The notes under the pieces: generated by a model
The model's database searches: none
What the model was told of the DNA's origin: nothing
The model's input: only the letters and a program-made list of their open reading frames with translations
Assembly: GCA_031283105.1 (NCBI GenBank)
Contig: JAITCL010000014.1
Location: 1 to 50,809, forward strand
Length of the DNA: 50,809 bases
DNA from: Treponema sp.
GTDB taxonomy: Bacteria; Spirochaetota; Spirochaetia; Treponematales; Breznakiellaceae
Direction of reading: 5' to 3'
Shown here: positions 1-50,809 of the stretch, piece after piece
Numbering within the stretch: position 1 is the stretch's first letter
How the letters are laid out: each line of letters begins with the position of its first letter
Made by a program: the position numbers and the translations under genes

Positions 1-78
1 GTTAAAAGCAAACTTGACGATTGCGCGGCGGCAATTGAAGCGAAAACGGCGGAGTGGGAAGAGATGGTAAAAAAATAA
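1..78 (+). CDS. C-terminal end of a gene cut by the window edge
   Basis: The frame is open from the first base and stops with TAA at 76-78, leaving 25 residues. They are charged and heptad-like, with alternating Leu/Ala/Ile and Glu/Lys and a Trp-Glu-Glu near the end. This is reminiscent of the C-terminal coiled coil of ABC-F ATPases, but 25 residues are too few to be sure. The gene is transcribed toward the convergent lipoprotein gene that ends at 146. Confidence 0.5.
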   Translation, partial: VKSKLDDCAAAIEAKTAEWEEMVKK

Positions 79-145
79 GGAGTGCGGACTTATGCCCGCA
101 ACTCCAATTATTGTATAACGTTACAGGGTTGCGTTTACAATGACT

Positions 146-1123
146 TTAATTATTATCACTGGCGTTAAATGTCAAAAACAGACCGTCAGACATGGAGACA
201 TTATATTTTATAAAGTCATATCCACTACCGGATAATTTAATATCTATCTGACTGCCCAAAGATCGAGAAACGCTGAATGTTTGTGAATTCCCGGCATTAA
301 GATTATAGTACCAACCCGTTAAATCATTTCCCCAGTCATATGTACCTGATTGTTTTATATAGACATCACAAGAATAACCTGTGCTATTTTGAATAACAAT
401 AATGGGGTCTTCAATGGTTGAATTAACTCTGTCAAGGGGAGTAAAAAGTATTGTCATACCATTTGATATAGTAACATTAGTTTTAGTATAGGTATTAGTC
501 GGATTTGATGATTTCGCTTGAATATCAAATACTGTATAGTTGGTTGGCGGAATAAGTATGTTTATATCAGATTTGTCGTCATTATTCGATATTCCTCCCC
601 AACTTTCTCCCCAGTCAGACGTATTCGATGGATTTAAAGCCGATGGTACTATATAAACTGAATCAAAAGATTTGCCCGATCTGTTTTGTATCGTTATTTT
701 TGGCAGAGAACTCATATTATTTAAATTATCTGTGGAAAAAGTGATTGTCATTTTATTTGAAACGGTAACGCCGTATTGTATAAAGTTATATCCTCCCCCT
801 TCTAATCTAATATCATATACTTTATGTACGGACAAGGGTTGATCAAGAGTAAAATCTTGTGACTTCCCATCCTCTATATTGTAATACCATCCAGTTAAAT
901 CACCTCCCCAACTTTTTGCTTCTGTTGATGGCTTTATATAAATATCACAAGAATAGCCGGTATTATTTTTGACAGTAATAGTCGGTTTTATACCGCCGCC
1001 ACCACCTCCACCACCGCCGCCATCATTCCCCTCGCCTTCGATTTCGGCCTCGCAAGTCGCCATTGAGAAACCTATTACCGCTCTCAACACGATAATTCCC
1101 AAAAGTTTGAACATATTCTTCAT
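146..1123 (-). CDS. Predicted lipoprotein with polyglycine tether and three repeated domains
   Basis: A 325-residue secreted protein of unknown function. Residues 1-24 are a basic-hydrophobic leader ending in Met-Ala-Thr-Cys, a relaxed lipobox of the kind spirochaetes accept, so Cys24 is the likely lipid anchor. A run of ten Gly (about 35-44) follows. The rest is three tandem copies of a roughly 85-residue unit (about 48-135, 140-235, 240-325). Copies 1 and 3 are most alike: both have Asn-x-Thr-Gly-Tyr-Ser-Cys-Asp near the start, a central Leu-Thr-Gly-Trp-Tyr-Tyr-Asn, and end in a segment rich in Thr and Phe. Each copy looks like a small beta-sandwich, an inference from the alternating pattern. 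An AAAAGGGG Shine-Dalgarno lies 6 bases before the ATG. The gene is divergent from an XRE regulator. Confidence 0.75.
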   Translation of the reverse strand: MKNMFKLLGIIVLRAVIGFSMATCEAEIEGEGNDGGGGGGGGGGIKPTITVKNNTGYSCDIYIKPSTEAKSWGGDLTGWYYNIEDGKSQDFTLDQPLSVHKVYDIRLEGGGYNFIQYGVTVSNKMTITFSTDNLNNMSSLPKITIQNRSGKSFDSVYIVPSALNPSNTSDWGESWGGISNNDDKSDINILIPPTNYTVFDIQAKSSNPTNTYTKTNVTISNGMTILFTPLDRVNSTIEDPIIVIQNSTGYSCDVYIKQSGTYDWGNDLTGWYYNLNAGNSQTFSVSRSLGSQIDIKLSGSGYDFIKYNVSMSDGLFLTFNASDNN

Positions 1124-1138
1124 ATAGAACCCCTTTTT

Positions 1139-1170
1139 CTGATTCCAGCCACCCCTTTGGCGGGAATCGT
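1139..1170 (-). other. Hairpin in the lipoprotein 5' leader
   Basis: GATTCC at about 1142 pairs with GGAATC at about 1164, with an inner GCCA/TGGC pairing. It sits between the promoter at 1250-1278 and the start codon at 1123, inside a leader of about 120 bases. A second possible stem (GCCGGTT/GACCGGC) lies near 1206-1240. A regulatory role is only an inference. Confidence 0.35.
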
Positions 1171-1249
1171 ATAAAATTGGCCGCCCATACGGACGGGTAA
1201 GAAACAGCCGGTTGACCCTATCAGAGGCAGGCTGACCGGCGTTTTCCTA

Positions 1250-1278
1250 TTAATAGCTGGAAATTTAAAACTTGTCAA
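1250..1278 (-). promoter_or_regulatory. Sigma-70-type promoter of the lipoprotein gene
   Basis: On the minus strand TTGACA (1273-1278) is followed after 17 bases by TATTAA (1250-1255). The -35 box is perfect and extends into TTGACAAGTT, the same ten bases that overlap the -35 of the large secreted protein gene near 47656. This suggests a shared operator sequence. Confidence 0.65.
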
Positions 1279-1300
1279 TACCTAGTGCAAATAATTGTAA

Positions 1301-1336
1301 TTAACAAGTTGTAAATGCTTGTTAATACCCTAAATT
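1301..1336 (+). promoter_or_regulatory. Palindromic operator candidate and promoter of the XRE gene
   Basis: TTAACAAG (1301-1308), nine bases, then CTTGTTAA (1318-1325) is a perfect inverted repeat. It overlaps a plausible promoter TTGTAA (1309-1314), 16 bases, TAAATT (1331-1336), which ends six bases before the ATG at 1343. An autoregulatory operator for the XRE protein is the natural reading. The message would be leaderless. Confidence 0.5.
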
Positions 1337-1342
1337 TGACTA

Positions 1343-1723
1343 ATGAGGAAAAAATTCGACGAATCGAATGATTTAAGGCGAACTCTTTCGTTAAATATTA
1401 AAAAACAGCGGAAAATTCTCGGTTTGACCCAGGAAAAACTCGCGGAAGCCACCGATCTTTCATCCCAGACAATCAACGATATTGAAGGCTGTAGAATGTG
1501 GGTCAGCGACAAAACAATACTAAAACTGGCTAAGATATTGCATACAGACGCATATCAGCTATTTAAGCCTATAACGGCTGTAAGGACGCCCATACCTGAA
1601 AACGCAAATACGGATAAATTTATTTTTGAAATAGAAAGCAAAATTATTAAGTTTGTCAAACAACAATTTGAAGAGGCAAAAGACGCACTTAACGACTCAG
1701 GCAGCGCCGAAAGCGTCCAATAG
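1343..1723 (+). CDS. XRE-family HTH transcriptional regulator
   Basis: A 126-residue DNA-binding protein. Residues 9-72 are a Cro/C1-type helix-turn-helix (Arg-Lys-x-Leu-Gly-Leu-Thr-Gln-Glu-Lys-Leu-Ala, then Ser-Gln-Thr-Ile-Asn-Asp-Ile-Glu). The tail of about 50 residues is charged and probably helical. It is a clear paralogue of the regulator at 47688: both share Thr-Ile-Asn-Asp-Ile-Glu-Gly and Trp-Val-Ser-Asp-Lys-Thr. It diverges from the lipoprotein gene across 219 bases holding both promoters, so it probably controls that gene and itself. No Shine-Dalgarno is visible, and the -10-like TAAATT ends six bases before the ATG. Confidence 0.8.
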   Translation: MRKKFDESNDLRRTLSLNIKKQRKILGLTQEKLAEATDLSSQTINDIEGCRMWVSDKTILKLAKILHTDAYQLFKPITAVRTPIPENANTDKFIFEIESKIIKFVKQQFEEAKDALNDSGSAESVQ

Positions 1724-1781
1724 AACCGGACAATATTTTCTTCCTCCGTGGTTTTTATTCAGCAGTTTCTTAGCTGCAAAC

Positions 1782-1816
1782 TTGAGAAAAAGCCGCCAAT
1801 ACGGTATCCTTGCCTT
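1782..1816 (+). promoter_or_regulatory. Promoter placing the murG transcript start at its ATG
   Basis: TTGAGA (1782-1787), 17 bases, TATCCT (1805-1810), then six bases to the ATG at 1817. No Shine-Dalgarno precedes the ATG. The geometry predicts transcription starting at or next to the A of the start codon, a leaderless message. Confidence 0.45.
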
Positions 1817-2920
1817 ATGGTGAATATCGCTTTTACCGGCGGGGGGACCGGCGGGCATATCTACCCCGGACTGGCAGTTGTTGAAGGACTGAAAACCAGA
1901 TTGACCGGGCTGGACTACCGGCTTTTTTGGATTGGCTCAAATGCTGGTATGGATCGTTCCATTGTAGAAGGGGCGGGGCTGGAATTTTTTGGCATACCGG
2001 CGGGGCGGCTCAGACGCTATTTCACCCTTAAAACGATACCCGATATATTCAGGGTTGCCGCCGGTTTTTGCGCGGCGCGCAGCATACTGAAAAAGCAAAA
2101 AGTTGATATACTTTTTTCCAAGGGCGGTTTTGTCAGTGTGCCGCCCTGCGTCGCCGCCGCTTCTTTGGGGATTCCGGTCTTTACCCATGAGTCGGATTTT
2201 AGTCCCGGCCTTGCGACCAGGCTTAACCTGCGGTTTGTGCGGCGTACCGGGGGCAGAATTTTTGTTTCGTATGCGGATACGGTTGAGCTTATGCCCGCCG
2301 ATCTGAAAGACCGGATCACAATCAGCGGCAATCCGGTGCGCCCGGTGTTTCGCGCCGCCGATCCGGCACAGGGGCGGGCATTTTTGGGGCTGGGCGAACA
2401 GGAACGGATTCTGCTGGTATTGGGGGGCAGTCAGGGGGCGCAGGAGGTTAATGCGCTGATCCGCGCTGCTCTGGAGGATTTGCGCCATCATTACACGGTG
2501 GTGCATCAGTTTGGCCCCGAGCAGCAGTGGGATGTGCCGAAAACGGAGGGGTACATTCCCATTCCTTACATCAGGGATGAAATGCCCCATGTTCTTGCCG
2601 CGGCTGAGTTGATTGTGGGGCGCAGCGGGGCGGGTACGGTTTGGGAAAGCGCCGCTTTGGGCAAGCCCATGATTCTGATACCTTTGAGCGGTTCAGGCAC
2701 GCGGGGCGATCAGGTTGAAAACGCCCGTTTTTTTGAACGGGAAGGGGCGGCGCTGGTTCTGCCGGGCCAGGGCGGGGCGGAAAATCTTTCCCGCATGGTC
2801 AGCGCCCTTGCCGGTGATTCCCGTAAAAGGGAAGCGATGGCTGAGGCTGCGCGGCGCATCGGCAGTCTTGACGGCGCTGCAATTATTGGTGATTCTATTT
2901 GCAATTTTACAGGAGTATAA
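1817..2920 (+). CDS. murG: MurG, UDP-GlcNAc:lipid I N-acetylglucosaminyltransferase
   Basis: Transfers GlcNAc from UDP-GlcNAc to lipid I to make lipid II, at the inner face of the membrane. At 367 residues it has the normal family length. The glycine-rich Gly-Gly-Gly-Thr-Gly-Gly-His loop at residues 8-14, the His-Glu-Ser segment in the N-domain, Leu-Gly-Gly-Ser-Gln-Gly-Ala at the start of the C-domain and Arg-Ser-Gly-Ala-Gly-Thr-x-x-Glu in the donor site all fit GT28. The frame is open further upstream to 1748, but only the ATG at 1817 places the glycine loop at the expected N-terminal position, and the upstream part overlaps the promoter. It is the first gene of a tight run to 8229, and cvpA begins four bases after its stop. 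Confidence 0.95.
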   Translation: MVNIAFTGGGTGGHIYPGLAVVEGLKTRLTGLDYRLFWIGSNAGMDRSIVEGAGLEFFGIPAGRLRRYFTLKTIPDIFRVAAGFCAARSILKKQKVDILFSKGGFVSVPPCVAAASLGIPVFTHESDFSPGLATRLNLRFVRRTGGRIFVSYADTVELMPADLKDRITISGNPVRPVFRAADPAQGRAFLGLGEQERILLVLGGSQGAQEVNALIRAALEDLRHHYTVVHQFGPEQQWDVPKTEGYIPIPYIRDEMPHVLAAAELIVGRSGAGTVWESAALGKPMILIPLSGSGTRGDQVENARFFEREGAALVLPGQGGAENLSRMVSALAGDSRKREAMAEAARRIGSLDGAAIIGDSICNFTGV

Positions 2921-2923
2921 AGC

Positions 2924-3442
2924 ATGGCGGTTGTTGATATTGTATTTTTAGTGATAATTGCAATCTTTGCTTTTCGCTGCGCCGCCCGCGGTTTTATCGG
3001 CGAACTATTATCAATGGCGGCGCTGATTTTTGGTATGTTGGCGGCAATATGTTTTTTCCGGTGGGGCGGGCTGATTATCCGCAGTTGGTTTATGCCGGAA
3101 GTAAGGATTATCCCCGAAGTGATCGCCTTTATCGTTCTTTTTGTGATCGTCTTTATCACCATAAAAACAATTGAAATAACATTGAAAGGAATTATTGAAA
3201 AGATACAGCTTGGCGGTCTGGATCGTATGCTGGGACTGCTCTTTGGTTTTGTGGAAGGAATCATTATCGTTTGTCTGATTATTTTTGTGATTAACATTAT
3301 GCCTCCTGTTGTTTCCGGCCCTGCTCTGGAACAAAGTTTTTTTGCGAGAATACTTTTGCCGTTTATCTTTGGGAACAAAAAAGAAATACTGGAATCGGTT
3401 GTCCTGTTACACGCGCCGGGGAGGGTATTGACCGGTGTTTGA
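2924..3442 (+). CDS. cvpA: CvpA-family membrane protein
   Basis: A 172-residue inner-membrane protein with four hydrophobic segments (about 5-25, 28-50, 65-88, 103-128) and the CvpA hallmark of a short first helix followed by Arg-Gly-Phe-x-Gly-Glu-Leu, then Gly-Gly-Leu-Asp-Arg-x-Leu-Gly-Leu-x-Phe-Gly before the fourth helix. The family is named after colicin V production and is linked to cell-envelope maintenance, with no settled biochemical role. Its last bases overlap the GTG start of the polymerase subunit gene by eight bases, so translation is probably coupled. Confidence 0.85.
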   Translation: MAVVDIVFLVIIAIFAFRCAARGFIGELLSMAALIFGMLAAICFFRWGGLIIRSWFMPEVRIIPEVIAFIVLFVIVFITIKTIEITLKGIIEKIQLGGLDRMLGLLFGFVEGIIIVCLIIFVINIMPPVVSGPALEQSFFARILLPFIFGNKKEILESVVLLHAPGRVLTGV

Positions 3443-4814
3443 AAATATCATCGCCCAGGCCGCGGCGGATCAGCTTAAAACGGATATGCTCTCGCGCCGG
3501 CTTGCCCCTTCGATGTTGTTCTTTGGGCCGGCGGCGTCGGGGAAGGGCAGTACGGCGATAGAATTGGCGCGCGCGCTTTCCTGCGAAAAGGGGACGGCGC
3601 TCTGGAAATGTGATTGTCCCGCTTGCGCCCGCCACCGTTTGCTGATTCATCCCGATCTCGTCATGATAGGCCCGCGGGCTTTTGCCGCGGAAATAGCCGC
3701 CGCCCGCACCGCTTTTCTGCGCGACCCCGCATCGGCGGCAGGACAGTCGCTGTTTGTCCGTTCTCTGCGAAAATTATTGGCACGTTTTGCCCCCGCTGTC
3801 TGGGAATACGAATCCAAAGGGGGCAGAGTTAACCCCCTGTCATTATTGCAATCGCTGGAAGAAGATATTGACGAATTTGAAACACAGGCCGCCATCGCAG
3901 ATACGCCGGAAAAGTGCGCCGCGCTTGAAAAACTTTCTGAATCTCTTGCAAAAAACGCTTTCAAACTGGAAGACGATTGCATGAGCGAAACGACTCCCAT
4001 TGCCCAACTGCGTAAGGCCGCTTACTGGAGCCGTCTGTCCCCAACGGGAAAACGAAAAACGTTGATCATTGAAAATGCCGACCGCATGAAAGATGAAGCC
4101 CGCAATTCCCTGCTTAAACTGCTGGAGGAGCCGCCCGAATCGGTTAACATTGTTTTGACCGTCCTCAGGCGGGAGTCCGTGCTGCCGACAATTCTGTCGC
4201 GGCTGCGGCCATACCGTTTTCTTGCCCGCGGCGCCGTTGAAGAACAGGAAATTATCCGCAGGGTTTTCCGGGATTCCCGCGCTACGCCGGAAGAAGCCGC
4301 GCAAGGCGACGTTAGGGGTAACGCGCCGGGGCTGGTGGCGGCCTACCTCGATTCGTTTTTGCCTCAGCCGCCGGAAAAACTTCTTCCCCTGGCGGCATAT
4401 TTTGTCGCCGCTGTCGCCCGCTCGGCTGCCATTGCCGCAAAAAGCCGCAGCTTCTCGGGAAGCCGTGATGTTGCCATTTCCCCGGTGTTGAAAGCGTTGG
4501 GCAGTTATTGCGCCCCCATTGCCGAGTCCGCCAATTTTGAACGCGCTGCGGACGCGCAAGAGGTCATAGCGGCGCTGCTTGCGCACAGCGGCAATTTTGA
4601 AGGGCGGTCGTTTCCGCGCTTCCTTGCCCTTGCCCTTGATCTGGTGTCGTGGTCGCTTAATCAGTATATTTCAGATAACACCTTAATTGCCTGTAGTGAC
4701 ATTTGGCGCAGGCGTTTGGGAGAGGCCCAAGCGGCTTACGGCGTTTGGAATCAGCGGCCTGAACTTGCCCTGGAATCGCTGTTCCATAAACTCAGGGAAG
4801 ACATGGCGGTATGA
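3435..4814 (+). CDS. DNA polymerase III clamp-loader subunit (delta'/gamma type)
   Basis: A 459-residue AAA+ protein of the replicative clamp loader. The P-loop is at residues 31-39 (Gly-Pro-Ala-Ala-Ser-Gly-Lys-Gly-Ser). A Cys cluster follows at 50, 59, 61 and 64, equivalent to the zinc site of gamma and delta' subunits. Later come Arg-Asn-Ser-Leu-Leu-Lys-Leu-Leu-Glu-Glu-Pro-Pro and Thr-Ile-Leu-Ser-Arg-Leu, where the usual Ser-Arg-Cys has lost its Cys. It is longer than typical delta' (about 330), with an insertion of about 90 residues after the zinc site. It starts with GTG at 3435, inside the end of cvpA. Whether it acts as delta' or as an extra gamma-like subunit cannot be told from sequence alone. 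Confidence 0.85.
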   Translation: MFENIIAQAAADQLKTDMLSRRLAPSMLFFGPAASGKGSTAIELARALSCEKGTALWKCDCPACARHRLLIHPDLVMIGPRAFAAEIAAARTAFLRDPASAAGQSLFVRSLRKLLARFAPAVWEYESKGGRVNPLSLLQSLEEDIDEFETQAAIADTPEKCAALEKLSESLAKNAFKLEDDCMSETTPIAQLRKAAYWSRLSPTGKRKTLIIENADRMKDEARNSLLKLLEEPPESVNIVLTVLRRESVLPTILSRLRPYRFLARGAVEEQEIIRRVFRDSRATPEEAAQGDVRGNAPGLVAAYLDSFLPQPPEKLLPLAAYFVAAVARSAAIAAKSRSFSGSRDVAISPVLKALGSYCAPIAESANFERAADAQEVIAALLAHSGNFEGRSFPRFLALALDLVSWSLNQYISDNTLIACSDIWRRRLGEAQAAYGVWNQRPELALESLFHKLREDMAV

Positions 4815-4821
4815 GGTTGGC

Positions 4822-5994
4822 ATGAGGGGTTTTTACCGGCGGGCGCTCAGCAAGATTGAACGGCTTACTCCCCAGCAGTGCCGGGAACTTTTGGTGTCCG
4901 CGTCGGGGGAAATTCTCCGTCTGGAAACCGTGCTTGATTCGCTGCCGTCGGGTATTCTGGTCTGTGATGAACAACATTCCTTGATTATGGCGAATAAATC
5001 TTCCCTGCGCCTGCTTCCCTTGAGCAATCCCGAAGGCAGCCCCCTCTGGGAACTTATTTCTGATGAGTATGTTGCCGCTTTTTTTCAGCGGGTCTTATCA
5101 AACGGCGACCGCGTACTGGAACATGAAATGGATGTTGAGGCGCAGGGCACGAGCCGTCTGCTTTCAATCAGCGTTCACCCGCTGGTGGACAGGCGGCGGA
5201 TAACCGGCTCTCTCGTCCATGTTGAGGACATTACCGAAAAACGTGCCGGTGAGGTGCGTCTGCGCCGGGCTGAAAACCTTGCCAGTCTGACGACCCTTGC
5301 CGCCGGCATCGCCCATGAAATAAAAAATCCGCTTGGTTCAATTTCCATTCATCTTCAGCTTATGCAGAAGGCCCTCGCTAAAAGCGCCGCCAAAAACAGT
5401 GTAAAGCAGTCCCCCTTAATTGACAAATATTTTAACATATTGAACGAAGAAGTTGACCGCTTGAACCGCACGGTGGTTGATTTTCTGTTTGCGGCGCGCC
5501 CCATGACCCTTGAACTGCGCGAAGGAAACATTAATTTTCTGATTGCCGAACTTGCCGAATTTATCAAGGCGGAACTGGAACAGTCACATATCCTCCTTCT
5601 TTTGGAACTTGATGAAAACCTTCCCCCCGCGCTTATTGACGAGCGTTATATGAAACAGGCGCTGCTCAACCTCATTAAAAACGCGCAAGCCGCTATGCCC
5701 AGCGGCGGCCTGTTGACCATTGCGACCCAGGTATCGGACAATGAGATACGGATAAGCGTGTGCGATACCGGAGTGGGGATAATCGCGGAAAGCCTTGCCA
5801 AAATTTTTGAACCGTACTTTACCACCAAGGATAACGGAACGGGTTTGGGACTTACCCTGGTTTTTAAAATCATAAAGGAACATCATGGTGAAATAGCGGT
5901 GGAATCACGGGAAGGGGAGGGGAGCAATTTTGAGATCAGCCTGCCCGTCCGCCGGAAAGAGAAACGTCTTATCACGTATGAGGAACAAAAATGA
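4822..5994 (+). CDS. NtrB/AtoS-like sensor histidine kinase
   Basis: A 390-residue soluble kinase with no membrane segment, so it probably senses a cytoplasmic signal. A PAS-like domain covers about 30-145. The H-box Ala-His-Glu-Ile-Lys-Asn-Pro-Leu-Gly follows with phosphorylated His165. The ATPase domain has N-box Asn-Leu-Ile-Lys-Asn-Ala, G1 Asp-Thr-Gly-Val-Gly-Ile and G2 Gly-Thr-Gly-Leu-Gly-Leu. The frame is open to 4687, but the ATG at 4822, eight bases after the preceding stop and with GAGG upstream, fits the operon. It overlaps its response regulator by ATGA. T. pallidum has a similar pair annotated AtoS/AtoC. Confidence 0.9.
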   Translation: MRGFYRRALSKIERLTPQQCRELLVSASGEILRLETVLDSLPSGILVCDEQHSLIMANKSSLRLLPLSNPEGSPLWELISDEYVAAFFQRVLSNGDRVLEHEMDVEAQGTSRLLSISVHPLVDRRRITGSLVHVEDITEKRAGEVRLRRAENLASLTTLAAGIAHEIKNPLGSISIHLQLMQKALAKSAAKNSVKQSPLIDKYFNILNEEVDRLNRTVVDFLFAARPMTLELREGNINFLIAELAEFIKAELEQSHILLLLELDENLPPALIDERYMKQALLNLIKNAQAAMPSGGLLTIATQVSDNEIRISVCDTGVGIIAESLAKIFEPYFTTKDNGTGLGLTLVFKIIKEHHGEIAVESREGEGSNFEISLPVRRKEKRLITYEEQK

Positions 5995-7337
5995 AATTTA
6001 AGATACTTGTGGTGGATGATGAAAAAAATATCCGCGAGGGACTTGCCGCATCCCTGGAGATGGACGGCTACAACACGGTCTGCGCCGCCGACGGGGAGGA
6101 GGGCTGGAAACTTTTTGGCAAAGGCGACATAGACCTGGTTATTACCGACCTGCGTATGCCCGGCATGGACGGCGAAGAGCTGATGCGCCGCATACTGGCT
6201 GAAACCCCCGGACTTCCGATTGTTATTTTAACCGGCCACGGCACGGTAGAAGCCGCGGTCAACGCCATGCGCGAAGGGGCGTGGGATTTTCTGACCAAGC
6301 CGGTGAATCTGAACCGCCTTTCCCTGCTGGTAAAACGCGCCCTCGAAAACAGGGAACTGGTTTTGCGCAATCGCGCAATGGAAGCCGATCTTGAACGCGG
6401 ACGCCTTTTTGAAAACATGATCGGCAAGTCTTCCGTTATGCGTAAAGTTTTTGACACGATAAGCCGCGTCGCCCCTTCCAAAGCCTCTGTGCTGATTACC
6501 GGGGAATCCGGCGTGGGAAAGGAACTGGTTGCCGACGCCATTCACGAACTTTCACCCCGCAAGGGCAAACCCCTGATTAAAGTCCACTGCGCCGCCCTTT
6601 CCGCGGGCGTTCTGGAAAGCGAATTGTTTGGCCACGAAAAGGGGGCATTTACCGGCGCGGTGTCGCGGCGGCGGGGGCGTTTTGAACTTGCCAACGGGGG
6701 AACGCTTTTTCTGGACGAAATTGGCGAGATTGATCAAAACATTCAGATAAAATTACTGAGGGTTTTGCAGGAGCGTGAATTTGAACGGGTTGGCGGCGAG
6801 GAAACCGTTGAAACCGATGTCCGCATTATTGCCGCTACCAACAAAAACCTCAAGGAAGAAATAGAAAAAGGCAATTTCCGCGAAGACCTGTACTTCCGCC
6901 TCAATGTGGTGAATATAGATGTCCCGCCGTTACGCGACAGAAAAGATGACATTCCCGTTCTGGCAGCCGGTTTTCTGCGGGAAGTCGCCGCCGAAAACGG
7001 CAAAAAAATTGAAGGTATCCACGAAAAGGCATATTCCCGCCTCTACGCATACGACTGGCCGGGCAATATCCGCGAATTGCGGAATTGTATCGAAAGCGCC
7101 GTTGTTATGTGCCGCGCCAATTTGATCACCGAAGATGATTTGTCGCCCGCCCTGCGCTCTTCCAGCGATGAGGGATGGGTGCGTATCCCCCTGGATGTCA
7201 GTCTTGAGGAAGCGGAACAACTTATTATCCGCGCCGCAGTCAACTTTCATAAAGGCAACAAAAGCAAGGCCGCCGAAACACTTGGCATTGGGCGGAAAAC
7301 CCTGCACCGGAAACTTGGTGAGGAAGATGACGCATAA
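5991..7337 (+). CDS. NtrC/AtoC-like sigma-54-dependent response regulator
   Basis: A 448-residue transcription activator. The receiver domain (1-120) has acidic Asp9/Asp10 and phosphoacceptor Asp53. The AAA+ domain (about 142-380) has Walker A Gly-Glu-Ser-Gly-Val-Gly-Lys-Glu, the sigma-54 contact loop Gly-Ala-Phe-Thr-Gly-Ala at 218-223, and Walker B Leu-Phe-Leu-Asp-Glu-Ile. The C-terminal Fis-type helix-turn-helix (about 405-445) ends in [16 protein letters not shown]. The start overlaps the kinase stop as ATGA. It should act with RpoN. I saw no -24/-12 promoter that marks its targets in this window. Confidence 0.93.
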
Positions 7338-8229
7338 TATGAACCCCTGGCCCTCCCTTGCCCCGTATGGGAAAACACTTTCATTGTCCGGCGGCGAACT
7401 GTTTTATTATGATTCCGGTAACAGCGCCGCTGTTAAACCAACGGTACTGCTTATTCACGGTTTGGGAGATGAGGCGGACACCTGGCGGCATATTTTTCCG
7501 CTGTTGAGCGGCGCGGGGTATCGCGTTATTGCGCCTGACTTGCCAGGTTTTGGCCGTTCGTGGTGGAAGGGCAGAATCAGTATGCGCGGTCATTGCCGGG
7601 CCGTTATGCGATTAATGATCATGACCGGCGCGGCAAGCGCGGAGAATCCCGCAGTGCTTGCCGGAAGTTCCCTGGGGGCCGGTATCGCGGAAATGATTGC
7701 CGGCAAGCGTCCCAATCTGGTCAAAGGGCTTATCCTTCTTGACGGCTGTTTTCCCTTTCCCTACAAAATAGACCGGGGGCTTTTTTTGCTGGGGCTGCCG
7801 TTTATCGGCAAAGGCTGGTACCGGAGTTTCCGTTCAGATCACGAAGCCGCGTGGAAATCGTTATACCCGTATTACGGCAATCTGGACGGCATGAGCGGCG
7901 CGGACAAGGAATTTTTACGCGAGCGGGTAATTGCCCGCGTGGAAAGCCCCCATCAGGAACGCGGCTATTTTGCCACCTTGCGGAGCATGAACGTTTTTGT
8001 GCCGTTTGGCCGCCGGGCGGTAACCCGGATGATGCAAACCTTCCCCGGAAAAATTCTTATTCTCTGGGGCGAAAAAGACCGGGTGTTTTCGCCGAAAAAA
8101 ACCGCCCTTTTCCGCAGTCTGCGGCCTGACGCTGACTTTACCCTTATCGCCGGCGCGGGCCATCTGCCCCATCAGGAAAAACCCGATGTATGCGCGGCGG
8201 AAATACTGCGCTTTTTGCAGGGGGATTGA
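7327..8229 (+). CDS. Alpha/beta-hydrolase family protein
   Basis: A 300-residue alpha/beta hydrolase of unknown substrate. The oxyanion His-Gly appears in Leu-Leu-Ile-His-Gly-Leu-Gly, then Pro-Asp-Leu-Pro-Gly-Phe-Gly. The nucleophile elbow is Gly-Ser-Ser-Leu-Gly with Ser115. The acid is probably the Asp in Trp-Gly-Glu-Lys-Asp-Arg and the base the His in Gly-Ala-Gly-His-Leu-Pro. The start is uncertain between ATG at 7327, inside the end of the regulator gene and next to GAGGA, and ATG at 7339. The overlap implies co-transcription with the two-component genes. Confidence 0.85.
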   Translation: MTHNMNPWPSLAPYGKTLSLSGGELFYYDSGNSAAVKPTVLLIHGLGDEADTWRHIFPLLSGAGYRVIAPDLPGFGRSWWKGRISMRGHCRAVMRLMIMTGAASAENPAVLAGSSLGAGIAEMIAGKRPNLVKGLILLDGCFPFPYKIDRGLFLLGLPFIGKGWYRSFRSDHEAAWKSLYPYYGNLDGMSGADKEFLRERVIARVESPHQERGYFATLRSMNVFVPFGRRAVTRMMQTFPGKILILWGEKDRVFSPKKTALFRSLRPDADFTLIAGAGHLPHQEKPDVCAAEILRFLQGD

Positions 8230-8247
8230 TTCTCGTTTGAATAATAC

Positions 8248-8282
8248 TTGAATCTATAATCTTTTGCTTATAGTATTAATCT
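8248..8282 (+). promoter_or_regulatory. Promoter of the toxin-antitoxin pair, leaderless geometry
   Basis: TTGAAT (8248-8253), 17 bases, TAGTAT (8271-8276), then six bases to the ATG at 8283. A TATAAT at 8255-8260 is an alternative -10. No Shine-Dalgarno is seen. Confidence 0.4.
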
Positions 8283-8579
8283 ATGAATTTGTCAAAGATA
8301 CCTGAAAAATACCGTCCTGATATTGAAAAGGCCGCTTCCTGTTTAAAAGAGGAAGGTTGTACCGCTGTTTTTCTTTTTGGTTCACTGGTTACCGGAGAAT
8401 ATACTGACTTATCAGATATTGACTTGGGGATAAAAGGATTATCTCCTCAAAAATATATCAGAACTTATTCAAAGTTAAACAATATTATAAAAAACAGATT
8501 CGATTTAATTGATTTTGATGAAAATAATGATTTGTATAATCTATTATATTCCATTGGTGAGATTGTTAAAATAGGGTAA
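8283..8579 (+). CDS. MntA-type nucleotidyltransferase (antitoxin-like)
   Basis: A 98-residue minimal nucleotidyltransferase. The Gly-Ser motif at residues 33-34, then Asp45 and Asp47 in Ser-Asp-Ile-Asp-Leu, form the metal site, with a third acidic residue likely in Phe-Asp-Leu-Ile-Asp-Phe-Asp near 80. In characterised HepT/MntA pairs the MNT protein adds nucleotides to the HEPN toxin and silences it. The HEPN-like gene starts eight bases after this stop. Both genes are A+T-rich and sit between G+C-rich housekeeping genes, suggesting acquisition as a unit. Confidence 0.8.
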   Translation: MNLSKIPEKYRPDIEKAASCLKEEGCTAVFLFGSLVTGEYTDLSDIDLGIKGLSPQKYIRTYSKLNNIIKNRFDLIDFDENNDLYNLLYSIGEIVKIG

Positions 8580-8586
8580 CGATAAT

Positions 8587-9036
8587 ATGAATCATGAAAC
8601 GATATTAAAAGTTGAATTTGAAATTGCACAAGTAGATAAACTGCTCAATGAAACAATGCCATTATTGAAATTGGCTCATATTAAAACACCTGATATGATG
8701 GTGGAAACTGCTGCGCTTGGATTGTTTTTACATTCTTTTTACAACGGTATAGAAAACATAATAAAATTTATCATTAAAGAAGAATATGGTAAATTACCAT
8801 CCGGCAATAAATGGCATAAAGAATTATTGGATTTATGCTTTATGAAGACTAATGATCATAAGGAATTATTTAGCGAAGAATTGAAAATTGTATTGGATGA
8901 TTATTTAAGTTTTAGGCACTTTATAAGAAACACATATAGTTTCAAAATAAAATGGGAACGGATGGAATATTTAATATTAAATATTGAAAAAAATTGGAAT
9001 GATATTAAAACTGAGATAATAAATTATATAAAATAA
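8587..9036 (+). CDS. HEPN-family protein (HepT-like toxin partner)
   Basis: A 149-residue all-helical protein. The segment Phe-Arg-His-Phe-Ile-Arg-Asn-Thr-Tyr at residues 109-117 matches the conserved helix of HEPN ribonuclease toxins paired with MNT antitoxins. In the form I know, the motif reads Arg-x4-His. Here Arg110 is followed by Asn115 where that His is expected, although His111 and Arg114 remain. The protein may be an inactive or altered ribonuclease, or use His111. It is co-transcribed with the nucleotidyltransferase and shares its A+T-rich composition. Family assignment is from motif and context only. Confidence 0.7.
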   Translation: MNHETILKVEFEIAQVDKLLNETMPLLKLAHIKTPDMMVETAALGLFLHSFYNGIENIIKFIIKEEYGKLPSGNKWHKELLDLCFMKTNDHKELFSEELKIVLDDYLSFRHFIRNTYSFKIKWERMEYLILNIEKNWNDIKTEIINYIK

Positions 9037-9049
9037 AAGGATGGATATT

Positions 9050-10441
9050 ATGCAAACAACGTTAAAACGTAACCGGCTGACCTTTGGTCTGGGCACTATT
9101 GGACGGGACATGATCTATTCCCTGATCAGTATGTACCTGATTTTTTACCTCACCGACATCATCAAACTTCCCACCGGCCCCATGTGGTGGGTGGCGGGCA
9201 TTATACTCGCCGCCCGCATTTTCGACGCCCTCAACGATCCGGTGATGGGCTGTATCGTTGACAATACCCATACGCGCTGGGGCAAATTCAAACCCTGGAT
9301 CACCGCAGGCGCGGCATTGACGGCGGTTTTTACCGTGCTGCTCTTTACCGATTTTAAGCTGGAAGGCGGGGCGTTTATCGGCGCGTTTGCCGTGTTTTAT
9401 CTGATGTGGGGCATAAGCTACACGGCCAATGATATTTCCTATTGGTCAATGCTCCCCGCCCTGAGCGTTGATCAAAAAGAACGCGAGAAAATCGGGGCTG
9501 TCGCCCGCATCTGCGCCAATGCCGGAATGTTTTTTGTCGTAGCCGGTATCGTGCCGCTGACCGGGCTGTTGGGGGAACGGTTTGGCAGTTTGCAAAAAGG
9601 CTGGTTTGTTTTTGCCGTTTTGGCAACCGCCGTCATGCTGGCCGGGCAGTGTGTGACGCTGTTCGGCGTACAGGAAGCGGGACTGATCGCGCAGCGCAGA
9701 CAGAGTACCCCCTTGCGGGAATTGTTACGTGTCATTTATAAAAACGACCAACTGTTTTTTATCGCCATAGCAATGTCTCTTTTTATGATCGGTTATGTGA
9801 CAACGGCAAGTTTCGGCCTGTATTTTTTCAAATACGCTTATGGCGATGAGGGAATGTATGCGATTTTTGCCCTGATACTCGGCGTGTCGCAGATTACCGC
9901 GCTGGCAGTCTTTCCGCTGTTCAGTAAACGTTTTGAGCGGGGAACGCTGTTTAGCGCGGCAATTATTCTGATTACGGCAGGTTATTTAATTTTCTTTTTT
10001 GCTCCGGTTAACACAATGATATTCATCGGCGTAGCGGGCGTTCTGATTTTCGTCGGGCAGTCCTTTGTGCAGCTTTTAATGTTAATGTTTTTAGCAGATT
10101 CGGTGGACTACGGCCACTGGAAACTCGGCAAGCGCAACGACAGCATCACTTTTTCGCTTCAGCCCCTTATCAACAAAATGGGCGGGGCAATTTCCAGCGG
10201 CGTAGTTTCGGCGGTGATTATTGTATCGGGCATTAAAGACGCTGACAGGGCCGCCGATGTAAGCGCGGAAGGGCTTTTAATGATGAAGATCGCCATGCTG
10301 GTTTTCCCCCTGCTGTGTATCGCGGTGAGTTATTTCATCTACCGGAAAAAATATATTATCGACAGCACGTTTTACGCGCGGATACTCTCTGACCTGCGCG
10401 GGCGGGGGGAACTAAAAAGTGAAGCTGACCCTCAACAGTAA
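9050..10441 (+). CDS. GPH-family sugar:cation symporter
   Basis: A membrane transporter of the glycoside-pentoside-hexuronide family (MelB-like) with about 12 transmembrane segments over 463 residues. The N-terminal half carries Ala-Arg-Ile-Phe-Asp-Ala-Leu-Asn-Asp-Pro-x-Met-Gly followed by Thr-Arg-Trp-Gly-Lys-Phe-Lys-Pro-Trp, the classic family signature; the C-half has Asp-Ser-Val-Asp-Tyr-Gly. An in-frame ATG at 9041 is possible, but AAAAGG at 9035-9040 is better spaced for the ATG at 9050. The last 23 bases overlap the glucosidase gene, so the imported substrate is probably an alpha-glucoside. Confidence 0.88.
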   Translation: MQTTLKRNRLTFGLGTIGRDMIYSLISMYLIFYLTDIIKLPTGPMWWVAGIILAARIFDALNDPVMGCIVDNTHTRWGKFKPWITAGAALTAVFTVLLFTDFKLEGGAFIGAFAVFYLMWGISYTANDISYWSMLPALSVDQKEREKIGAVARICANAGMFFVVAGIVPLTGLLGERFGSLQKGWFVFAVLATAVMLAGQCVTLFGVQEAGLIAQRRQSTPLRELLRVIYKNDQLFFIAIAMSLFMIGYVTTASFGLYFFKYAYGDEGMYAIFALILGVSQITALAVFPLFSKRFERGTLFSAAIILITAGYLIFFFAPVNTMIFIGVAGVLIFVGQSFVQLLMLMFLADSVDYGHWKLGKRNDSITFSLQPLINKMGGAISSGVVSAVIIVSGIKDADRAADVSAEGLLMMKIAMLVFPLLCIAVSYFIYRKKYIIDSTFYARILSDLRGRGELKSEADPQQ

Positions 10442-12218
10442 GTTACGCGACATTTACGCCCACCCGGTGGGACGTGATATTGTTGACAAACTGCTGCTCC
10501 AGACGGGAAAACCGGCATGGCTGATTGATAACGGCATTACCGGTAATGTGACGCTGGGGGCTGTTCAGCGCCTGACGCGCGGACGGCTTGCCCCCGGTTT
10601 TTTTGACGCGGTACTGGCGCTGTTGAATATTGAGCCTGACGCGCCGGACGCCAATCCGGTAACAGCCGCGCCTGCATGGTGGAAAGAAGCGGTGTTCTAC
10701 CAGATTTATCCGCGGAGTTTTACCAAAGACGGCTTGCGCGGAATTCTGTCAAAACTCGACTACCTGCGCGATCTCGGCGTTGACGCGGTATGGCTCAGTC
10801 CGGTGTACGACTCCCCCAATGACGACAACGGTTACGATATACGCGATTATTATACAATTCTGCCGGAATTCGGGAACATGGACGACATGGACGCGCTGAT
10901 TGCCGGCCTGCACGAGCGCGGCATGAAGCTGGTTATGGATCTGGTAGTCAATCATACCTCGGACGAACACCCCTGGTTTCAGACTGCTCTGCATGACGAA
11001 CATTCGCCGTACCGTGACTTTTATTTTTTCCGTATGTCGGATAAGGGGCCGCCGAATAACTGGACTTCCCTGTTCAGCGGTTCCGCCTGGAAGTATTATC
11101 AGGAACAGAAGGTGTGGGCGCTCCATCTGTTTTCAAAAAAGCAGATGGACTTAAATTGGGAATGTCCGGCGTTACGCGAAGAAATCTGTAAAATGGTACG
11201 CTGGTGGCTGAATAAGGGCGTTGACGGTTTCCGGCTTGATGTTATTAATTTTATTTCCAAAGCTGAAGGATTACCCGACGGCGATCCGTTCATCGGCACG
11301 CTTATGGGCTACACCGGCATTGAGCGTTACTTTTACGGGCCGAGACTGCACGAATATTTGAAGGAACTACGCGCTCAAGCCTTTGAACCGTATAACGCTT
11401 TTTCGGTAGGTGAAACTCCCGGCATCGGCGTTCAAATGGGACGCCTCCTGACAGACCATTACCGGCGCGAACTTGACCTTATTTTTTCGTTTGATCATCT
11501 GGAGACGCCGGGGCACAGCCGCTTTGACGATTACCGTTACGACTTATCCTACCTGAAACGCTTTTATCAAACGCACTTAAACGCCGACCGGGGCCACGGC
11601 TGGAACACGCTGTTTTTCAACAACCACGACAATCCTCGCTTCCTGTCAAAAGTCGATCCTGAAGACGCGTATACTAAATCGCTTGCCGGACTGCTGGCAC
11701 TATTACAACTAACGCTCCGGGGCACGCCGTTTCTCTATCAGGGGGACGAGGCGGGGACGAAAAATGAACCCTTCGCCTCTGTTGACGAAATTCATGACGT
11801 AGAAAGCCGGGGTCTTTATGCCGAATTGATTAACACCATGCCGCCGGACAAAGCCTTCAAACGGATACTGGCGGGAACGCGCGATCATGCCCGCGCTCCG
11901 TTACGCTGGGAAAAACTTGAACGCCAACGCGGCGATTCGGATTCTATATGGCAGTTTTACCGGAACCTCATCGCCCTGCGCCGCTCATCAAAGGCTTTAA
12001 TTTACGGCGAACTTGCCTTTCTGCGTCCCCAAGACAAAACTTTGTTGAGCTATACCCGCAGTCTGGCGGGCGAATGTTTTTATATTGAAGCAAACCTCAG
12101 TCCCGCAAGCTGCAGTAGTAAGGCTCCGCCGGGCGCACAACTGTTGATATGCAATTATGCCGAATCATCGGATTTACTGCGCCCCTACGAAGTGCGGATA
12201 TACACGGTTAAAGTTTAA
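10419..12218 (+). CDS. GH13 alpha-glucosidase / oligo-1,6-glucosidase-like enzyme
   Basis: A 599-residue cytoplasmic glycoside hydrolase. The GH13 barrel begins near residue 88 (Trp-Trp-Lys-Glu-Ala-Val-Phe-Tyr-Gln-Ile-Tyr-Pro-Arg-Ser-Phe). Catalytic residues are Asp274 (Gly-Phe-Arg-Leu-Asp), Glu332 (Val-Gly-Glu-Thr) and Asp404 (Asn-Asn-His-Asp-Asn-Pro-Arg). The pattern is that of alpha-glucosidases acting on short oligosaccharides, with no signal peptide. Unusually, about 75 extra residues precede the barrel as a small helical domain. It starts with GTG at 10419 after GGGGGA and overlaps the transporter gene. Exact substrate (isomaltose, trehalose, sucrose) cannot be fixed from sequence. Confidence 0.88.
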   Translation: MKLTLNSKLRDIYAHPVGRDIVDKLLLQTGKPAWLIDNGITGNVTLGAVQRLTRGRLAPGFFDAVLALLNIEPDAPDANPVTAAPAWWKEAVFYQIYPRSFTKDGLRGILSKLDYLRDLGVDAVWLSPVYDSPNDDNGYDIRDYYTILPEFGNMDDMDALIAGLHERGMKLVMDLVVNHTSDEHPWFQTALHDEHSPYRDFYFFRMSDKGPPNNWTSLFSGSAWKYYQEQKVWALHLFSKKQMDLNWECPALREEICKMVRWWLNKGVDGFRLDVINFISKAEGLPDGDPFIGTLMGYTGIERYFYGPRLHEYLKELRAQAFEPYNAFSVGETPGIGVQMGRLLTDHYRRELDLIFSFDHLETPGHSRFDDYRYDLSYLKRFYQTHLNADRGHGWNTLFFNNHDNPRFLSKVDPEDAYTKSLAGLLALLQLTLRGTPFLYQGDEAGTKNEPFASVDEIHDVESRGLYAELINTMPPDKAFKRILAGTRDHARAPLRWEKLERQRGDSDSIWQFYRNLIALRRSSKALIYGELAFLRPQDKTLLSYTRSLAGECFYIEANLSPASCSSKAPPGAQLLICNYAESSDLLRPYEVRIYTVKV

Positions 12219-12256
12219 TTGCAGAGGACTCAATTTTTTTGCGCCTTCTGTTTGAA

Positions 12257-12285
12257 GACAGGCGGCGTTTTTAATGTCGCCTGTC
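12257..12285. terminator. Hairpin downstream of the glucosidase gene
   Basis: GACAGGCG (12257-12264) pairs perfectly with CGCCTGTC (12278-12285), with a 13-base loop that is T-rich. No long T run follows, so it is a weak terminator or a transcript-end stabiliser. The remaining stretch to 12399 holds a small TGCGGC/GCCGCA hairpin near 12358 and A+T-rich sequence. Confidence 0.4.
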
Positions 12286-12399
12286 GGGAGTTAGGCAACA
12301 GTTTGCAGTCGTATAATATACGAAATAAGATATATATATGAAATAAAAAATAAGTAGTGCGGCTTCGCCGCAATAGGCAAAAACTTCAAAAAACGGTAC

Positions 12400-12429
12400 T
12401 TGAACAGTATTTAATAAATATGGTATAAT
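12400..12429 (+). promoter_or_regulatory. Promoter of the GIY-YIG/methyltransferase gene
   Basis: TTGAAC (12400-12405), 18 bases, TATAAT (12424-12429). The predicted start lies near 12436, giving a leader of about 28 bases with AAGGGG before the TTG start at 12465. Confidence 0.7.
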
Positions 12430-12464
12430 CTACTCTATGATCTTAACGGTAAAAGGGGCTTATT

Positions 12465-13751
12465 TTGGCAAAAAGCAAGGAAAAACAATATATTTATATC
12501 GTTCAATCCTCAAAAGAAATGACCAGATGCAAAATCGGCAAGACCAATAACCTTGAACGGCGGTTGAAAGAATACAACAACATGACGGGAAAGTCAAAAG
12601 ATACCCTTTACACTTATTTATTCGCTTGCGAAGTTAAAGACATGAGCGAAATGGAAAATGATTTAAAGAAAATGTTTATTACGTTACGCGAAGAAACAAG
12701 CAAGGAAATGTATTTTTATAATTCCGCATTGTTTAAGGACTACATAAAATATGTTAAATTACACCCATTGTTCGTAAAAGAAGTTATTGCCAAAGCGGAA
12801 AATAAAAACCAAATAGTAAAAATTGTAAAGAAAACAACGCCAACACTTGAAGAACGGGGAGTTACCAGAAAAGAATTATTGCAGAAGGCGCAAAAAGTAA
12901 ATAATGACGAGTTTTACACCAGATATGAAGACGTTGAAAAAGAACTTTCAAAGTATAACAAAAGTGTTTGGAAAAACAAAACCGTCTTTTGCAACTGCGA
13001 TGACCCTGTTGACGATGACGAAAGGCGTACATCTGCATTTCCTTTATATTTTATAAAAAACTTCCATGAATTTGGATTAAAAAAATTGATATGTACCCAT
13101 TACAGCGGCGGGTTAGATTTATTTAATCAAAAAGCAAAAGGGTATATATTTACCAAAGACGGTTTCAAGGAATTCAGGGAATACCCCGAAGGTTACACGG
13201 GCAGTTTCGACCACCCCCTATCATTGAAAATACTTAAGGAAGATGCAGATATTGTTTGCACTAACCCTCCGTTCTCAAGAGCAATAGAATATTGGAAAAT
13301 GATTATTGAAAGCGGTAAAAAATTCTTAATTATATCTGCTCAAACAAACCCTATAACAAAAGCATTTATCTCCTATTTCAAAGATAATCAGGTATGGGCA
13401 GGATATAATAGGGTTGATTGGTTTTTAACTCCTAAAAAAGAAATAACAAGTAATCCCTGTTTTTGGTATACTAATATTAAAATTAAAAACAGACCAAGAT
13501 TTAAACATTTAAAAATTATGCCGTTGAAAGAAATCCCCGAAAAATATAAAAGATATGATGATTCAAAAATATTGTTAGTTGATAATTGTTATATTCCAAA
13601 CGATTATAAAAAACCTTTTGCTATATCTAATCATCCAATATTTAGTGGTATATTAGAAAAGGGATATAAAATTATTGATAAAGATTGGTCTTACATAGCG
13701 TTTGTAAATGGTAAGCAATGTTTCAGAAGGGTGTTAGTTCAAAAAATATAA
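12465..13751 (+). CDS. GIY-YIG-like (T5orf172) domain fused to an EcoRI-type adenine methyltransferase
   Basis: A 428-residue protein of two parts. Residues about 8-90 resemble T5orf172/GIY-YIG nucleases: Tyr-Ile-Tyr-Ile-Val, then Cys-Lys-Ile-Gly-Lys-Thr, Glu-Arg-Arg-Leu and a conserved Glu in Glu-Met-Glu-Asn-Asp-Leu. Residues about 145-428 resemble M.EcoRI-type N6-adenine methyltransferases: Asn-Asp-Glu-Phe-Tyr-Thr near the start, Cys-Asn-Cys-Asp-Asp-Pro, and the catalytic Asn-Pro-Pro-Phe at 267-270. It starts with TTG after AAGGGG and is A+T-rich, with no separate restriction enzyme next to it. It could be a one-protein restriction-modification enzyme or a solitary methyltransferase with a targeting domain. 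Domain names are from memory of the families. Confidence 0.75.
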   Translation: MAKSKEKQYIYIVQSSKEMTRCKIGKTNNLERRLKEYNNMTGKSKDTLYTYLFACEVKDMSEMENDLKKMFITLREETSKEMYFYNSALFKDYIKYVKLHPLFVKEVIAKAENKNQIVKIVKKTTPTLEERGVTRKELLQKAQKVNNDEFYTRYEDVEKELSKYNKSVWKNKTVFCNCDDPVDDDERRTSAFPLYFIKNFHEFGLKKLICTHYSGGLDLFNQKAKGYIFTKDGFKEFREYPEGYTGSFDHPLSLKILKEDADIVCTNPPFSRAIEYWKMIIESGKKFLIISAQTNPITKAFISYFKDNQVWAGYNRVDWFLTPKKEITSNPCFWYTNIKIKNRPRFKHLKIMPLKEIPEKYKRYDDSKILLVDNCYIPNDYKKPFAISNHPIFSGILEKGYKIIDKDWSYIAFVNGKQCFRRVLVQKI

Positions 13752-13826
13752 TAAAAAAATGTAATTATAAAAGCAAAAATTACGGCACATAACAGGACGG
13801 TAACTGTACGCTGCCGGTAGGCGGCT

Positions 13827-13860
13827 CGCCATATGTATTTACTTAAGAGTTTCACCACAG
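13827..13860. repeat. Dispersed intergenic word, copy A
   Basis: The stretch around CATATG followed by GTATTTACTTAAGAG and CACCAC closely matches 33410-33443 (CATATG, GTTTATTTAAGAA, ACCAC), about 19.6 kb away. In both places it leads into CACAGAG/CACGGAG-type repeat words. Confidence 0.4.
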
Positions 13861-13905
13861 AGTACACGGAGGATTCAAACCTTATTCCTCCGTGTTACTC
13901 CGTGA
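13853..13905. repeat. Foldback repeat built from CACGGAG words
   Basis: An imperfect palindrome: a left arm with CACAGAG and CACGGAGGA, a short A+T loop, and a right arm TCCTCCGTG followed by ACTCCGTG. It lies between the methyltransferase fusion and the convergent hsp20 gene and could act as a two-way transcript end. Related words occur at 14542, 33559 and 45129. Confidence 0.6.
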
Positions 13906-13926
13906 TTATATTTTTAAATGTGCGCC

Positions 13927-14400
13927 TTACGCCGCATTAATCTGAATTGTCCGCTTCTGGGCTTCCGCCCGTTTTTTAACTTCCATGCTGAGGACGCCGT
14001 TTTTGAATACCGCAGACACTTCTTCGGGATTGGCGTTCTGGGGCAGTTTGAACGAGCGGCTGACGGAGTTGACCCGCCGTTCCCTGAGAAGCCAGGTTCC
14101 CCGCCCTTCTGCGGAATCCTTGTCCTCTTCCTTTTTTTCAGCGGCATCTTCCTGCTTTGCGGTGATGGAAAGGCTGCTGCCGTCAACGTGAATTCCGATG
14201 TCCTTCTCGTTGTAGCCGGGCAGTTCCATGTCCAGCAGATATGCTTTTTCGGTTTCCCGAATATCCACCGCGGGCATACGGCTGAAAACCTTCGACGCGG
14301 GCGACAGGACAGAATCCCCAAAGAAGGACTCGACGTAACGATCGAAATCGTTCAGCGTGCTTTGAACTGCGCTGGGCCGGTACATGGTAATTGTTTTCAT
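13927..14400 (-). CDS. Small heat-shock protein, Hsp20/alpha-crystallin family
   Basis: A 157-residue ATP-independent chaperone that holds unfolding proteins. The alpha-crystallin domain covers about 44-150, beginning Pro-Ala-Val-Asp-Ile-Arg-Glu and containing Glu-Leu-Pro-Gly-Tyr-x-x-x-Asp-Ile. Phe-Lys-Asn-Gly-Val-Leu-Ser-Met near 134 is the family's terminal Gly-x-Leu motif. A Lys/Glu/Asp-rich insert lies at about 82-98. AAGGAGA sits just upstream of the ATG. No CIRCE or other heat-shock element was recognised upstream. Confidence 0.93.
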   Translation of the reverse strand: MKTITMYRPSAVQSTLNDFDRYVESFFGDSVLSPASKVFSRMPAVDIRETEKAYLLDMELPGYNEKDIGIHVDGSSLSITAKQEDAAEKKEEDKDSAEGRGTWLLRERRVNSVSRSFKLPQNANPEEVSAVFKNGVLSMEVKKRAEAQKRTIQINAA

Positions 14401-14541
14401 GGTCTTTCTCCTTAAAAGTCAGATTTGGGATAAGCGATGTCTTTATCTCGCTTATCGTCGTGGCATCTGCCGTTTCAATGGCGGATGCTATTAATAAAAT
14501 AGCAAAAACCGTGCCAAGCGTGAGGTTTCTCCCTAAAAACC

Positions 14542-14643
14542 CCACACGGAGGCACAAAGGCACGGAGAATACAAAAAAATCAGGGAAATTTCGTTAATCT
14601 TTTTGTTTTTCCTTCGTGTACTTTGTGTTTTTGTGTCTTTGTG
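14542..14643. repeat. Foldback repeat built from CACGGAG/CACAAAG words
   Basis: The left arm (14542-14578) holds CACGGAGG, CACAAAGG and CACGGAG; the right arm (about 14608-14643) holds their complements CCTTCGTG, CTTTGTG and GTCTTTGTG. It lies in the 359-base gap between hsp20 and the next gene, which otherwise shows no gene. A repeated TTTTGAC/GTCAAAA-type word (14663, 14698) lies just before the promoter at 14724. Confidence 0.55.
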
Positions 14644-14723
14644 AGAGGTATTAGGGAGTCATTTTGACACAGTTAATTAATAAAGGGGTAAATTTGGGTC
14701 AAAATGACCCATCATGACATATC

Positions 14724-14759
14724 TTGCAGTTTTCATTGTTTCAAGCCATAGTTAAGCTA
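14724..14759 (+). promoter_or_regulatory. Promoter with its -10 seven bases before the ATG at 14760
   Basis: TTGCAG (14724-14729), 17 bases, CATAGT (14747-14752), seven bases, ATG. No Shine-Dalgarno. The -35 coincides with a possible upstream TTG start in the same frame, which argues for the downstream ATG and a leaderless message. Confidence 0.4.
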
Positions 14760-16742
14760 ATGACCCCAAATCAGGAAGACGCCCTGTTCAACTTTCTGGA
14801 AAACGTGACCGAGCCGTTTACCTTAAAGGATGTAACGGAATTTGTGCTGATGCTGGACCCCACACGGGCGGAAAGCGTACCGGTGGAAGTTGCCGCCCTC
14901 ATTGAATCTCACAATGTGGCGTTTCGGCTGGATAACCGGCAGTGGGTTTCCCGGCGGGGCTGTTTTGAGGAAGTTCCCTTTGTGATAAGCCCGACCAAGC
15001 TGGAATTGCTCAACGGGATACTTATCCCCGGCCACCGCTGTATCCCCTTTGCCAATCCGGGGGCGCTGCCCCATGAATATCAGTTTTTTTGGCAGGGCAA
15101 ACAGATACCCTGGACGACCACCGAAGGCCCGCCGGAGGAATTTTACCCGTATTATTACATTTTTGGGGAAGAATACGCCCCTCAATATGTTGCGCGTGAC
15201 AACCCCGAAAACGAAACTGCCTTTAACTACGACCCCTACGAAGACCCGCCGGAGGTGTCGATTCACACGCTGGATATGAGAAATATTTTCCGCGAGGCGG
15301 CCTTTGTTCCCGGCGACCGTTTTGTGGTGCGAACCAGAGACTGGAAAGAGGGGCATTTTAATCTGGAAAAAGTAGAAAAGGACGCATGGCCGCAGATGGA
15401 ATTGTTTGCCTGGTTTGAGGCTGCCGAGGGCGGCTTTGAAGACAGTTTTGCCCTGCTGGGGCCGGGGGCGTCAACAGAGGAACAGATTGCCTATGCCTAT
15501 TGGTACGGGGGCAAGCGCATGAGGGAAATCCCGGCCTATTCGCTGGAGGAATTTCTTTTTGAAAAAACTGACCGCATAGAAAAAACCGTTTACGGCATTG
15601 AATCCCGTTTCTGGTTTGCCGGGAAAGATATTCCCGACAGCAAGGGGCTTTCCGGTATAGCCGTTCCCGCCGACCGGACGCCTGTCGAAGAAATGCTGTT
15701 TAAGGTGAATGTTCCGGTCTCGGAGTATGTTATTCTTTCCTATATACGGGATGTCTTGTTCAGAAACGAGCAGGATTCCAATAAGGTGCTGGATCGCATT
15801 GTTCCGCCGGTGATTCACCTGAAAGAAGATGACTGGAATGCGCTTGCCGATTTTGCCGCCGAAGCGATGGACGAACTGCGGAAGAGTTATTCCCTGTTTC
15901 TTGATAAGGGTATGGGGCCGATCAGGCAGCGGGTGGGCGAATTGCACACTGCCGTGGTGGATTTGGCGGCGCGGCTGCAAAAGGGAGAAATAGATACGAC
16001 ATGGCTACCCCGGCATACCTTTATCATGCTGTCCCAAATTCAGGGTCATGCGGCGAGTCTGCTGGAAGACCTTGATTCCGATTATGCGCCGCCGGAATCC
16101 GAGTTGGAGGCAATGGATAATTCGCTTGACAGCATGGTTGATACCTTTGATGAGATAAAAGAATCGATTGATGAGGCGATGAATAATTTCAGGCGGAGTA
16201 ACCTGACATTGGTACGCGGCGATAAGGACACCATTTCGCAGGAATCATGGCGGCCGGCGCAGATTAGCATAAATGGGACTGACGTGTGGCGCAGGGTGCT
16301 TGTCCCCGGAAACCGGATGCTGAAAGACCTGCACCGCGTAATTCAGGTTTGCCTGGAATGGAAGGACAGTTACCGTCACCGTTTCTACACCGAGGCTTCG
16401 GGCGGTATAGACAGAAATAATCTGGATGATAAAATGAAAATAGGCGAGATTTGCGACCGGGGCGTCAGCGAATTGCAGTACGAATACGGAACCAAATGGA
16501 ACGTCAAGGTGATTTTCCTTTCCCCCTACCAGCCGGGAAAGGAGGAAGTTATACGCTGTGTTGCCGGTGAAGGCGCAGCCCCGTCTGAAACAGTCGGCGG
16601 CCCCCTGCGTTTTCGCAAGATACTGAGTATTCTTGAGGGGGGCAGCGATATGGAAAAACAGGCCGCCCTGCATGAGTTGGGGCCGGATTTTGTTCCGGGC
16701 CTGTTTGATATGGAAAAATGCAATCGGGATATAAATTCATGA
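14760..16742 (+). CDS. Protein of unknown function with C-terminal pRiA4b ORF-3-like domain
   Basis: About 660 residues. The last 150 or so (from Trp-Arg-Arg-Val-Leu-Val-Pro near 508) match the plasmid pRiA4b ORF-3 / IS1096 passenger family: Leu-Asp-Leu-type helix, Trp-x-Asp-Ser-Tyr-x-His-x-Phe, then Tyr-Glu-Tyr-Gly-x-Trp. The N-terminal 500 residues are acidic and aromatic with no signal peptide or membrane segment, and I do not recognise them. A helical stretch near 430-480 may be a coiled coil. The stop overlaps the next gene as ATGA, so a functional tie to that PTS-like protein is likely. Normal base composition argues against recent transfer despite the name of the domain. Confidence 0.75.
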   Translation: MTPNQEDALFNFLENVTEPFTLKDVTEFVLMLDPTRAESVPVEVAALIESHNVAFRLDNRQWVSRRGCFEEVPFVISPTKLELLNGILIPGHRCIPFANPGALPHEYQFFWQGKQIPWTTTEGPPEEFYPYYYIFGEEYAPQYVARDNPENETAFNYDPYEDPPEVSIHTLDMRNIFREAAFVPGDRFVVRTRDWKEGHFNLEKVEKDAWPQMELFAWFEAAEGGFEDSFALLGPGASTEEQIAYAYWYGGKRMREIPAYSLEEFLFEKTDRIEKTVYGIESRFWFAGKDIPDSKGLSGIAVPADRTPVEEMLFKVNVPVSEYVILSYIRDVLFRNEQDSNKVLDRIVPPVIHLKEDDWNALADFAAEAMDELRKSYSLFLDKGMGPIRQRVGELHTAVVDLAARLQKGEIDTTWLPRHTFIMLSQIQGHAASLLEDLDSDYAPPESELEAMDNSLDSMVDTFDEIKESIDEAMNNFRRSNLTLVRGDKDTISQESWRPAQISINGTDVWRRVLVPGNRMLKDLHRVIQVCLEWKDSYRHRFYTEASGGIDRNNLDDKMKIGEICDRGVSELQYEYGTKWNVKVIFLSPYQPGKEEVIRCVAGEGAAPSETVGGPLRFRKILSILEGGSDMEKQAALHELGPDFVPGLFDMEKCNRDINS

Positions 16743-17248
16743 CCAAAAATACCTGGAGTCTTGCCTCGTTGGTTGAACGGGGCGGCATATACTACAATGT
16801 TTCCGGCTCAAACCCCCAGGAACTGCTTGCCGGGGTGATTGAGCTTCTGCCGCCTGTTCCGTCCCTTGATCCGAAGGAACTGTACCGCGAAATACTGGAA
16901 CGGGAAGCCCTGATGTCAACCGGAGTGGGCCGGGGCATCGCCCTGCCGCATCCCCGTAATCCCCTGCTGGGCGAAGAAGGCGGCGGCGCCACCAAAGGTG
17001 GCGATCCTCTGGTTTCAGTTATTTTTCCGATTCAACCGCTTGACTGGAACACCCATGACGGCAGCAAGGTTCATACGGTTTTTTTGATTGTTTCATCATC
17101 GGCAAAGCAGCACCTCAATACATTGTCTAAAATTAATTTTCTCTGTCAGCAGGAAAAATTCTATTCCCTGATTAAAGCGCGTTCTTCACAAGAAGACATT
17201 ATCGCGGCGATTCGGGAAGCGGAAGCCAGTTGGGCGGGGACATCGTAA
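16739..17248 (+). CDS. PTS EIIA type-2 (PtsN-like) domain protein
   Basis: A 169-residue phosphoacceptor protein. The EIIA-2 signature Gly-Ile-Ala-Leu-Pro-His-Pro-Arg near residue 73 carries the phosphorylated His. A Gly-rich insert follows (Gly-Glu-Glu-Gly-Gly-Gly). The C-half has Val-His-Thr-Val-Phe-Leu-Ile-Val and His-Leu-x-x-Leu-Ser-Lys, typical of the fold. No EIIB or EIIC gene lies nearby, so a regulatory PtsN-like role is more likely than sugar transport. The start at 16739 overlaps the previous stop. The transketolase gene begins 20 bases downstream. Confidence 0.8.
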   Translation: MTKNTWSLASLVERGGIYYNVSGSNPQELLAGVIELLPPVPSLDPKELYREILEREALMSTGVGRGIALPHPRNPLLGEEGGGATKGGDPLVSVIFPIQPLDWNTHDGSKVHTVFLIVSSSAKQHLNTLSKINFLCQQEKFYSLIKARSSQEDIIAAIREAEASWAGTS

Positions 17249-17267
17249 TTTATTTAAGGAGAGATTT

Positions 17268-19232
17268 ATGGACATTACAGCGCTGGAAAAAGTCGCGTTA
17301 AGCGTCAGGGCATTAAGCATTGATGCCATTCAAAAAGCCAATTCGGGCCACCCCGGCCTTCCGCTGGGAGCGGCTGAGTTAGGCGCAATTCTTTACGGGG
17401 AATTGATGAAGCATGATCCCGCGGATCCCGCGTGGGCAGACCGCGACCGCTTTATTTTGTCGGCGGGACACGGTTCAATGTTTCTGTATTCGCTGCTGCA
17501 CCTTGCCGGATATAAAGATATGCCGCTGGAAGACATTAAAAATTTCCGGCAGATAGGCTCCCGCGCCGCAGGCCACCCCGAATACGGCATGGCCGCCGGC
17601 ATTGAAGCGACCTCAGGCCCCCTGGGTCAGGGTCTTGCGATGGCGGTTGGTTTTGCCGCGGCGGAAACCATGCTTGCCGCCCGCTTCAACACCGCCGCGC
17701 ACAAGATAGTTGATCATTATACCTACGTTCTCTGCGGCGACGGTTGTTTAATGGAAGGCGTTTCCGCCGAAGCAAGTTCTTTTGCCGGCCATCACGGGCT
17801 GGGAAAACTTATTGTCTATTACGATTCAAACAAAATCACCATTGACGGCAGCACCGATCTTGCCTTTACCGAAGATGTCGCCAAACGCTATGAATCGTAC
17901 GGCTGGCAGGTACTGCGCGGCTCCATGTACGATTTTGAGGAAATTGCCCGCCTGACCGCTCAGGCAAAAGCGGAAGCCCAAAAACCGAGCCTGATTATCC
18001 TTACTTCGATTATAGGCAAAGGCGCGCCCAACAAGCAAAACACCGCCGACGCCCACGGCGCTCCGCTGGGAACGGAAGAAGCCGCCGCCGCGCGGGCCAA
18101 TCTGGGAATCCCCGGCGATTTTTACGTCGCCCCCCAAGCGCAAAAATACTTTGCGGCAAAACAGCTTGAATGGAAAAAGACAAGCGAAAACTGGCAGACC
18201 CTGTTTGCCGCATGGTCAAAGGAAAATCCTCAAAAGCGTACGGAGTGGGATAAGTTCCATTCAGGCAAGGCAGCACCCGCCGTTCTGCCCGCCTTTAACT
18301 CAGGCGATAAAATCGCCACCCGCACCGCGGGCAACAAGGCGCTGACGGCGATTGCCACAGCAAACGCCAACCTTACCGGCGGTTCCGCCGACCTTAAAGG
18401 CCCCAACGCCGTGGGCCTTCCCCCCGAAGCGGGAACATGGACGCGCGAAAACCGCGCCGGCAGTTATATTCACTTTGGGATTCGTGAATTTGCAATGGCG
18501 GCAATTTGCAACGGCATTTCCCTGCACGGCGGCCTGCGTTCCTATTGTTCAACCTTTATGGTTTTTGCCGATTATCTCCGCCCGGCGCTCCGCCTTTCCG
18601 CGCTGATGAAACAGCCGGTAACCTATGTGCTTACCCATGACTCAATTTTTGTCGGCGAAGACGGCCCCACCCACCAGCCCGTTGAACATCTTGCCGCTTT
18701 GCGGGTCATACCCAATGTCCGCGTCCTGCGCCCCGGCGACGCCGAAGAAACCGCCGAAGCCTGGGCTATGGCGATGGAATATACCGCCGGCCCCAGCGCC
18801 CTTGCCCTTTCCCGCCAGAACATTACCGTTTTTCCCAAAGCCGACCCGGACTGGAAAAACACCATCCGCACCGGCGCATACATCGTGAAACAGGCCGAAG
18901 GCGGCAATCCTGACGCGGTGATTATCGCCACCGGTTCAGAAGTGGGTCTTGCTCTGGAAGCCGCGGCAAAGGTAACGGATAAAAAAATTCGCATTGTTTC
19001 CATGATCAGCAAAGAGTTGTTTGAATCCCAGCCTGCCGCAATCCGCGACGCCATTGTCCCGCCGGACGCGCGGGTTATCGTCTGCGAAGCGGGTGTGCGC
19101 AACGGCTGGGAACGCTGGGCAAAACCGGAAGATATTTTATCAATAGACCGTTTCGGCGAATCAGGCCCGGCGGACAAAGCCGCCGAACACCTGGGCATGA
19201 CAGTTGACGCGCTGGTGAAGATAGTGGGGTAG
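17268..19232 (+). CDS. tkt: Transketolase
   Basis: A 654-residue thiamine-diphosphate enzyme of the non-oxidative pentose phosphate pathway that moves two-carbon units between sugar phosphates. The N-terminal Asn-Ser-Gly-His-Pro-Gly-Leu-Pro, the cofactor motif Gly-Asp-Gly-Cys-Leu-Met-Glu-Gly with the later Asn-x-Ile-Thr-Ile-Asp-Gly, and the pyrimidine-domain Glu-Asp-Gly-Pro-Thr-His-Gln-Pro-Val-Glu are all present at normal spacing. It has a strong AAGGAG before the ATG. It is probably co-transcribed with the EIIA gene. Confidence 0.96.
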   Translation: MDITALEKVALSVRALSIDAIQKANSGHPGLPLGAAELGAILYGELMKHDPADPAWADRDRFILSAGHGSMFLYSLLHLAGYKDMPLEDIKNFRQIGSRAAGHPEYGMAAGIEATSGPLGQGLAMAVGFAAAETMLAARFNTAAHKIVDHYTYVLCGDGCLMEGVSAEASSFAGHHGLGKLIVYYDSNKITIDGSTDLAFTEDVAKRYESYGWQVLRGSMYDFEEIARLTAQAKAEAQKPSLIILTSIIGKGAPNKQNTADAHGAPLGTEEAAAARANLGIPGDFYVAPQAQKYFAAKQLEWKKTSENWQTLFAAWSKENPQKRTEWDKFHSGKAAPAVLPAFNSGDKIATRTAGNKALTAIATANANLTGGSADLKGPNAVGLPPEAGTWTRENRAGSYIHFGIREFAMAAICNGISLHGGLRSYCSTFMVFADYLRPALRLSALMKQPVTYVLTHDSIFVGEDGPTHQPVEHLAALRVIPNVRVLRPGDAEETAEAWAMAMEYTAGPSALALSRQNITVFPKADPDWKNTIRTGAYIVKQAEGGNPDAVIIATGSEVGLALEAAAKVTDKKIRIVSMISKELFESQPAAIRDAIVPPDARVIVCEAGVRNGWERWAKPEDILSIDRFGESGPADKAAEHLGMTVDALVKIVG

Positions 19233-19248
19233 GGCGGGGTACGCGGCG

Positions 19249-19602
19249 TTACTGTTTTTTAATTCTTCCCTGAAGCGCTTTAACCAGATTGTGCGCGTTA
19301 TTGATAACGATTTTCCGGTCTTCCACGTCAAGCTGTTCAAGAGATTTCGACAATAACCTGATCTCATGATAGAGCAATGAAAACGCTTCTTTTTTTTGGG
19401 GTTCTGTTCCCATAACCAGATATTCTACCGATACGCCTAACGCCCTGGCGATGTTGACCGCCGCCATGACCGAGGGAATATAATTGTTTTCCCGCAAATA
19501 ACTGTCAATAGTCTGCTTCTTTACCCCTGAAAGGTCAGCTAATTCCTTTACCCGTATATCCGCGTTAGCCAATTCCGCTTTCAGGTTTTCCCTGAATCCC
19601 AT
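19249..19602 (-). CDS. XRE-family HTH transcriptional regulator
   Basis: A 117-residue DNA-binding protein. Residues about 6-66 form a Cro/C1-type helix-turn-helix (Leu-Ala-Asp-Leu-Ser-Gly-Val-Lys-Lys-Gln-Thr-Ile-Asp-Ser-Tyr-Leu, then Ala-Arg-Ala-Leu-Gly-Val-Ser-Val-Glu-Tyr-Leu). The C-terminal 50 residues look helical and may dimerise. It is less like the regulators at 1343 and 47688 than those are to each other. It diverges from the lipoprotein gene at 19850 across about 250 bases. No Shine-Dalgarno is visible; TATTGT six bases before the ATG is a possible -10, but no good -35 accompanies it. Confidence 0.8.
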   Translation of the reverse strand: MGFRENLKAELANADIRVKELADLSGVKKQTIDSYLRENNYIPSVMAAVNIARALGVSVEYLVMGTEPQKKEAFSLLYHEIRLLSKSLEQLDVEDRKIVINNAHNLVKALQGRIKKQ

Positions 19603-19637
19603 GTTTGTACAATATGATAAAAATCCTAAAAAAGTAC

Positions 19638-19666
19638 TTGAAATTATCAGTATACTACGATATATA
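19638..19666 (+). promoter_or_regulatory. Promoter of the Gly-rich lipoprotein gene
   Basis: TTGAAA (19638-19643), 17 bases, TATATA (19661-19666). It would give a leader of about 175 bases before the ATG at 19850. Confidence 0.5.
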
Positions 19667-19744
19667 TAAGGGTAATTAGTAGTTTTTTACTAATTGATGA
19701 GCAGGATGCTCATATCTGATAAAAGGCCGCCTGTTCCCGGTGGG

Positions 19745-19809
19745 ATAAGCGTCTTTTATATTCCCCTGTCAGGGGAAATCCCTGCCATTAGGCGGGAAAA
19801 ATCGCTTAT
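19745..19809 (+). promoter_or_regulatory. Structured 5' leader of the Gly-rich lipoprotein gene
   Basis: ATAAGCG (19745-19751) pairs with CGCTTAT (19803-19809) and encloses TTCCCC/GGGGAA (19761-19777, loop TGTCA). The ATG at 19850 follows about 40 bases later with AAAAGGGAG. The stem may help control translation; no known riboswitch class was recognised. Confidence 0.35.
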
Positions 19810-19849
19810 GGCTGGCTTCAAAAGGGCAGACATAAAAAGGGAGTTTCTT

Positions 19850-20752
19850 ATGGGTAAGAAATCTGTTTGGGGGGCGCTGCTGGCAGCGGCGCTGGTATGC
19901 GGTATGGCGATGATAGGATGCCAAAGCGATGACGGCGGCGGAGGCGGCGGCGGTCTGCCCGGTCTGCCCGGCAATAAAAGCGCAAGCGATCTTCCGGGTT
20001 TTGGAACTGGAATAGAGTTTGTTGGCGACGTATGGGATGCGCAAGATTTGCTGACGGCGGTGGCTCCATTAGTTGCAGAATTATTGGAGGATGCAAACGG
20101 TGAACTGTTTGAAGAAGCCTTTAAGGAGAAAAACGACGGTAAGACACTGAGTGAATTTATGACTGCTAACGACGATAAAACATCAATATCTATTGATGCG
20201 GGGACTATAACCGGCGAAACAACAGATGAGTCGGTGTCCATTACTGGAGGCAAGAGCAGTGGAAAATGGAGCAGCAATGTGAAATATGGAGATTATGTTT
20301 TACAGCCTCGCGTAGCAAATGATTATCAATCACTTTCGCGATCAATCGACAAGACGTTTGTCATTTCTCCCGATTTTGTTGAAGTTGAAGACGATAGTAG
20401 CAATGTGTACAAAGTGGCGGGGTTTGTTACCATAAAGGCAACAGAAGACTCCAGATATACTTGTAAGAAAGCTGCGACTGCTACTGAAGAAGAAAAAAGT
20501 GAAATAACCGGTAATGATTCTACCAAAATATCGGTAGCGCTGACGGTTATTGATACTACAAACGAAACAGGCGCAAAATTCCTTTTTACCTACAGTAGTG
20601 AGGGTAGTTACACAGTACGGCAAGCCGGTTGGAGCGGCGGGAACAATAAATCCAGTGTTCAGGTGTATGACGGTTCCAATGCCCTGAAGTATACCATGCA
20701 GGATTTTCAACCAAGCTATTTGACAGACGAACTTTCTCTTTTTGATTTCTAG
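19850..20752 (+). CDS. Predicted lipoprotein with polyglycine tether
   Basis: About 300 residues, surface or periplasmic, function unknown. The signal peptide (1-24) ends in Met-Ala-Met-Ile-Gly-Cys, a good lipobox; Ser-Asp-Asp and seven Gly follow, then Leu-Pro-Gly-Leu-Pro-Gly. The mature part is acidic and Ser/Thr-rich with beta-strand-like alternation and no recognised domain. A frame is open to 19694, but the ATG at 19850 with AAAAGGGAG and an immediate signal peptide is the convincing start. The layout resembles the lipoprotein at 146-1123: Gly run after the lipobox, divergent XRE gene. Confidence 0.78.
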   Translation: MGKKSVWGALLAAALVCGMAMIGCQSDDGGGGGGGLPGLPGNKSASDLPGFGTGIEFVGDVWDAQDLLTAVAPLVAELLEDANGELFEEAFKEKNDGKTLSEFMTANDDKTSISIDAGTITGETTDESVSITGGKSSGKWSSNVKYGDYVLQPRVANDYQSLSRSIDKTFVISPDFVEVEDDSSNVYKVAGFVTIKATEDSRYTCKKAATATEEEKSEITGNDSTKISVALTVIDTTNETGAKFLFTYSSEGSYTVRQAGWSGGNNKSSVQVYDGSNALKYTMQDFQPSYLTDELSLFDF

Positions 20753-20760
20753 TATATAGT

Positions 20761-20825
20761 CCGCCGGCTGCCGGCGGGCGGTACCTAACGCGGCGCCGGT
20801 ATATATACCGGCGCTGTTTTTATTT
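20761..20825. terminator. Two hairpins between convergent genes; second is a Rho-independent terminator
   Basis: CCGCCGG/CCGGCGG (20761-20777) is followed by a perfect 22-base palindrome (20793-20814, arms GCGCCGGTATA) and TGTTTTTATTT. The second ends the lipoprotein transcript before it runs into the convergent argH gene. Confidence 0.8.
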
Positions 20826-20833
20826 GGCGGCAG

Positions 20834-22240
20834 TTACTTTCCGGCAAGCCGTTTGCGTAAAGTCCGTATCTGCCGCCGGACTTCTTTGGGCGCGGGGCCG
20901 CCGGGAAGATCGCGGGCTTTTATGCAAGCGAGTGGTTTAAGAACGCGGTAAATATCTTCATCAAAAAGTTTTGACCGTTTTTTCAGTTCCGCAAGGCTGC
21001 GGTCGCCAATGTGCCGCTGTCCCGCTTCAATGCAGTCGCGGACAATGAGGGCGGCGGTTTCGTGGGCGGTGCGGAAGGGAAGGCCCCTGCGTACCAGATA
21101 ATCCGCCGCGTCGGTCGCTTCCATAAAACCGCCGGAACAGGCGGCTTTCATTTTTTTAACGTTAAATTCCGCGCTGCTTATCATGCCCCTGAACATGTGC
21201 AGACAGGAGCGCAGGGTGTCCAGACTGTCGAACAGGCTTTCCTTGTCTTCCTGCAAATCCTTGTCGTAGGCGTAGGGCAGGCCTTTGAGCAGGGTGAGCA
21301 GGGTGGCGAGGTTTCCCGCGGCGCGGCCTGCCTTGCCCCGGATTAATTCGGCGAAATCGGGATTTTTTTTCTGGGGCATAATTGATGAGCCGGTACTCCA
21401 CGCCTCCGCCAGATTGATAAAACTAAATTCTTCACTGGCCCAGAGAACAACGTCCTCGCAAAAGCGGGACAGGTGGATCATGGTGATGGCGCAGGCGGAA
21501 GATAATTCAACGGCAAAGTCCCGGTCGGCAACCGAATCCATTGAATTCAGGGTGGGGCGGCTGAAACCCAGAGTTTTGGCAACAGCCGTGCGGTCAAGTG
21601 GAAGGGACGATCCGGCAAGCGCTCCAGCGCCCAGGGGACATTCATCCATGCGGACAAGGGCGTCGCTGAAACGGGAATAGTCCCGTTCAAGGCCGCAGCA
21701 CCAGGCCGTTAAATGATGAGCCAGCGTTACCGGCTGCGCCCGCTGTAAATGGGTATAGCCGGGCATGATGCTGTTCAGGTGCTGTTCCGCCTTGTCCAAA
21801 ATGGCAAAAATCGTTTGCGATAATTCTTTTTGCAGTTCCGGCGTTATGCGCTTGAGGTACAGGCGAAAATCCGCCGCTACCTGATCGTTACGGCTGCGGC
21901 CCGCATGAACCATGCGCCCCGCGTCGCCGAGCCGCTCGGTAAGAATCCCCTCGATAAAGGAATGAATATCCTCGGCGGAATAGTCTATCACGAGTGTTCC
22001 CGATTCCAGTTCACGGGCAATGCGGGACAGTTCTGCGCCGATTTTTGCGGCGATATTCGCCGGGATAATTTTTTGCCTGCCCAGCATGGCGACATGGGCG
22101 CGGCTTCCGGCAATGTCGTCAAAGACAAGGCGTTTGTCCACGGTAATGGACGCCTGAAACGCAAATGCGGCGGCATCGGGTTTTTGCGCGAGCCGTGCCG
22201 CCCATAATTCAGGTTTCCTTTTGGTAGTTTTTTTGTTCAT
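20834..22240 (-). CDS. argH: Argininosuccinate lyase
   Basis: Cleaves argininosuccinate to arginine and fumarate. At 468 residues it is full length. The fumarase/lyase signature Gly-Ser-Ser-Ile-Met-Pro-Gln-Lys-Lys-Asn-Pro-Asp lies near 280, and His-Ala-Gly-Arg-Ser-Arg-Asn-Asp-Gln and Thr-His-Leu-Gln-Arg-Ala-Gln-Pro are in the N-half with the catalytic His. GAGAGGA precedes the ATG. No argG lies in the window. The malic enzyme gene lies upstream on the same strand, separated by a GGGAGTA foldback repeat. Confidence 0.95.
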   Translation of the reverse strand: MNKKTTKRKPELWAARLAQKPDAAAFAFQASITVDKRLVFDDIAGSRAHVAMLGRQKIIPANIAAKIGAELSRIARELESGTLVIDYSAEDIHSFIEGILTERLGDAGRMVHAGRSRNDQVAADFRLYLKRITPELQKELSQTIFAILDKAEQHLNSIMPGYTHLQRAQPVTLAHHLTAWCCGLERDYSRFSDALVRMDECPLGAGALAGSSLPLDRTAVAKTLGFSRPTLNSMDSVADRDFAVELSSACAITMIHLSRFCEDVVLWASEEFSFINLAEAWSTGSSIMPQKKNPDFAELIRGKAGRAAGNLATLLTLLKGLPYAYDKDLQEDKESLFDSLDTLRSCLHMFRGMISSAEFNVKKMKAACSGGFMEATDAADYLVRRGLPFRTAHETAALIVRDCIEAGQRHIGDRSLAELKKRSKLFDEDIYRVLKPLACIKARDLPGGPAPKEVRRQIRTLRKRLAGK

Positions 22241-22265
22241 ATAAATTCCTCTCTATTTATAACAA

Positions 22266-22397
22266 GGGAGTAGGGAATAGGGAGTGGGGAGTAGGGAGTA
22301 GAGATTGTTGTTGGCAGACTAAGCGTGTTGGTATTATGCACAGATAACGAACAACGCTCCCCATTCCCTACTCCCTACTCCCCACTCTCGCTACTCC
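22266..22397. repeat. Foldback repeat built from GGGAGTA words
   Basis: The left arm (22266-22302) repeats GGGAGTAGGG-type words about five times; the right arm (22358-22397) holds the complement. The right arm reaches into the last codons of the malic enzyme gene and supplies its TAG stop. The spacer of about 55 bases shows nothing else. Confidence 0.7.
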
Positions 22398-23552
22398 GCT
22401 TTTTCGTGCCGCATCCGCTGTCGCATGAGCCACCGCGTCTTTGACACGGGGATCAAAGGCGGCAGGAATGATATAATCAGGCCGTAAATCGTTTTCAGCG
22501 ACAAGGTTTGCCAGAGCGTAAGCGGCGGCGATTTTCATTGCGTCGTTAATGTCGCCAGCGCGGACATCCAGCGCCCCGCGGAAAATGCCGGGAAAGGCGA
22601 GGACATTGTTGATCTGATTGGCAAAATCACTGCGGCCTGTTCCCACCACCGCGGCGCCGGCGGCTATGGCCTCATCGGGCATGATCTCCGGCACGGGGTT
22701 CGCCATAGGGAACAGTATTGCGTTATGCGACATTGACTTCACCATTTCCGCCGTCACCGTGCCGGGAGCCGAAACCCCGATAAACACGTCCGCGCCGCGT
22801 ATCACATCGGCAATGCTTCCCTTTTTCATCTGTTTATTGGATATTTCAGCCATTTCCGCCTTTTCATTGTTCAGGCCCGGCCTGCCTTTATAAATCGCCC
22901 CCTGGCGGTCGCACATCACCACATCGGAAAGCCCCAGCGCCAGCAGCAACCGGATAACCGCCGTACCTGCCGCCCCCGCGCCCGATGTAACAATGCTGAT
23001 ATTTTCCAGTTTTTTTCCGGTCAGCTTCAGCGCGTTGAGCAGGGCGGCAAGCGTCACCACCGCCGTGCCGTGCTGGTCATCGTGAAAAACCGGAATGTCG
23101 CAGCGGGCTTTCAGTTTTCGTTCAATTTCAAAACAACGGGGGGCGGAAATGTCTTCCAGATTTATGCCGCCGAAACTCCCCGCAAGCAGGGCGACGGTTT
23201 CTACAATTACGTCAACGTCTTTTGAACGGATGCACAGGGGAACCGCGTCCACGCCGCCAAAGGCTTTGAACAGCACGCACTTTCCTTCCATGACGGGCAT
23301 TCCCGCTTCCGGGCCAATGTCGCCGAGACCCAGCACCGCACTACCATCGGTGACCACCGCCACCGTATTCCAGCGCCCGGTCAACTCCCAGCTTTTTGCG
23401 GGATACTTTTGTATTTCAAGACAGGGCCGGGCAACGCCGGGCGTATAGGCCAGCGACAAATCTTCCCGCGTGGACACCGGCATTTTGGGCACGGTCTCCA
23501 GCTTGCCCCGCCATTCGTAATGCTTTTTAAGTGATTCCTCGGCATAGTCCAT
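22368..23552 (-). CDS. Malic enzyme (NAD(P)-dependent malate dehydrogenase, decarboxylating)
   Basis: Oxidatively decarboxylates malate to pyruvate. The 394-residue short bacterial form has Tyr-Thr-Pro-Gly-Val-Ala near 37, Leu-Gly-Leu-Gly-Asp-Ile-Gly, Phe-His-Asp-Asp-Gln-His-Gly-Thr for metal and catalysis, and the Rossmann Gly-Ala-Gly-Ala-Ala-Gly near 190. No C-terminal phosphotransacetylase domain is attached. Its last residues and stop are encoded by the GGGAGTA repeat, so the natural C-terminus was probably replaced by the repeat. The ATG has no Shine-Dalgarno; TTGCCT (23581-23586), 17 bases, CATACT (23558-23563) ends five bases before it. Confidence 0.93.
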   Translation of the reverse strand: MDYAEESLKKHYEWRGKLETVPKMPVSTREDLSLAYTPGVARPCLEIQKYPAKSWELTGRWNTVAVVTDGSAVLGLGDIGPEAGMPVMEGKCVLFKAFGGVDAVPLCIRSKDVDVIVETVALLAGSFGGINLEDISAPRCFEIERKLKARCDIPVFHDDQHGTAVVTLAALLNALKLTGKKLENISIVTSGAGAAGTAVIRLLLALGLSDVVMCDRQGAIYKGRPGLNNEKAEMAEISNKQMKKGSIADVIRGADVFIGVSAPGTVTAEMVKSMSHNAILFPMANPVPEIMPDEAIAAGAAVVGTGRSDFANQINNVLAFPGIFRGALDVRAGDINDAMKIAAAYALANLVAENDLRPDYIIPAAFDPRVKDAVAHATADAARKSGVARVGSRE

Positions 23553-23554
23553 AG

Positions 23555-24055
23555 GTCAGTATGGCATTAAAAGCATTAGAAGGCAAGAATAGAAACAAAG
23601 ACACATTCCCTGCCGGTACAGCATTTACTTTTTTCATATACGCACAACCAGCAAAGGAGACAGCGCCGGGGCTGCCAAAACAGATGGGGGAACTCAACGG
23701 ATATAAACCAGCCAGCGGGGCTGCCGCAGGGCAGCGGAAATGCTTGTAGAATCCGCCTGTGGAGCCTCCCAGCACCTACATCACCATACGAATCGTGATA
23801 GTACGAATAATTATCGTATGGAGGTGCTGGGCTTTTATTGTCCCTACCCTCGTTACTGTTATCCGCTGGTCTCCTCCGGCGGGGAATTCCAAATATTTCC
23901 ACTGCCCCGCGGCAGCCCCGCCGGCCGGCTTGTACCATACATAGGGGGGCGACCCCGCGCTGTCCTCCTTTGCCGCCCTATAACCAATGAACAGGGTAAA
24001 TGCTGTTACCCTGTGACGGTAGAAACAGCCGGAAGGGACGACCCCCCTATGGTGA
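23555..24055. repeat. Large interrupted inverted repeat
   Basis: The left arm (about 23610-23790) and right arm (about 23810-24010) are diverged inverted copies. Shared blocks are CCCAGCACCT with its complement (23768/23821), GCAGCCCCG-type blocks (23715/23900), and GCGCTGTC(C)TCCTTTGC (23648/23957). GTAAATGCTGT occurs in complement at 23617 and at 23997. Inner hairpins include ACAGGGTAA/TTACCCTGT (23991-24014). A long open frame on each strand across the arms gives similar Cys/Pro-rich peptides, as expected of the palindrome, so I do not call genes. It could be a decayed mobile element or a foldback element. Confidence 0.6.
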
Positions 24056-24071
24056 GACTGTAGGTACTGGT

Positions 24072-24212
24072 AAGATGTTATGCCTAGTAAAGTAATTTGG
24101 GGGCTTTTGGAGCAAACCTTATAGGCAGCCGCACAAGCCGTTTCCGCAGGAAATGGCTTGTGCGGTGCTTGTTAGAATTGCCCCTCAAGTAATATCTTTA
24201 GGCATACATCTT
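24072..24212. repeat. 141-base foldback element with a 17-bp central hairpin
   Basis: The left end AAGATGTTATGCCTA and right end TAGGCATACATCTT are inverted copies, with further matching inside (AAGTAATTTGGGGGC against GCCCCTCAAGTAATAT). The centre (24129-24165) is CCGCACAAGCC and TTTCC pairing with GGAAA and GGCTTGTGCGG around a three-base loop. It carries no protein, as expected of a small non-coding mobile element or a structured RNA. Confidence 0.65.
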
Positions 24213-24286
24213 GATTACTTCTACAAGCATTTCTGCTCGCCCGCAACGTCCCCTACGGCTGTTTATACCGTCAAAAATAAATGCTG

Positions 24287-24321
24287 TTGCCCTGATAAAC
24301 CAGCATATGTATAATACCAAC
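24287..24321 (+). promoter_or_regulatory. Promoter of ttdA with consensus -10, leaderless geometry
   Basis: TTGCCC (24287-24292), 17 bases, TATAAT (24310-24315), six bases, ATG at 24322. This is the clearest of the leaderless-type promoters in the window, since the -10 is a perfect consensus. Confidence 0.6.
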
Positions 24322-25206
24322 ATGAAGGAACGCTTTACCGCACTTATGGAAAAGTTTATCGCTCTGGCCGCTCTGCGTCTGCCCGATGACGTGCTTGCCC
24401 GCTTGCGGGAAATGCGCGAAAGAGAAGACAGCCCCCTGCAAAAAACGCTGTATGACAGCTATTTTGAAAATTTGGCGAAGGCGCTTGAGTTGGGGCGGCC
24501 CTGCTGTCAGGATACGGGGCTGCCGCATTTTTACATCAAGGCCGGAACCGCCTTTCCCTTGCTTGACATGACCGCCGAAGCGTTATGCGCAGCGGTGCGG
24601 CGGGCGACGGCAAGCGTTCCCCTCAGGCCCAACGCGCTGAATTTTTTTGACGAAACAAATACCGGCGACAATACCGCCGAGCGTATCCCCTGGATATATT
24701 GGGATTTGGTTCCCGGTTCAACGGACATGGAGATTATCCTGTACTTTTCCGGGGCCGGCTGCAGTCTGCCGGGAAAGGCGCAGGTTTTTAAGCCCTCCGA
24801 CGGTTACGAGGCGATTATCCCCTTTGTGTTTGACGTGGTTGCGGGGCCGGGCATCAATGCCTGTCCCCCTCTCGTGGTGGGGATCGGGCTGGGGCACAGT
24901 ATGGACAATGCCGCCCTGCTGTCAAAAAAAGCCTGTTTGCGCCTGTTGGGAACAAGTCATCATCACCCGAAAGGGGCGGAAATGGAACGGCAAATTCTGG
25001 AAGGGCTGAACGGCCTCGGTATGGGGGCGCAGGGCTTGCCCGGCAAACAGGCGGCAATGGCGGTGCATATAGAAAGTTCCGGCAGACATACCGCCACCAT
25101 TGCCTGTGCGGTAAATGTTTCCTGCTATGTACACCGCCGGGGGATTATTCGTTTTGATAAAAATTTGTCGTATACATTACCGACATATCAAGGCGCGTCA
25201 TTATGA
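24322..25206 (+). CDS. ttdA: L(+)-tartrate dehydratase / class I fumarase alpha subunit
   Basis: The alpha subunit of an iron-sulfur hydro-lyase acting on tartrate or fumarate/malate. At 294 residues it follows TtdA closely: Leu-Pro-Asp-Asp-Val near 20, the cluster motif Cys-Gln-Asp-Thr-Gly near 57, Gly-Cys-x-Leu-Pro-Gly near 150, Asn-Ala-Cys-Pro-Pro-Leu-Val-Val-Gly near 180, and His-Arg-Arg-Gly near the end. Three Cys are placed to hold a 4Fe-4S cluster. The frame is open to 24211, but the promoter fixes the start at 24322. Its stop overlaps ttdB as ATGA. The neighbours argH and malic enzyme argue that the physiological reaction is fumarate hydration. Confidence 0.88.
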   Translation: MKERFTALMEKFIALAALRLPDDVLARLREMREREDSPLQKTLYDSYFENLAKALELGRPCCQDTGLPHFYIKAGTAFPLLDMTAEALCAAVRRATASVPLRPNALNFFDETNTGDNTAERIPWIYWDLVPGSTDMEIILYFSGAGCSLPGKAQVFKPSDGYEAIIPFVFDVVAGPGINACPPLVVGIGLGHSMDNAALLSKKACLRLLGTSHHHPKGAEMERQILEGLNGLGMGAQGLPGKQAAMAVHIESSGRHTATIACAVNVSCYVHRRGIIRFDKNLSYTLPTYQGASL

Positions 25207-25799
25207 AAAAAATTATTACTACTCCGGTGTCTGATGAAGCCATTGCGGATTTGCGCACGGGTGATATTTTTTACCTTTCGGGGACATTGGCGACCGGCAG
25301 GGACGACGTTCACCGCCGGGTGGTGCATGAGGAGATGCCATGCCCATTTGATTTTAACAGTCTTGCCATTTTTCACGCCGGCCCCATTGTCAGGGAAGAA
25401 AATGAAAATTATGAATTAATTTCTGTCGGGCCGACTTCGTCAATACGGATGGAGGAATGGGCGGCGGATTTTATCGCGCACACTGGGGTAAAAATCATGA
25501 TAGGCAAGGGCGGCATGGGGAATAAAACCGCCGCCGCCTGCCGCGAGCATAAGGCAATTCACTGCGTATACCCCGGCGGCTGCGCGGTGTTAGGCGCTAC
25601 TCAAACGGAAAAAATTACCGGCGTGTACTGGCGGGAACTGGGTATGCCGGAATGTCTGTGGGTGATGCAGGTGCGCGAGTTCGGCCCCCTTATGGTAAGC
25701 ATCGACACAAAGGGAAACAATCTGTTCGCCGAAAACGCGGCGTTATACGCTTCCCGCAAAACGGCCTGCATGAAGCCTGTTATTGAAAGCCTGAAATAG
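25203..25799 (+). CDS. ttdB: L(+)-tartrate dehydratase / class I fumarase beta subunit
   Basis: The 198-residue partner of the preceding gene. It has Gly-Asp-x-x-Tyr-Leu-Ser-Gly-Thr-Leu near 22, His-Arg-Arg, His-Ala-Gly-Pro-Ile-Val near 60, Gly-Pro-Thr-Ser-Ser-x-Arg-Met-Glu, Gly-Lys-Gly-Gly-Met-Gly near 101, and Leu-Gly-Met-Pro-Glu-x-Leu-Trp-Val, all conserved in TtdB and the C-terminal half of fused class I fumarases. The ATG overlaps the ttdA stop, so the subunits are made together. Confidence 0.9.
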   Translation: MKKIITTPVSDEAIADLRTGDIFYLSGTLATGRDDVHRRVVHEEMPCPFDFNSLAIFHAGPIVREENENYELISVGPTSSIRMEEWAADFIAHTGVKIMIGKGGMGNKTAAACREHKAIHCVYPGGCAVLGATQTEKITGVYWRELGMPECLWVMQVREFGPLMVSIDTKGNNLFAENAALYASRKTACMKPVIESLK

Positions 25800-25804
25800 A
25801 CTAT

Positions 25805-26575
25805 TCAGAAATTTAATAAAACAATTATACCGTTTCCTGACGGAACTATTGTTAACATTTTATTATCATTTTTGAGATGCAGCCAGGGTATTAACCATCC
25901 ATATAATGAACTTATTAACGCCGCGGCACATACATCGGTAAGAAAATGGCTTCCCGATAAAATACGCATCGACGCCAATCCGGCCGCCAATGTATAACTT
26001 CCTGTTATTACCGGAATTTTCCATTTTGATTCAGGAAATTCCCGGGAAAAAGTTGTACTTAAAAATGTAGCCCCCAAAAAGGTAAAACATACGGCGCCCG
26101 AAGGAAAACTATTATAATAATCTTGTTCTTTTCCATTGGGAACGCCGTCGCCATACATATAGGGACGATAACGAATAACGGCGTTCTTTAATGTAAATAT
26201 TGTCCCATAGGTAAGCAATAGCGCTTCACTATACATAATTCCATAAGTTAATAATATATTTTTATCTTTTATATTGGGGATAATCGAAATAACGGGAAGC
26301 AACGCCAAACCATACGCGCTATAATCGCTCACCATATCCAAAGGTTTATTGTATGAAAACATTAACGGCCTGTCAAAACTGTTTACCTCATTTTTATTTA
26401 ATTTATCAGGAATATTTTCAGGTTTATTATGTACAAAAAACGGGGTTATGCCTATTCCAAGCGATAAAGCCCCTGTAATAAGCTCCCTTCTTGTGTTAAG
26501 CTCGTACATGGTTTGAGGAAATATATTTATGTGCATACAAAAGAACAGAAAAAAAACAAATAATAATTTCTTCAT
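25805..26575 (-). CDS. PAP2-family phosphatase-like membrane protein with altered active-site motif
   Basis: A 256-residue exported or membrane protein with an N-terminal signal-like segment (1-21) and several hydrophobic segments. The phosphatase motifs are Lys130-x6-Arg137-Pro138, Pro-Ser-Gly-Ala at 158-161, and Arg204-x5-His210-x3-Asp214. The middle motif is normally Pro-Ser-Gly-His; here the His is Ala, so activity may be reduced or changed. Typical substrates of the family are lipid phosphates or undecaprenyl pyrophosphate. The gene is A+T-rich and is convergent with ttdB, six bases from its stop. Confidence 0.75.
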   Translation of the reverse strand: MKKLLFVFFLFFCMHINIFPQTMYELNTRRELITGALSLGIGITPFFVHNKPENIPDKLNKNEVNSFDRPLMFSYNKPLDMVSDYSAYGLALLPVISIIPNIKDKNILLTYGIMYSEALLLTYGTIFTLKNAVIRYRPYMYGDGVPNGKEQDYYNSFPSGAVCFTFLGATFLSTTFSREFPESKWKIPVITGSYTLAAGLASMRILSGSHFLTDVCAAALISSLYGWLIPWLHLKNDNKMLTIVPSGNGIIVLLNF

Positions 26576-26634
26576 ATAGTTTCTATAATTATTATTCCAT
26601 TATGGTATTTTTATCAATACAGATCGATGCCCCT

Positions 26635-26668
26635 TGAACAAAAAAAAATGGCATGGTATACTGCCATC
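26635..26668 (+). promoter_or_regulatory. Promoter of the phosphoglucomutase gene, leaderless geometry
   Basis: TTGAAC (26635-26640), 16 bases, TATACT (26657-26662), six bases, ATG at 26669. No Shine-Dalgarno lies before the ATG. Confidence 0.55.
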
Positions 26669-28405
26669 ATGGAAAAAAATACTATTATCGAACGGGCAAA
26701 AGATTATATTGCCCGTGAACATGACGCGGGATTTCGCGCCGAAGTGGAGAAACTGCTTGCCGGGGCGGACGACAAGGAACTGGAAGACCGTTTTTACCGG
26801 GATTTGGAATTCGGGACCGGCGGTCTGCGGGGGGTAATCGGCGGCGGCTATAACCGCATGAATACCCTGGTGGTCAAAAGCGCGACGCAGGGTCTGGCAA
26901 GCTACCTTATCAAGGCATTTCCCGATAAGGCAAAAGCAGGGAAACTTTCAGCCGCCATTGCCTACGACAGCCGCCATTACTCGGCGGAATTTGCGGAAGC
27001 CGCCGCGTTGATTTTTGCGGGAAACGGCATCAAGACCTGGCTGTTTTCCGGCTTGCGGCCCACGCCGGAACTGTCTTTCGCCATACGGCAGTTGGGCTGC
27101 GATACCGGCATTGTGGTGACGGCGAGCCATAACCCTTCCCAGTACAATGGTTACAAGGCGTACTGGAACGACGGCTCGCAGGTGATACCTCCCCATGACA
27201 CGGGCATAATTGACGAAGTAAATAATGTTACCACCCTTAAAGAAATTTCCCGTCAGGAAGCGCTGGATAAGGGGCTGCTGAAAATTATTGATAAAGAAGT
27301 TGACGAACCGTATCAGGCGATGGTCAAGTCGCGGCTGTTCCGGCCCGACCTTATCAAGGCAAAAGCCGGCGAGGTAAAAATTGTGTATACGCCCCTGCAC
27401 GGCACCGGGGCCATGCACGTTGAAAAAGTGTTAGGCGATTTAGGTTTGAAAGTAATCACCGTGCCCGAACAGCGGGAAGGCAACGGCGATTTTCCCACCG
27501 TGTCTTTTCCCAACCCCGAAGAAGCCGCCGCCCTTGACATGGCGATAAAACTGGGAACCAAAGAAAAAGCCGACGTGGTCATGGCAACCGATCCCGATGC
27601 TGACCGTTTTGGAATCGCCGTTCCCAATAAACAGGGTTCTTTTACATTGGTAACGGGAAACCAAATGGGCGTATTGATGGCGGATTATATTTTCCTCTCG
27701 CTCAAGGAATTGGGGAAGCTGCCCGCCAATGCCGCTATGGTCAACACCATTGTAACAACAGGAATGCAAAAGCGGGCGGCGCGTCAGTACGGCGTTGAAT
27801 GTTTTGAGTGCCTGACCGGATTCAAATGGATTGCCGATATTATGCGCAAGTGGGAAAGCGGTGAGGATGGGGCAAAGACATTTGTATTCGGCACTGAGGA
27901 AAGCTACGGCTATCTGGTGGAAACCGAAGTCCGCGACAAAGACGGCGTTTCCGCGGCGGCCATCACCGCCGAGATGACTTTATACTGGCGGAGCAAGGGC
28001 AAAAGCCTCCTTGACCGGCTTGATGAACTGTACCACAGTTGCGGCTACTGGCAGGAACTGGGAATCTCAAAATATTTCCAGGGGCCGCAGGGGCCGCAGA
28101 TCATGAAAGGCATCATGGACAAATACCGCTCCAGCCCGCCCGCGACTCTGGGCGGCATCGCCATTGCCAAAGTACGCGATTTGGAAAACGGCGCCGAAGG
28201 CCTGCCCCCCGGCGACGTACTGCAATTCTTTTTGTCAGACGGGACTGTGGTCAGCGCCCGTCCCAGCGGCACCGAGCCAAAAATTAAATTTTACGCGTCA
28301 TGCTGCGCCGAAGTCGGCCCGGGCGGGTTGGACGCCGCCAAAGCCGAAGCCGCCCGCAAACTCGACGCGATAAAAAGCGATATTAGGCAGGTGATAGGGG
28401 AGTAG
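26669..28405 (+). CDS. Phosphoglucomutase / phosphomannomutase
   Basis: Interconverts hexose 1- and 6-phosphates (PgcA-like long form, 578 residues). The phosphoserine loop Thr-Ala-Ser-His-Asn-Pro-Ser-Gln-Tyr-Asn-Gly-Tyr-Lys near 150, the metal loop Asp-Pro-Asp-Ala-Asp-Arg near 310, the sugar-binding Gly-Thr-Glu-Glu-Ser-Tyr-Gly near 410 and the C-terminal phosphate-binding Arg-Pro-Ser-Gly-Thr-Glu-Pro-Lys are present in order. The frame is open to 26627, but the promoter overlaps that stretch, so the ATG at 26669 is preferred. The TAG stop lies within a GGGGAGTAGGGG repeat word. Confidence 0.92.
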   Translation: MEKNTIIERAKDYIAREHDAGFRAEVEKLLAGADDKELEDRFYRDLEFGTGGLRGVIGGGYNRMNTLVVKSATQGLASYLIKAFPDKAKAGKLSAAIAYDSRHYSAEFAEAAALIFAGNGIKTWLFSGLRPTPELSFAIRQLGCDTGIVVTASHNPSQYNGYKAYWNDGSQVIPPHDTGIIDEVNNVTTLKEISRQEALDKGLLKIIDKEVDEPYQAMVKSRLFRPDLIKAKAGEVKIVYTPLHGTGAMHVEKVLGDLGLKVITVPEQREGNGDFPTVSFPNPEEAAALDMAIKLGTKEKADVVMATDPDADRFGIAVPNKQGSFTLVTGNQMGVLMADYIFLSLKELGKLPANAAMVNTIVTTGMQKRAARQYGVECFECLTGFKWIADIMRKWESGEDGAKTFVFGTEESYGYLVETEVRDKDGVSAAAITAEMTLYWRSKGKSLLDRLDELYHSCGYWQELGISKYFQGPQGPQIMKGIMDKYRSSPPATLGGIAIAKVRDLENGAEGLPPGDVLQFFLSDGTVVSARPSGTEPKIKFYASCCAEVGPGGLDAAKAEAARKLDAIKSDIRQVIGE

Positions 28406-28544
28406 GGGAACAGGGGAAAAGAGAGAAGTCAGAAATGAACAATGAGCAATGAACAATGTTTTTTTCAAGTTATCTGTATTTGTTGTTAATACGCTATACT
28501 TGCTTTCATTGCTCATTACTAATTGCTCATTCTCCCCACTCCCC
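28397..28544. repeat. Foldback repeat of GGGAGTAGGGG and AATGAGCAATGAACAATG words
   Basis: The left arm (28397-28458) has GGGGAGTAGGGG and then AATGAACAATGAGCAATG-type repeats; the right arm (28505-28544) has CATTGCTCATT, ATTGCTCATT and CCCCACTCCCC. It starts over the stop codon of the mutase gene and ends 17 bases before the GTG of the exonuclease gene. Confidence 0.65.
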
Positions 28545-28560
28545 ATAAGGTATTACATTA

Positions 28561-29130
28561 GTGGAATCGTTTAACTGGGCTTTAACCGCTTTTCAAGAGG
28601 GAGCGGATTTTACCGCATTTGATATTGAAACAACCGGGCTGGACAACCGGCGGGACAGCATTGTCGAGATTGGCGCTATTCGCTTTAATAAACAGGGAAT
28701 AATCGACCGTTATGCGCAGCTTGCCGATCCGGGCTTTCCCATGCCGGCGGGGGCGGGCAAGGTAAACAATATCACCGATGAAATGCTGGCCGGGCAGCCG
28801 CCCATACAGGAGGTTCTGCCCGCTTTTCTGCGCTTTGCCGCCGACAGCATTGTAGTGGCGCATAATGCCCCCTTTGACTGCGGCTTTGTCAACCGCAGCC
28901 TTTCCCGGCTCTGCGATGATGGTTATGTGCAATGCTCCGCCCTGCCCAACCGTGTCGCCGATACCCTGCCTTTGGCGCGCCGGCTGCTTCCCGGCAGGAG
29001 CCATTACAACTTGCAGGACATTGCGGCTTCTCTGGGCTTTAAGGCCGAAGCGGCGCACCGCGCATTTGATGACGCCCGCCTCTGTATGGAACTATTTATG
29101 TATTTCGCTTATAATGCACACAAGGATTGA
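28561..29130 (+). CDS. DnaQ-like 3'-5' exonuclease (DEDD family)
   Basis: A 189-residue exonuclease related to the polymerase III epsilon subunit. Exo I is Phe-Asp-Ile-Glu-Thr-Thr-Gly-Leu-Asp near 21, exo II is Ala-His-Asn-Ala-Pro-Phe-Asp near 100, and exo III is His-Arg-Ala-Phe-Asp-Asp-Ala-Arg near 170, giving a DEDDh metal site. It starts with GTG and has AAGG ten bases upstream. It may proofread or act in repair; whether it is the replicative epsilon subunit cannot be told here. Confidence 0.88.
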   Translation: MESFNWALTAFQEGADFTAFDIETTGLDNRRDSIVEIGAIRFNKQGIIDRYAQLADPGFPMPAGAGKVNNITDEMLAGQPPIQEVLPAFLRFAADSIVVAHNAPFDCGFVNRSLSRLCDDGYVQCSALPNRVADTLPLARRLLPGRSHYNLQDIAASLGFKAEAAHRAFDDARLCMELFMYFAYNAHKD

Positions 29131-29161
29131 ATGATGAGGGGGTTGTCCAAGGAGAAAAATA

Positions 29162-29242
29162 AACCACGAACCAACACCAACCAACACGAACAACAATAAA
29201 ATATGGAGCAAAAGTTCGTGCTGGTTCGTGTGGTTTGTGGTA
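29162..29242. repeat. Foldback repeat built from CACGAAC words
   Basis: The left arm (29163-29190) has ACCACGAACC and CACGAAC repeats; the right arm (29213-29241) has GTTCGTG, GGTTCGTG and GGTTTGTGGT. The loop is about 22 bases. The same words recur unpaired at 49798-49828. Confidence 0.65.
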
Positions 29243-29335
29243 AAATTCAAACATATTGGACATCTCCGTATGTGCGCTCGTTATTTGCTATAGGCATACT
29301 TTTCTGTTATTGCTATAGTTTTGGAAGAGGCTTTC

Positions 29336-30271
29336 ATGAAAAAAAGAATTTTTTGCGTACTACTGTTGCCGCTGGCCGCCGTACTGTGCCTTAACTGCTC
29401 GGTTAATACCCTGGTGGCAAACGCCCTGACCGGCGAGGGCAGCTCATCGGTTTTTACCGGGGACACAGACCCGAAACTCGTGGGGGACGCCCTTCCCTTC
29501 GCCATTAAAATGTACGAGGCGCTGCTGGATTCCACCCCGAACCACCAGGGGCTGATGCGGGTTACCGGTTCGCTGTTTGTGATGTACGCCAATGTCTTTG
29601 TGCAGGGGCCTGCCGAAATGCTCCCGGTACAGGAATGGGAGGCGCGGGAGGAGAGCCTAAAACGGGCAAAACAACTGTATCTGCGCGGAAACGCCATTCT
29701 CTACAATGCCCTCAATGAAAAATACCGGGGTTTTAGCGATGCTGCCGCGCGGGAGGATACCCTGCAAGCCTTCCTGAAAAAGTACAAAAAAGAAGATGTG
29801 GGGCTGTTGTACTGGGCCGTTGCCAGCGGGTTGGCTGCCTTTTCACTTGATATATTTGATTTTGATTTGGCCGCCCGGATATCCGAATGGAAGATCATGA
29901 TCGAGCGGGCCTACGAACTTGACCCCCATTATGGCGGCGCGGCGTTGGACGAGTTTTTGATACTGTTCTACGGCTCGCTGCCTGAACTGCTGGGCGGGGA
30001 TAAGGAACGCGCCAAGCGCCACTTCCAACTGGCCCTGGAAAAAACCGGGGGGAATTCAGCGGGGGCCTATATTTCGTACGCCCAATCAATCTGCGTTCCC
30101 GCACGGGATTACGAAACATTCAAGGATTCCCTTGAAAAGGCCCTTGCCATTGACCCGGATGCGGACGTTTCAACACGGCTGGTTACCATAATCAGCCAGC
30201 GGAAAGCCCGTTGGATGCTTGATAACGCGTGGAACTATTTTCCCTTCCTTCCCATTCCGGCTGGTTATTGA
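29336..30271 (+). CDS. tatT: TatT, TPR-like lipoprotein of a TRAP transporter
   Basis: The lipoprotein subunit of a TPR-associated TRAP (TPAT) system, 311 residues. The signal peptide ends in Leu-Cys-Leu-Asn-Cys with Cys20 as anchor. The mature part starts Ser-Val-Asn-x-Leu-Val-Ala-Asn-Ala-Leu-Thr-Gly and Phe-Thr-Gly-Asp-Thr-Asp-Pro, a stretch typical of the family, and then forms paired helices of TPR type to the end. In T. pallidum the homologue (TP0956) is a trimer that binds the solute-binding subunit. The ATG at 29336 follows GGAAGAGG. The binding-protein gene follows after 214 bases. Confidence 0.9.
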   Translation: MKKRIFCVLLLPLAAVLCLNCSVNTLVANALTGEGSSSVFTGDTDPKLVGDALPFAIKMYEALLDSTPNHQGLMRVTGSLFVMYANVFVQGPAEMLPVQEWEAREESLKRAKQLYLRGNAILYNALNEKYRGFSDAAAREDTLQAFLKKYKKEDVGLLYWAVASGLAAFSLDIFDFDLAARISEWKIMIERAYELDPHYGGAALDEFLILFYGSLPELLGGDKERAKRHFQLALEKTGGNSAGAYISYAQSICVPARDYETFKDSLEKALAIDPDADVSTRLVTIISQRKARWMLDNAWNYFPFLPIPAGY

Positions 30272-30485
30272 CGAATGGAGCGAAGTCGCGGCCGTGCTTG
30301 CACGGACATGACTGAGCGAATGAGGAAACGAAGGGTTTAATACCCCGCGGCTTGCCGCGGAAAGCCGCCGTAGGCGGGTGCAAGGCGTGTCAACTATGTT
30401 GACGAGCCTTGCGGTATAATACTCTTTATTGATAGTATAAAATACCGTAAATTGGTAGTATAGTATAAAATGTAAGGAGAGCGGC
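30272..30485 (+). promoter_or_regulatory. Intergenic control region with hairpins before tatP
   Basis: CCGCGG/CCGCGG lies at about 30343-30358. A longer stem GCAAGGC with inner GTCAAC pairs with GTTGAC and GCCTTGC (30380-30412). Several -10-like words (TATAAT at 30415, TATAGT at 30459) follow before AAGGAG and the ATG. The hairpin may attenuate read-through from tatT, so the binding protein may have its own promoter; I cannot choose a single one. Confidence 0.4.
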
Positions 30486-31517
30486 ATGAGAAGAAAGTTG
30501 GCATTTTGTGCCATAGTGTTTTTATATTTTTTGGTCAATTCTGACATGGTTTTTGCCCAGCGGGGCGGCAGGTCTCAGGGGGAAACCATAGAGGTACGGC
30601 TTGCCTCGCCCTTGCCCCGGAATTCCGATTGGGGCAGATCGCTGGACCGCCTTGCGGCCGAATGGGCGCGGGTGACCAATAATGAAGTGCGCCTCCGCGT
30701 TATCCATGACGGGTTGGAAGGCGGCGAATCAAAAATGCTTTCATCTCTTTCCGCCGACAATATCCAGGCGGGATTGTTTTTATCGAGCGGAATTGCCGAG
30801 GTATGCCCGGCGGTTATGACCTTGAGCATTCCCTTTTTCATAAAAAATGAAAACGAATTAGATTTGGTACTCAGTGACGTACTGCCTGTTTTGGATGCCC
30901 AGATGGGCAAGACCAATTTTGCTATGGTTGCCTGGGCCAAAGGCGGCTGGATAAATATATTTTCAAAAGAATCGGTGGTTGTACCGGACGATCTGCGCCG
31001 GCAAAAATTGGCGACTAACCCCGAATTGAAAGATATGAATCTGGTATTCAAGACTATGGGATACAATATGGTGGAAATAGATTTTATAGATCTGGGGCCC
31101 AAACTGGCGAATAATATAGTTACTGCCGTTTATCTGACCCCGGCGGCGATTGCTCCCCTGGGGCTGCATAAAAGCCTCAAAAATATGCTGGATCTGCCGA
31201 TTGCTCCCTTTCTGGGCGGTATTGTCATGAACCGCGTTACCTGGAACAAACTGGGGCCTGACCGGCAGCGGGAATTGACCAGAGCCACCCAGCGTATGGC
31301 CGCCGAATTTGACGCCACAATGCCAAAAACCATAAGCAATGCCATAGTGATGATGCAGCGGGACGGGCTTAAAGTAAACAAGCCAAGTCCGGCGCAGGAA
31401 GAGGTGTGGCGGACGGAAATGCTCAAAGTCATATCTCCGCTCATTGGAACCACTTTTGACCGCGACCTGTACCGCCGAATCAACGGGACACTTGAAAAAG
31501 CAAGGAGCGGACAATAG
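30486..31517 (+). CDS. tatP: TatP, DctP-type solute-binding protein of the TRAP transporter
   Basis: A periplasmic binding protein, 343 residues, with a signal peptide cut near Val-Phe-Ala-Gln (about 24). The DctP fold is shown by Val-Arg-Leu-Ala-Ser-Pro-Leu-Pro near 38, the internal Ala-Gly-Leu-Phe-Leu-Ser-Ser-Gly-Ile, the Pro-Phe-Phe stretch near 115 and a segment near 145-165 that contacts ligand in the family. The ligand is unknown; the T. pallidum counterpart is thought to bind a hydrophobic molecule. It ends three bases before the permease gene. Confidence 0.9.
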   Translation: MRRKLAFCAIVFLYFLVNSDMVFAQRGGRSQGETIEVRLASPLPRNSDWGRSLDRLAAEWARVTNNEVRLRVIHDGLEGGESKMLSSLSADNIQAGLFLSSGIAEVCPAVMTLSIPFFIKNENELDLVLSDVLPVLDAQMGKTNFAMVAWAKGGWINIFSKESVVVPDDLRRQKLATNPELKDMNLVFKTMGYNMVEIDFIDLGPKLANNIVTAVYLTPAAIAPLGLHKSLKNMLDLPIAPFLGGIVMNRVTWNKLGPDRQRELTRATQRMAAEFDATMPKTISNAIVMMQRDGLKVNKPSPAQEEVWRTEMLKVISPLIGTTFDRDLYRRINGTLEKARSGQ

Positions 31518-31520
31518 TAA

Positions 31521-33398
31521 ATGGTTATCAAAATATCCCGGCTGGAAAAAGGATTGTGTTATGGCTCATTGTCTCTCCTTGCCCTGATACCCCTTACCGA
31601 ACTGGTATTACACCGGTTCAAAATGGCTATTCCGGGTTCCAAATCGCTCATGGCCCACCTTTTTCTGGCGCTGGGTTTTTTTGCCGCAATGCTCACTGCG
31701 CAATCCGGGGAACATATTTCCATTACCGCCATTCAGTATATCAGGAATGATAAGGCAAAGCGGATTCTTCAATATATCAGCACTTTGATCTGCGTTTTTA
31801 TACTCAGTGTTTTCGCGTGGAACTGTATTTCCTTTATTAAATACGGCCTTATGGGAAAACCGGTCGGTTTCCTGACGGATCGTATTTTTGCCGTCGCCAT
31901 GCCGCTTGGTTACGCGGTTATGGCCCTGCGGTTTGCCTTTAAATTCCGCTCAGTGCGGGGCAAGGTTCTGGCTCTCTCGGTAATTCTGCTCGGCACCGTC
32001 GCGGCGCTGCCCGCCATCGCAAAATTAATATGGGGCTTTGAGCCGCCCGAGCCGTTTTACTCATGGGTAAATGTCCTGTACGATACGGCAGGGTTTATCC
32101 GTTTTCCGGCGATACTGTTGCTGATTGCGGCGGCTTTGACCGGAATGCCGATTTTTGCGGCAATAGGCGGCATCGCCCTGATTATGCTTCAGGCGGCGGG
32201 GCTGGAACCGGAAGCGGCCCCGATTCAAATATTTTCCGCTTTAACCGATACGGACATTATCGCCATCCCGCTGTTTACCCTGACCGGTTTTTTCCTTTCG
32301 GAGAGCAAGGCGGGGGAACGGCTTGTCCGCACATTCCGGTATTTTTTCAGTTGGCTGCCGGGCGGCATGATTATTGCCACCGTCATTATCTGCGCCTTTT
32401 TCACCTCGTTTACCGGAGCATCCGGGGTAACGATTCTGGCGCTGGGCGGAATACTCTATACGATACTTACCGAGAACAAATACACGGAACGTTTTTCCAT
32501 TGGGCTGCTTACTTCGGTTGGCGGCATCGGTTTGATGTTTCCCCCCAGCCTTCCCATTATACTGGTGGCTTCTACCAGCAATACCATACTGCATTTTATG
32601 AATATATCATCCCATTACAGCATTATTCATTTTTTTGTCGGGGCGCTTATTCCGGGAATAATTTTGGTACTGGCGATGATGGCCGCCGGCATTTTTGCTT
32701 CGGTAAAAATAAAAATTCCGGTGGAAACGTTTGACGCGAAAAAAGCCCTTCATTCCCTGAAAGAATCGTATCTTGAAATTTTACTGCCGGTAATACTGGT
32801 TCTGGGATATTTTACCGGGCTGATTACGCTGGTAGAGGCAAGCGCCCTGTCAGTTATCTATGTGGTAATTGTGGAAGTTTTTATCAACAAGGACATTACC
32901 GTTGCCGGTATGCCCCGGGTTTTTTCCAAAGCTGTTCCGATAATCGGCGGAGTGCTGGCAATTCTGGCAATGGCAAAGGCCCTTTCCTACGCCATTATTG
33001 ATTCCGGCCTGCCTGAGCATTTTGTTTTTTGGATGCAGAACGCCGTTAAATCAAAATATGTTTTCCTGCTGCTCCTGAACCTTGCCCTGCTGGTAGTAGG
33101 CTGCCTGATGGACATATTTTCGGCGATTCTGGTGGCGCTTCCCCTTATCGTCCCCCTGGGCAACGCCTACGGCATTGACCCGATACATCTGGGAATAATT
33201 TTTATCATAAATCTTGAAGTGGGTTTCCTCACCCCTCCGGTGGGGCTTAATCTTTTTCTTGCCAGCTACCGTTTTGAAAAACCCTTCGCGCAGATATGCC
33301 GCAACGTACTGCCTTTCCTGCTCGTCCAGTTTGCCGTCGTACTGCTGGTAACCTACCTGCCCTGGCTTTCAACCTGGCTGCCGGGATTAATGCCGTAG
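31521..33398 (+). CDS. TRAP transporter permease, fused DctQ-DctM
   Basis: A 625-residue membrane protein. The first 170 residues with four hydrophobic segments are the small DctQ part, and the rest is the large DctM part with about 12 segments, including Thr-Gly-Phe-Phe-Leu-Ser-Glu, Phe-Thr-Ser-Phe-Thr-Gly-Ala-Ser-Gly-Val-Thr and Gly-Phe-Leu-Thr-Pro-Pro-Val-Gly-Leu-Asn near the end. Fusion of both parts is common in TRAP systems. It uses an ion gradient to import the ligand handed over by TatP. Confidence 0.93.
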   Translation: MVIKISRLEKGLCYGSLSLLALIPLTELVLHRFKMAIPGSKSLMAHLFLALGFFAAMLTAQSGEHISITAIQYIRNDKAKRILQYISTLICVFILSVFAWNCISFIKYGLMGKPVGFLTDRIFAVAMPLGYAVMALRFAFKFRSVRGKVLALSVILLGTVAALPAIAKLIWGFEPPEPFYSWVNVLYDTAGFIRFPAILLLIAAALTGMPIFAAIGGIALIMLQAAGLEPEAAPIQIFSALTDTDIIAIPLFTLTGFFLSESKAGERLVRTFRYFFSWLPGGMIIATVIICAFFTSFTGASGVTILALGGILYTILTENKYTERFSIGLLTSVGGIGLMFPPSLPIILVASTSNTILHFMNISSHYSIIHFFVGALIPGIILVLAMMAAGIFASVKIKIPVETFDAKKALHSLKESYLEILLPVILVLGYFTGLITLVEASALSVIYVVIVEVFINKDITVAGMPRVFSKAVPIIGGVLAILAMAKALSYAIIDSGLPEHFVFWMQNAVKSKYVFLLLLNLALLVVGCLMDIFSAILVALPLIVPLGNAYGIDPIHLGIIFIINLEVGFLTPPVGLNLFLASYRFEKPFAQICRNVLPFLLVQFAVVLLVTYLPWLSTWLPGLMP

Positions 33399-33409
33399 GG
33401 GCATCAGAC

Positions 33410-33443
33410 CCATATGCGTTTATTTAAGAATTTTTACCACGGG
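33410..33443. repeat. Dispersed intergenic word, copy B
   Basis: Matches copy A at 13827-13860 (CATATG, GTTTATTTAAGAA, ACCAC). The gap up to 33605 also holds a GGCTTGATTTATCAAGCC palindrome near 33533-33550 and a CACAGAG/CACGGAG word at 33570-33590. Confidence 0.4.
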
Positions 33444-33605
33444 AACAGAAGAAAAGCACCCTGTCGAGGGGTGTTGACGGACTAATGCAACCGGTTCCGG
33501 CGCACAATAAAATCTACTACATACAGTAAAGCTGGCTTGATTTATCAAGCCAAGCGCGCCGCGGAAAACACAGAGTTACACGGAGGAATAAAGTATTAAA
33601 TTGTC

Positions 33606-33764
33606 ATGCCTACAGCGGAGAACAAAGCCGATGTTGATAAAATTCAGGCTTTGGCACAGCAGATTATCACGCTGAAAAACAGGAAAGACGAAAAGAGCTT
33701 CAAAGACGCGGTTTTTCTGGAAGGAGAGCTTGAAAAGATTGTGGAAAGGGTGTATAGTTTGTGA
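33606..33764 (+). pseudogene. Short orphan frame, possible C-terminal relic of a restriction/methyltransferase gene
   Basis: An open frame of 52 residues starting ATG at 33606: mostly charged helix ending Leu-Glu-Lys-Ile-Val-Glu-Arg-Val-Tyr-Ser-Leu. Such an ending resembles the last helix of some N6-methyltransferase or type IIG restriction proteins (Val-Tyr-x-Leu). No Shine-Dalgarno or promoter is convincing. It stands 45 bases before the HNH gene, so the rest of a longer gene may have been lost here. The assignment is weak. Confidence 0.3.
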
Positions 33765-33808
33765 GTATCGAATTTATCGATAATAGAAAATGATTGGAGG
33801 GGCAAAAA

Positions 33809-35410
33809 ATGTCTTCAAAATTTTTATCATCATTAAGTTATGAAGAATATTGTAAATTGACTGAAAAACTGTTAAAAATTCAGAATAATCTTTGTTATAT
33901 TTGTCAAGAAATTATTGAACCTGATTTACAGGATACAAACATAGATCATATCATTCCATTGGCTAACAAAGGTAAAGATGCGGAAGACAATTTTGCAGTT
34001 GCACATGAGGGTTGCAATAAAACAAAACAAGATGCCGATCTTAATATAGCACGTATTTTATGTAGATTAAAAAATATTCAAAATAATATACTTGAAACTG
34101 AAAATAGAACAGCACGATTAAATGATATTCTAAAGAATTTCGATGGTTCACTGTATACCTTTAGATATATCATCGATAATGGTAGAATGCGATACTCATT
34201 CCCTGAACTTGGGGATACTAAAGTATATGAATCAGAGATATTTGAAGATAAGTTATCGTGTGAGAAGACTGTTTTTATTAATATTCCGATAGAATATTTG
34301 TATCATGATTCTTTGATCAATCCCAGAGGAATTAATAATAGTATATCGTTGTTGGTAAAAGAATTTTATAAAGGCAATCCTCAACTACATATATCACTCG
34401 CAAGAATAATTGATGATAAAATTAGCGTTTTTGATGGTCAGCATAAAGCAGTTGCCCAAATATTATTGGGAAACAGAAAACTACTCTTACGATTGTTTTT
34501 GAATCCAAACGTGGATAGATTAACTGAAACAAATACAAATGCGGGAAGCAGTCTACGGCAAATCGCATTCGATAAGTCAACAATGCGGCAATTGAATAAT
34601 AGATTGTATTATGAGCGGATTAAGCGGTATCAAAACGATCATGGTTTGGCAGAGGATAATTTTGATTTTTCAGAACAGCAGTTAGTTGAATATTTTAAGG
34701 GTGAAAATGTCAATATTAAAAAATACATTATTGACAGCATAAAGCATAGTATAACTTACTCTGCCGACAATAAGCTAAAAGATTTTATTGACTTTGGAGG
34801 GAAAGCGAAAGAATTGCCTTTATCATATAGCGCTTTTGAAAAAACATTTCTTTCCATTTTTATTGATTCAAAATTGATCCTTAAAACAAATATTGGTGAA
34901 AGAACCGATGGAGGGAATAACCCCCGCGAATTGGAAATTAATCAATTGATAAGACTTTTAAATATAATTGCGGATCAGATTTACATTGGTAAATTCAATC
35001 AAGAAATTGGCGTGAATAGGATTGAACAAAAAATTATAGATAAAAAAGACACAGAAATAAAAGATGAGCATTTAATTGCGTATAGAATAAGTAAGGAAGA
35101 AATTATTTATAACTGGATGTTGTATTTGGAAAAAGTTGTAGAAAATTACTTCTCAAATATGGGAAATATAACTGAAAAGAACAGAAGGTTTCAAACTGTT
35201 TTTGATGATCGACTATGGAAAAATATAGAAAATTTCATTAAAAACCTTATAAAACTGCCTCTATGGAAAGATAGAACAATGGCAGGTACTATATTTTCCG
35301 GAAAAAACAATTATGATTATTGGGACAATATATTCAAATATGGAAAGACACCCGATGGTGCTGATGTACTAATAAAACCGTTGAATTTTGTTGATATGAT
35401 AAAGGAGTAA
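33809..35410 (+). CDS. HNH endonuclease domain fused to a DGQHK (ParB/DndB-like) domain protein
   Basis: A 533-residue protein. Residues 20-75 form an HNH nuclease: Cys29-x2-Cys32, Asp46-His47-Ile-Ile-Pro, Asn61, His66, Cys69-Asn70-Lys71. Near the middle, Val-Phe-Asp-Gly-Gln-His-Lys (Asp209-Lys213) matches the Asp-Gly-Gln-His/Gln-Arg signature of DndB-like and DUF262 ParB/sulfiredoxin-like domains, which bind nucleotide or DNA. The rest (230-533) is Lys/Asn/Ile-rich and unrecognised. GGAGGGG lies just before the ATG. The gene is very A+T-rich against its surroundings. Type IV restriction proteins of the GmrSD and SspE type join a DUF262 domain to a C-terminal HNH domain; here the order is reversed. 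Role in phage defence is an inference. Confidence 0.7.
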   Translation: MSSKFLSSLSYEEYCKLTEKLLKIQNNLCYICQEIIEPDLQDTNIDHIIPLANKGKDAEDNFAVAHEGCNKTKQDADLNIARILCRLKNIQNNILETENRTARLNDILKNFDGSLYTFRYIIDNGRMRYSFPELGDTKVYESEIFEDKLSCEKTVFINIPIEYLYHDSLINPRGINNSISLLVKEFYKGNPQLHISLARIIDDKISVFDGQHKAVAQILLGNRKLLLRLFLNPNVDRLTETNTNAGSSLRQIAFDKSTMRQLNNRLYYERIKRYQNDHGLAEDNFDFSEQQLVEYFKGENVNIKKYIIDSIKHSITYSADNKLKDFIDFGGKAKELPLSYSAFEKTFLSIFIDSKLILKTNIGERTDGGNNPRELEINQLIRLLNIIADQIYIGKFNQEIGVNRIEQKIIDKKDTEIKDEHLIAYRISKEEIIYNWMLYLEKVVENYFSNMGNITEKNRRFQTVFDDRLWKNIENFIKNLIKLPLWKDRTMAGTIFSGKNNYDYWDNIFKYGKTPDGADVLIKPLNFVDMIKE

Positions 35411-35500
35411 CTTTTGATATTTCGCTACTGCGATAAAACGAAAAGTTTACGTTTTTACTGTAATACTAGAAATTATGACAAAATGTCAAAGATAAAGTAG

Positions 35501-36505
35501 ATGGATGCCATGAATCATCCACCCACCGATCTTTCCAATTTCAATTCAATCCTCTCCCTGATAAAAACCGCCAAAGACCGTATACTCAAAACCGTGAATA
35601 CCGAAATCATCGACCTGTACTGGCAGATCGGCAAGGAAGTAAGCGAAAAGGCACAGAACGGAGGCTGGGGAAAATCAGTTGTCGAGGCACTCTCTAACCA
35701 CATAGCCGCCAATTTCGGGAATATGAGAGGGTTTTCCCCTCAAAATATCTGGCGAATGAAGCAATTTTACGAAACCTACAAAGACAGCCAAATTCTCTCA
35801 GCACTGCTGAGAGAATTATCATGGACAAACAACCTTCTTGTAATGAGCCGCACTAAAACCGATGAAGAACGTCTTTTTTATATCAGGCTTGCCATTGATG
35901 AAAGATATTCATCTCGGGAACTGGATCGGCAGTTTGACGCTATGCGTTTTGAACGTGCCGCCATAAGTGAGAAAAAATCGGAAGATCTGCCGGTAAAGCG
36001 GGAAATAAAAGAACAGTTCCTTGACAGTTATGTCCTTGACTTCTTGAATTTACCTGAAAGCCACCATGAATCAGCTTTGCAAAAGGCGATAATCGCAAAT
36101 ATGAAAAAATTCCTGCTTGAAATCGGAAAGGACTTTACATTCATCGGTGAGGAGTTTCGTGTTCAGGTTGGTAATTCTGATTTTTTTATCGACCTTCTGT
36201 TTTATCATCGCGGGCTGTCCTGTCTTGCCGCGTTTGAGTTGAAAACAACCTCTTTCAAACCGGAATACATCGGGAAAATGAATTTTTATCTTGAAGCGCT
36301 TGATAGGGATCACAAAAAACCCAATGAAAACCCGAGTGTCGGGATTATTCTATGCGCTGACAAAGATGATCAGGTGGTCGAATATGCGTTACAGCGGAAT
36401 CTTTCACCCGTTCTTGTCGCCGAATATACCGCAAAACTGCCCGACAAAAAACTTCTGCAAAACAAACTTCGTGAGCTTAACGGTTTAACTGATAGTACAG
36501 AATAG
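35501..36505 (+). CDS. DUF1016 (YhcG-type) PD-(D/E)XK nuclease-like protein
   Basis: A 334-residue protein. The N-terminal part (about 15-170) is the DUF1016 helical domain: Tyr-Trp-Gln-Ile-Gly-Lys-Glu, Trp-Gly-Lys-Ser-Val-Val, Gly-Phe-Ser-Pro-Gln-Asn-Ile-Trp-Arg-Met and Leu-Ser-Trp-Thr-Asn-Asn. The C-terminal nuclease core has Asp231 (Phe-Phe-Ile-Asp-Leu-Leu-Phe-Tyr) and Glu246-Leu-Lys248. Family members are common in defence islands and are linked to restriction or mobile elements, without an agreed mechanism. The start is uncertain between 35501 and 35510, with no clear ribosome site. It sits 90 bases after the HNH gene on the same strand. Confidence 0.85.
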   Translation: MDAMNHPPTDLSNFNSILSLIKTAKDRILKTVNTEIIDLYWQIGKEVSEKAQNGGWGKSVVEALSNHIAANFGNMRGFSPQNIWRMKQFYETYKDSQILSALLRELSWTNNLLVMSRTKTDEERLFYIRLAIDERYSSRELDRQFDAMRFERAAISEKKSEDLPVKREIKEQFLDSYVLDFLNLPESHHESALQKAIIANMKKFLLEIGKDFTFIGEEFRVQVGNSDFFIDLLFYHRGLSCLAAFELKTTSFKPEYIGKMNFYLEALDRDHKKPNENPSVGIILCADKDDQVVEYALQRNLSPVLVAEYTAKLPDKKLLQNKLRELNGLTDSTE

Positions 36506-36536
36506 GCTTTTTGCTATCTTAGAATGAATCAATATT

Positions 36537-38288
36537 TCATAGCGGCAGTTTCAGCCTGAATGTTGAACCTTCGCCCGCGTGGCTTTCCGCTTCGACCTTT
36601 CCCCGGTGAAGCAGGGCAATGTGGCGGACAATGGAGAGGCCAAGGCCGGTGCCGCCGGCTTCACGGCTGCGGCAGCGGTCAACACGGTAAAAACGTTCAA
36701 AAATGCGGTCGATGTGTTCGGCGGGAATGCCGATGCCGTTGTCTTTTACCTCGATAACCAGTTGGCCGGCTTCCTGAAAAGCGCGGAGATGAATTGAAGA
36801 ACCTTTGCCGGAATATTTGATGCCGTTGTCCAGGAGATTAACCAGAGCCTGAACAAAAAGCGAACTGTATAATTGTACGTTGAATTTGGGCGGACAGGAA
36901 ACGTCGATGGCAATATTTTTATTTTTTGCCGCAAATGCAACCATGTCTACGGCTTCGGTAATAACGGAATCCAGGGCAATGTCTTCCAGCGGAGGACGTT
37001 CAACGTCGGTACTTTCAAGGCTGACCAAAGTCAAAAGATCATTGGTAAGGTTGTCCATGGATAGGGCGTTTTTCCTGATAATTTCGGCAAAGTGATAAAT
37101 CTGTTTTTGATCATACGACGGATAATTAAGGATATTCTCGGCAAATCCCTGTATCACCTGAATGGGCGTGCGCAATTCATGGGAAACATTGGCGGCAAAA
37201 TCCTTGCGAACCTGTTCAAGTTTGACCAGGCGGCTAATGTCGCCTAACACCATTACCAGACCCTGGCTTTTTTTATAAAAAATTGTTTCCCCGGAATCTG
37301 TTTCCGGCCATACCGCTTCTTCCGGCGGCGTCTTGAGCGAGCTTACGTCAAGCGGAGCGGCGAATACCTGAAAACATTGTTGAAGGCCGGACGTATAACG
37401 CTTTAAGGTAAATTCATAGGGCCGGCTTGTTGAGAGTACCATTTGAGCCGCTTCTTCCAGTTCCGCTGAATGGCTGAATTCAAGAAGTGAAATGCCCCGC
37501 ACGTCTTTTTCCCTGTCGATGCCGAACAGGGAACACAGCCGCGGATTTGCGTGAATAATATTAAGACTGCTGTCCAGGGTTATTACCCCGTCAAACATAC
37601 TATTGAGAATCACCTCGCGGTGGCGGCTTTCCGATTCGGCTTCATCGGCTTTTTCATGAAGTTCTGTTGTTTTTTTATCCAGTTCCGCGTTAAGTTTTGC
37701 CTCAACCAAAATTGACTGGTAACGCGAAAAATGAAAAAGTCCGATGCACGTTCCCAAAATTAAAAGAAAGCCAAAAATTAAAAAAGGAAGAATGGCGCCG
37801 AGTAAACGGGTGAAAAAACCGGGTATCAAACGGGAAAGGCGCAAAACTCCGGTGAATTCTCCGGCGGAATCATACAGGGAGGCGGCAGCATAAAGGTAAT
37901 CATGCCCCATAGTTGCAGAACGGCGGCGGTCGGCTCCGATACCTTCCCTTATGGCGGTCTGAAATTCAATGCGGTTCAGATGGTTTTCCATAACCGCGCT
38001 GTCCGCTTCCGTATCAAAAACTACCTGCCCGCTCCGGCTGATGAGTGTTATACGATACGGGCCTGAAATATCAATATGGGAAATCCATTCCGCCGCCGCG
38101 TCTTTATCGGTAAAAACATCAGACGGCGTAAACCGTTGCAGGGCGCTGACCGCTTCTTCCATATTTTCAGTATTTATTTCGTTGTACTGCCTGTTTGCGT
38201 AAATAAGCGCTCCCGCTATAAAATAAAGTGATACAATGAACACCGCGGCGGCTACAAAGACGGCGCTTTTTTTCAAAATACTTTTCAT
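36537..38288 (-). CDS. phoR: PhoR-like sensor histidine kinase
   Basis: The membrane sensor of the phosphate regulon, 583 residues. Transmembrane helices lie at about 8-30 and 160-185, enclosing a periplasmic domain of about 130 residues, larger than in E. coli PhoR. A PAS domain follows (about 230-340), then the H-box Val-Ser-His-Glu-Leu-Arg-Thr-Pro and the ATPase boxes Asp-Asn-Gly-Ile-Lys, Asp-Asn-Gly-Ile-Gly-Ile-Pro and Gly-Gly-Thr-Gly-Leu-Gly-Leu. The frame is open to 38339, but the ATG at 38288, eight bases after the phoB stop and preceded by GAGG, is the likely start. Confidence 0.88.
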   Translation of the reverse strand: MKSILKKSAVFVAAAVFIVSLYFIAGALIYANRQYNEINTENMEEAVSALQRFTPSDVFTDKDAAAEWISHIDISGPYRITLISRSGQVVFDTEADSAVMENHLNRIEFQTAIREGIGADRRRSATMGHDYLYAAASLYDSAGEFTGVLRLSRLIPGFFTRLLGAILPFLIFGFLLILGTCIGLFHFSRYQSILVEAKLNAELDKKTTELHEKADEAESESRHREVILNSMFDGVITLDSSLNIIHANPRLCSLFGIDREKDVRGISLLEFSHSAELEEAAQMVLSTSRPYEFTLKRYTSGLQQCFQVFAAPLDVSSLKTPPEEAVWPETDSGETIFYKKSQGLVMVLGDISRLVKLEQVRKDFAANVSHELRTPIQVIQGFAENILNYPSYDQKQIYHFAEIIRKNALSMDNLTNDLLTLVSLESTDVERPPLEDIALDSVITEAVDMVAFAAKNKNIAIDVSCPPKFNVQLYSSLFVQALVNLLDNGIKYSGKGSSIHLRAFQEAGQLVIEVKDNGIGIPAEHIDRIFERFYRVDRCRSREAGGTGLGLSIVRHIALLHRGKVEAESHAGEGSTFRLKLPL

Positions 38289-38295
38289 ATCATCC

Positions 38296-38997
38296 TCATT
38301 CCGTCTTAAACCGGTAACCGATGCCCCGGATAGTTTCAATCATATCGCCTAAGTCTCCCAGTTTTTTTCTGAGCCCCATAATTTGCACGTCTATCGAACG
38401 ATCCGTTACCGGATAATCGTTTCCCCGGATTGCGGTAATTAATTTTTGGCGGGAAAAAACTATATCGGGGTTGCTCATAAACTGGGTAAGAATGGCAAAT
38501 TCCGTGGGAAAAAGGTCAAGGGGCGTTTCTTCCAGAAAAACCGTATGCCGTTCGATGTCTATGCTGAGTTTTCCCCGCTGAAAAAAAGTTTTTTGCGAGC
38601 TTGCGCCTTCCACAGAAGCCGCTTCTCTCCGCCTGAGCCCCGCGCGTATCCGGGCGGCCAATACCCGCGGGCTGTACGGCTTAACTACATAATCATCGGC
38701 TCCCAATTCCAGTCCGGCGACTATGTCGGCTTCCTCGCCGCGGGCGGTACACATGATAACCGGCAGGGTTTGCAAATTTTTATCTTCCCTGATTTTTTTC
38801 AGGGTTTTAAGACCGTCCATGCCGGGAAGCATAATGTCCAAAATAATGCAGTCCGCTCCCTTGCCGCGCAGGATTTTAAGTCCTTCCTCTCCGGTTGAAA
38901 CCTGAATCAACTTCCACCCTTCGCGCTCAAACGCGAATTTCAACATTTCCTGGATTTCAGGATCATCTTCGATAATAAGTATTTTTTCCGTACTCAA
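38296..38997 (-). CDS. phoB: PhoB-like response regulator (OmpR family)
   Basis: A 233-residue activator. The receiver domain (1-120) has Glu-Asp-Asp near 10 and phosphoacceptor Asp in Ile-Ile-Leu-Asp-Ile-Met-Leu-Pro-Gly near 54. The winged-helix output domain (about 140-232) ends in Ser-Ile-Asp-Val-Gln-Ile-Met-Gly-Leu-Arg-Lys-Lys-Leu and Ile-Arg-Gly-Ile-Gly-Tyr-Arg-Phe. It starts with TTG at 38997, overlapping the phoU stop by four bases. It should bind the direct repeats upstream of pstS. Confidence 0.92.
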   Translation of the reverse strand: MSTEKILIIEDDPEIQEMLKFAFEREGWKLIQVSTGEEGLKILRGKGADCIILDIMLPGMDGLKTLKKIREDKNLQTLPVIMCTARGEEADIVAGLELGADDYVVKPYSPRVLAARIRAGLRRREAASVEGASSQKTFFQRGKLSIDIERHTVFLEETPLDLFPTEFAILTQFMSNPDIVFSRQKLITAIRGNDYPVTDRSIDVQIMGLRKKLGDLGDMIETIRGIGYRFKTE

Positions 38998-39653
38998 TCG
39001 TTCAGTTCCTCATGACTGCCTTCGATCATATAAATGATTCCTTCGCAGATATTGGTAATGTGATCTCCGAGGCGTTCCATGTATCCGGAAAGCCGCAGGA
39101 GCCGGGCGGCGGCCTTAACAAGCTGCGGCTGCTCTTTTATAAAAGCAAGCACTTCTTCGCTGAGGGCTTTATGTTCACTGTCTATTTTATCATCAAGGGC
39201 GGCGGCCCTTCTCGCGGAATTGGTGTCCTGGGCAAGGTAGGCGGAAAATGCCTGCTTGAGCATTTCCTGCGCGGTTTCGACCATGCGTTCAATGCGTTCA
39301 ACGGAACGGAAAGCAGGAAGGTCTGACAACCGCAACGCCGCCTTTACCAGATGAACCCCATAATCGCCTATGCGTTCAAGATTTGAAGTAATTTTAAAGA
39401 CCGTTATCAGTTCCCGCAAGTCCCGCGCCACCGGCTGCTGGGTGGCAATAAGCGCCAGAGTCATGTCCTCAATCTTAAGCTGAAGGGAATCGACGATCTT
39501 GCCGCTTTCCTTCACTTCTTCCGCAAGTTCTTCGTTGCCGGAGCGAAGGACTACCAGAGATTTTCCCAAATCTTCCACAACACGGGCAGCCATCAGAGAA
39601 ATCTCCCGTCTGAGTTGACTCATTTCTTCAAATAACAAACCTCGTACCTGCAT
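38994..39653 (-). CDS. phoU: PhoU phosphate-regulation protein
   Basis: A 219-residue helical protein, normal length for PhoU, with two PhoU repeats, each with a metal-binding Glu/Asp motif (Leu-Glu-Arg-Ile-Gly-Asp-Tyr near 95 and Met-Glu-Arg-Leu-Gly-Asp-His near 198). It links the Pst transporter to PhoR and keeps the kinase off when phosphate is plentiful. The frame extends upstream into pstB, but the ATG at 39653, ten bases after the pstB stop and with GGGGGTG upstream, is the likely start. Confidence 0.92.
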   Translation of the reverse strand: MQVRGLLFEEMSQLRREISLMAARVVEDLGKSLVVLRSGNEELAEEVKESGKIVDSLQLKIEDMTLALIATQQPVARDLRELITVFKITSNLERIGDYGVHLVKAALRLSDLPAFRSVERIERMVETAQEMLKQAFSAYLAQDTNSARRAAALDDKIDSEHKALSEEVLAFIKEQPQLVKAAARLLRLSGYMERLGDHITNICEGIIYMIEGSHEELND

Positions 39654-39663
39654 ATCACCCCCC

Positions 39664-40419
39664 TTAACCAAAACGGCCTGAAATATAATCTTCGGTGCGT
39701 TTATCCCTGGGCTGGGTAAACACCTTTGTTGTTTCAGCATACTCTATAAGTTCCCCCAAAAGGAAGAAGGCTGTCCGGTCGCTGATTCGGGCTGCCTGAT
39801 TCATGGAATGGGTGACAATGATAATGCTAAAATCCCGCTTGAGTTCACCGATAAGCTCTTCGATTCTTCCGGTGGCAATGGGGTCAAGGGCGCTGGTCGG
39901 CTCGTCCATCAGGATTATTTCCGGGGACATGGAGATACTGCGCGCGATGCACAGCCGCTGCTGCTGTCCGCCGGAAAGACTCTGGGCGGATTTTTTCAGC
40001 CGGTCTTTTACCTCGTCCCATAACGCTGCTTTTCTTAAAGATTGTTCCACCAATTCCGCCAGCTTCTTTTTATCCTTCATGCCCTGCATGCGCCTGCCGT
40101 AAGCCACGTTATCAAATATACTCATATTAAAGGGATTTGGTTTTTGAAATACCATACCCACCCGCGTCCTGAGTTCACTCACATTTATAGGGCCGTAAAT
40201 ATTTTCGCCGTCAAGAATGACATCTCCGGTAATCCGGCAGGAAGGGATAAGGTCGTTCATACGGTTAATAACCCGGATAAAGGTTGATTTTCCGCAGCCG
40301 GACGGACCGATAAGGGCGGCCGCTTCGTTATTGCCTAAATCGAAAAAAATATTTTGAAGCGCCTGAACTTCGCCGTAAAAAAGGTCAAGATTACGGACTT
40401 GTAATTTTTCTCCGCTCAT
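39664..40419 (-). CDS. pstB: Phosphate ABC transporter ATPase
   Basis: The 251-residue ATP-hydrolysing subunit of the Pst transporter. Walker A Gly-Pro-Ser-Gly-Cys-Gly-Lys-Ser-Thr near 37, ABC signature Leu-Ser-Gly-Gly-Gln-Gln-Gln-Arg, Walker B [13 protein letters not shown] and the His in Val-Thr-His are intact. It lies between pstA and phoU in a seven-gene run. Confidence 0.96.
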
Positions 40420-40431
40420 TGGTCCTCCGTA

Positions 40432-41289
40432 TTAATCCTCATTTCCGCCGTCAATAGAGGATGATCCTCCAAAGCCCCTGCCTATAATCTTGACCAGCGT
40501 ATTGATTAATAATACCACGACAATCAATACCGCGGCGGCGGCAAAAGCATGGGCAAAATCATCAGCTTCAATGGCTTCTTTGGTAAGGTAATAGAGTTGT
40601 ATGGTCAGTGTGCGGCCCGGCTCAAAAATTGTTTTGGGAAGATTGCGGGCAAGCCCTACGGTCAGCAGCACCGGGGCGGATTCCCCCACCACCCGGCCCG
40701 CGGCGAGAATTGCCGCGGTAAGAATTCCCGGCAGTGCCGGCGGCAGAATTACGTGAACTATCGTCTGAAATTTAGTCGCCCCCAGGGAAAGCGAACCTTC
40801 GCGGAAAGAAACGGGCACGGTCTTCAGCGCCTCTTCGGTGGTTCTGATAATTACCGGCAGAATCATAATGCTCAAGGTAAGCCCCCCCGCGGCGATGGAC
40901 TGTCCCAAATTCAAAAAACGGCAGAAAAACAACAGCCCGAAAAGCCCGTAAATGATGGACGGGATTCCCGCCAGCGTATCAATGGCAAGGCCGAGGAAGC
41001 GGCTCAAGTCCGATTTGGGGACATACTCATGCAGATAAATGGCGGTCATAATCCCCACCGGCAGGGCTATGGTCAGAGATACAACCACTGTCCATGCGGT
41101 AGATACAATCATGGGAAGAAAACTTTCACTGACAGGGCCGAAGATAACCGATAAATTTACCATGCCGGCGGACTGGAGCAGTATATAAGCGATGATGCCG
41201 GCAAGCGCCGCCCCCACCGCCACGCAAGCGGCGGCCATAAGACCGTAAAAGAGACCGTCGCTTATTGTTCTTTTTTTCAGGTAATTCAT
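40432..41289 (-). CDS. pstA: Phosphate ABC transporter permease PstA
   Basis: A 285-residue inner-membrane permease with six transmembrane segments. The cytoplasmic EAA-like loop appears as Ser-Leu-Ser-Leu-Gly-Ala-Thr-Lys-Phe-Gln-Thr-Ile near 178, which contacts PstB. Its ATG overlaps the pstC stop as ATGA. Confidence 0.94.
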   Translation of the reverse strand: MNYLKKRTISDGLFYGLMAAACVAVGAALAGIIAYILLQSAGMVNLSVIFGPVSESFLPMIVSTAWTVVVSLTIALPVGIMTAIYLHEYVPKSDLSRFLGLAIDTLAGIPSIIYGLFGLLFFCRFLNLGQSIAAGGLTLSIMILPVIIRTTEEALKTVPVSFREGSLSLGATKFQTIVHVILPPALPGILTAAILAAGRVVGESAPVLLTVGLARNLPKTIFEPGRTLTIQLYYLTKEAIEADDFAHAFAAAAVLIVVVLLINTLVKIIGRGFGGSSSIDGGNED

Positions 41290-42476
41290 TCATCCTCCTG
41301 GCGGCGTATTAGCAGGATAAGGCCGTTCAGGATAAGAACCATCACCAGCAGCACTATTCCTATGGCAAAGAGCATCTGCGAATGTCTGCCTTCGGCGTAA
41401 CCCATTTCCAGGGCAATGGTGGCGGTAAGGGTTCTTACCCCTTCCAGAGGAGTTTTAATTAATTGCACCGAATTTCCCGCTACCAGAATAACCGCCATAG
41501 TTTCCCCTACCGCGCGGGAAAATCCCAGTATAATTCCTGCCAGCACTCCTGATCGCGCGTGAGGTAAAACCACATGAAGCGCGGTCTGCATTTTGCTTGC
41601 GCCCATAGCCAATGACGCCTCACGCCGCGACCGGGGAACCGCTTGCAGGCTTTTTTCCGATACGGCGATAATCGTGGGAAGAATCATAATGGTCAGAACC
41701 AGCATCGCCGAAAGGAGGCTGTTGCCGGATGGAATCGTAAATATTTTTTTAACCAGCGGCACAATAACCATGAGGCCGAAAAAGCCGTACACCACCGACG
41801 GAATGCCCGCCAATAATTCTACGCCGCTGCGAAAAATACTTGTCACTTTTTTCGGCAGAAACTCCGCCATAAAAAGGGCGCAGAGGATCGCCACGGGAAC
41901 GCCCAGCAGCAATGCCCCGAAACAGACAAAGACAGTGCCCAAAATCATGGGAAAAATGCCGTATTTTTTTTGATAGGCGGGCAGCCATTCCATGCCGCCC
42001 AAAAAACTAAAGAAGTTATAGGGAGGTTCCGGCAATATAATGTGTATTTTTTGGGTAAGGCCGGCCATGATTCCGGGATAACTTACGGAGCAGGTATACG
42101 CGTCGGGGAAAGTCACCGTTCCTTCACCCGCCTCAATGGGGCGCAACAGGCTTGTCCTTCCTTTCTTCTGCGGCGCAAGGCGAAAGTCCAGCGACTGTTC
42201 TTCGCCCTGGTTAACAAATTGTACGGAAACGGTTTGAGTATCCCAGGGCAGTTCAATAAAGCCTTCCGGGTTTTCATAAACCTGACCGTTAACGGTAATA
42301 TGATCAAACCGTTCGATAACCAGGCGCAGATTATGAGCGCCGGGAAATAAAAAAGGTTGCGCGCCCTGAATAAATATAAATAGCACAATGGCCCCCAGGG
42401 CGGCAACTCCCGTAAAGGAGAAAGCCCTGAAGAGCCATGCAAAAATAATATCAGTTACACGCCGCGGAATCATCAC
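41286..42476 (-). CDS. pstC: Phosphate ABC transporter permease PstC with periplasmic insertion
   Basis: A 396-residue permease, about 75 longer than the E. coli protein. The extra length is a hydrophilic, beta-rich segment (about 40-145) between the first and second membrane helices, facing the periplasm. The C-terminal 240 residues are standard, with the Ser-Leu-Ala-Met-Gly-Ala-Ser-Lys coupling loop. The start is GTG at 42476 or ATG at 42473, directly after pstS, without a clear ribosome site. Confidence 0.9.
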   Translation of the reverse strand: MMIPRRVTDIIFAWLFRAFSFTGVAALGAIVLFIFIQGAQPFLFPGAHNLRLVIERFDHITVNGQVYENPEGFIELPWDTQTVSVQFVNQGEEQSLDFRLAPQKKGRTSLLRPIEAGEGTVTFPDAYTCSVSYPGIMAGLTQKIHIILPEPPYNFFSFLGGMEWLPAYQKKYGIFPMILGTVFVCFGALLLGVPVAILCALFMAEFLPKKVTSIFRSGVELLAGIPSVVYGFFGLMVIVPLVKKIFTIPSGNSLLSAMLVLTIMILPTIIAVSEKSLQAVPRSRREASLAMGASKMQTALHVVLPHARSGVLAGIILGFSRAVGETMAVILVAGNSVQLIKTPLEGVRTLTATIALEMGYAEGRHSQMLFAIGIVLLVMVLILNGLILLIRRQEDE

Positions 42477-42478
42477 TG

Positions 42479-43321
42479 TTATTTCACGCTGATCCAGTTT
42501 TTCTTGACAATGGTCTGGCCTGCGCCGCCCATAATCCAGTCCACAAAAGCCTTTGTTTCAGTGTTGAGGGGAACGCCCTTTCTGGTTACCAGAATGAAGG
42601 GCCGGGCGATTTTATAGGAACCGGATACTACATTGGCGGTACTCGGAGCAACGCCGCCGACATTCAGAGGCTTAATGGTGGTATCCAGAGAACCGAGCGA
42701 GATATAACCGATTGCGTCGGCATTGCGGGACACTTCGGCCTTGATTGCGCCGGTACCGTCAAATTCAATGGCGCCTTTAACCAGTTGATCCTGAAACTTG
42801 AGTAATTCCTCAAAAGCGCCCCGCGTCCCCGAACCGGGTTCCCGTGACACCACGGCAATACCGCCGGTTTTACCGCCTGCTGAAGCGCCAAGCTGTTCCC
42901 AGCGGGAAATTTTTCCGGTATAAATATCTTTGATTTGATCCATGCTCAGGCTGGCAATGGGGTTGGCGTTATTCAGGATAACGGCGATGCCGTCAATGGC
43001 GATGATAAGAGCCTCCAGCCCCGTCCCGATTTCCGCGGGGGTCAGTTCCCGGCTGGACATTCCCAGCTCATAAGTTCCCGCCGCGGCGCCCTTGATCCCG
43101 TCGCCGGAACCGGTAGCGCTAATGGTAAATTTCACGTTGCTGCGCGCCTTTTCATAATCCGCGATAAGCATTTCCATCAGGAGATTTACCGAAGTGGAAC
43201 CGCCTACGGCAATAGTGTACGCCGTCGCCGCCGGTTTTGAAGCCGCCTCATTTCCGCCGCCCGCAAAGGCAAAGCCCGCAGTCAGAACAAGTATTGAAAA
43301 CATGCACAAAGATTTCTTCAT
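42479..43321 (-). CDS. pstS: Phosphate-binding protein PstS
   Basis: A 280-residue periplasmic phosphate-binding protein. The signal peptide ends at Phe-Ala-Phe-Ala with cleavage before Gly-Gly-Gly-Asn-Glu near 21; no lipobox Cys is present. Binding motifs include Gly-Ser-Thr-Ser-Val near 38, Gly-Ser-Gly-Asp-Gly-Ile and Ser-Arg-Glu-Pro-Gly-Ser-Gly-Thr-Arg near 167. The frame is open further upstream, but AAGGAG before the ATG at 43321 and the signal peptide fix the start. First gene of pstSCAB-phoU-phoB-phoR. Confidence 0.93.
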   Translation of the reverse strand: MKKSLCMFSILVLTAGFAFAGGGNEAASKPAATAYTIAVGGSTSVNLLMEMLIADYEKARSNVKFTISATGSGDGIKGAAAGTYELGMSSRELTPAEIGTGLEALIIAIDGIAVILNNANPIASLSMDQIKDIYTGKISRWEQLGASAGGKTGGIAVVSREPGSGTRGAFEELLKFQDQLVKGAIEFDGTGAIKAEVSRNADAIGYISLGSLDTTIKPLNVGGVAPSTANVVSGSYKIARPFILVTRKGVPLNTETKAFVDWIMGGAGQTIVKKNWISVK

Positions 43322-43388
43322 TGGTTTACTCCTTAAAAAAAAGATGTTCAAAAATTGCCGTTTCATTATGAATGAATGATGATTCAAT

Positions 43389-43406
43389 TGTTAAAATTTG
43401 GTTAAA
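43389..43406 (-). promoter_or_regulatory. Candidate PhoB-binding direct repeat upstream of pstS
   Basis: On the minus strand TTTAACC and TTTAACA are repeated with an exact 11-base period (43400-43406 and 43389-43395). CATAAT (43365-43370) lies downstream as a -10, so the repeat would take the place of the -35, as in Pho-type promoters. A further TTAACT lies at 43416-43422 but off phase. Confidence 0.55.
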
Positions 43407-43457
43407 TTTTCTATTAGTTAATTATTCATTTACTCCATTAAAAATTTATTAAGTTAC

Positions 43458-43485
43458 TTGCCATCCCGGTAATCAACTGTATAGT
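43458..43485 (+). promoter_or_regulatory. Promoter of the outer-membrane protein gene
   Basis: TTGCCA (43458-43463), 16 bases, TATAGT (43480-43485). The leader of about 65 bases holds GGAAAGG/CCTTTCC (43503-43538) before AGGAGG and the ATG. Confidence 0.5.
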
Positions 43486-43556
43486 GATAAGCAAAATTTG
43501 CAGGAAAGGAATCCGGCGGCCGTAGGCTGCGCCTTTCCGGGAAACCAGGAGGACTT

Positions 43557-44879
43557 ATGAAAAGAATAATTGTTATTGCTGCATTGATTGCGGCCATGTC
43601 CGGCGCTGTATACGCGCAGGAGCTGAAATTTGACGGTTATCTGAACAGCGGCATGGGATTCGTGTCTGATAACAATAAAGATCACGATTCCTATTTGAAA
43701 ATCTTTGGCGTTGATTCCGAATCAAATGGTTACCGGTTCCGGCTGAACGGTTCCTATACCAACGAAACCAAAAACGCCGGCGCCCGGTTCCGTCTGCAGG
43801 GCCAGCGCAGAATAGACCAGTCAGGGTATCTTTCCATGCCGTATCTGTACGGTTGGTTAGGCTTTGTGGATAACATGGTAACCATTACCGGCGGTCTGGT
43901 GGATGACGGCACCTGGACAAGCGCCGATTGGTGGTGGAATGACGATACGGGCGAAGGCCTCGGCGTACTGGTCAAGGCGGAGCCGGTGAAGGGTTTGATT
44001 TTTGGGGTTGGCGCGTATATCATCAGCCAGCAGGGCAGCGGCGGCAATAACTGGCTGCAGTTTACGCCCATTACCGCCGAAACAACAGAAGACGGCGACA
44101 CTATCTATACTTCCGGCGCTAACCGCCTGCCCAATTTCGGTGAAATCATGCTGAAGACTGAAGATGTAAAATATACCTTCAACGCCGCTTATACCATGCC
44201 CGATACTTTCCGCCTGAGCGCTATTTTCCGCAGCAAAAACAAAGCCGGATGGACCGGCACCCGCTATATAGAGGGTGATGACTATACCTATGAGGGACGG
44301 GAGGAGTCCATGTTCCTGCAGGCCGAATTCCGCGTTCTGGCGGTAAATAATCTTACCGCGGTTGTGGTGGGCTGTTTTGATAAACTTGAGAATTTTGATA
44401 AAAGCGGAAACATGGTGTTTTCCGAAACCTTTGGTTACAAGTTCGACAACCTCAATGTCGGGCTTAACGCGGTACAATTTTTGTATAACCGGGTAGATGC
44501 CAATGACGATAAGGTCGACTATAACCCCGGTCTGCTTTTTAACCCCTGGGTATCGTATACCATTGACAAGATAGTACCGCGGCTGGATCTGGTGTACTTC
44601 ATGGGAGGCCGCAGCAAGATGTCCAATGGAAACAACCAGTGGGAACGGAGAGGTTTTGTAAATGCCGCAAAGGCAAAAGACGCGGAGGATGATTATTCAG
44701 TACTCAGCGCCAGACCCTCGGTTAAGTTCAATGTGGACAACAAAACTTTCCTTGAAATCGGCGACATGATCAATTACGATATGGCCGTCAAAGACGGCGC
44801 CTATAAAGACTCAGGCGATCTTAAGAAAAAATCGCTGTTCACCAATGTATTTTACGTTGACGTGAAGTTCAGTTTCTAG
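43557..44879 (+). CDS. Predicted outer-membrane beta-barrel protein (porin candidate)
   Basis: A 440-residue exported protein. The signal peptide is cut after Val-Tyr-Ala (about 20), leaving Gln-Glu-Leu-Lys-Phe-Asp-Gly-Tyr-Leu. The mature part is a run of amphipathic beta strands, and the protein ends Val-Asp-Val-Lys-Phe-Ser-Phe, the terminal aromatic signature of outer-membrane barrels. I do not recognise a closer family. It is divergent from pstS across 235 bases, which suggests control by the same phosphate signal and a role in phosphate passage; this is an inference. A strong terminator follows. Confidence 0.75.
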   Translation: MKRIIVIAALIAAMSGAVYAQELKFDGYLNSGMGFVSDNNKDHDSYLKIFGVDSESNGYRFRLNGSYTNETKNAGARFRLQGQRRIDQSGYLSMPYLYGWLGFVDNMVTITGGLVDDGTWTSADWWWNDDTGEGLGVLVKAEPVKGLIFGVGAYIISQQGSGGNNWLQFTPITAETTEDGDTIYTSGANRLPNFGEIMLKTEDVKYTFNAAYTMPDTFRLSAIFRSKNKAGWTGTRYIEGDDYTYEGREESMFLQAEFRVLAVNNLTAVVVGCFDKLENFDKSGNMVFSETFGYKFDNLNVGLNAVQFLYNRVDANDDKVDYNPGLLFNPWVSYTIDKIVPRLDLVYFMGGRSKMSNGNNQWERRGFVNAAKAKDAEDDYSVLSARPSVKFNVDNKTFLEIGDMINYDMAVKDGAYKDSGDLKKKSLFTNVFYVDVKFSF

Positions 44880-44910
44880 AGAGGAAAGAATAACAAATAA
44901 CAGGAAACAA

Positions 44911-44953
44911 AGAGCAAAGTTAAGACATCATTTTTATTTGCTCTTTTTTTCTC
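44911..44953 (+). terminator. Rho-independent terminator after the outer-membrane protein gene
   Basis: AGAGCAAA (44911-44918) pairs with TTTGCTCT (44937-44944), followed by a run of T. Confidence 0.8.
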
Positions 44954-45351
44954 TCCTACGTTACCGGTAGCGTACAATGTCGCCTAACGACACTACGAGA
45001 TTCCGGTGACAGGCGCCATGTGCGCCATTGGTGGTAGACGGCGCGGAAAAAGCGGGTAATGTTGTCCCTCCGTTTGCCGGCGGTACGCATGAGGTTGAGG
45101 TAACGCTGGGGTAAAAGAATGAAGAAATTCACCACGGAGGATACCTGCCTGTGCAGGCAGGCGGAGAACACGGAGGAAGAGGACAAGGGTAGAACACGAA
45201 TGAAACCAAAACCTTTCGTATCGGTGTCAGGCGCCATGTGCGCCATTTCAGGGTACCCTTCGACAAGCTCAGGGTACCCCTTGTCGAAGTGCGGTCACTG
45301 AGCCTGTCGAAGTGACCGAGGCAAAAACGGCGTCAGTCATTCCGCGCCGCC
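44954..45351. repeat. Gene-free stretch of mixed intergenic repeats
   Basis: A 25-base word containing CAGGCGCCATGTGCGCC occurs twice in direct orientation (45005-45029 and 45223-45247) with one difference. Between them lie CACGGAGG words and a perfect CCTGCCT/AGGCAGG hairpin (45144-45161). TTCGACAAG/CTTGTCGAA (45259-45288) and a further CTGTCGAAG word follow, a type of repeat seen in many bacterial genomes. A short minus-strand frame crosses the stretch but gives low-complexity peptide, and I do not call a gene. Confidence 0.6.
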
Positions 45352-47598
45352 CTATTGTTTTTTCCATGTGCCATTACCGTTCCAGTTGTCATCACCACTG
45401 CTTTTATCTTCAAAAATTTTGAGCTTTCCCCCGCCTATTTTAATCCATATTTTCTTCGATTTGTCTGTATCGGTAATCCAATCAGTCTCTGTGTCTGGTA
45501 ACATTGTAAAATAATTGCCGGATACCTTGGTAAGTTTCCAGGTATACGATTGATTGCTGGCTTTCAGGGTATTTGCGGTAAAGGTTAATGTATTGTCAAA
45601 TTTATCCCTTTTCCATGTTCCCATAAATTGAGAAGGAAAAGAAACATAACTCCATACCTCGCCGTCGTGATATGTACCTGCCTTCCGGCCATTTTCATTG
45701 TAAAAGTTTATAAAACCCCATGAATCCTGCGCCATATCCACATTTGCTCCTATGGTAATAGTGCGCCAATAACCAAACGCTTTCTCGCCGATAGAAGTAA
45801 CTCTATTGGGGATGTTAATGGTGTTAAAAATACCCTGACCGTCAATGGCCTTCCAAAACGCTCCTGCGCCGATGGAGGTAACACCATTACCACCTTTTAT
45901 ACTGATTAAACTATTGTTGGCAAACGCTTCCCTGCCGATGTATATAACACTGTCGGGGATGGATACTCTGTCCAAATCCAATCCGGCAAATGCACTGTTA
46001 CCAATGAAGACAACCGGATCGCCCCAAATAATATTGGGAATATTGAGCTCTTTCACATTGCGATACGTAGGAACATTCCTATAATAATCCATACCAGTAT
46101 ACCTAGTACCAGTAACAGCAATTTCTGCTTTTCTGGCGGCATCATTCGCAAATCCCTGTATTGCGCCTTTAGCAAACCGCCATTGGTTATACCTGTCAAC
46201 TTCTTCTCTCGTAATCGTCCGTATTTGCAGAACCCCGTTTCTTGCCGCGGTTTCGGCATCGGCTCCGTTTACCGTAGTAATCCGTATGGTCATGCTGTCG
46301 CTTATATCATTTGCGTTGACATTTTGGAAAGTCAGGGTTTTCCTTTCATCTGCGTCAACATTGACCGTGGGGCGGCCGCTCCAGTTTAGTCCCCAGGAGC
46401 CTCCCGTCTGTAAAGTCTGCCTGCCTATTACCTTGTTCTGGCTATTCAATAGTTCAAAAACTACCGCGAAGTTCTGTCTTCGTCCCGCAAAAGCATTCAG
46501 GTTGGTTACGCCCTGCCGGGGCCAGCTTGCCAGCCCCCAGGTATCTTTTCTTGTGGTGGCGTCCAGACCGTTATACACCGCCTGGAGCGCGCGTTCTATC
46601 GAAACCGTCCAAATGCCGCTGCCGTGCAGATGAGTCTCTATGCTCAGGGCTACGCTTTCATTCTGATAATTCACCGCTCCCTGTTTAATTTCGCCCGAAA
46701 TATAAAACAGGGTATAGGGCATGGACTCTGTCCGGTTGAAACTGTCAAAATACTGTTCCGTTTCCGTAAGCCGCGTTACCCAGTCCTTGCGCCATGCTAT
46801 ATCGTTGCGGACATTATCGCCGATGTTGCCGCTGGAAATATTGGCGTTCAGTATCGAAGAGCGGTTTGCCGCTTCCATCAGGGATGGGTCGTAGGCGGCG
46901 GCCTGAAAATAATAGCTCAATGCCGCAACTTCGGTTCCCTGCTTCTGGGCGGTAATGCCCCGCGCAAGGGCGGTTTGGGCGCTTACATGATTATCCTTCG
47001 CCGCTCCGGCAAGTTCTTCCCGCGTTTGCGCCGTAAGCGTTACGCCCATTTTTTGGAGCAAATCAAGCGAAGCCCGCCGTATGCCGGTCAGGTTGTCCAA
47101 TTCCGCAAAAGTTAAAGTTCCCGAATACGACGCCGTTGTCATTTTATCGGCGGTTTTGGTAATTTGTATCTGAAGGGCATAACCTGTTGCCGTTCTGGTT
47201 ATGTTTCCGCCCATGATATGCGTTGTCGGGGTTAAGTGTCCCAAATCAAGCCCCGCTTTTGCATTGTCATCATAATAACCCGAAAAAAGTTCGGCGTACT
47301 GCTCGTCAAGGCGTTCCCGGTCCAGTACGGAAATGGCGGAAAAACCTGAAAAGTTACTGACAAATTCACCTTGTACCAATGCGGGCAGATAGCCCTGATT
47401 TTTCTCGAGACCGGTTGCTTTTGGAGCAAGAATGGCAATGCTCATTTCTTTTCCTCCGGTTCCCGTCCAGTACAGGGAGGCAGGTGGAGATGAGGATTGT
47501 GGCGGTTCGCTTTGTGTCTGTTTTTTTTCTTTTCCCGCTGCCCAGCATACAGATGACAGTAACAGGAAAAATAAGGCAATTCCCCAAAACTTGTTCAT
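45352..47598 (-). CDS. Large secreted protein with CsgG/LpoB-like N-terminus and BspA-type leucine-rich repeats
   Basis: 748 residues. The signal peptide is cut near Cys-Trp-Ala-Ala (about 21), followed by a Gln/Ser/Pro-rich linker. Residues about 52-190 resemble the CsgG/LpoB fold (Ser-Ile-Ala-Ile-Leu, then Val-Leu-Asp-Arg-Glu-Arg-Leu). Helical, TPR-like sequence follows at 205-250. A region around 535-650 has BspA/LRR_5 repeats: Ile-Gly-Asn-Ser-Ala-Phe-Ala, Ile-Pro-Asp-Ser-Val-x-x-Ile-Gly-x-x-Ala-Phe, Ser-Ile-Gly-Glu-Lys-Ala-Phe. The last 90 residues have a lipocalin-like strand pattern (Gly-Thr-Trp-Lys-Arg). AAAAGGAG precedes the ATG. BspA-type repeats often mediate adhesion. Confidence 0.8.
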   Translation of the reverse strand: MNKFWGIALFFLLLSSVCWAAGKEKKQTQSEPPQSSSPPASLYWTGTGGKEMSIAILAPKATGLEKNQGYLPALVQGEFVSNFSGFSAISVLDRERLDEQYAELFSGYYDDNAKAGLDLGHLTPTTHIMGGNITRTATGYALQIQITKTADKMTTASYSGTLTFAELDNLTGIRRASLDLLQKMGVTLTAQTREELAGAAKDNHVSAQTALARGITAQKQGTEVAALSYYFQAAAYDPSLMEAANRSSILNANISSGNIGDNVRNDIAWRKDWVTRLTETEQYFDSFNRTESMPYTLFYISGEIKQGAVNYQNESVALSIETHLHGSGIWTVSIERALQAVYNGLDATTRKDTWGLASWPRQGVTNLNAFAGRRQNFAVVFELLNSQNKVIGRQTLQTGGSWGLNWSGRPTVNVDADERKTLTFQNVNANDISDSMTIRITTVNGADAETAARNGVLQIRTITREEVDRYNQWRFAKGAIQGFANDAARKAEIAVTGTRYTGMDYYRNVPTYRNVKELNIPNIIWGDPVVFIGNSAFAGLDLDRVSIPDSVIYIGREAFANNSLISIKGGNGVTSIGAGAFWKAIDGQGIFNTINIPNRVTSIGEKAFGYWRTITIGANVDMAQDSWGFINFYNENGRKAGTYHDGEVWSYVSFPSQFMGTWKRDKFDNTLTFTANTLKASNQSYTWKLTKVSGNYFTMLPDTETDWITDTDKSKKIWIKIGGGKLKIFEDKSSGDDNWNGNGTWKKQ

Positions 47599-47632
47599 GT
47601 TGTGACTCCTTTTTCCGCTTATAGTAACATAT

Positions 47633-47661
47633 ATTATATGTTATTACAAGTAACTTGTCAA
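47633..47661 (-). promoter_or_regulatory. Consensus promoter overlapped by an ACAAGTAACTTGT palindrome
   Basis: On the minus strand TTGACA (47656-47661), 17 bases, TATAAT (47633-47638), a perfect sigma-70 consensus. A 13-base palindrome ACAAGTAACTTGT (47646-47658) overlaps its -35 and spacer, well placed for repression. The divergent XRE gene has TATAGT at 47680-47685. Confidence 0.75.
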
Positions 47662-47687
47662 CACATGGTTACAACTTACTATAGTAC

Positions 47688-48038
47688 ATGATGATTAATA
47701 ATCCCCCCGAAATTCGTACCATTTTAGCCAAAAACCTCAAAGAACAACGTAAAAAATTGGGATTATCGCAGGAAAAATTTGCCGAAATATCCGGCTTGTC
47801 CATACAAACCATTAATGATATAGAAGGCGGTCGTAAATGGGTAAGCGACAAAACAATGACCAAAATTTCATCAGCCCTGAACATTGAATGTTATCAATTA
47901 TTACAGCCTAAATTGACTTTGAAGAACAAGAAGGAAATAAATTCAACTCAACAACTATGGGGATTAATGAAGACCCTCAAAAAAAACGTAGACTCTCAAA
48001 TAGTAACCCATTTCACCGAATACCTGAAACGAAAATAG
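47688..48038 (+). CDS. XRE-family HTH transcriptional regulator
   Basis: A 116-residue DNA-binding protein with a Cro/C1-type helix-turn-helix at about 8-70 (Gln-Arg-Lys-Lys-Leu-Gly-Leu-Ser-Gln-Glu-Lys-Phe-Ala, Gln-Thr-Ile-Asn-Asp-Ile-Glu-Gly-Gly). It is paralogous to the regulator at 1343. The start is ATG at 47688 or 47691; TATAGT (47680-47685) ends five bases before the second and there is no Shine-Dalgarno. It is divergent from the large secreted protein gene and probably represses it. Confidence 0.8.
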   Translation: MMINNPPEIRTILAKNLKEQRKKLGLSQEKFAEISGLSIQTINDIEGGRKWVSDKTMTKISSALNIECYQLLQPKLTLKNKKEINSTQQLWGLMKTLKKNVDSQIVTHFTEYLKRK

Positions 48039-48132
48039 GGGGCGCGGAGTGACGCCCAGTGTCAGGCACTCCAGCACCTAAATCGAATCGGTGACAGTCA
48101 CTTTTTGGCAGGACTGAAAAAACGGGGTATGG

Positions 48133-48167
48133 TTGATTAAACTGTTTACTTTTATTACGATACCAAT
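48133..48167 (+). promoter_or_regulatory. Promoter of the TauE/SafE gene, leaderless geometry
   Basis: TTGATT (48133-48138), 17 bases, TACGAT (48156-48161), six bases, ATG at 48168. No Shine-Dalgarno. Confidence 0.4.
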
Positions 48168-49280
48168 ATGATAAAGTCAAAATATTTCCGCTCCCCGTGG
48201 CTGGAGTTGATAATAATGCTGACCGCGGTAGTGTTTTCATTTATTGGGCTTTCAATAATTTCTTACCTGTCTCAATTGCCTGTTTCGGACGGGATGAGCT
48301 ATGGCGCGATAGCGCTCTGGCTGCTGGCTTTCTTCTTTATCAGCTTCTCAATAGCGATGGTAGCTGTTATCGCCGGGATTGGCGGCGGCATTATTTTTAC
48401 GCCGGTAATGATGGCTTTTACGCCGGTCAATAGCGTGGTTATCCGCGCGACCGGGCTTATTGTCGCAATGTTCAGCGGGCTTATTTCAACCGGAATCTTT
48501 TTGAAAAAAGGCATGGGGAATTTCAAAATGTGCCTCACCCTTACGGTAAGCCAGGGTATAGGGGCGCTTATCGGCGCACAGTGCGCCATAGTCACTGCCA
48601 ATATGTTTGGGGATACCGGAGAAGGTATGATACGTGTTTTTCTGGGAGGCATTCTTCTGCTGGTCGCCGGCAATTTCTTCACGGGCGGTAAAGGGCTTGA
48701 ATGGCCGAATATAGGTAATGTTGACGCCGTCACCAAATGGATGGGGCTTGAGCATACATACTACGAGGAGTCGGAAGACAAAGTATACTCTTATAAAATT
48801 ACCCGAATCCTTTTGGGTCTGGCGCTTGTGCTCTTCGTCGGATTTCTGGGCGGATTTTTCGGGATGGGCGCGGGCTGGGCAATCACGCCTGTTCAAAACC
48901 TCGCCCTTGGCGTTCCGCTCAAAGTGGCGGCTGCCAACAGCGGCATCATTTTGGGGATGGTGGACTGCGTTGCCGTGTGGCCGTATATGCTGGCCGGCGG
49001 TATTATTCCCTTGTTTGTACTGCCCTGGCTTTCGGGACAGGTAATCGGCGGTTATCTGGGAGCTTTTGCGCTTGTTAAGGCAAAGGTTACAGTAGTACGT
49101 TTTATACTAATTGGGATAATGGTTTTCACTAGTTTCGGGCTTATAACCGAAGGGCTTGCAAAACTCTATTTTATCCGCAAAGTGCCAGGCCATGTTTCAC
49201 TTGCCGTATTTCTGATTGTTATGGTGGTTGACGCTTTTTTATTATTCAACGCGCAAAGAAAAGAAAAGGGGAGGAAATAA
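48168..49280 (+). CDS. TauE/SafE-family membrane permease
   Basis: A 370-residue inner-membrane protein with eight to nine transmembrane segments in two related halves. Each half has the family's glycine-rich loop: Ile-Ala-Gly-Ile-Gly-Gly-Gly-Ile-Ile-Phe-Thr-Pro near 65 and Gly-Gly-Phe-Phe-Gly-Met-Gly-Ala-Gly-Trp near 230. The family exports sulfite, sulfoacetate and related anions in some bacteria; the substrate here is unknown. A cytoplasmic loop of about 50 residues separates the halves. The small membrane gene that follows starts two bases after the stop. Confidence 0.88.
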   Translation: MIKSKYFRSPWLELIIMLTAVVFSFIGLSIISYLSQLPVSDGMSYGAIALWLLAFFFISFSIAMVAVIAGIGGGIIFTPVMMAFTPVNSVVIRATGLIVAMFSGLISTGIFLKKGMGNFKMCLTLTVSQGIGALIGAQCAIVTANMFGDTGEGMIRVFLGGILLLVAGNFFTGGKGLEWPNIGNVDAVTKWMGLEHTYYEESEDKVYSYKITRILLGLALVLFVGFLGGFFGMGAGWAITPVQNLALGVPLKVAAANSGIILGMVDCVAVWPYMLAGGIIPLFVLPWLSGQVIGGYLGAFALVKAKVTVVRFILIGIMVFTSFGLITEGLAKLYFIRKVPGHVSLAVFLIVMVVDAFLLFNAQRKEKGRK

Positions 49281-49282
49281 GC

Positions 49283-49720
49283 ATGGACGGAAAGCGGCCT
49301 GAGACAGATAAAAATCAATTATTTTACGGGAAAACAGTTTACTGGATAACCATCGCGTCCTGTCTTGTCTCTTTGCTCGCTATGATTCTTATCCTTGCGT
49401 TCCCCGGCGGCAATATATTGGACCCCATCGCGGTTTTCGACGCCGTCTTTAACGGGAAGAAACCCGCTGAGATATGGAACGCCGCCGGCGTTCCCTTCAA
49501 ATACGGCGATTTTTGGAAGTTGTTCATAAGAGGCTTGTTTACCCCTGACGGGCTTGCCACTTTCGGCATAACGCTCGGATGCAGCGTTACGTTGTGGGCG
49601 CTCATCCCCACGGTCTGGCAGTTCACAAAAAAGAAAGAATACTTCTACGTGTTTGTTTCGATATTTATCATGGCGCTGATCGTCCTTGCGATGTCCGGCC
49701 TTGTCAATATGGCTGGGTGA
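49283..49720 (+). CDS. Small membrane protein, DUF1634-like partner of TauE/SafE
   Basis: A 145-residue protein with three hydrophobic segments (about 18-40, 88-108, 118-142). DUF1634 proteins are usually encoded beside TauE/SafE permeases, and size and position fit, though the match is from topology and context more than a clear motif. It is translated with the permease: AGGAAATAAGC lies before the ATG. Confidence 0.65.
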   Translation: MDGKRPETDKNQLFYGKTVYWITIASCLVSLLAMILILAFPGGNILDPIAVFDAVFNGKKPAEIWNAAGVPFKYGDFWKLFIRGLFTPDGLATFGITLGCSVTLWALIPTVWQFTKKKEYFYVFVSIFIMALIVLAMSGLVNMAG

Positions 49721-49849
49721 CAGAAGATGGGTTATAGAAGAATTTACCACTAATAAACACGAATAGTACGAATAACACAAATGAAGAGTAAGAGATTTTA
49801 CCACGAACCTCACGAACCAACACGAACTACTGATTAGCTATTCTGTCGT
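49721..49849. repeat. Gene-free stretch with CACGAA/ACGAAT words
   Basis: Holds short repeats of AACACGAATAGTACGAAT type and then ACCACGAACC, CACGAACC and CACGAAC (49799-49827), the same words that form the foldback at 29162-29242, here without a second arm. Confidence 0.45.
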
Positions 49850-49999
49850 CCTGCCCTAGAGCGAGCAAGCCTATCGGAAAACTTTTGGAGAACACCGCCT
49901 ACGAGCCTTTTGCCTGTCCGCTAAAGCGGCCATGCAAAAGGCTCTTCGTCTAAGAGTCCAAAAAGATGTTTTCCGATAGGCTTCTCGCTCTAGGGCAGG
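49850..49999. repeat. 150-base foldback of three nested stems
   Basis: Outer stem CCTGCCCTAGAGCGAG (49850-49865) with CTCGCTCTAGGGCAGG (49984-49999). Middle stem AAGCCTATCGGAAAAC (49867-49882) with its complement at 49968-49983. Inner stem GAGCCTTTTGC (49903-49913) with GCAAAAGGCTC (49934-49944), capped by CCGCTAAAGCGG (49918-49929). Arms are exact over 16, 16 and 11 bases. It carries no protein. A foldback mobile element or a structured RNA are both possible. Confidence 0.85.
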
Positions 50000-50056
50000 C
50001 AGAGAGATTGGCGATTCTGTATGGTTTGTTATTCTGAATGGGGAAGAGAAGAGAAG

Positions 50057-50110
50057 GGTGTCTGGCTCCGGCGGCCGCTTTAGCGGCAAACCGGTGCCTG
50101 ACACCTTTTT
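50057..50110. terminator. Hairpin with GGTGTC/GACACC arms and T run
   Basis: GGTGTCTGGCTCC (50057-50069) pairs with GGTGCCTGACACC (50093-50105), with an inner GCCGC/GCGGC stem, then TTTTT. It could end transcripts from the left. Related GTGTCAGGC words occur at 45225 and 48059. Confidence 0.6.
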
Positions 50111-50150
50111 GATTTTACTGTATTATGTTAAAGATGCGGGGGAGCGGAAA

Positions 50151-50809
50151 ATGACGGTTAACCGGTTAATACTTGGTGATAATCTTGAGATATTAAAAGC
50201 GATGGAGATCGAGAGCGTTGATCTGATTTACCTTGATCCGCCGTTTTTCAGTAACCGCAATTACGAGGTTATATGGGGGGACACTGGGGAGATACGCAGT
50301 TTTCAGGATCGCTGGGCTGGCGGGATAAGCCATTATATTGAATGGCTCAAGGAGCGCGTTATTGAGATGCACAGGGTGCTAAAGCCGACTGGGAGTATTT
50401 TTCTGCATTGCGACTGGCACGCTGACGCTTATATCCGCGTGGACATTCTGGACAAGGTATTCGGGGTGAAAAATATTATTAACGAAATATCATGGAAACG
50501 CTCAAGCAATCCGCATAATGACTCAAGGCAGGGCGCGAAGCATTTTGGACGGGTAACGGATATTATTTACTTTTATGTTAAAAATACGGAACAGTTTGTT
50601 TTTCATCCTCAATTTGAACGCTACAGAAGCGATTATGTCGCTTCTTCATACGGGCATATTGACGCTGACGGCAGGCGTTTTAAGGCCTCCGAGCTTTCAG
50701 CGGCAAAGCCCGGCGGAAATACAAGCTACGAATGGCATGGCTTTAAACCGCCGCGGGGCAGGTACTGGGCGTACTCAAAAGAAAACATGGATGAGTATGA
50801 ACGGAAAGG
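50151..50809 (+). CDS. Site-specific DNA methyltransferase, N-terminal part (continues past the window)
   Basis: 219 residues are visible with no stop. Asp-Asn-Leu-Glu-Ile-Leu near 10 and the catalytic Asp-Pro-Pro-Phe near 29 come first, then Tyr-Ile-Glu-Trp-Leu and Gly-Ser-Ile-Phe-Leu-His-Cys-Asp-Trp-His. This order, catalytic motif near the N-terminus, is that of beta-class amino-methyltransferases (N6-adenine or N4-cytosine), including type III Mod subunits. The AdoMet-binding Phe-x-Gly-x-Gly should lie beyond the window. GGGGGAG precedes the ATG. It follows two strong hairpins, so it begins a new unit; a restriction partner may lie downstream. Confidence 0.88.
   Translation, partial: MTVNRLILGDNLEILKAMEIESVDLIYLDPPFFSNRNYEVIWGDTGEIRSFQDRWAGGISHYIEWLKERVIEMHRVLKPTGSIFLHCDWHADAYIRVDILDKVFGVKNIINEISWKRSSNPHNDSRQGAKHFGRVTDIIYFYVKNTEQFVFHPQFERYRSDYVASSYGHIDADGRRFKASELSAAKPGGNTSYEWHGFKPPRGRYWAYSKENMDEYERK

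Follow-up and report, generated by a model that had tools for sequence, protein, structure and literature searches.

Four described systems, GmrSD, BrxU, SspE and DndI, combine a ParB/sulfiredoxin (Srx)-fold NTPase marked by a DGQxR/K motif with an HNH nuclease, and occur in a defence-island context (PMC4619093, PMC10952713, PMC13251355, PMC11662687). In SspE and DndI, NTP hydrolysis at the DGQQR site is governed by its arginine and controls a C-terminal HNH nickase, and protection against phages requires hydrolysis; the NTP switch licenses or releases the nickase (PMC13251355, PMC11662687). GmrSD-type ParB-HNH enzymes are also known as auxiliaries of BREX (PMC12839542). A DGQHR-like motif also marks another ParB/Srx family, which comprises DndB and other DGQHR-domain proteins (PF14072), as well as DpdB. 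Among novel bacterial fusions, a 2025 survey (PMC12704722) reported proteins in which a ParB-CTPase fold is joined to a PF01844 HNH domain; the part of the survey describing them names the domain pair, and gives no order, context or function.

The window, that is, the whole stretch of 50,809 nucleotides analysed in this work, belongs to a draft Treponema assembly with an estimated contamination of 7.1%. It hosts an intact ORF coding for a protein, hereafter HNH-ParB, in which an HNH domain is followed by a region carrying a DGQHK motif (Table 1). The start of the ORF was assigned on the basis of the alignment and of the GGAGGGG sequence located upstream. The fusion had been recognised in a preliminary description of this DNA, and the residues named there (C29, C32, D46-H47, H66, C69-N70 and D209-G-Q-H-K213) are correct in the translation. 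The HNH part matches PF01844 above the cut-off (E=1.4e-6, 28.8 bits versus 21.4, residues 34-80), carries the catalytic DH..N..N residues of HNH endonucleases, and, as modelled, is similar to Cas9-type HNH domains (best Z 7.9). Septu was considered and discarded, as PtuB is matched weakly and by the HNH part only (E 7.6e-4), and no PtuA-like ATPase is encoded at 31.5-38.3 kb of the window.

Table 1. Features of the HNH-ParB locus (window coordinates)
Feature	Position	Strand	Basis
Type IIG restriction-modification gene, 3' remnant, ~52 codons; left island edge	33600..33761	+	
Ribosome-binding site GGAGGGG of the HNH-ParB gene	33796..33802	+	sequence
HNH-ParB/Srx protein gene, 533 aa	33809..35410	+	intact ORF; full-length homologues 57-76% identical, three phyla
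HNH nuclease domain, residues 10-92	33836..34084	+	PF01844 and structural matches
ParB/sulfiredoxin-fold domain, about residues 145-245	34241..34543	+	structural matches of the predicted model
DGQHK motif, residues 209-213, predicted nucleotide pocket	34433..34447	+	
All-helical C-terminal region, residues 260-533	34586..35407	+	model of residues 100-533
YhcG/DUF1016 PD-(D/E)XK nuclease, 334 aa; separate passenger, candidate defence gene	35501..36505	+	

The DGQHK region had been attributed to the DndB/DUF262 type. Only nuclease models of Pfam match the 533-aa protein, and neither DndB nor DUF262 is detected at E<=1. The AlphaFold model of the full protein has a pLDDT of 76, that of residues 100-533 is better (mean pLDDT 83). 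The predicted ParB/Srx part, residues 145-251 of the model, superimposes on PadC over 99 residues at 2.2 A (Z 10.2), and also matches ParB (Z 9.4) and sulfiredoxin (Z 8.3). The model thus conforms to the ParB/sulfiredoxin-like fold, which had been set beforehand as a check on the assignment, with PadC and ParB at Z 9-10. The attribution to DndB/DUF262 is to be narrowed: judging from the model, kinship extends to fold and motif, and not to profile membership. SspE, DndI and BrxU are absent among the structural matches listed. The helical C-terminus has no clear structural match, as matches confined to that part reach Z values of 3.4 at most.

The earlier analogy with GmrSD and SspE, with domain order reversed, is supported: as in GmrSD, BrxU, SspE and DndI, a predicted ParB/Srx fold is joined to an HNH nuclease. 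Differences are nonetheless marked. In the GmrSD family DUF262 (GmrSD_N, PF03235) is N-terminal, whereas HNH-ParB starts with the HNH domain and does not match PF03235; the HNH domain is of the DUF1524 type (PF07510) and C-terminal, whereas that of HNH-ParB is N-terminal, of the PF01844 type, and not matched by PF07510; the arginine of DGQQR is essential, whereas a lysine closes the DGQHK motif in 15 out of 15 aligned HNH-ParB members. As these three defining sequence features are lacking, HNH-ParB is not a member of the DUF262-DUF1524 group. The protein is moreover about 530 aa long, and has no constant PT or BREX partner. From DndB and DpdB, with which it shares a DGQHR-like motif, HNH-ParB differs both in the lack of a DndB match and in carrying an HNH domain of its own. 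A split version was observed at L061:1501-6558, where a DpdB-like DGQHR protein is followed by a separate HNH protein, and a PLD nuclease domain of the NgoFVII type is encoded nearby; the split relative scores 0.0089 against the DndB (PF14072) profile, below the cut-off. The fusions of the 2025 survey, compared by description, feature the same domain pair as HNH-ParB, and what is probably new is therefore the architecture and context of the family, not the idea of a ParB-HNH fusion. The early suggestion of an undescribed module is to be restricted accordingly.

HNH-ParB proteins share their domain order and make up a coherent family, represented in Spirochaetota, Bacteroidota, Bacillota and viral contigs. 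One genome scan retrieved six full-length homologues (57-76% identity) from Spirochaetota, Bacteroidota and Clostridium; profile searches added L010, L059, L055, L058, L087 and L088, plus the fragments L056 and L057. Three relatives (L091, L092 and L093, from IMG/VR) emerged by scanning viral contigs with a wider alignment, none with a narrow one. The HNH-then-ParB order is found in every full-length member. The stretch F208-D-G-Q-H-K213 is identical in the 15 members aligned, down to 20% identity; in the same alignment C29, H47 and N61 are invariant, D46 and N70 are found in at least 90% of the proteins. L058 is a degenerate relative, with an SGHHR motif, and VH replacing DH. Elements of the family are rare, since 296 Spirochaetota genomes contain three full-length copies, and plasmid searches with three family members revealed nothing beyond the HNH part.

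As noted at the outset, the HNH-ParB gene is far more A+T-rich than its surroundings, its G+C content being 0.300, versus 0.491 in the rest of the window. Genes of the close subfamily residing in cellular genomes feature 26-31% G+C regardless of the host flank (25-55%), and pN among the relatives compared is about 0.15-0.2 where pS is saturated. A steady low G+C content and a pN well below pS are expected of a horizontally moving, constrained gene. Besides being rare, the gene bears signs of mobility and of purifying selection, and its horizontal acquisition, as that of the small island hosting it in the window, is supported. In two Bacteroidota loci (L003:7953-9623 and L005:7954-9624) the gene is located between the inverted ends GTTAGGCAACATGG / CCACGTTRCCTAAC, and the outside sequences are unrelated. 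The common ends of the unit read GTTAGGCAAC.. and ..GTTRCCTAAC, and the 42 bp upstream are 95% identical, despite strongly diverged synonymous sites. Here the appearance is that of a self-contained mobile unit consisting of one gene. The cores of the ends (GTTAGGC .. GCCTAAC) are similar to integron attC ends; since the gene is enclosed by a single pair of ends and no array is present, an integron cassette is considered a lead only. At another locus, 110-bp direct repeats (L002:7771-7880 and 10003-10112; 94% identical) flank a solitary HNH-ParB gene.

Defence genes are found close to the HNH-ParB gene at 8 of 18 loci (the window, L003, L006, L055, L056, L057, L059 and L092), and pertain to type I, IIG and II restriction-modification (RM), DUF499, BREX-type, SIR2/ThsA-like and DruE-like systems. 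L003 hosts an N6_N4 methyltransferase (MTase), separated from the HNH-ParB gene by a protein which has no profile match and no convincing PDB match, and has been called REase-like from position only. L006 hosts a type II REase (REase_II 1e-107) and an Eco57I MTase, L055 a ThsA-like SIR2 protein (6e-26), L056 a DUF6079 (BrxC-type) protein, HsdS and AAA_13, L057 a DUF499 protein. L059 carries HSDR_N-MTase and HsdS genes. In L092 (L092:3-13605), the contig of which is classed as viral, the neighbours are a DruE-like helicase and a type IIG/DrmMI-like MTase of 1446 aa; in the window, a type IIG remnant and YhcG are adjacent. A MTase gene lies within 3 kb at 5 of the 18 loci, versus 1.7% expected per locus from the 2.8 genes per Mb counted for two MTase families in eight host genomes. 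The corresponding P, about 1e-5, is a rough one, since loci are non-random, thresholds slightly differ, one of the five genes is a remnant, and the background rests on two families. The linkage to DNA-modification or defence genes envisaged in the preliminary description was thus repeatedly found, that to DUF1016 only in the window. No defence neighbour was recognised in L001, L002, L005, L058, L087 and L088 despite adequate flanks; in L001, AbiE-type genes are 6 kb away from the HNH-ParB gene. Outside the eight loci with defence genes, most copies with enough flank are solitary among housekeeping genes, and the remaining loci have too little flank; contig ends truncate the context of L004, L010, L055 and L006. 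No dndCDE genes were recognised among the neighbours examined, part of which were scanned with profiles, and neither a partner nor a target is constant across loci.

The repeated adjacency to MTase genes, and the distance of only 33 bases separating the L059 gene from the downstream HSDR_N-MTase gene, are compatible with HNH-ParB serving the RM systems nearby as a DndB-like regulator or accessory, which would tune modification or restriction by sensing NTPs. Such a role is improbable. The partners come from unrelated systems, and many copies have none; pure regulation would not require the catalytic core of the HNH domain to be conserved; in the window, the HNH-ParB gene has stayed intact next to what is just the remnant of an RM gene. 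As relatives are either solitary or found beside many different anti-phage systems, a portable defence nuclease is the probable alternative.

In the window island, homology to type IIG genes starts at 33600, 201 bases past the stop of a TRAP-transporter gene (DctQ-DctM), and the left edge of the island is consequently placed in between. The sequence initially viewed as a possible methyltransferase tail is indeed the 3' end of a type IIG gene: positions 33600-33756 are 78% identical over 157 bp to L083:6373-6529, the terminal part of an intact gene hosted by a genome of the same family as the window. The 976-aa product includes HSDR_N, Eco57I and TaqI_C domains, and matches REase_MTase_IIG of PADLOC (1e-213). 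The tail has no plasmid match, and one close match within the order. Since the host genome has retained no methylase domain of the Eco57I type at E<=1e-8, the type IIG RM system appears to have been lost there. Comparisons with seven relatives of the genus gave no clean empty site, a different gene following the histidine-kinase gene. Other genes located elsewhere in the window encode a fusion protein with both a T5orf172/GIY-YIG and an EcoRI-type adenine methylase domain (12465-13751; A+T-rich, 32% G+C), a very A+T-rich (26% G+C) HepT-like protein (8587-9036), and an N6_N4 DNA methylase which runs off the contig end (50058-50809).

The protein encoded 90 bases downstream from HNH-ParB is, as anticipated, a full-length DUF1016 protein (YhcG_C, PF06250, 3e-56; DUF1016_N, PF17761, 1e-42), and matches PDC-S02 of PADLOC (1.1e-126 over residues 8-331). 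Location on the same strand at short distance may suggest that the two nucleases form one two-gene defence system, and L083 offers some analogy, because its related island (G1170; L083:3613-10996), a compact set including type IIG RM, GHKL ATPase, MTase-like and YhcG genes, ends with the YhcG gene after the type IIG gene. Yet, the L083 YhcG is only 36% identical to that of the window, and its island lacks HNH-ParB; YhcG adjoins HNH-ParB exclusively in the window, and is absent from the other homologue loci, a few of which have short flanks. The joint HNH and DUF1016 module initially proposed is consequently not supported, and a two-gene system is very improbable. The G+C content of yhcG (0.428) suggests separate origins for the two genes (43 versus 30%), and the content of L083 suggests that the middle part of such islands is swapped. 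Both yhcG and what remains of the type IIG gene, which fall into described groups (YhcG/DUF1016, PDC-S02, and type IIG RM, respectively) to which the HNH-ParB family does not belong, would represent independent contents of one decayed defence island.

Whether host defence or warfare among mobile elements is the primary role is the main uncertainty. Because copies reside on viral contigs, the major rival hypothesis is that HNH-ParB is primarily a nuclease of phages or mobile elements, involved in inter-element interference, homing-like spread or packaging, and that bacterial copies are passengers. The L091 relative (L091:4274-7986) is located just upstream of a small ORF followed by the terminase large subunit gene (phrog_38, 6.7e-88), with a DNA invertase nearby, and that of L093 between long reading frames of a viral contig. 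Many copies have been inserted as single genes into contexts unrelated to one another, and the L003 and L005 units share ends within different outside sequences. However, 50,697 phage records contain no relative beyond the HNH part, and the L092 gene is set within an RM/DruE-like cassette, though the contig is classed as viral. Homing hardly explains linkage to many RM types, and the gene has no constant association with an intron, an integrase or a packaging partner. The hypothesis is regarded as unlikely, though less so than the regulatory and two-gene readings.

It seems somewhat probable that HNH-ParB is a self-sufficient, mobile, NTP-regulated HNH DNA nuclease directed against invaders, which works independently of YhcG and of the type IIG remnant. 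According to this view, the N-terminal HNH domain would cut or nick DNA; the ParB/Srx-fold domain, by analogy with the described systems, would gate the HNH domain, with FDGQHK as the site where a nucleoside triphosphate is bound and probably hydrolysed; the helical C-terminus would probably mediate oligomerisation or target recognition. Though the nuclease is at the opposite end, the mechanism would resemble that of GmrSD, BrxU, SspE and DndI. NTP hydrolysis is not assured, because the catalytic arginine of DGQQR is a lysine in the HNH-ParB family. The replacement retains the charge, and nucleotide binding alone might work as a switch. The target is plausibly a feature of the invading DNA, as in type IV systems; since most copies have no adjacent modification gene, this is favoured over dependence on a dedicated self-mark.

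A broader scenario can be tentatively put forward, though it may well prove too ambitious. HNH-ParB could represent a one-gene defence unit of ~1.6 kb, widespread but rare, which passes from phylum to phylum and also to phages. In such an inverted GmrSD, a ParB/Srx switch of the Lys type (DGQHK) would gate an N-terminal HNH nuclease without partners, and the unit would serve in many RM islands as a second line against escaping DNA. As GmrSD, BrxU, SspE and DndI illustrate, HNH nucleases can be placed under the control of a ParB-like NTP switch, while what is sensed differs. A single-gene family with reversed domain order and a conserved lysine in place of arginine would test which features of this switch are essential. 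It could also add to the catalogue a defence gene which PADLOC and NCBIfam match essentially only via its generic HNH part.
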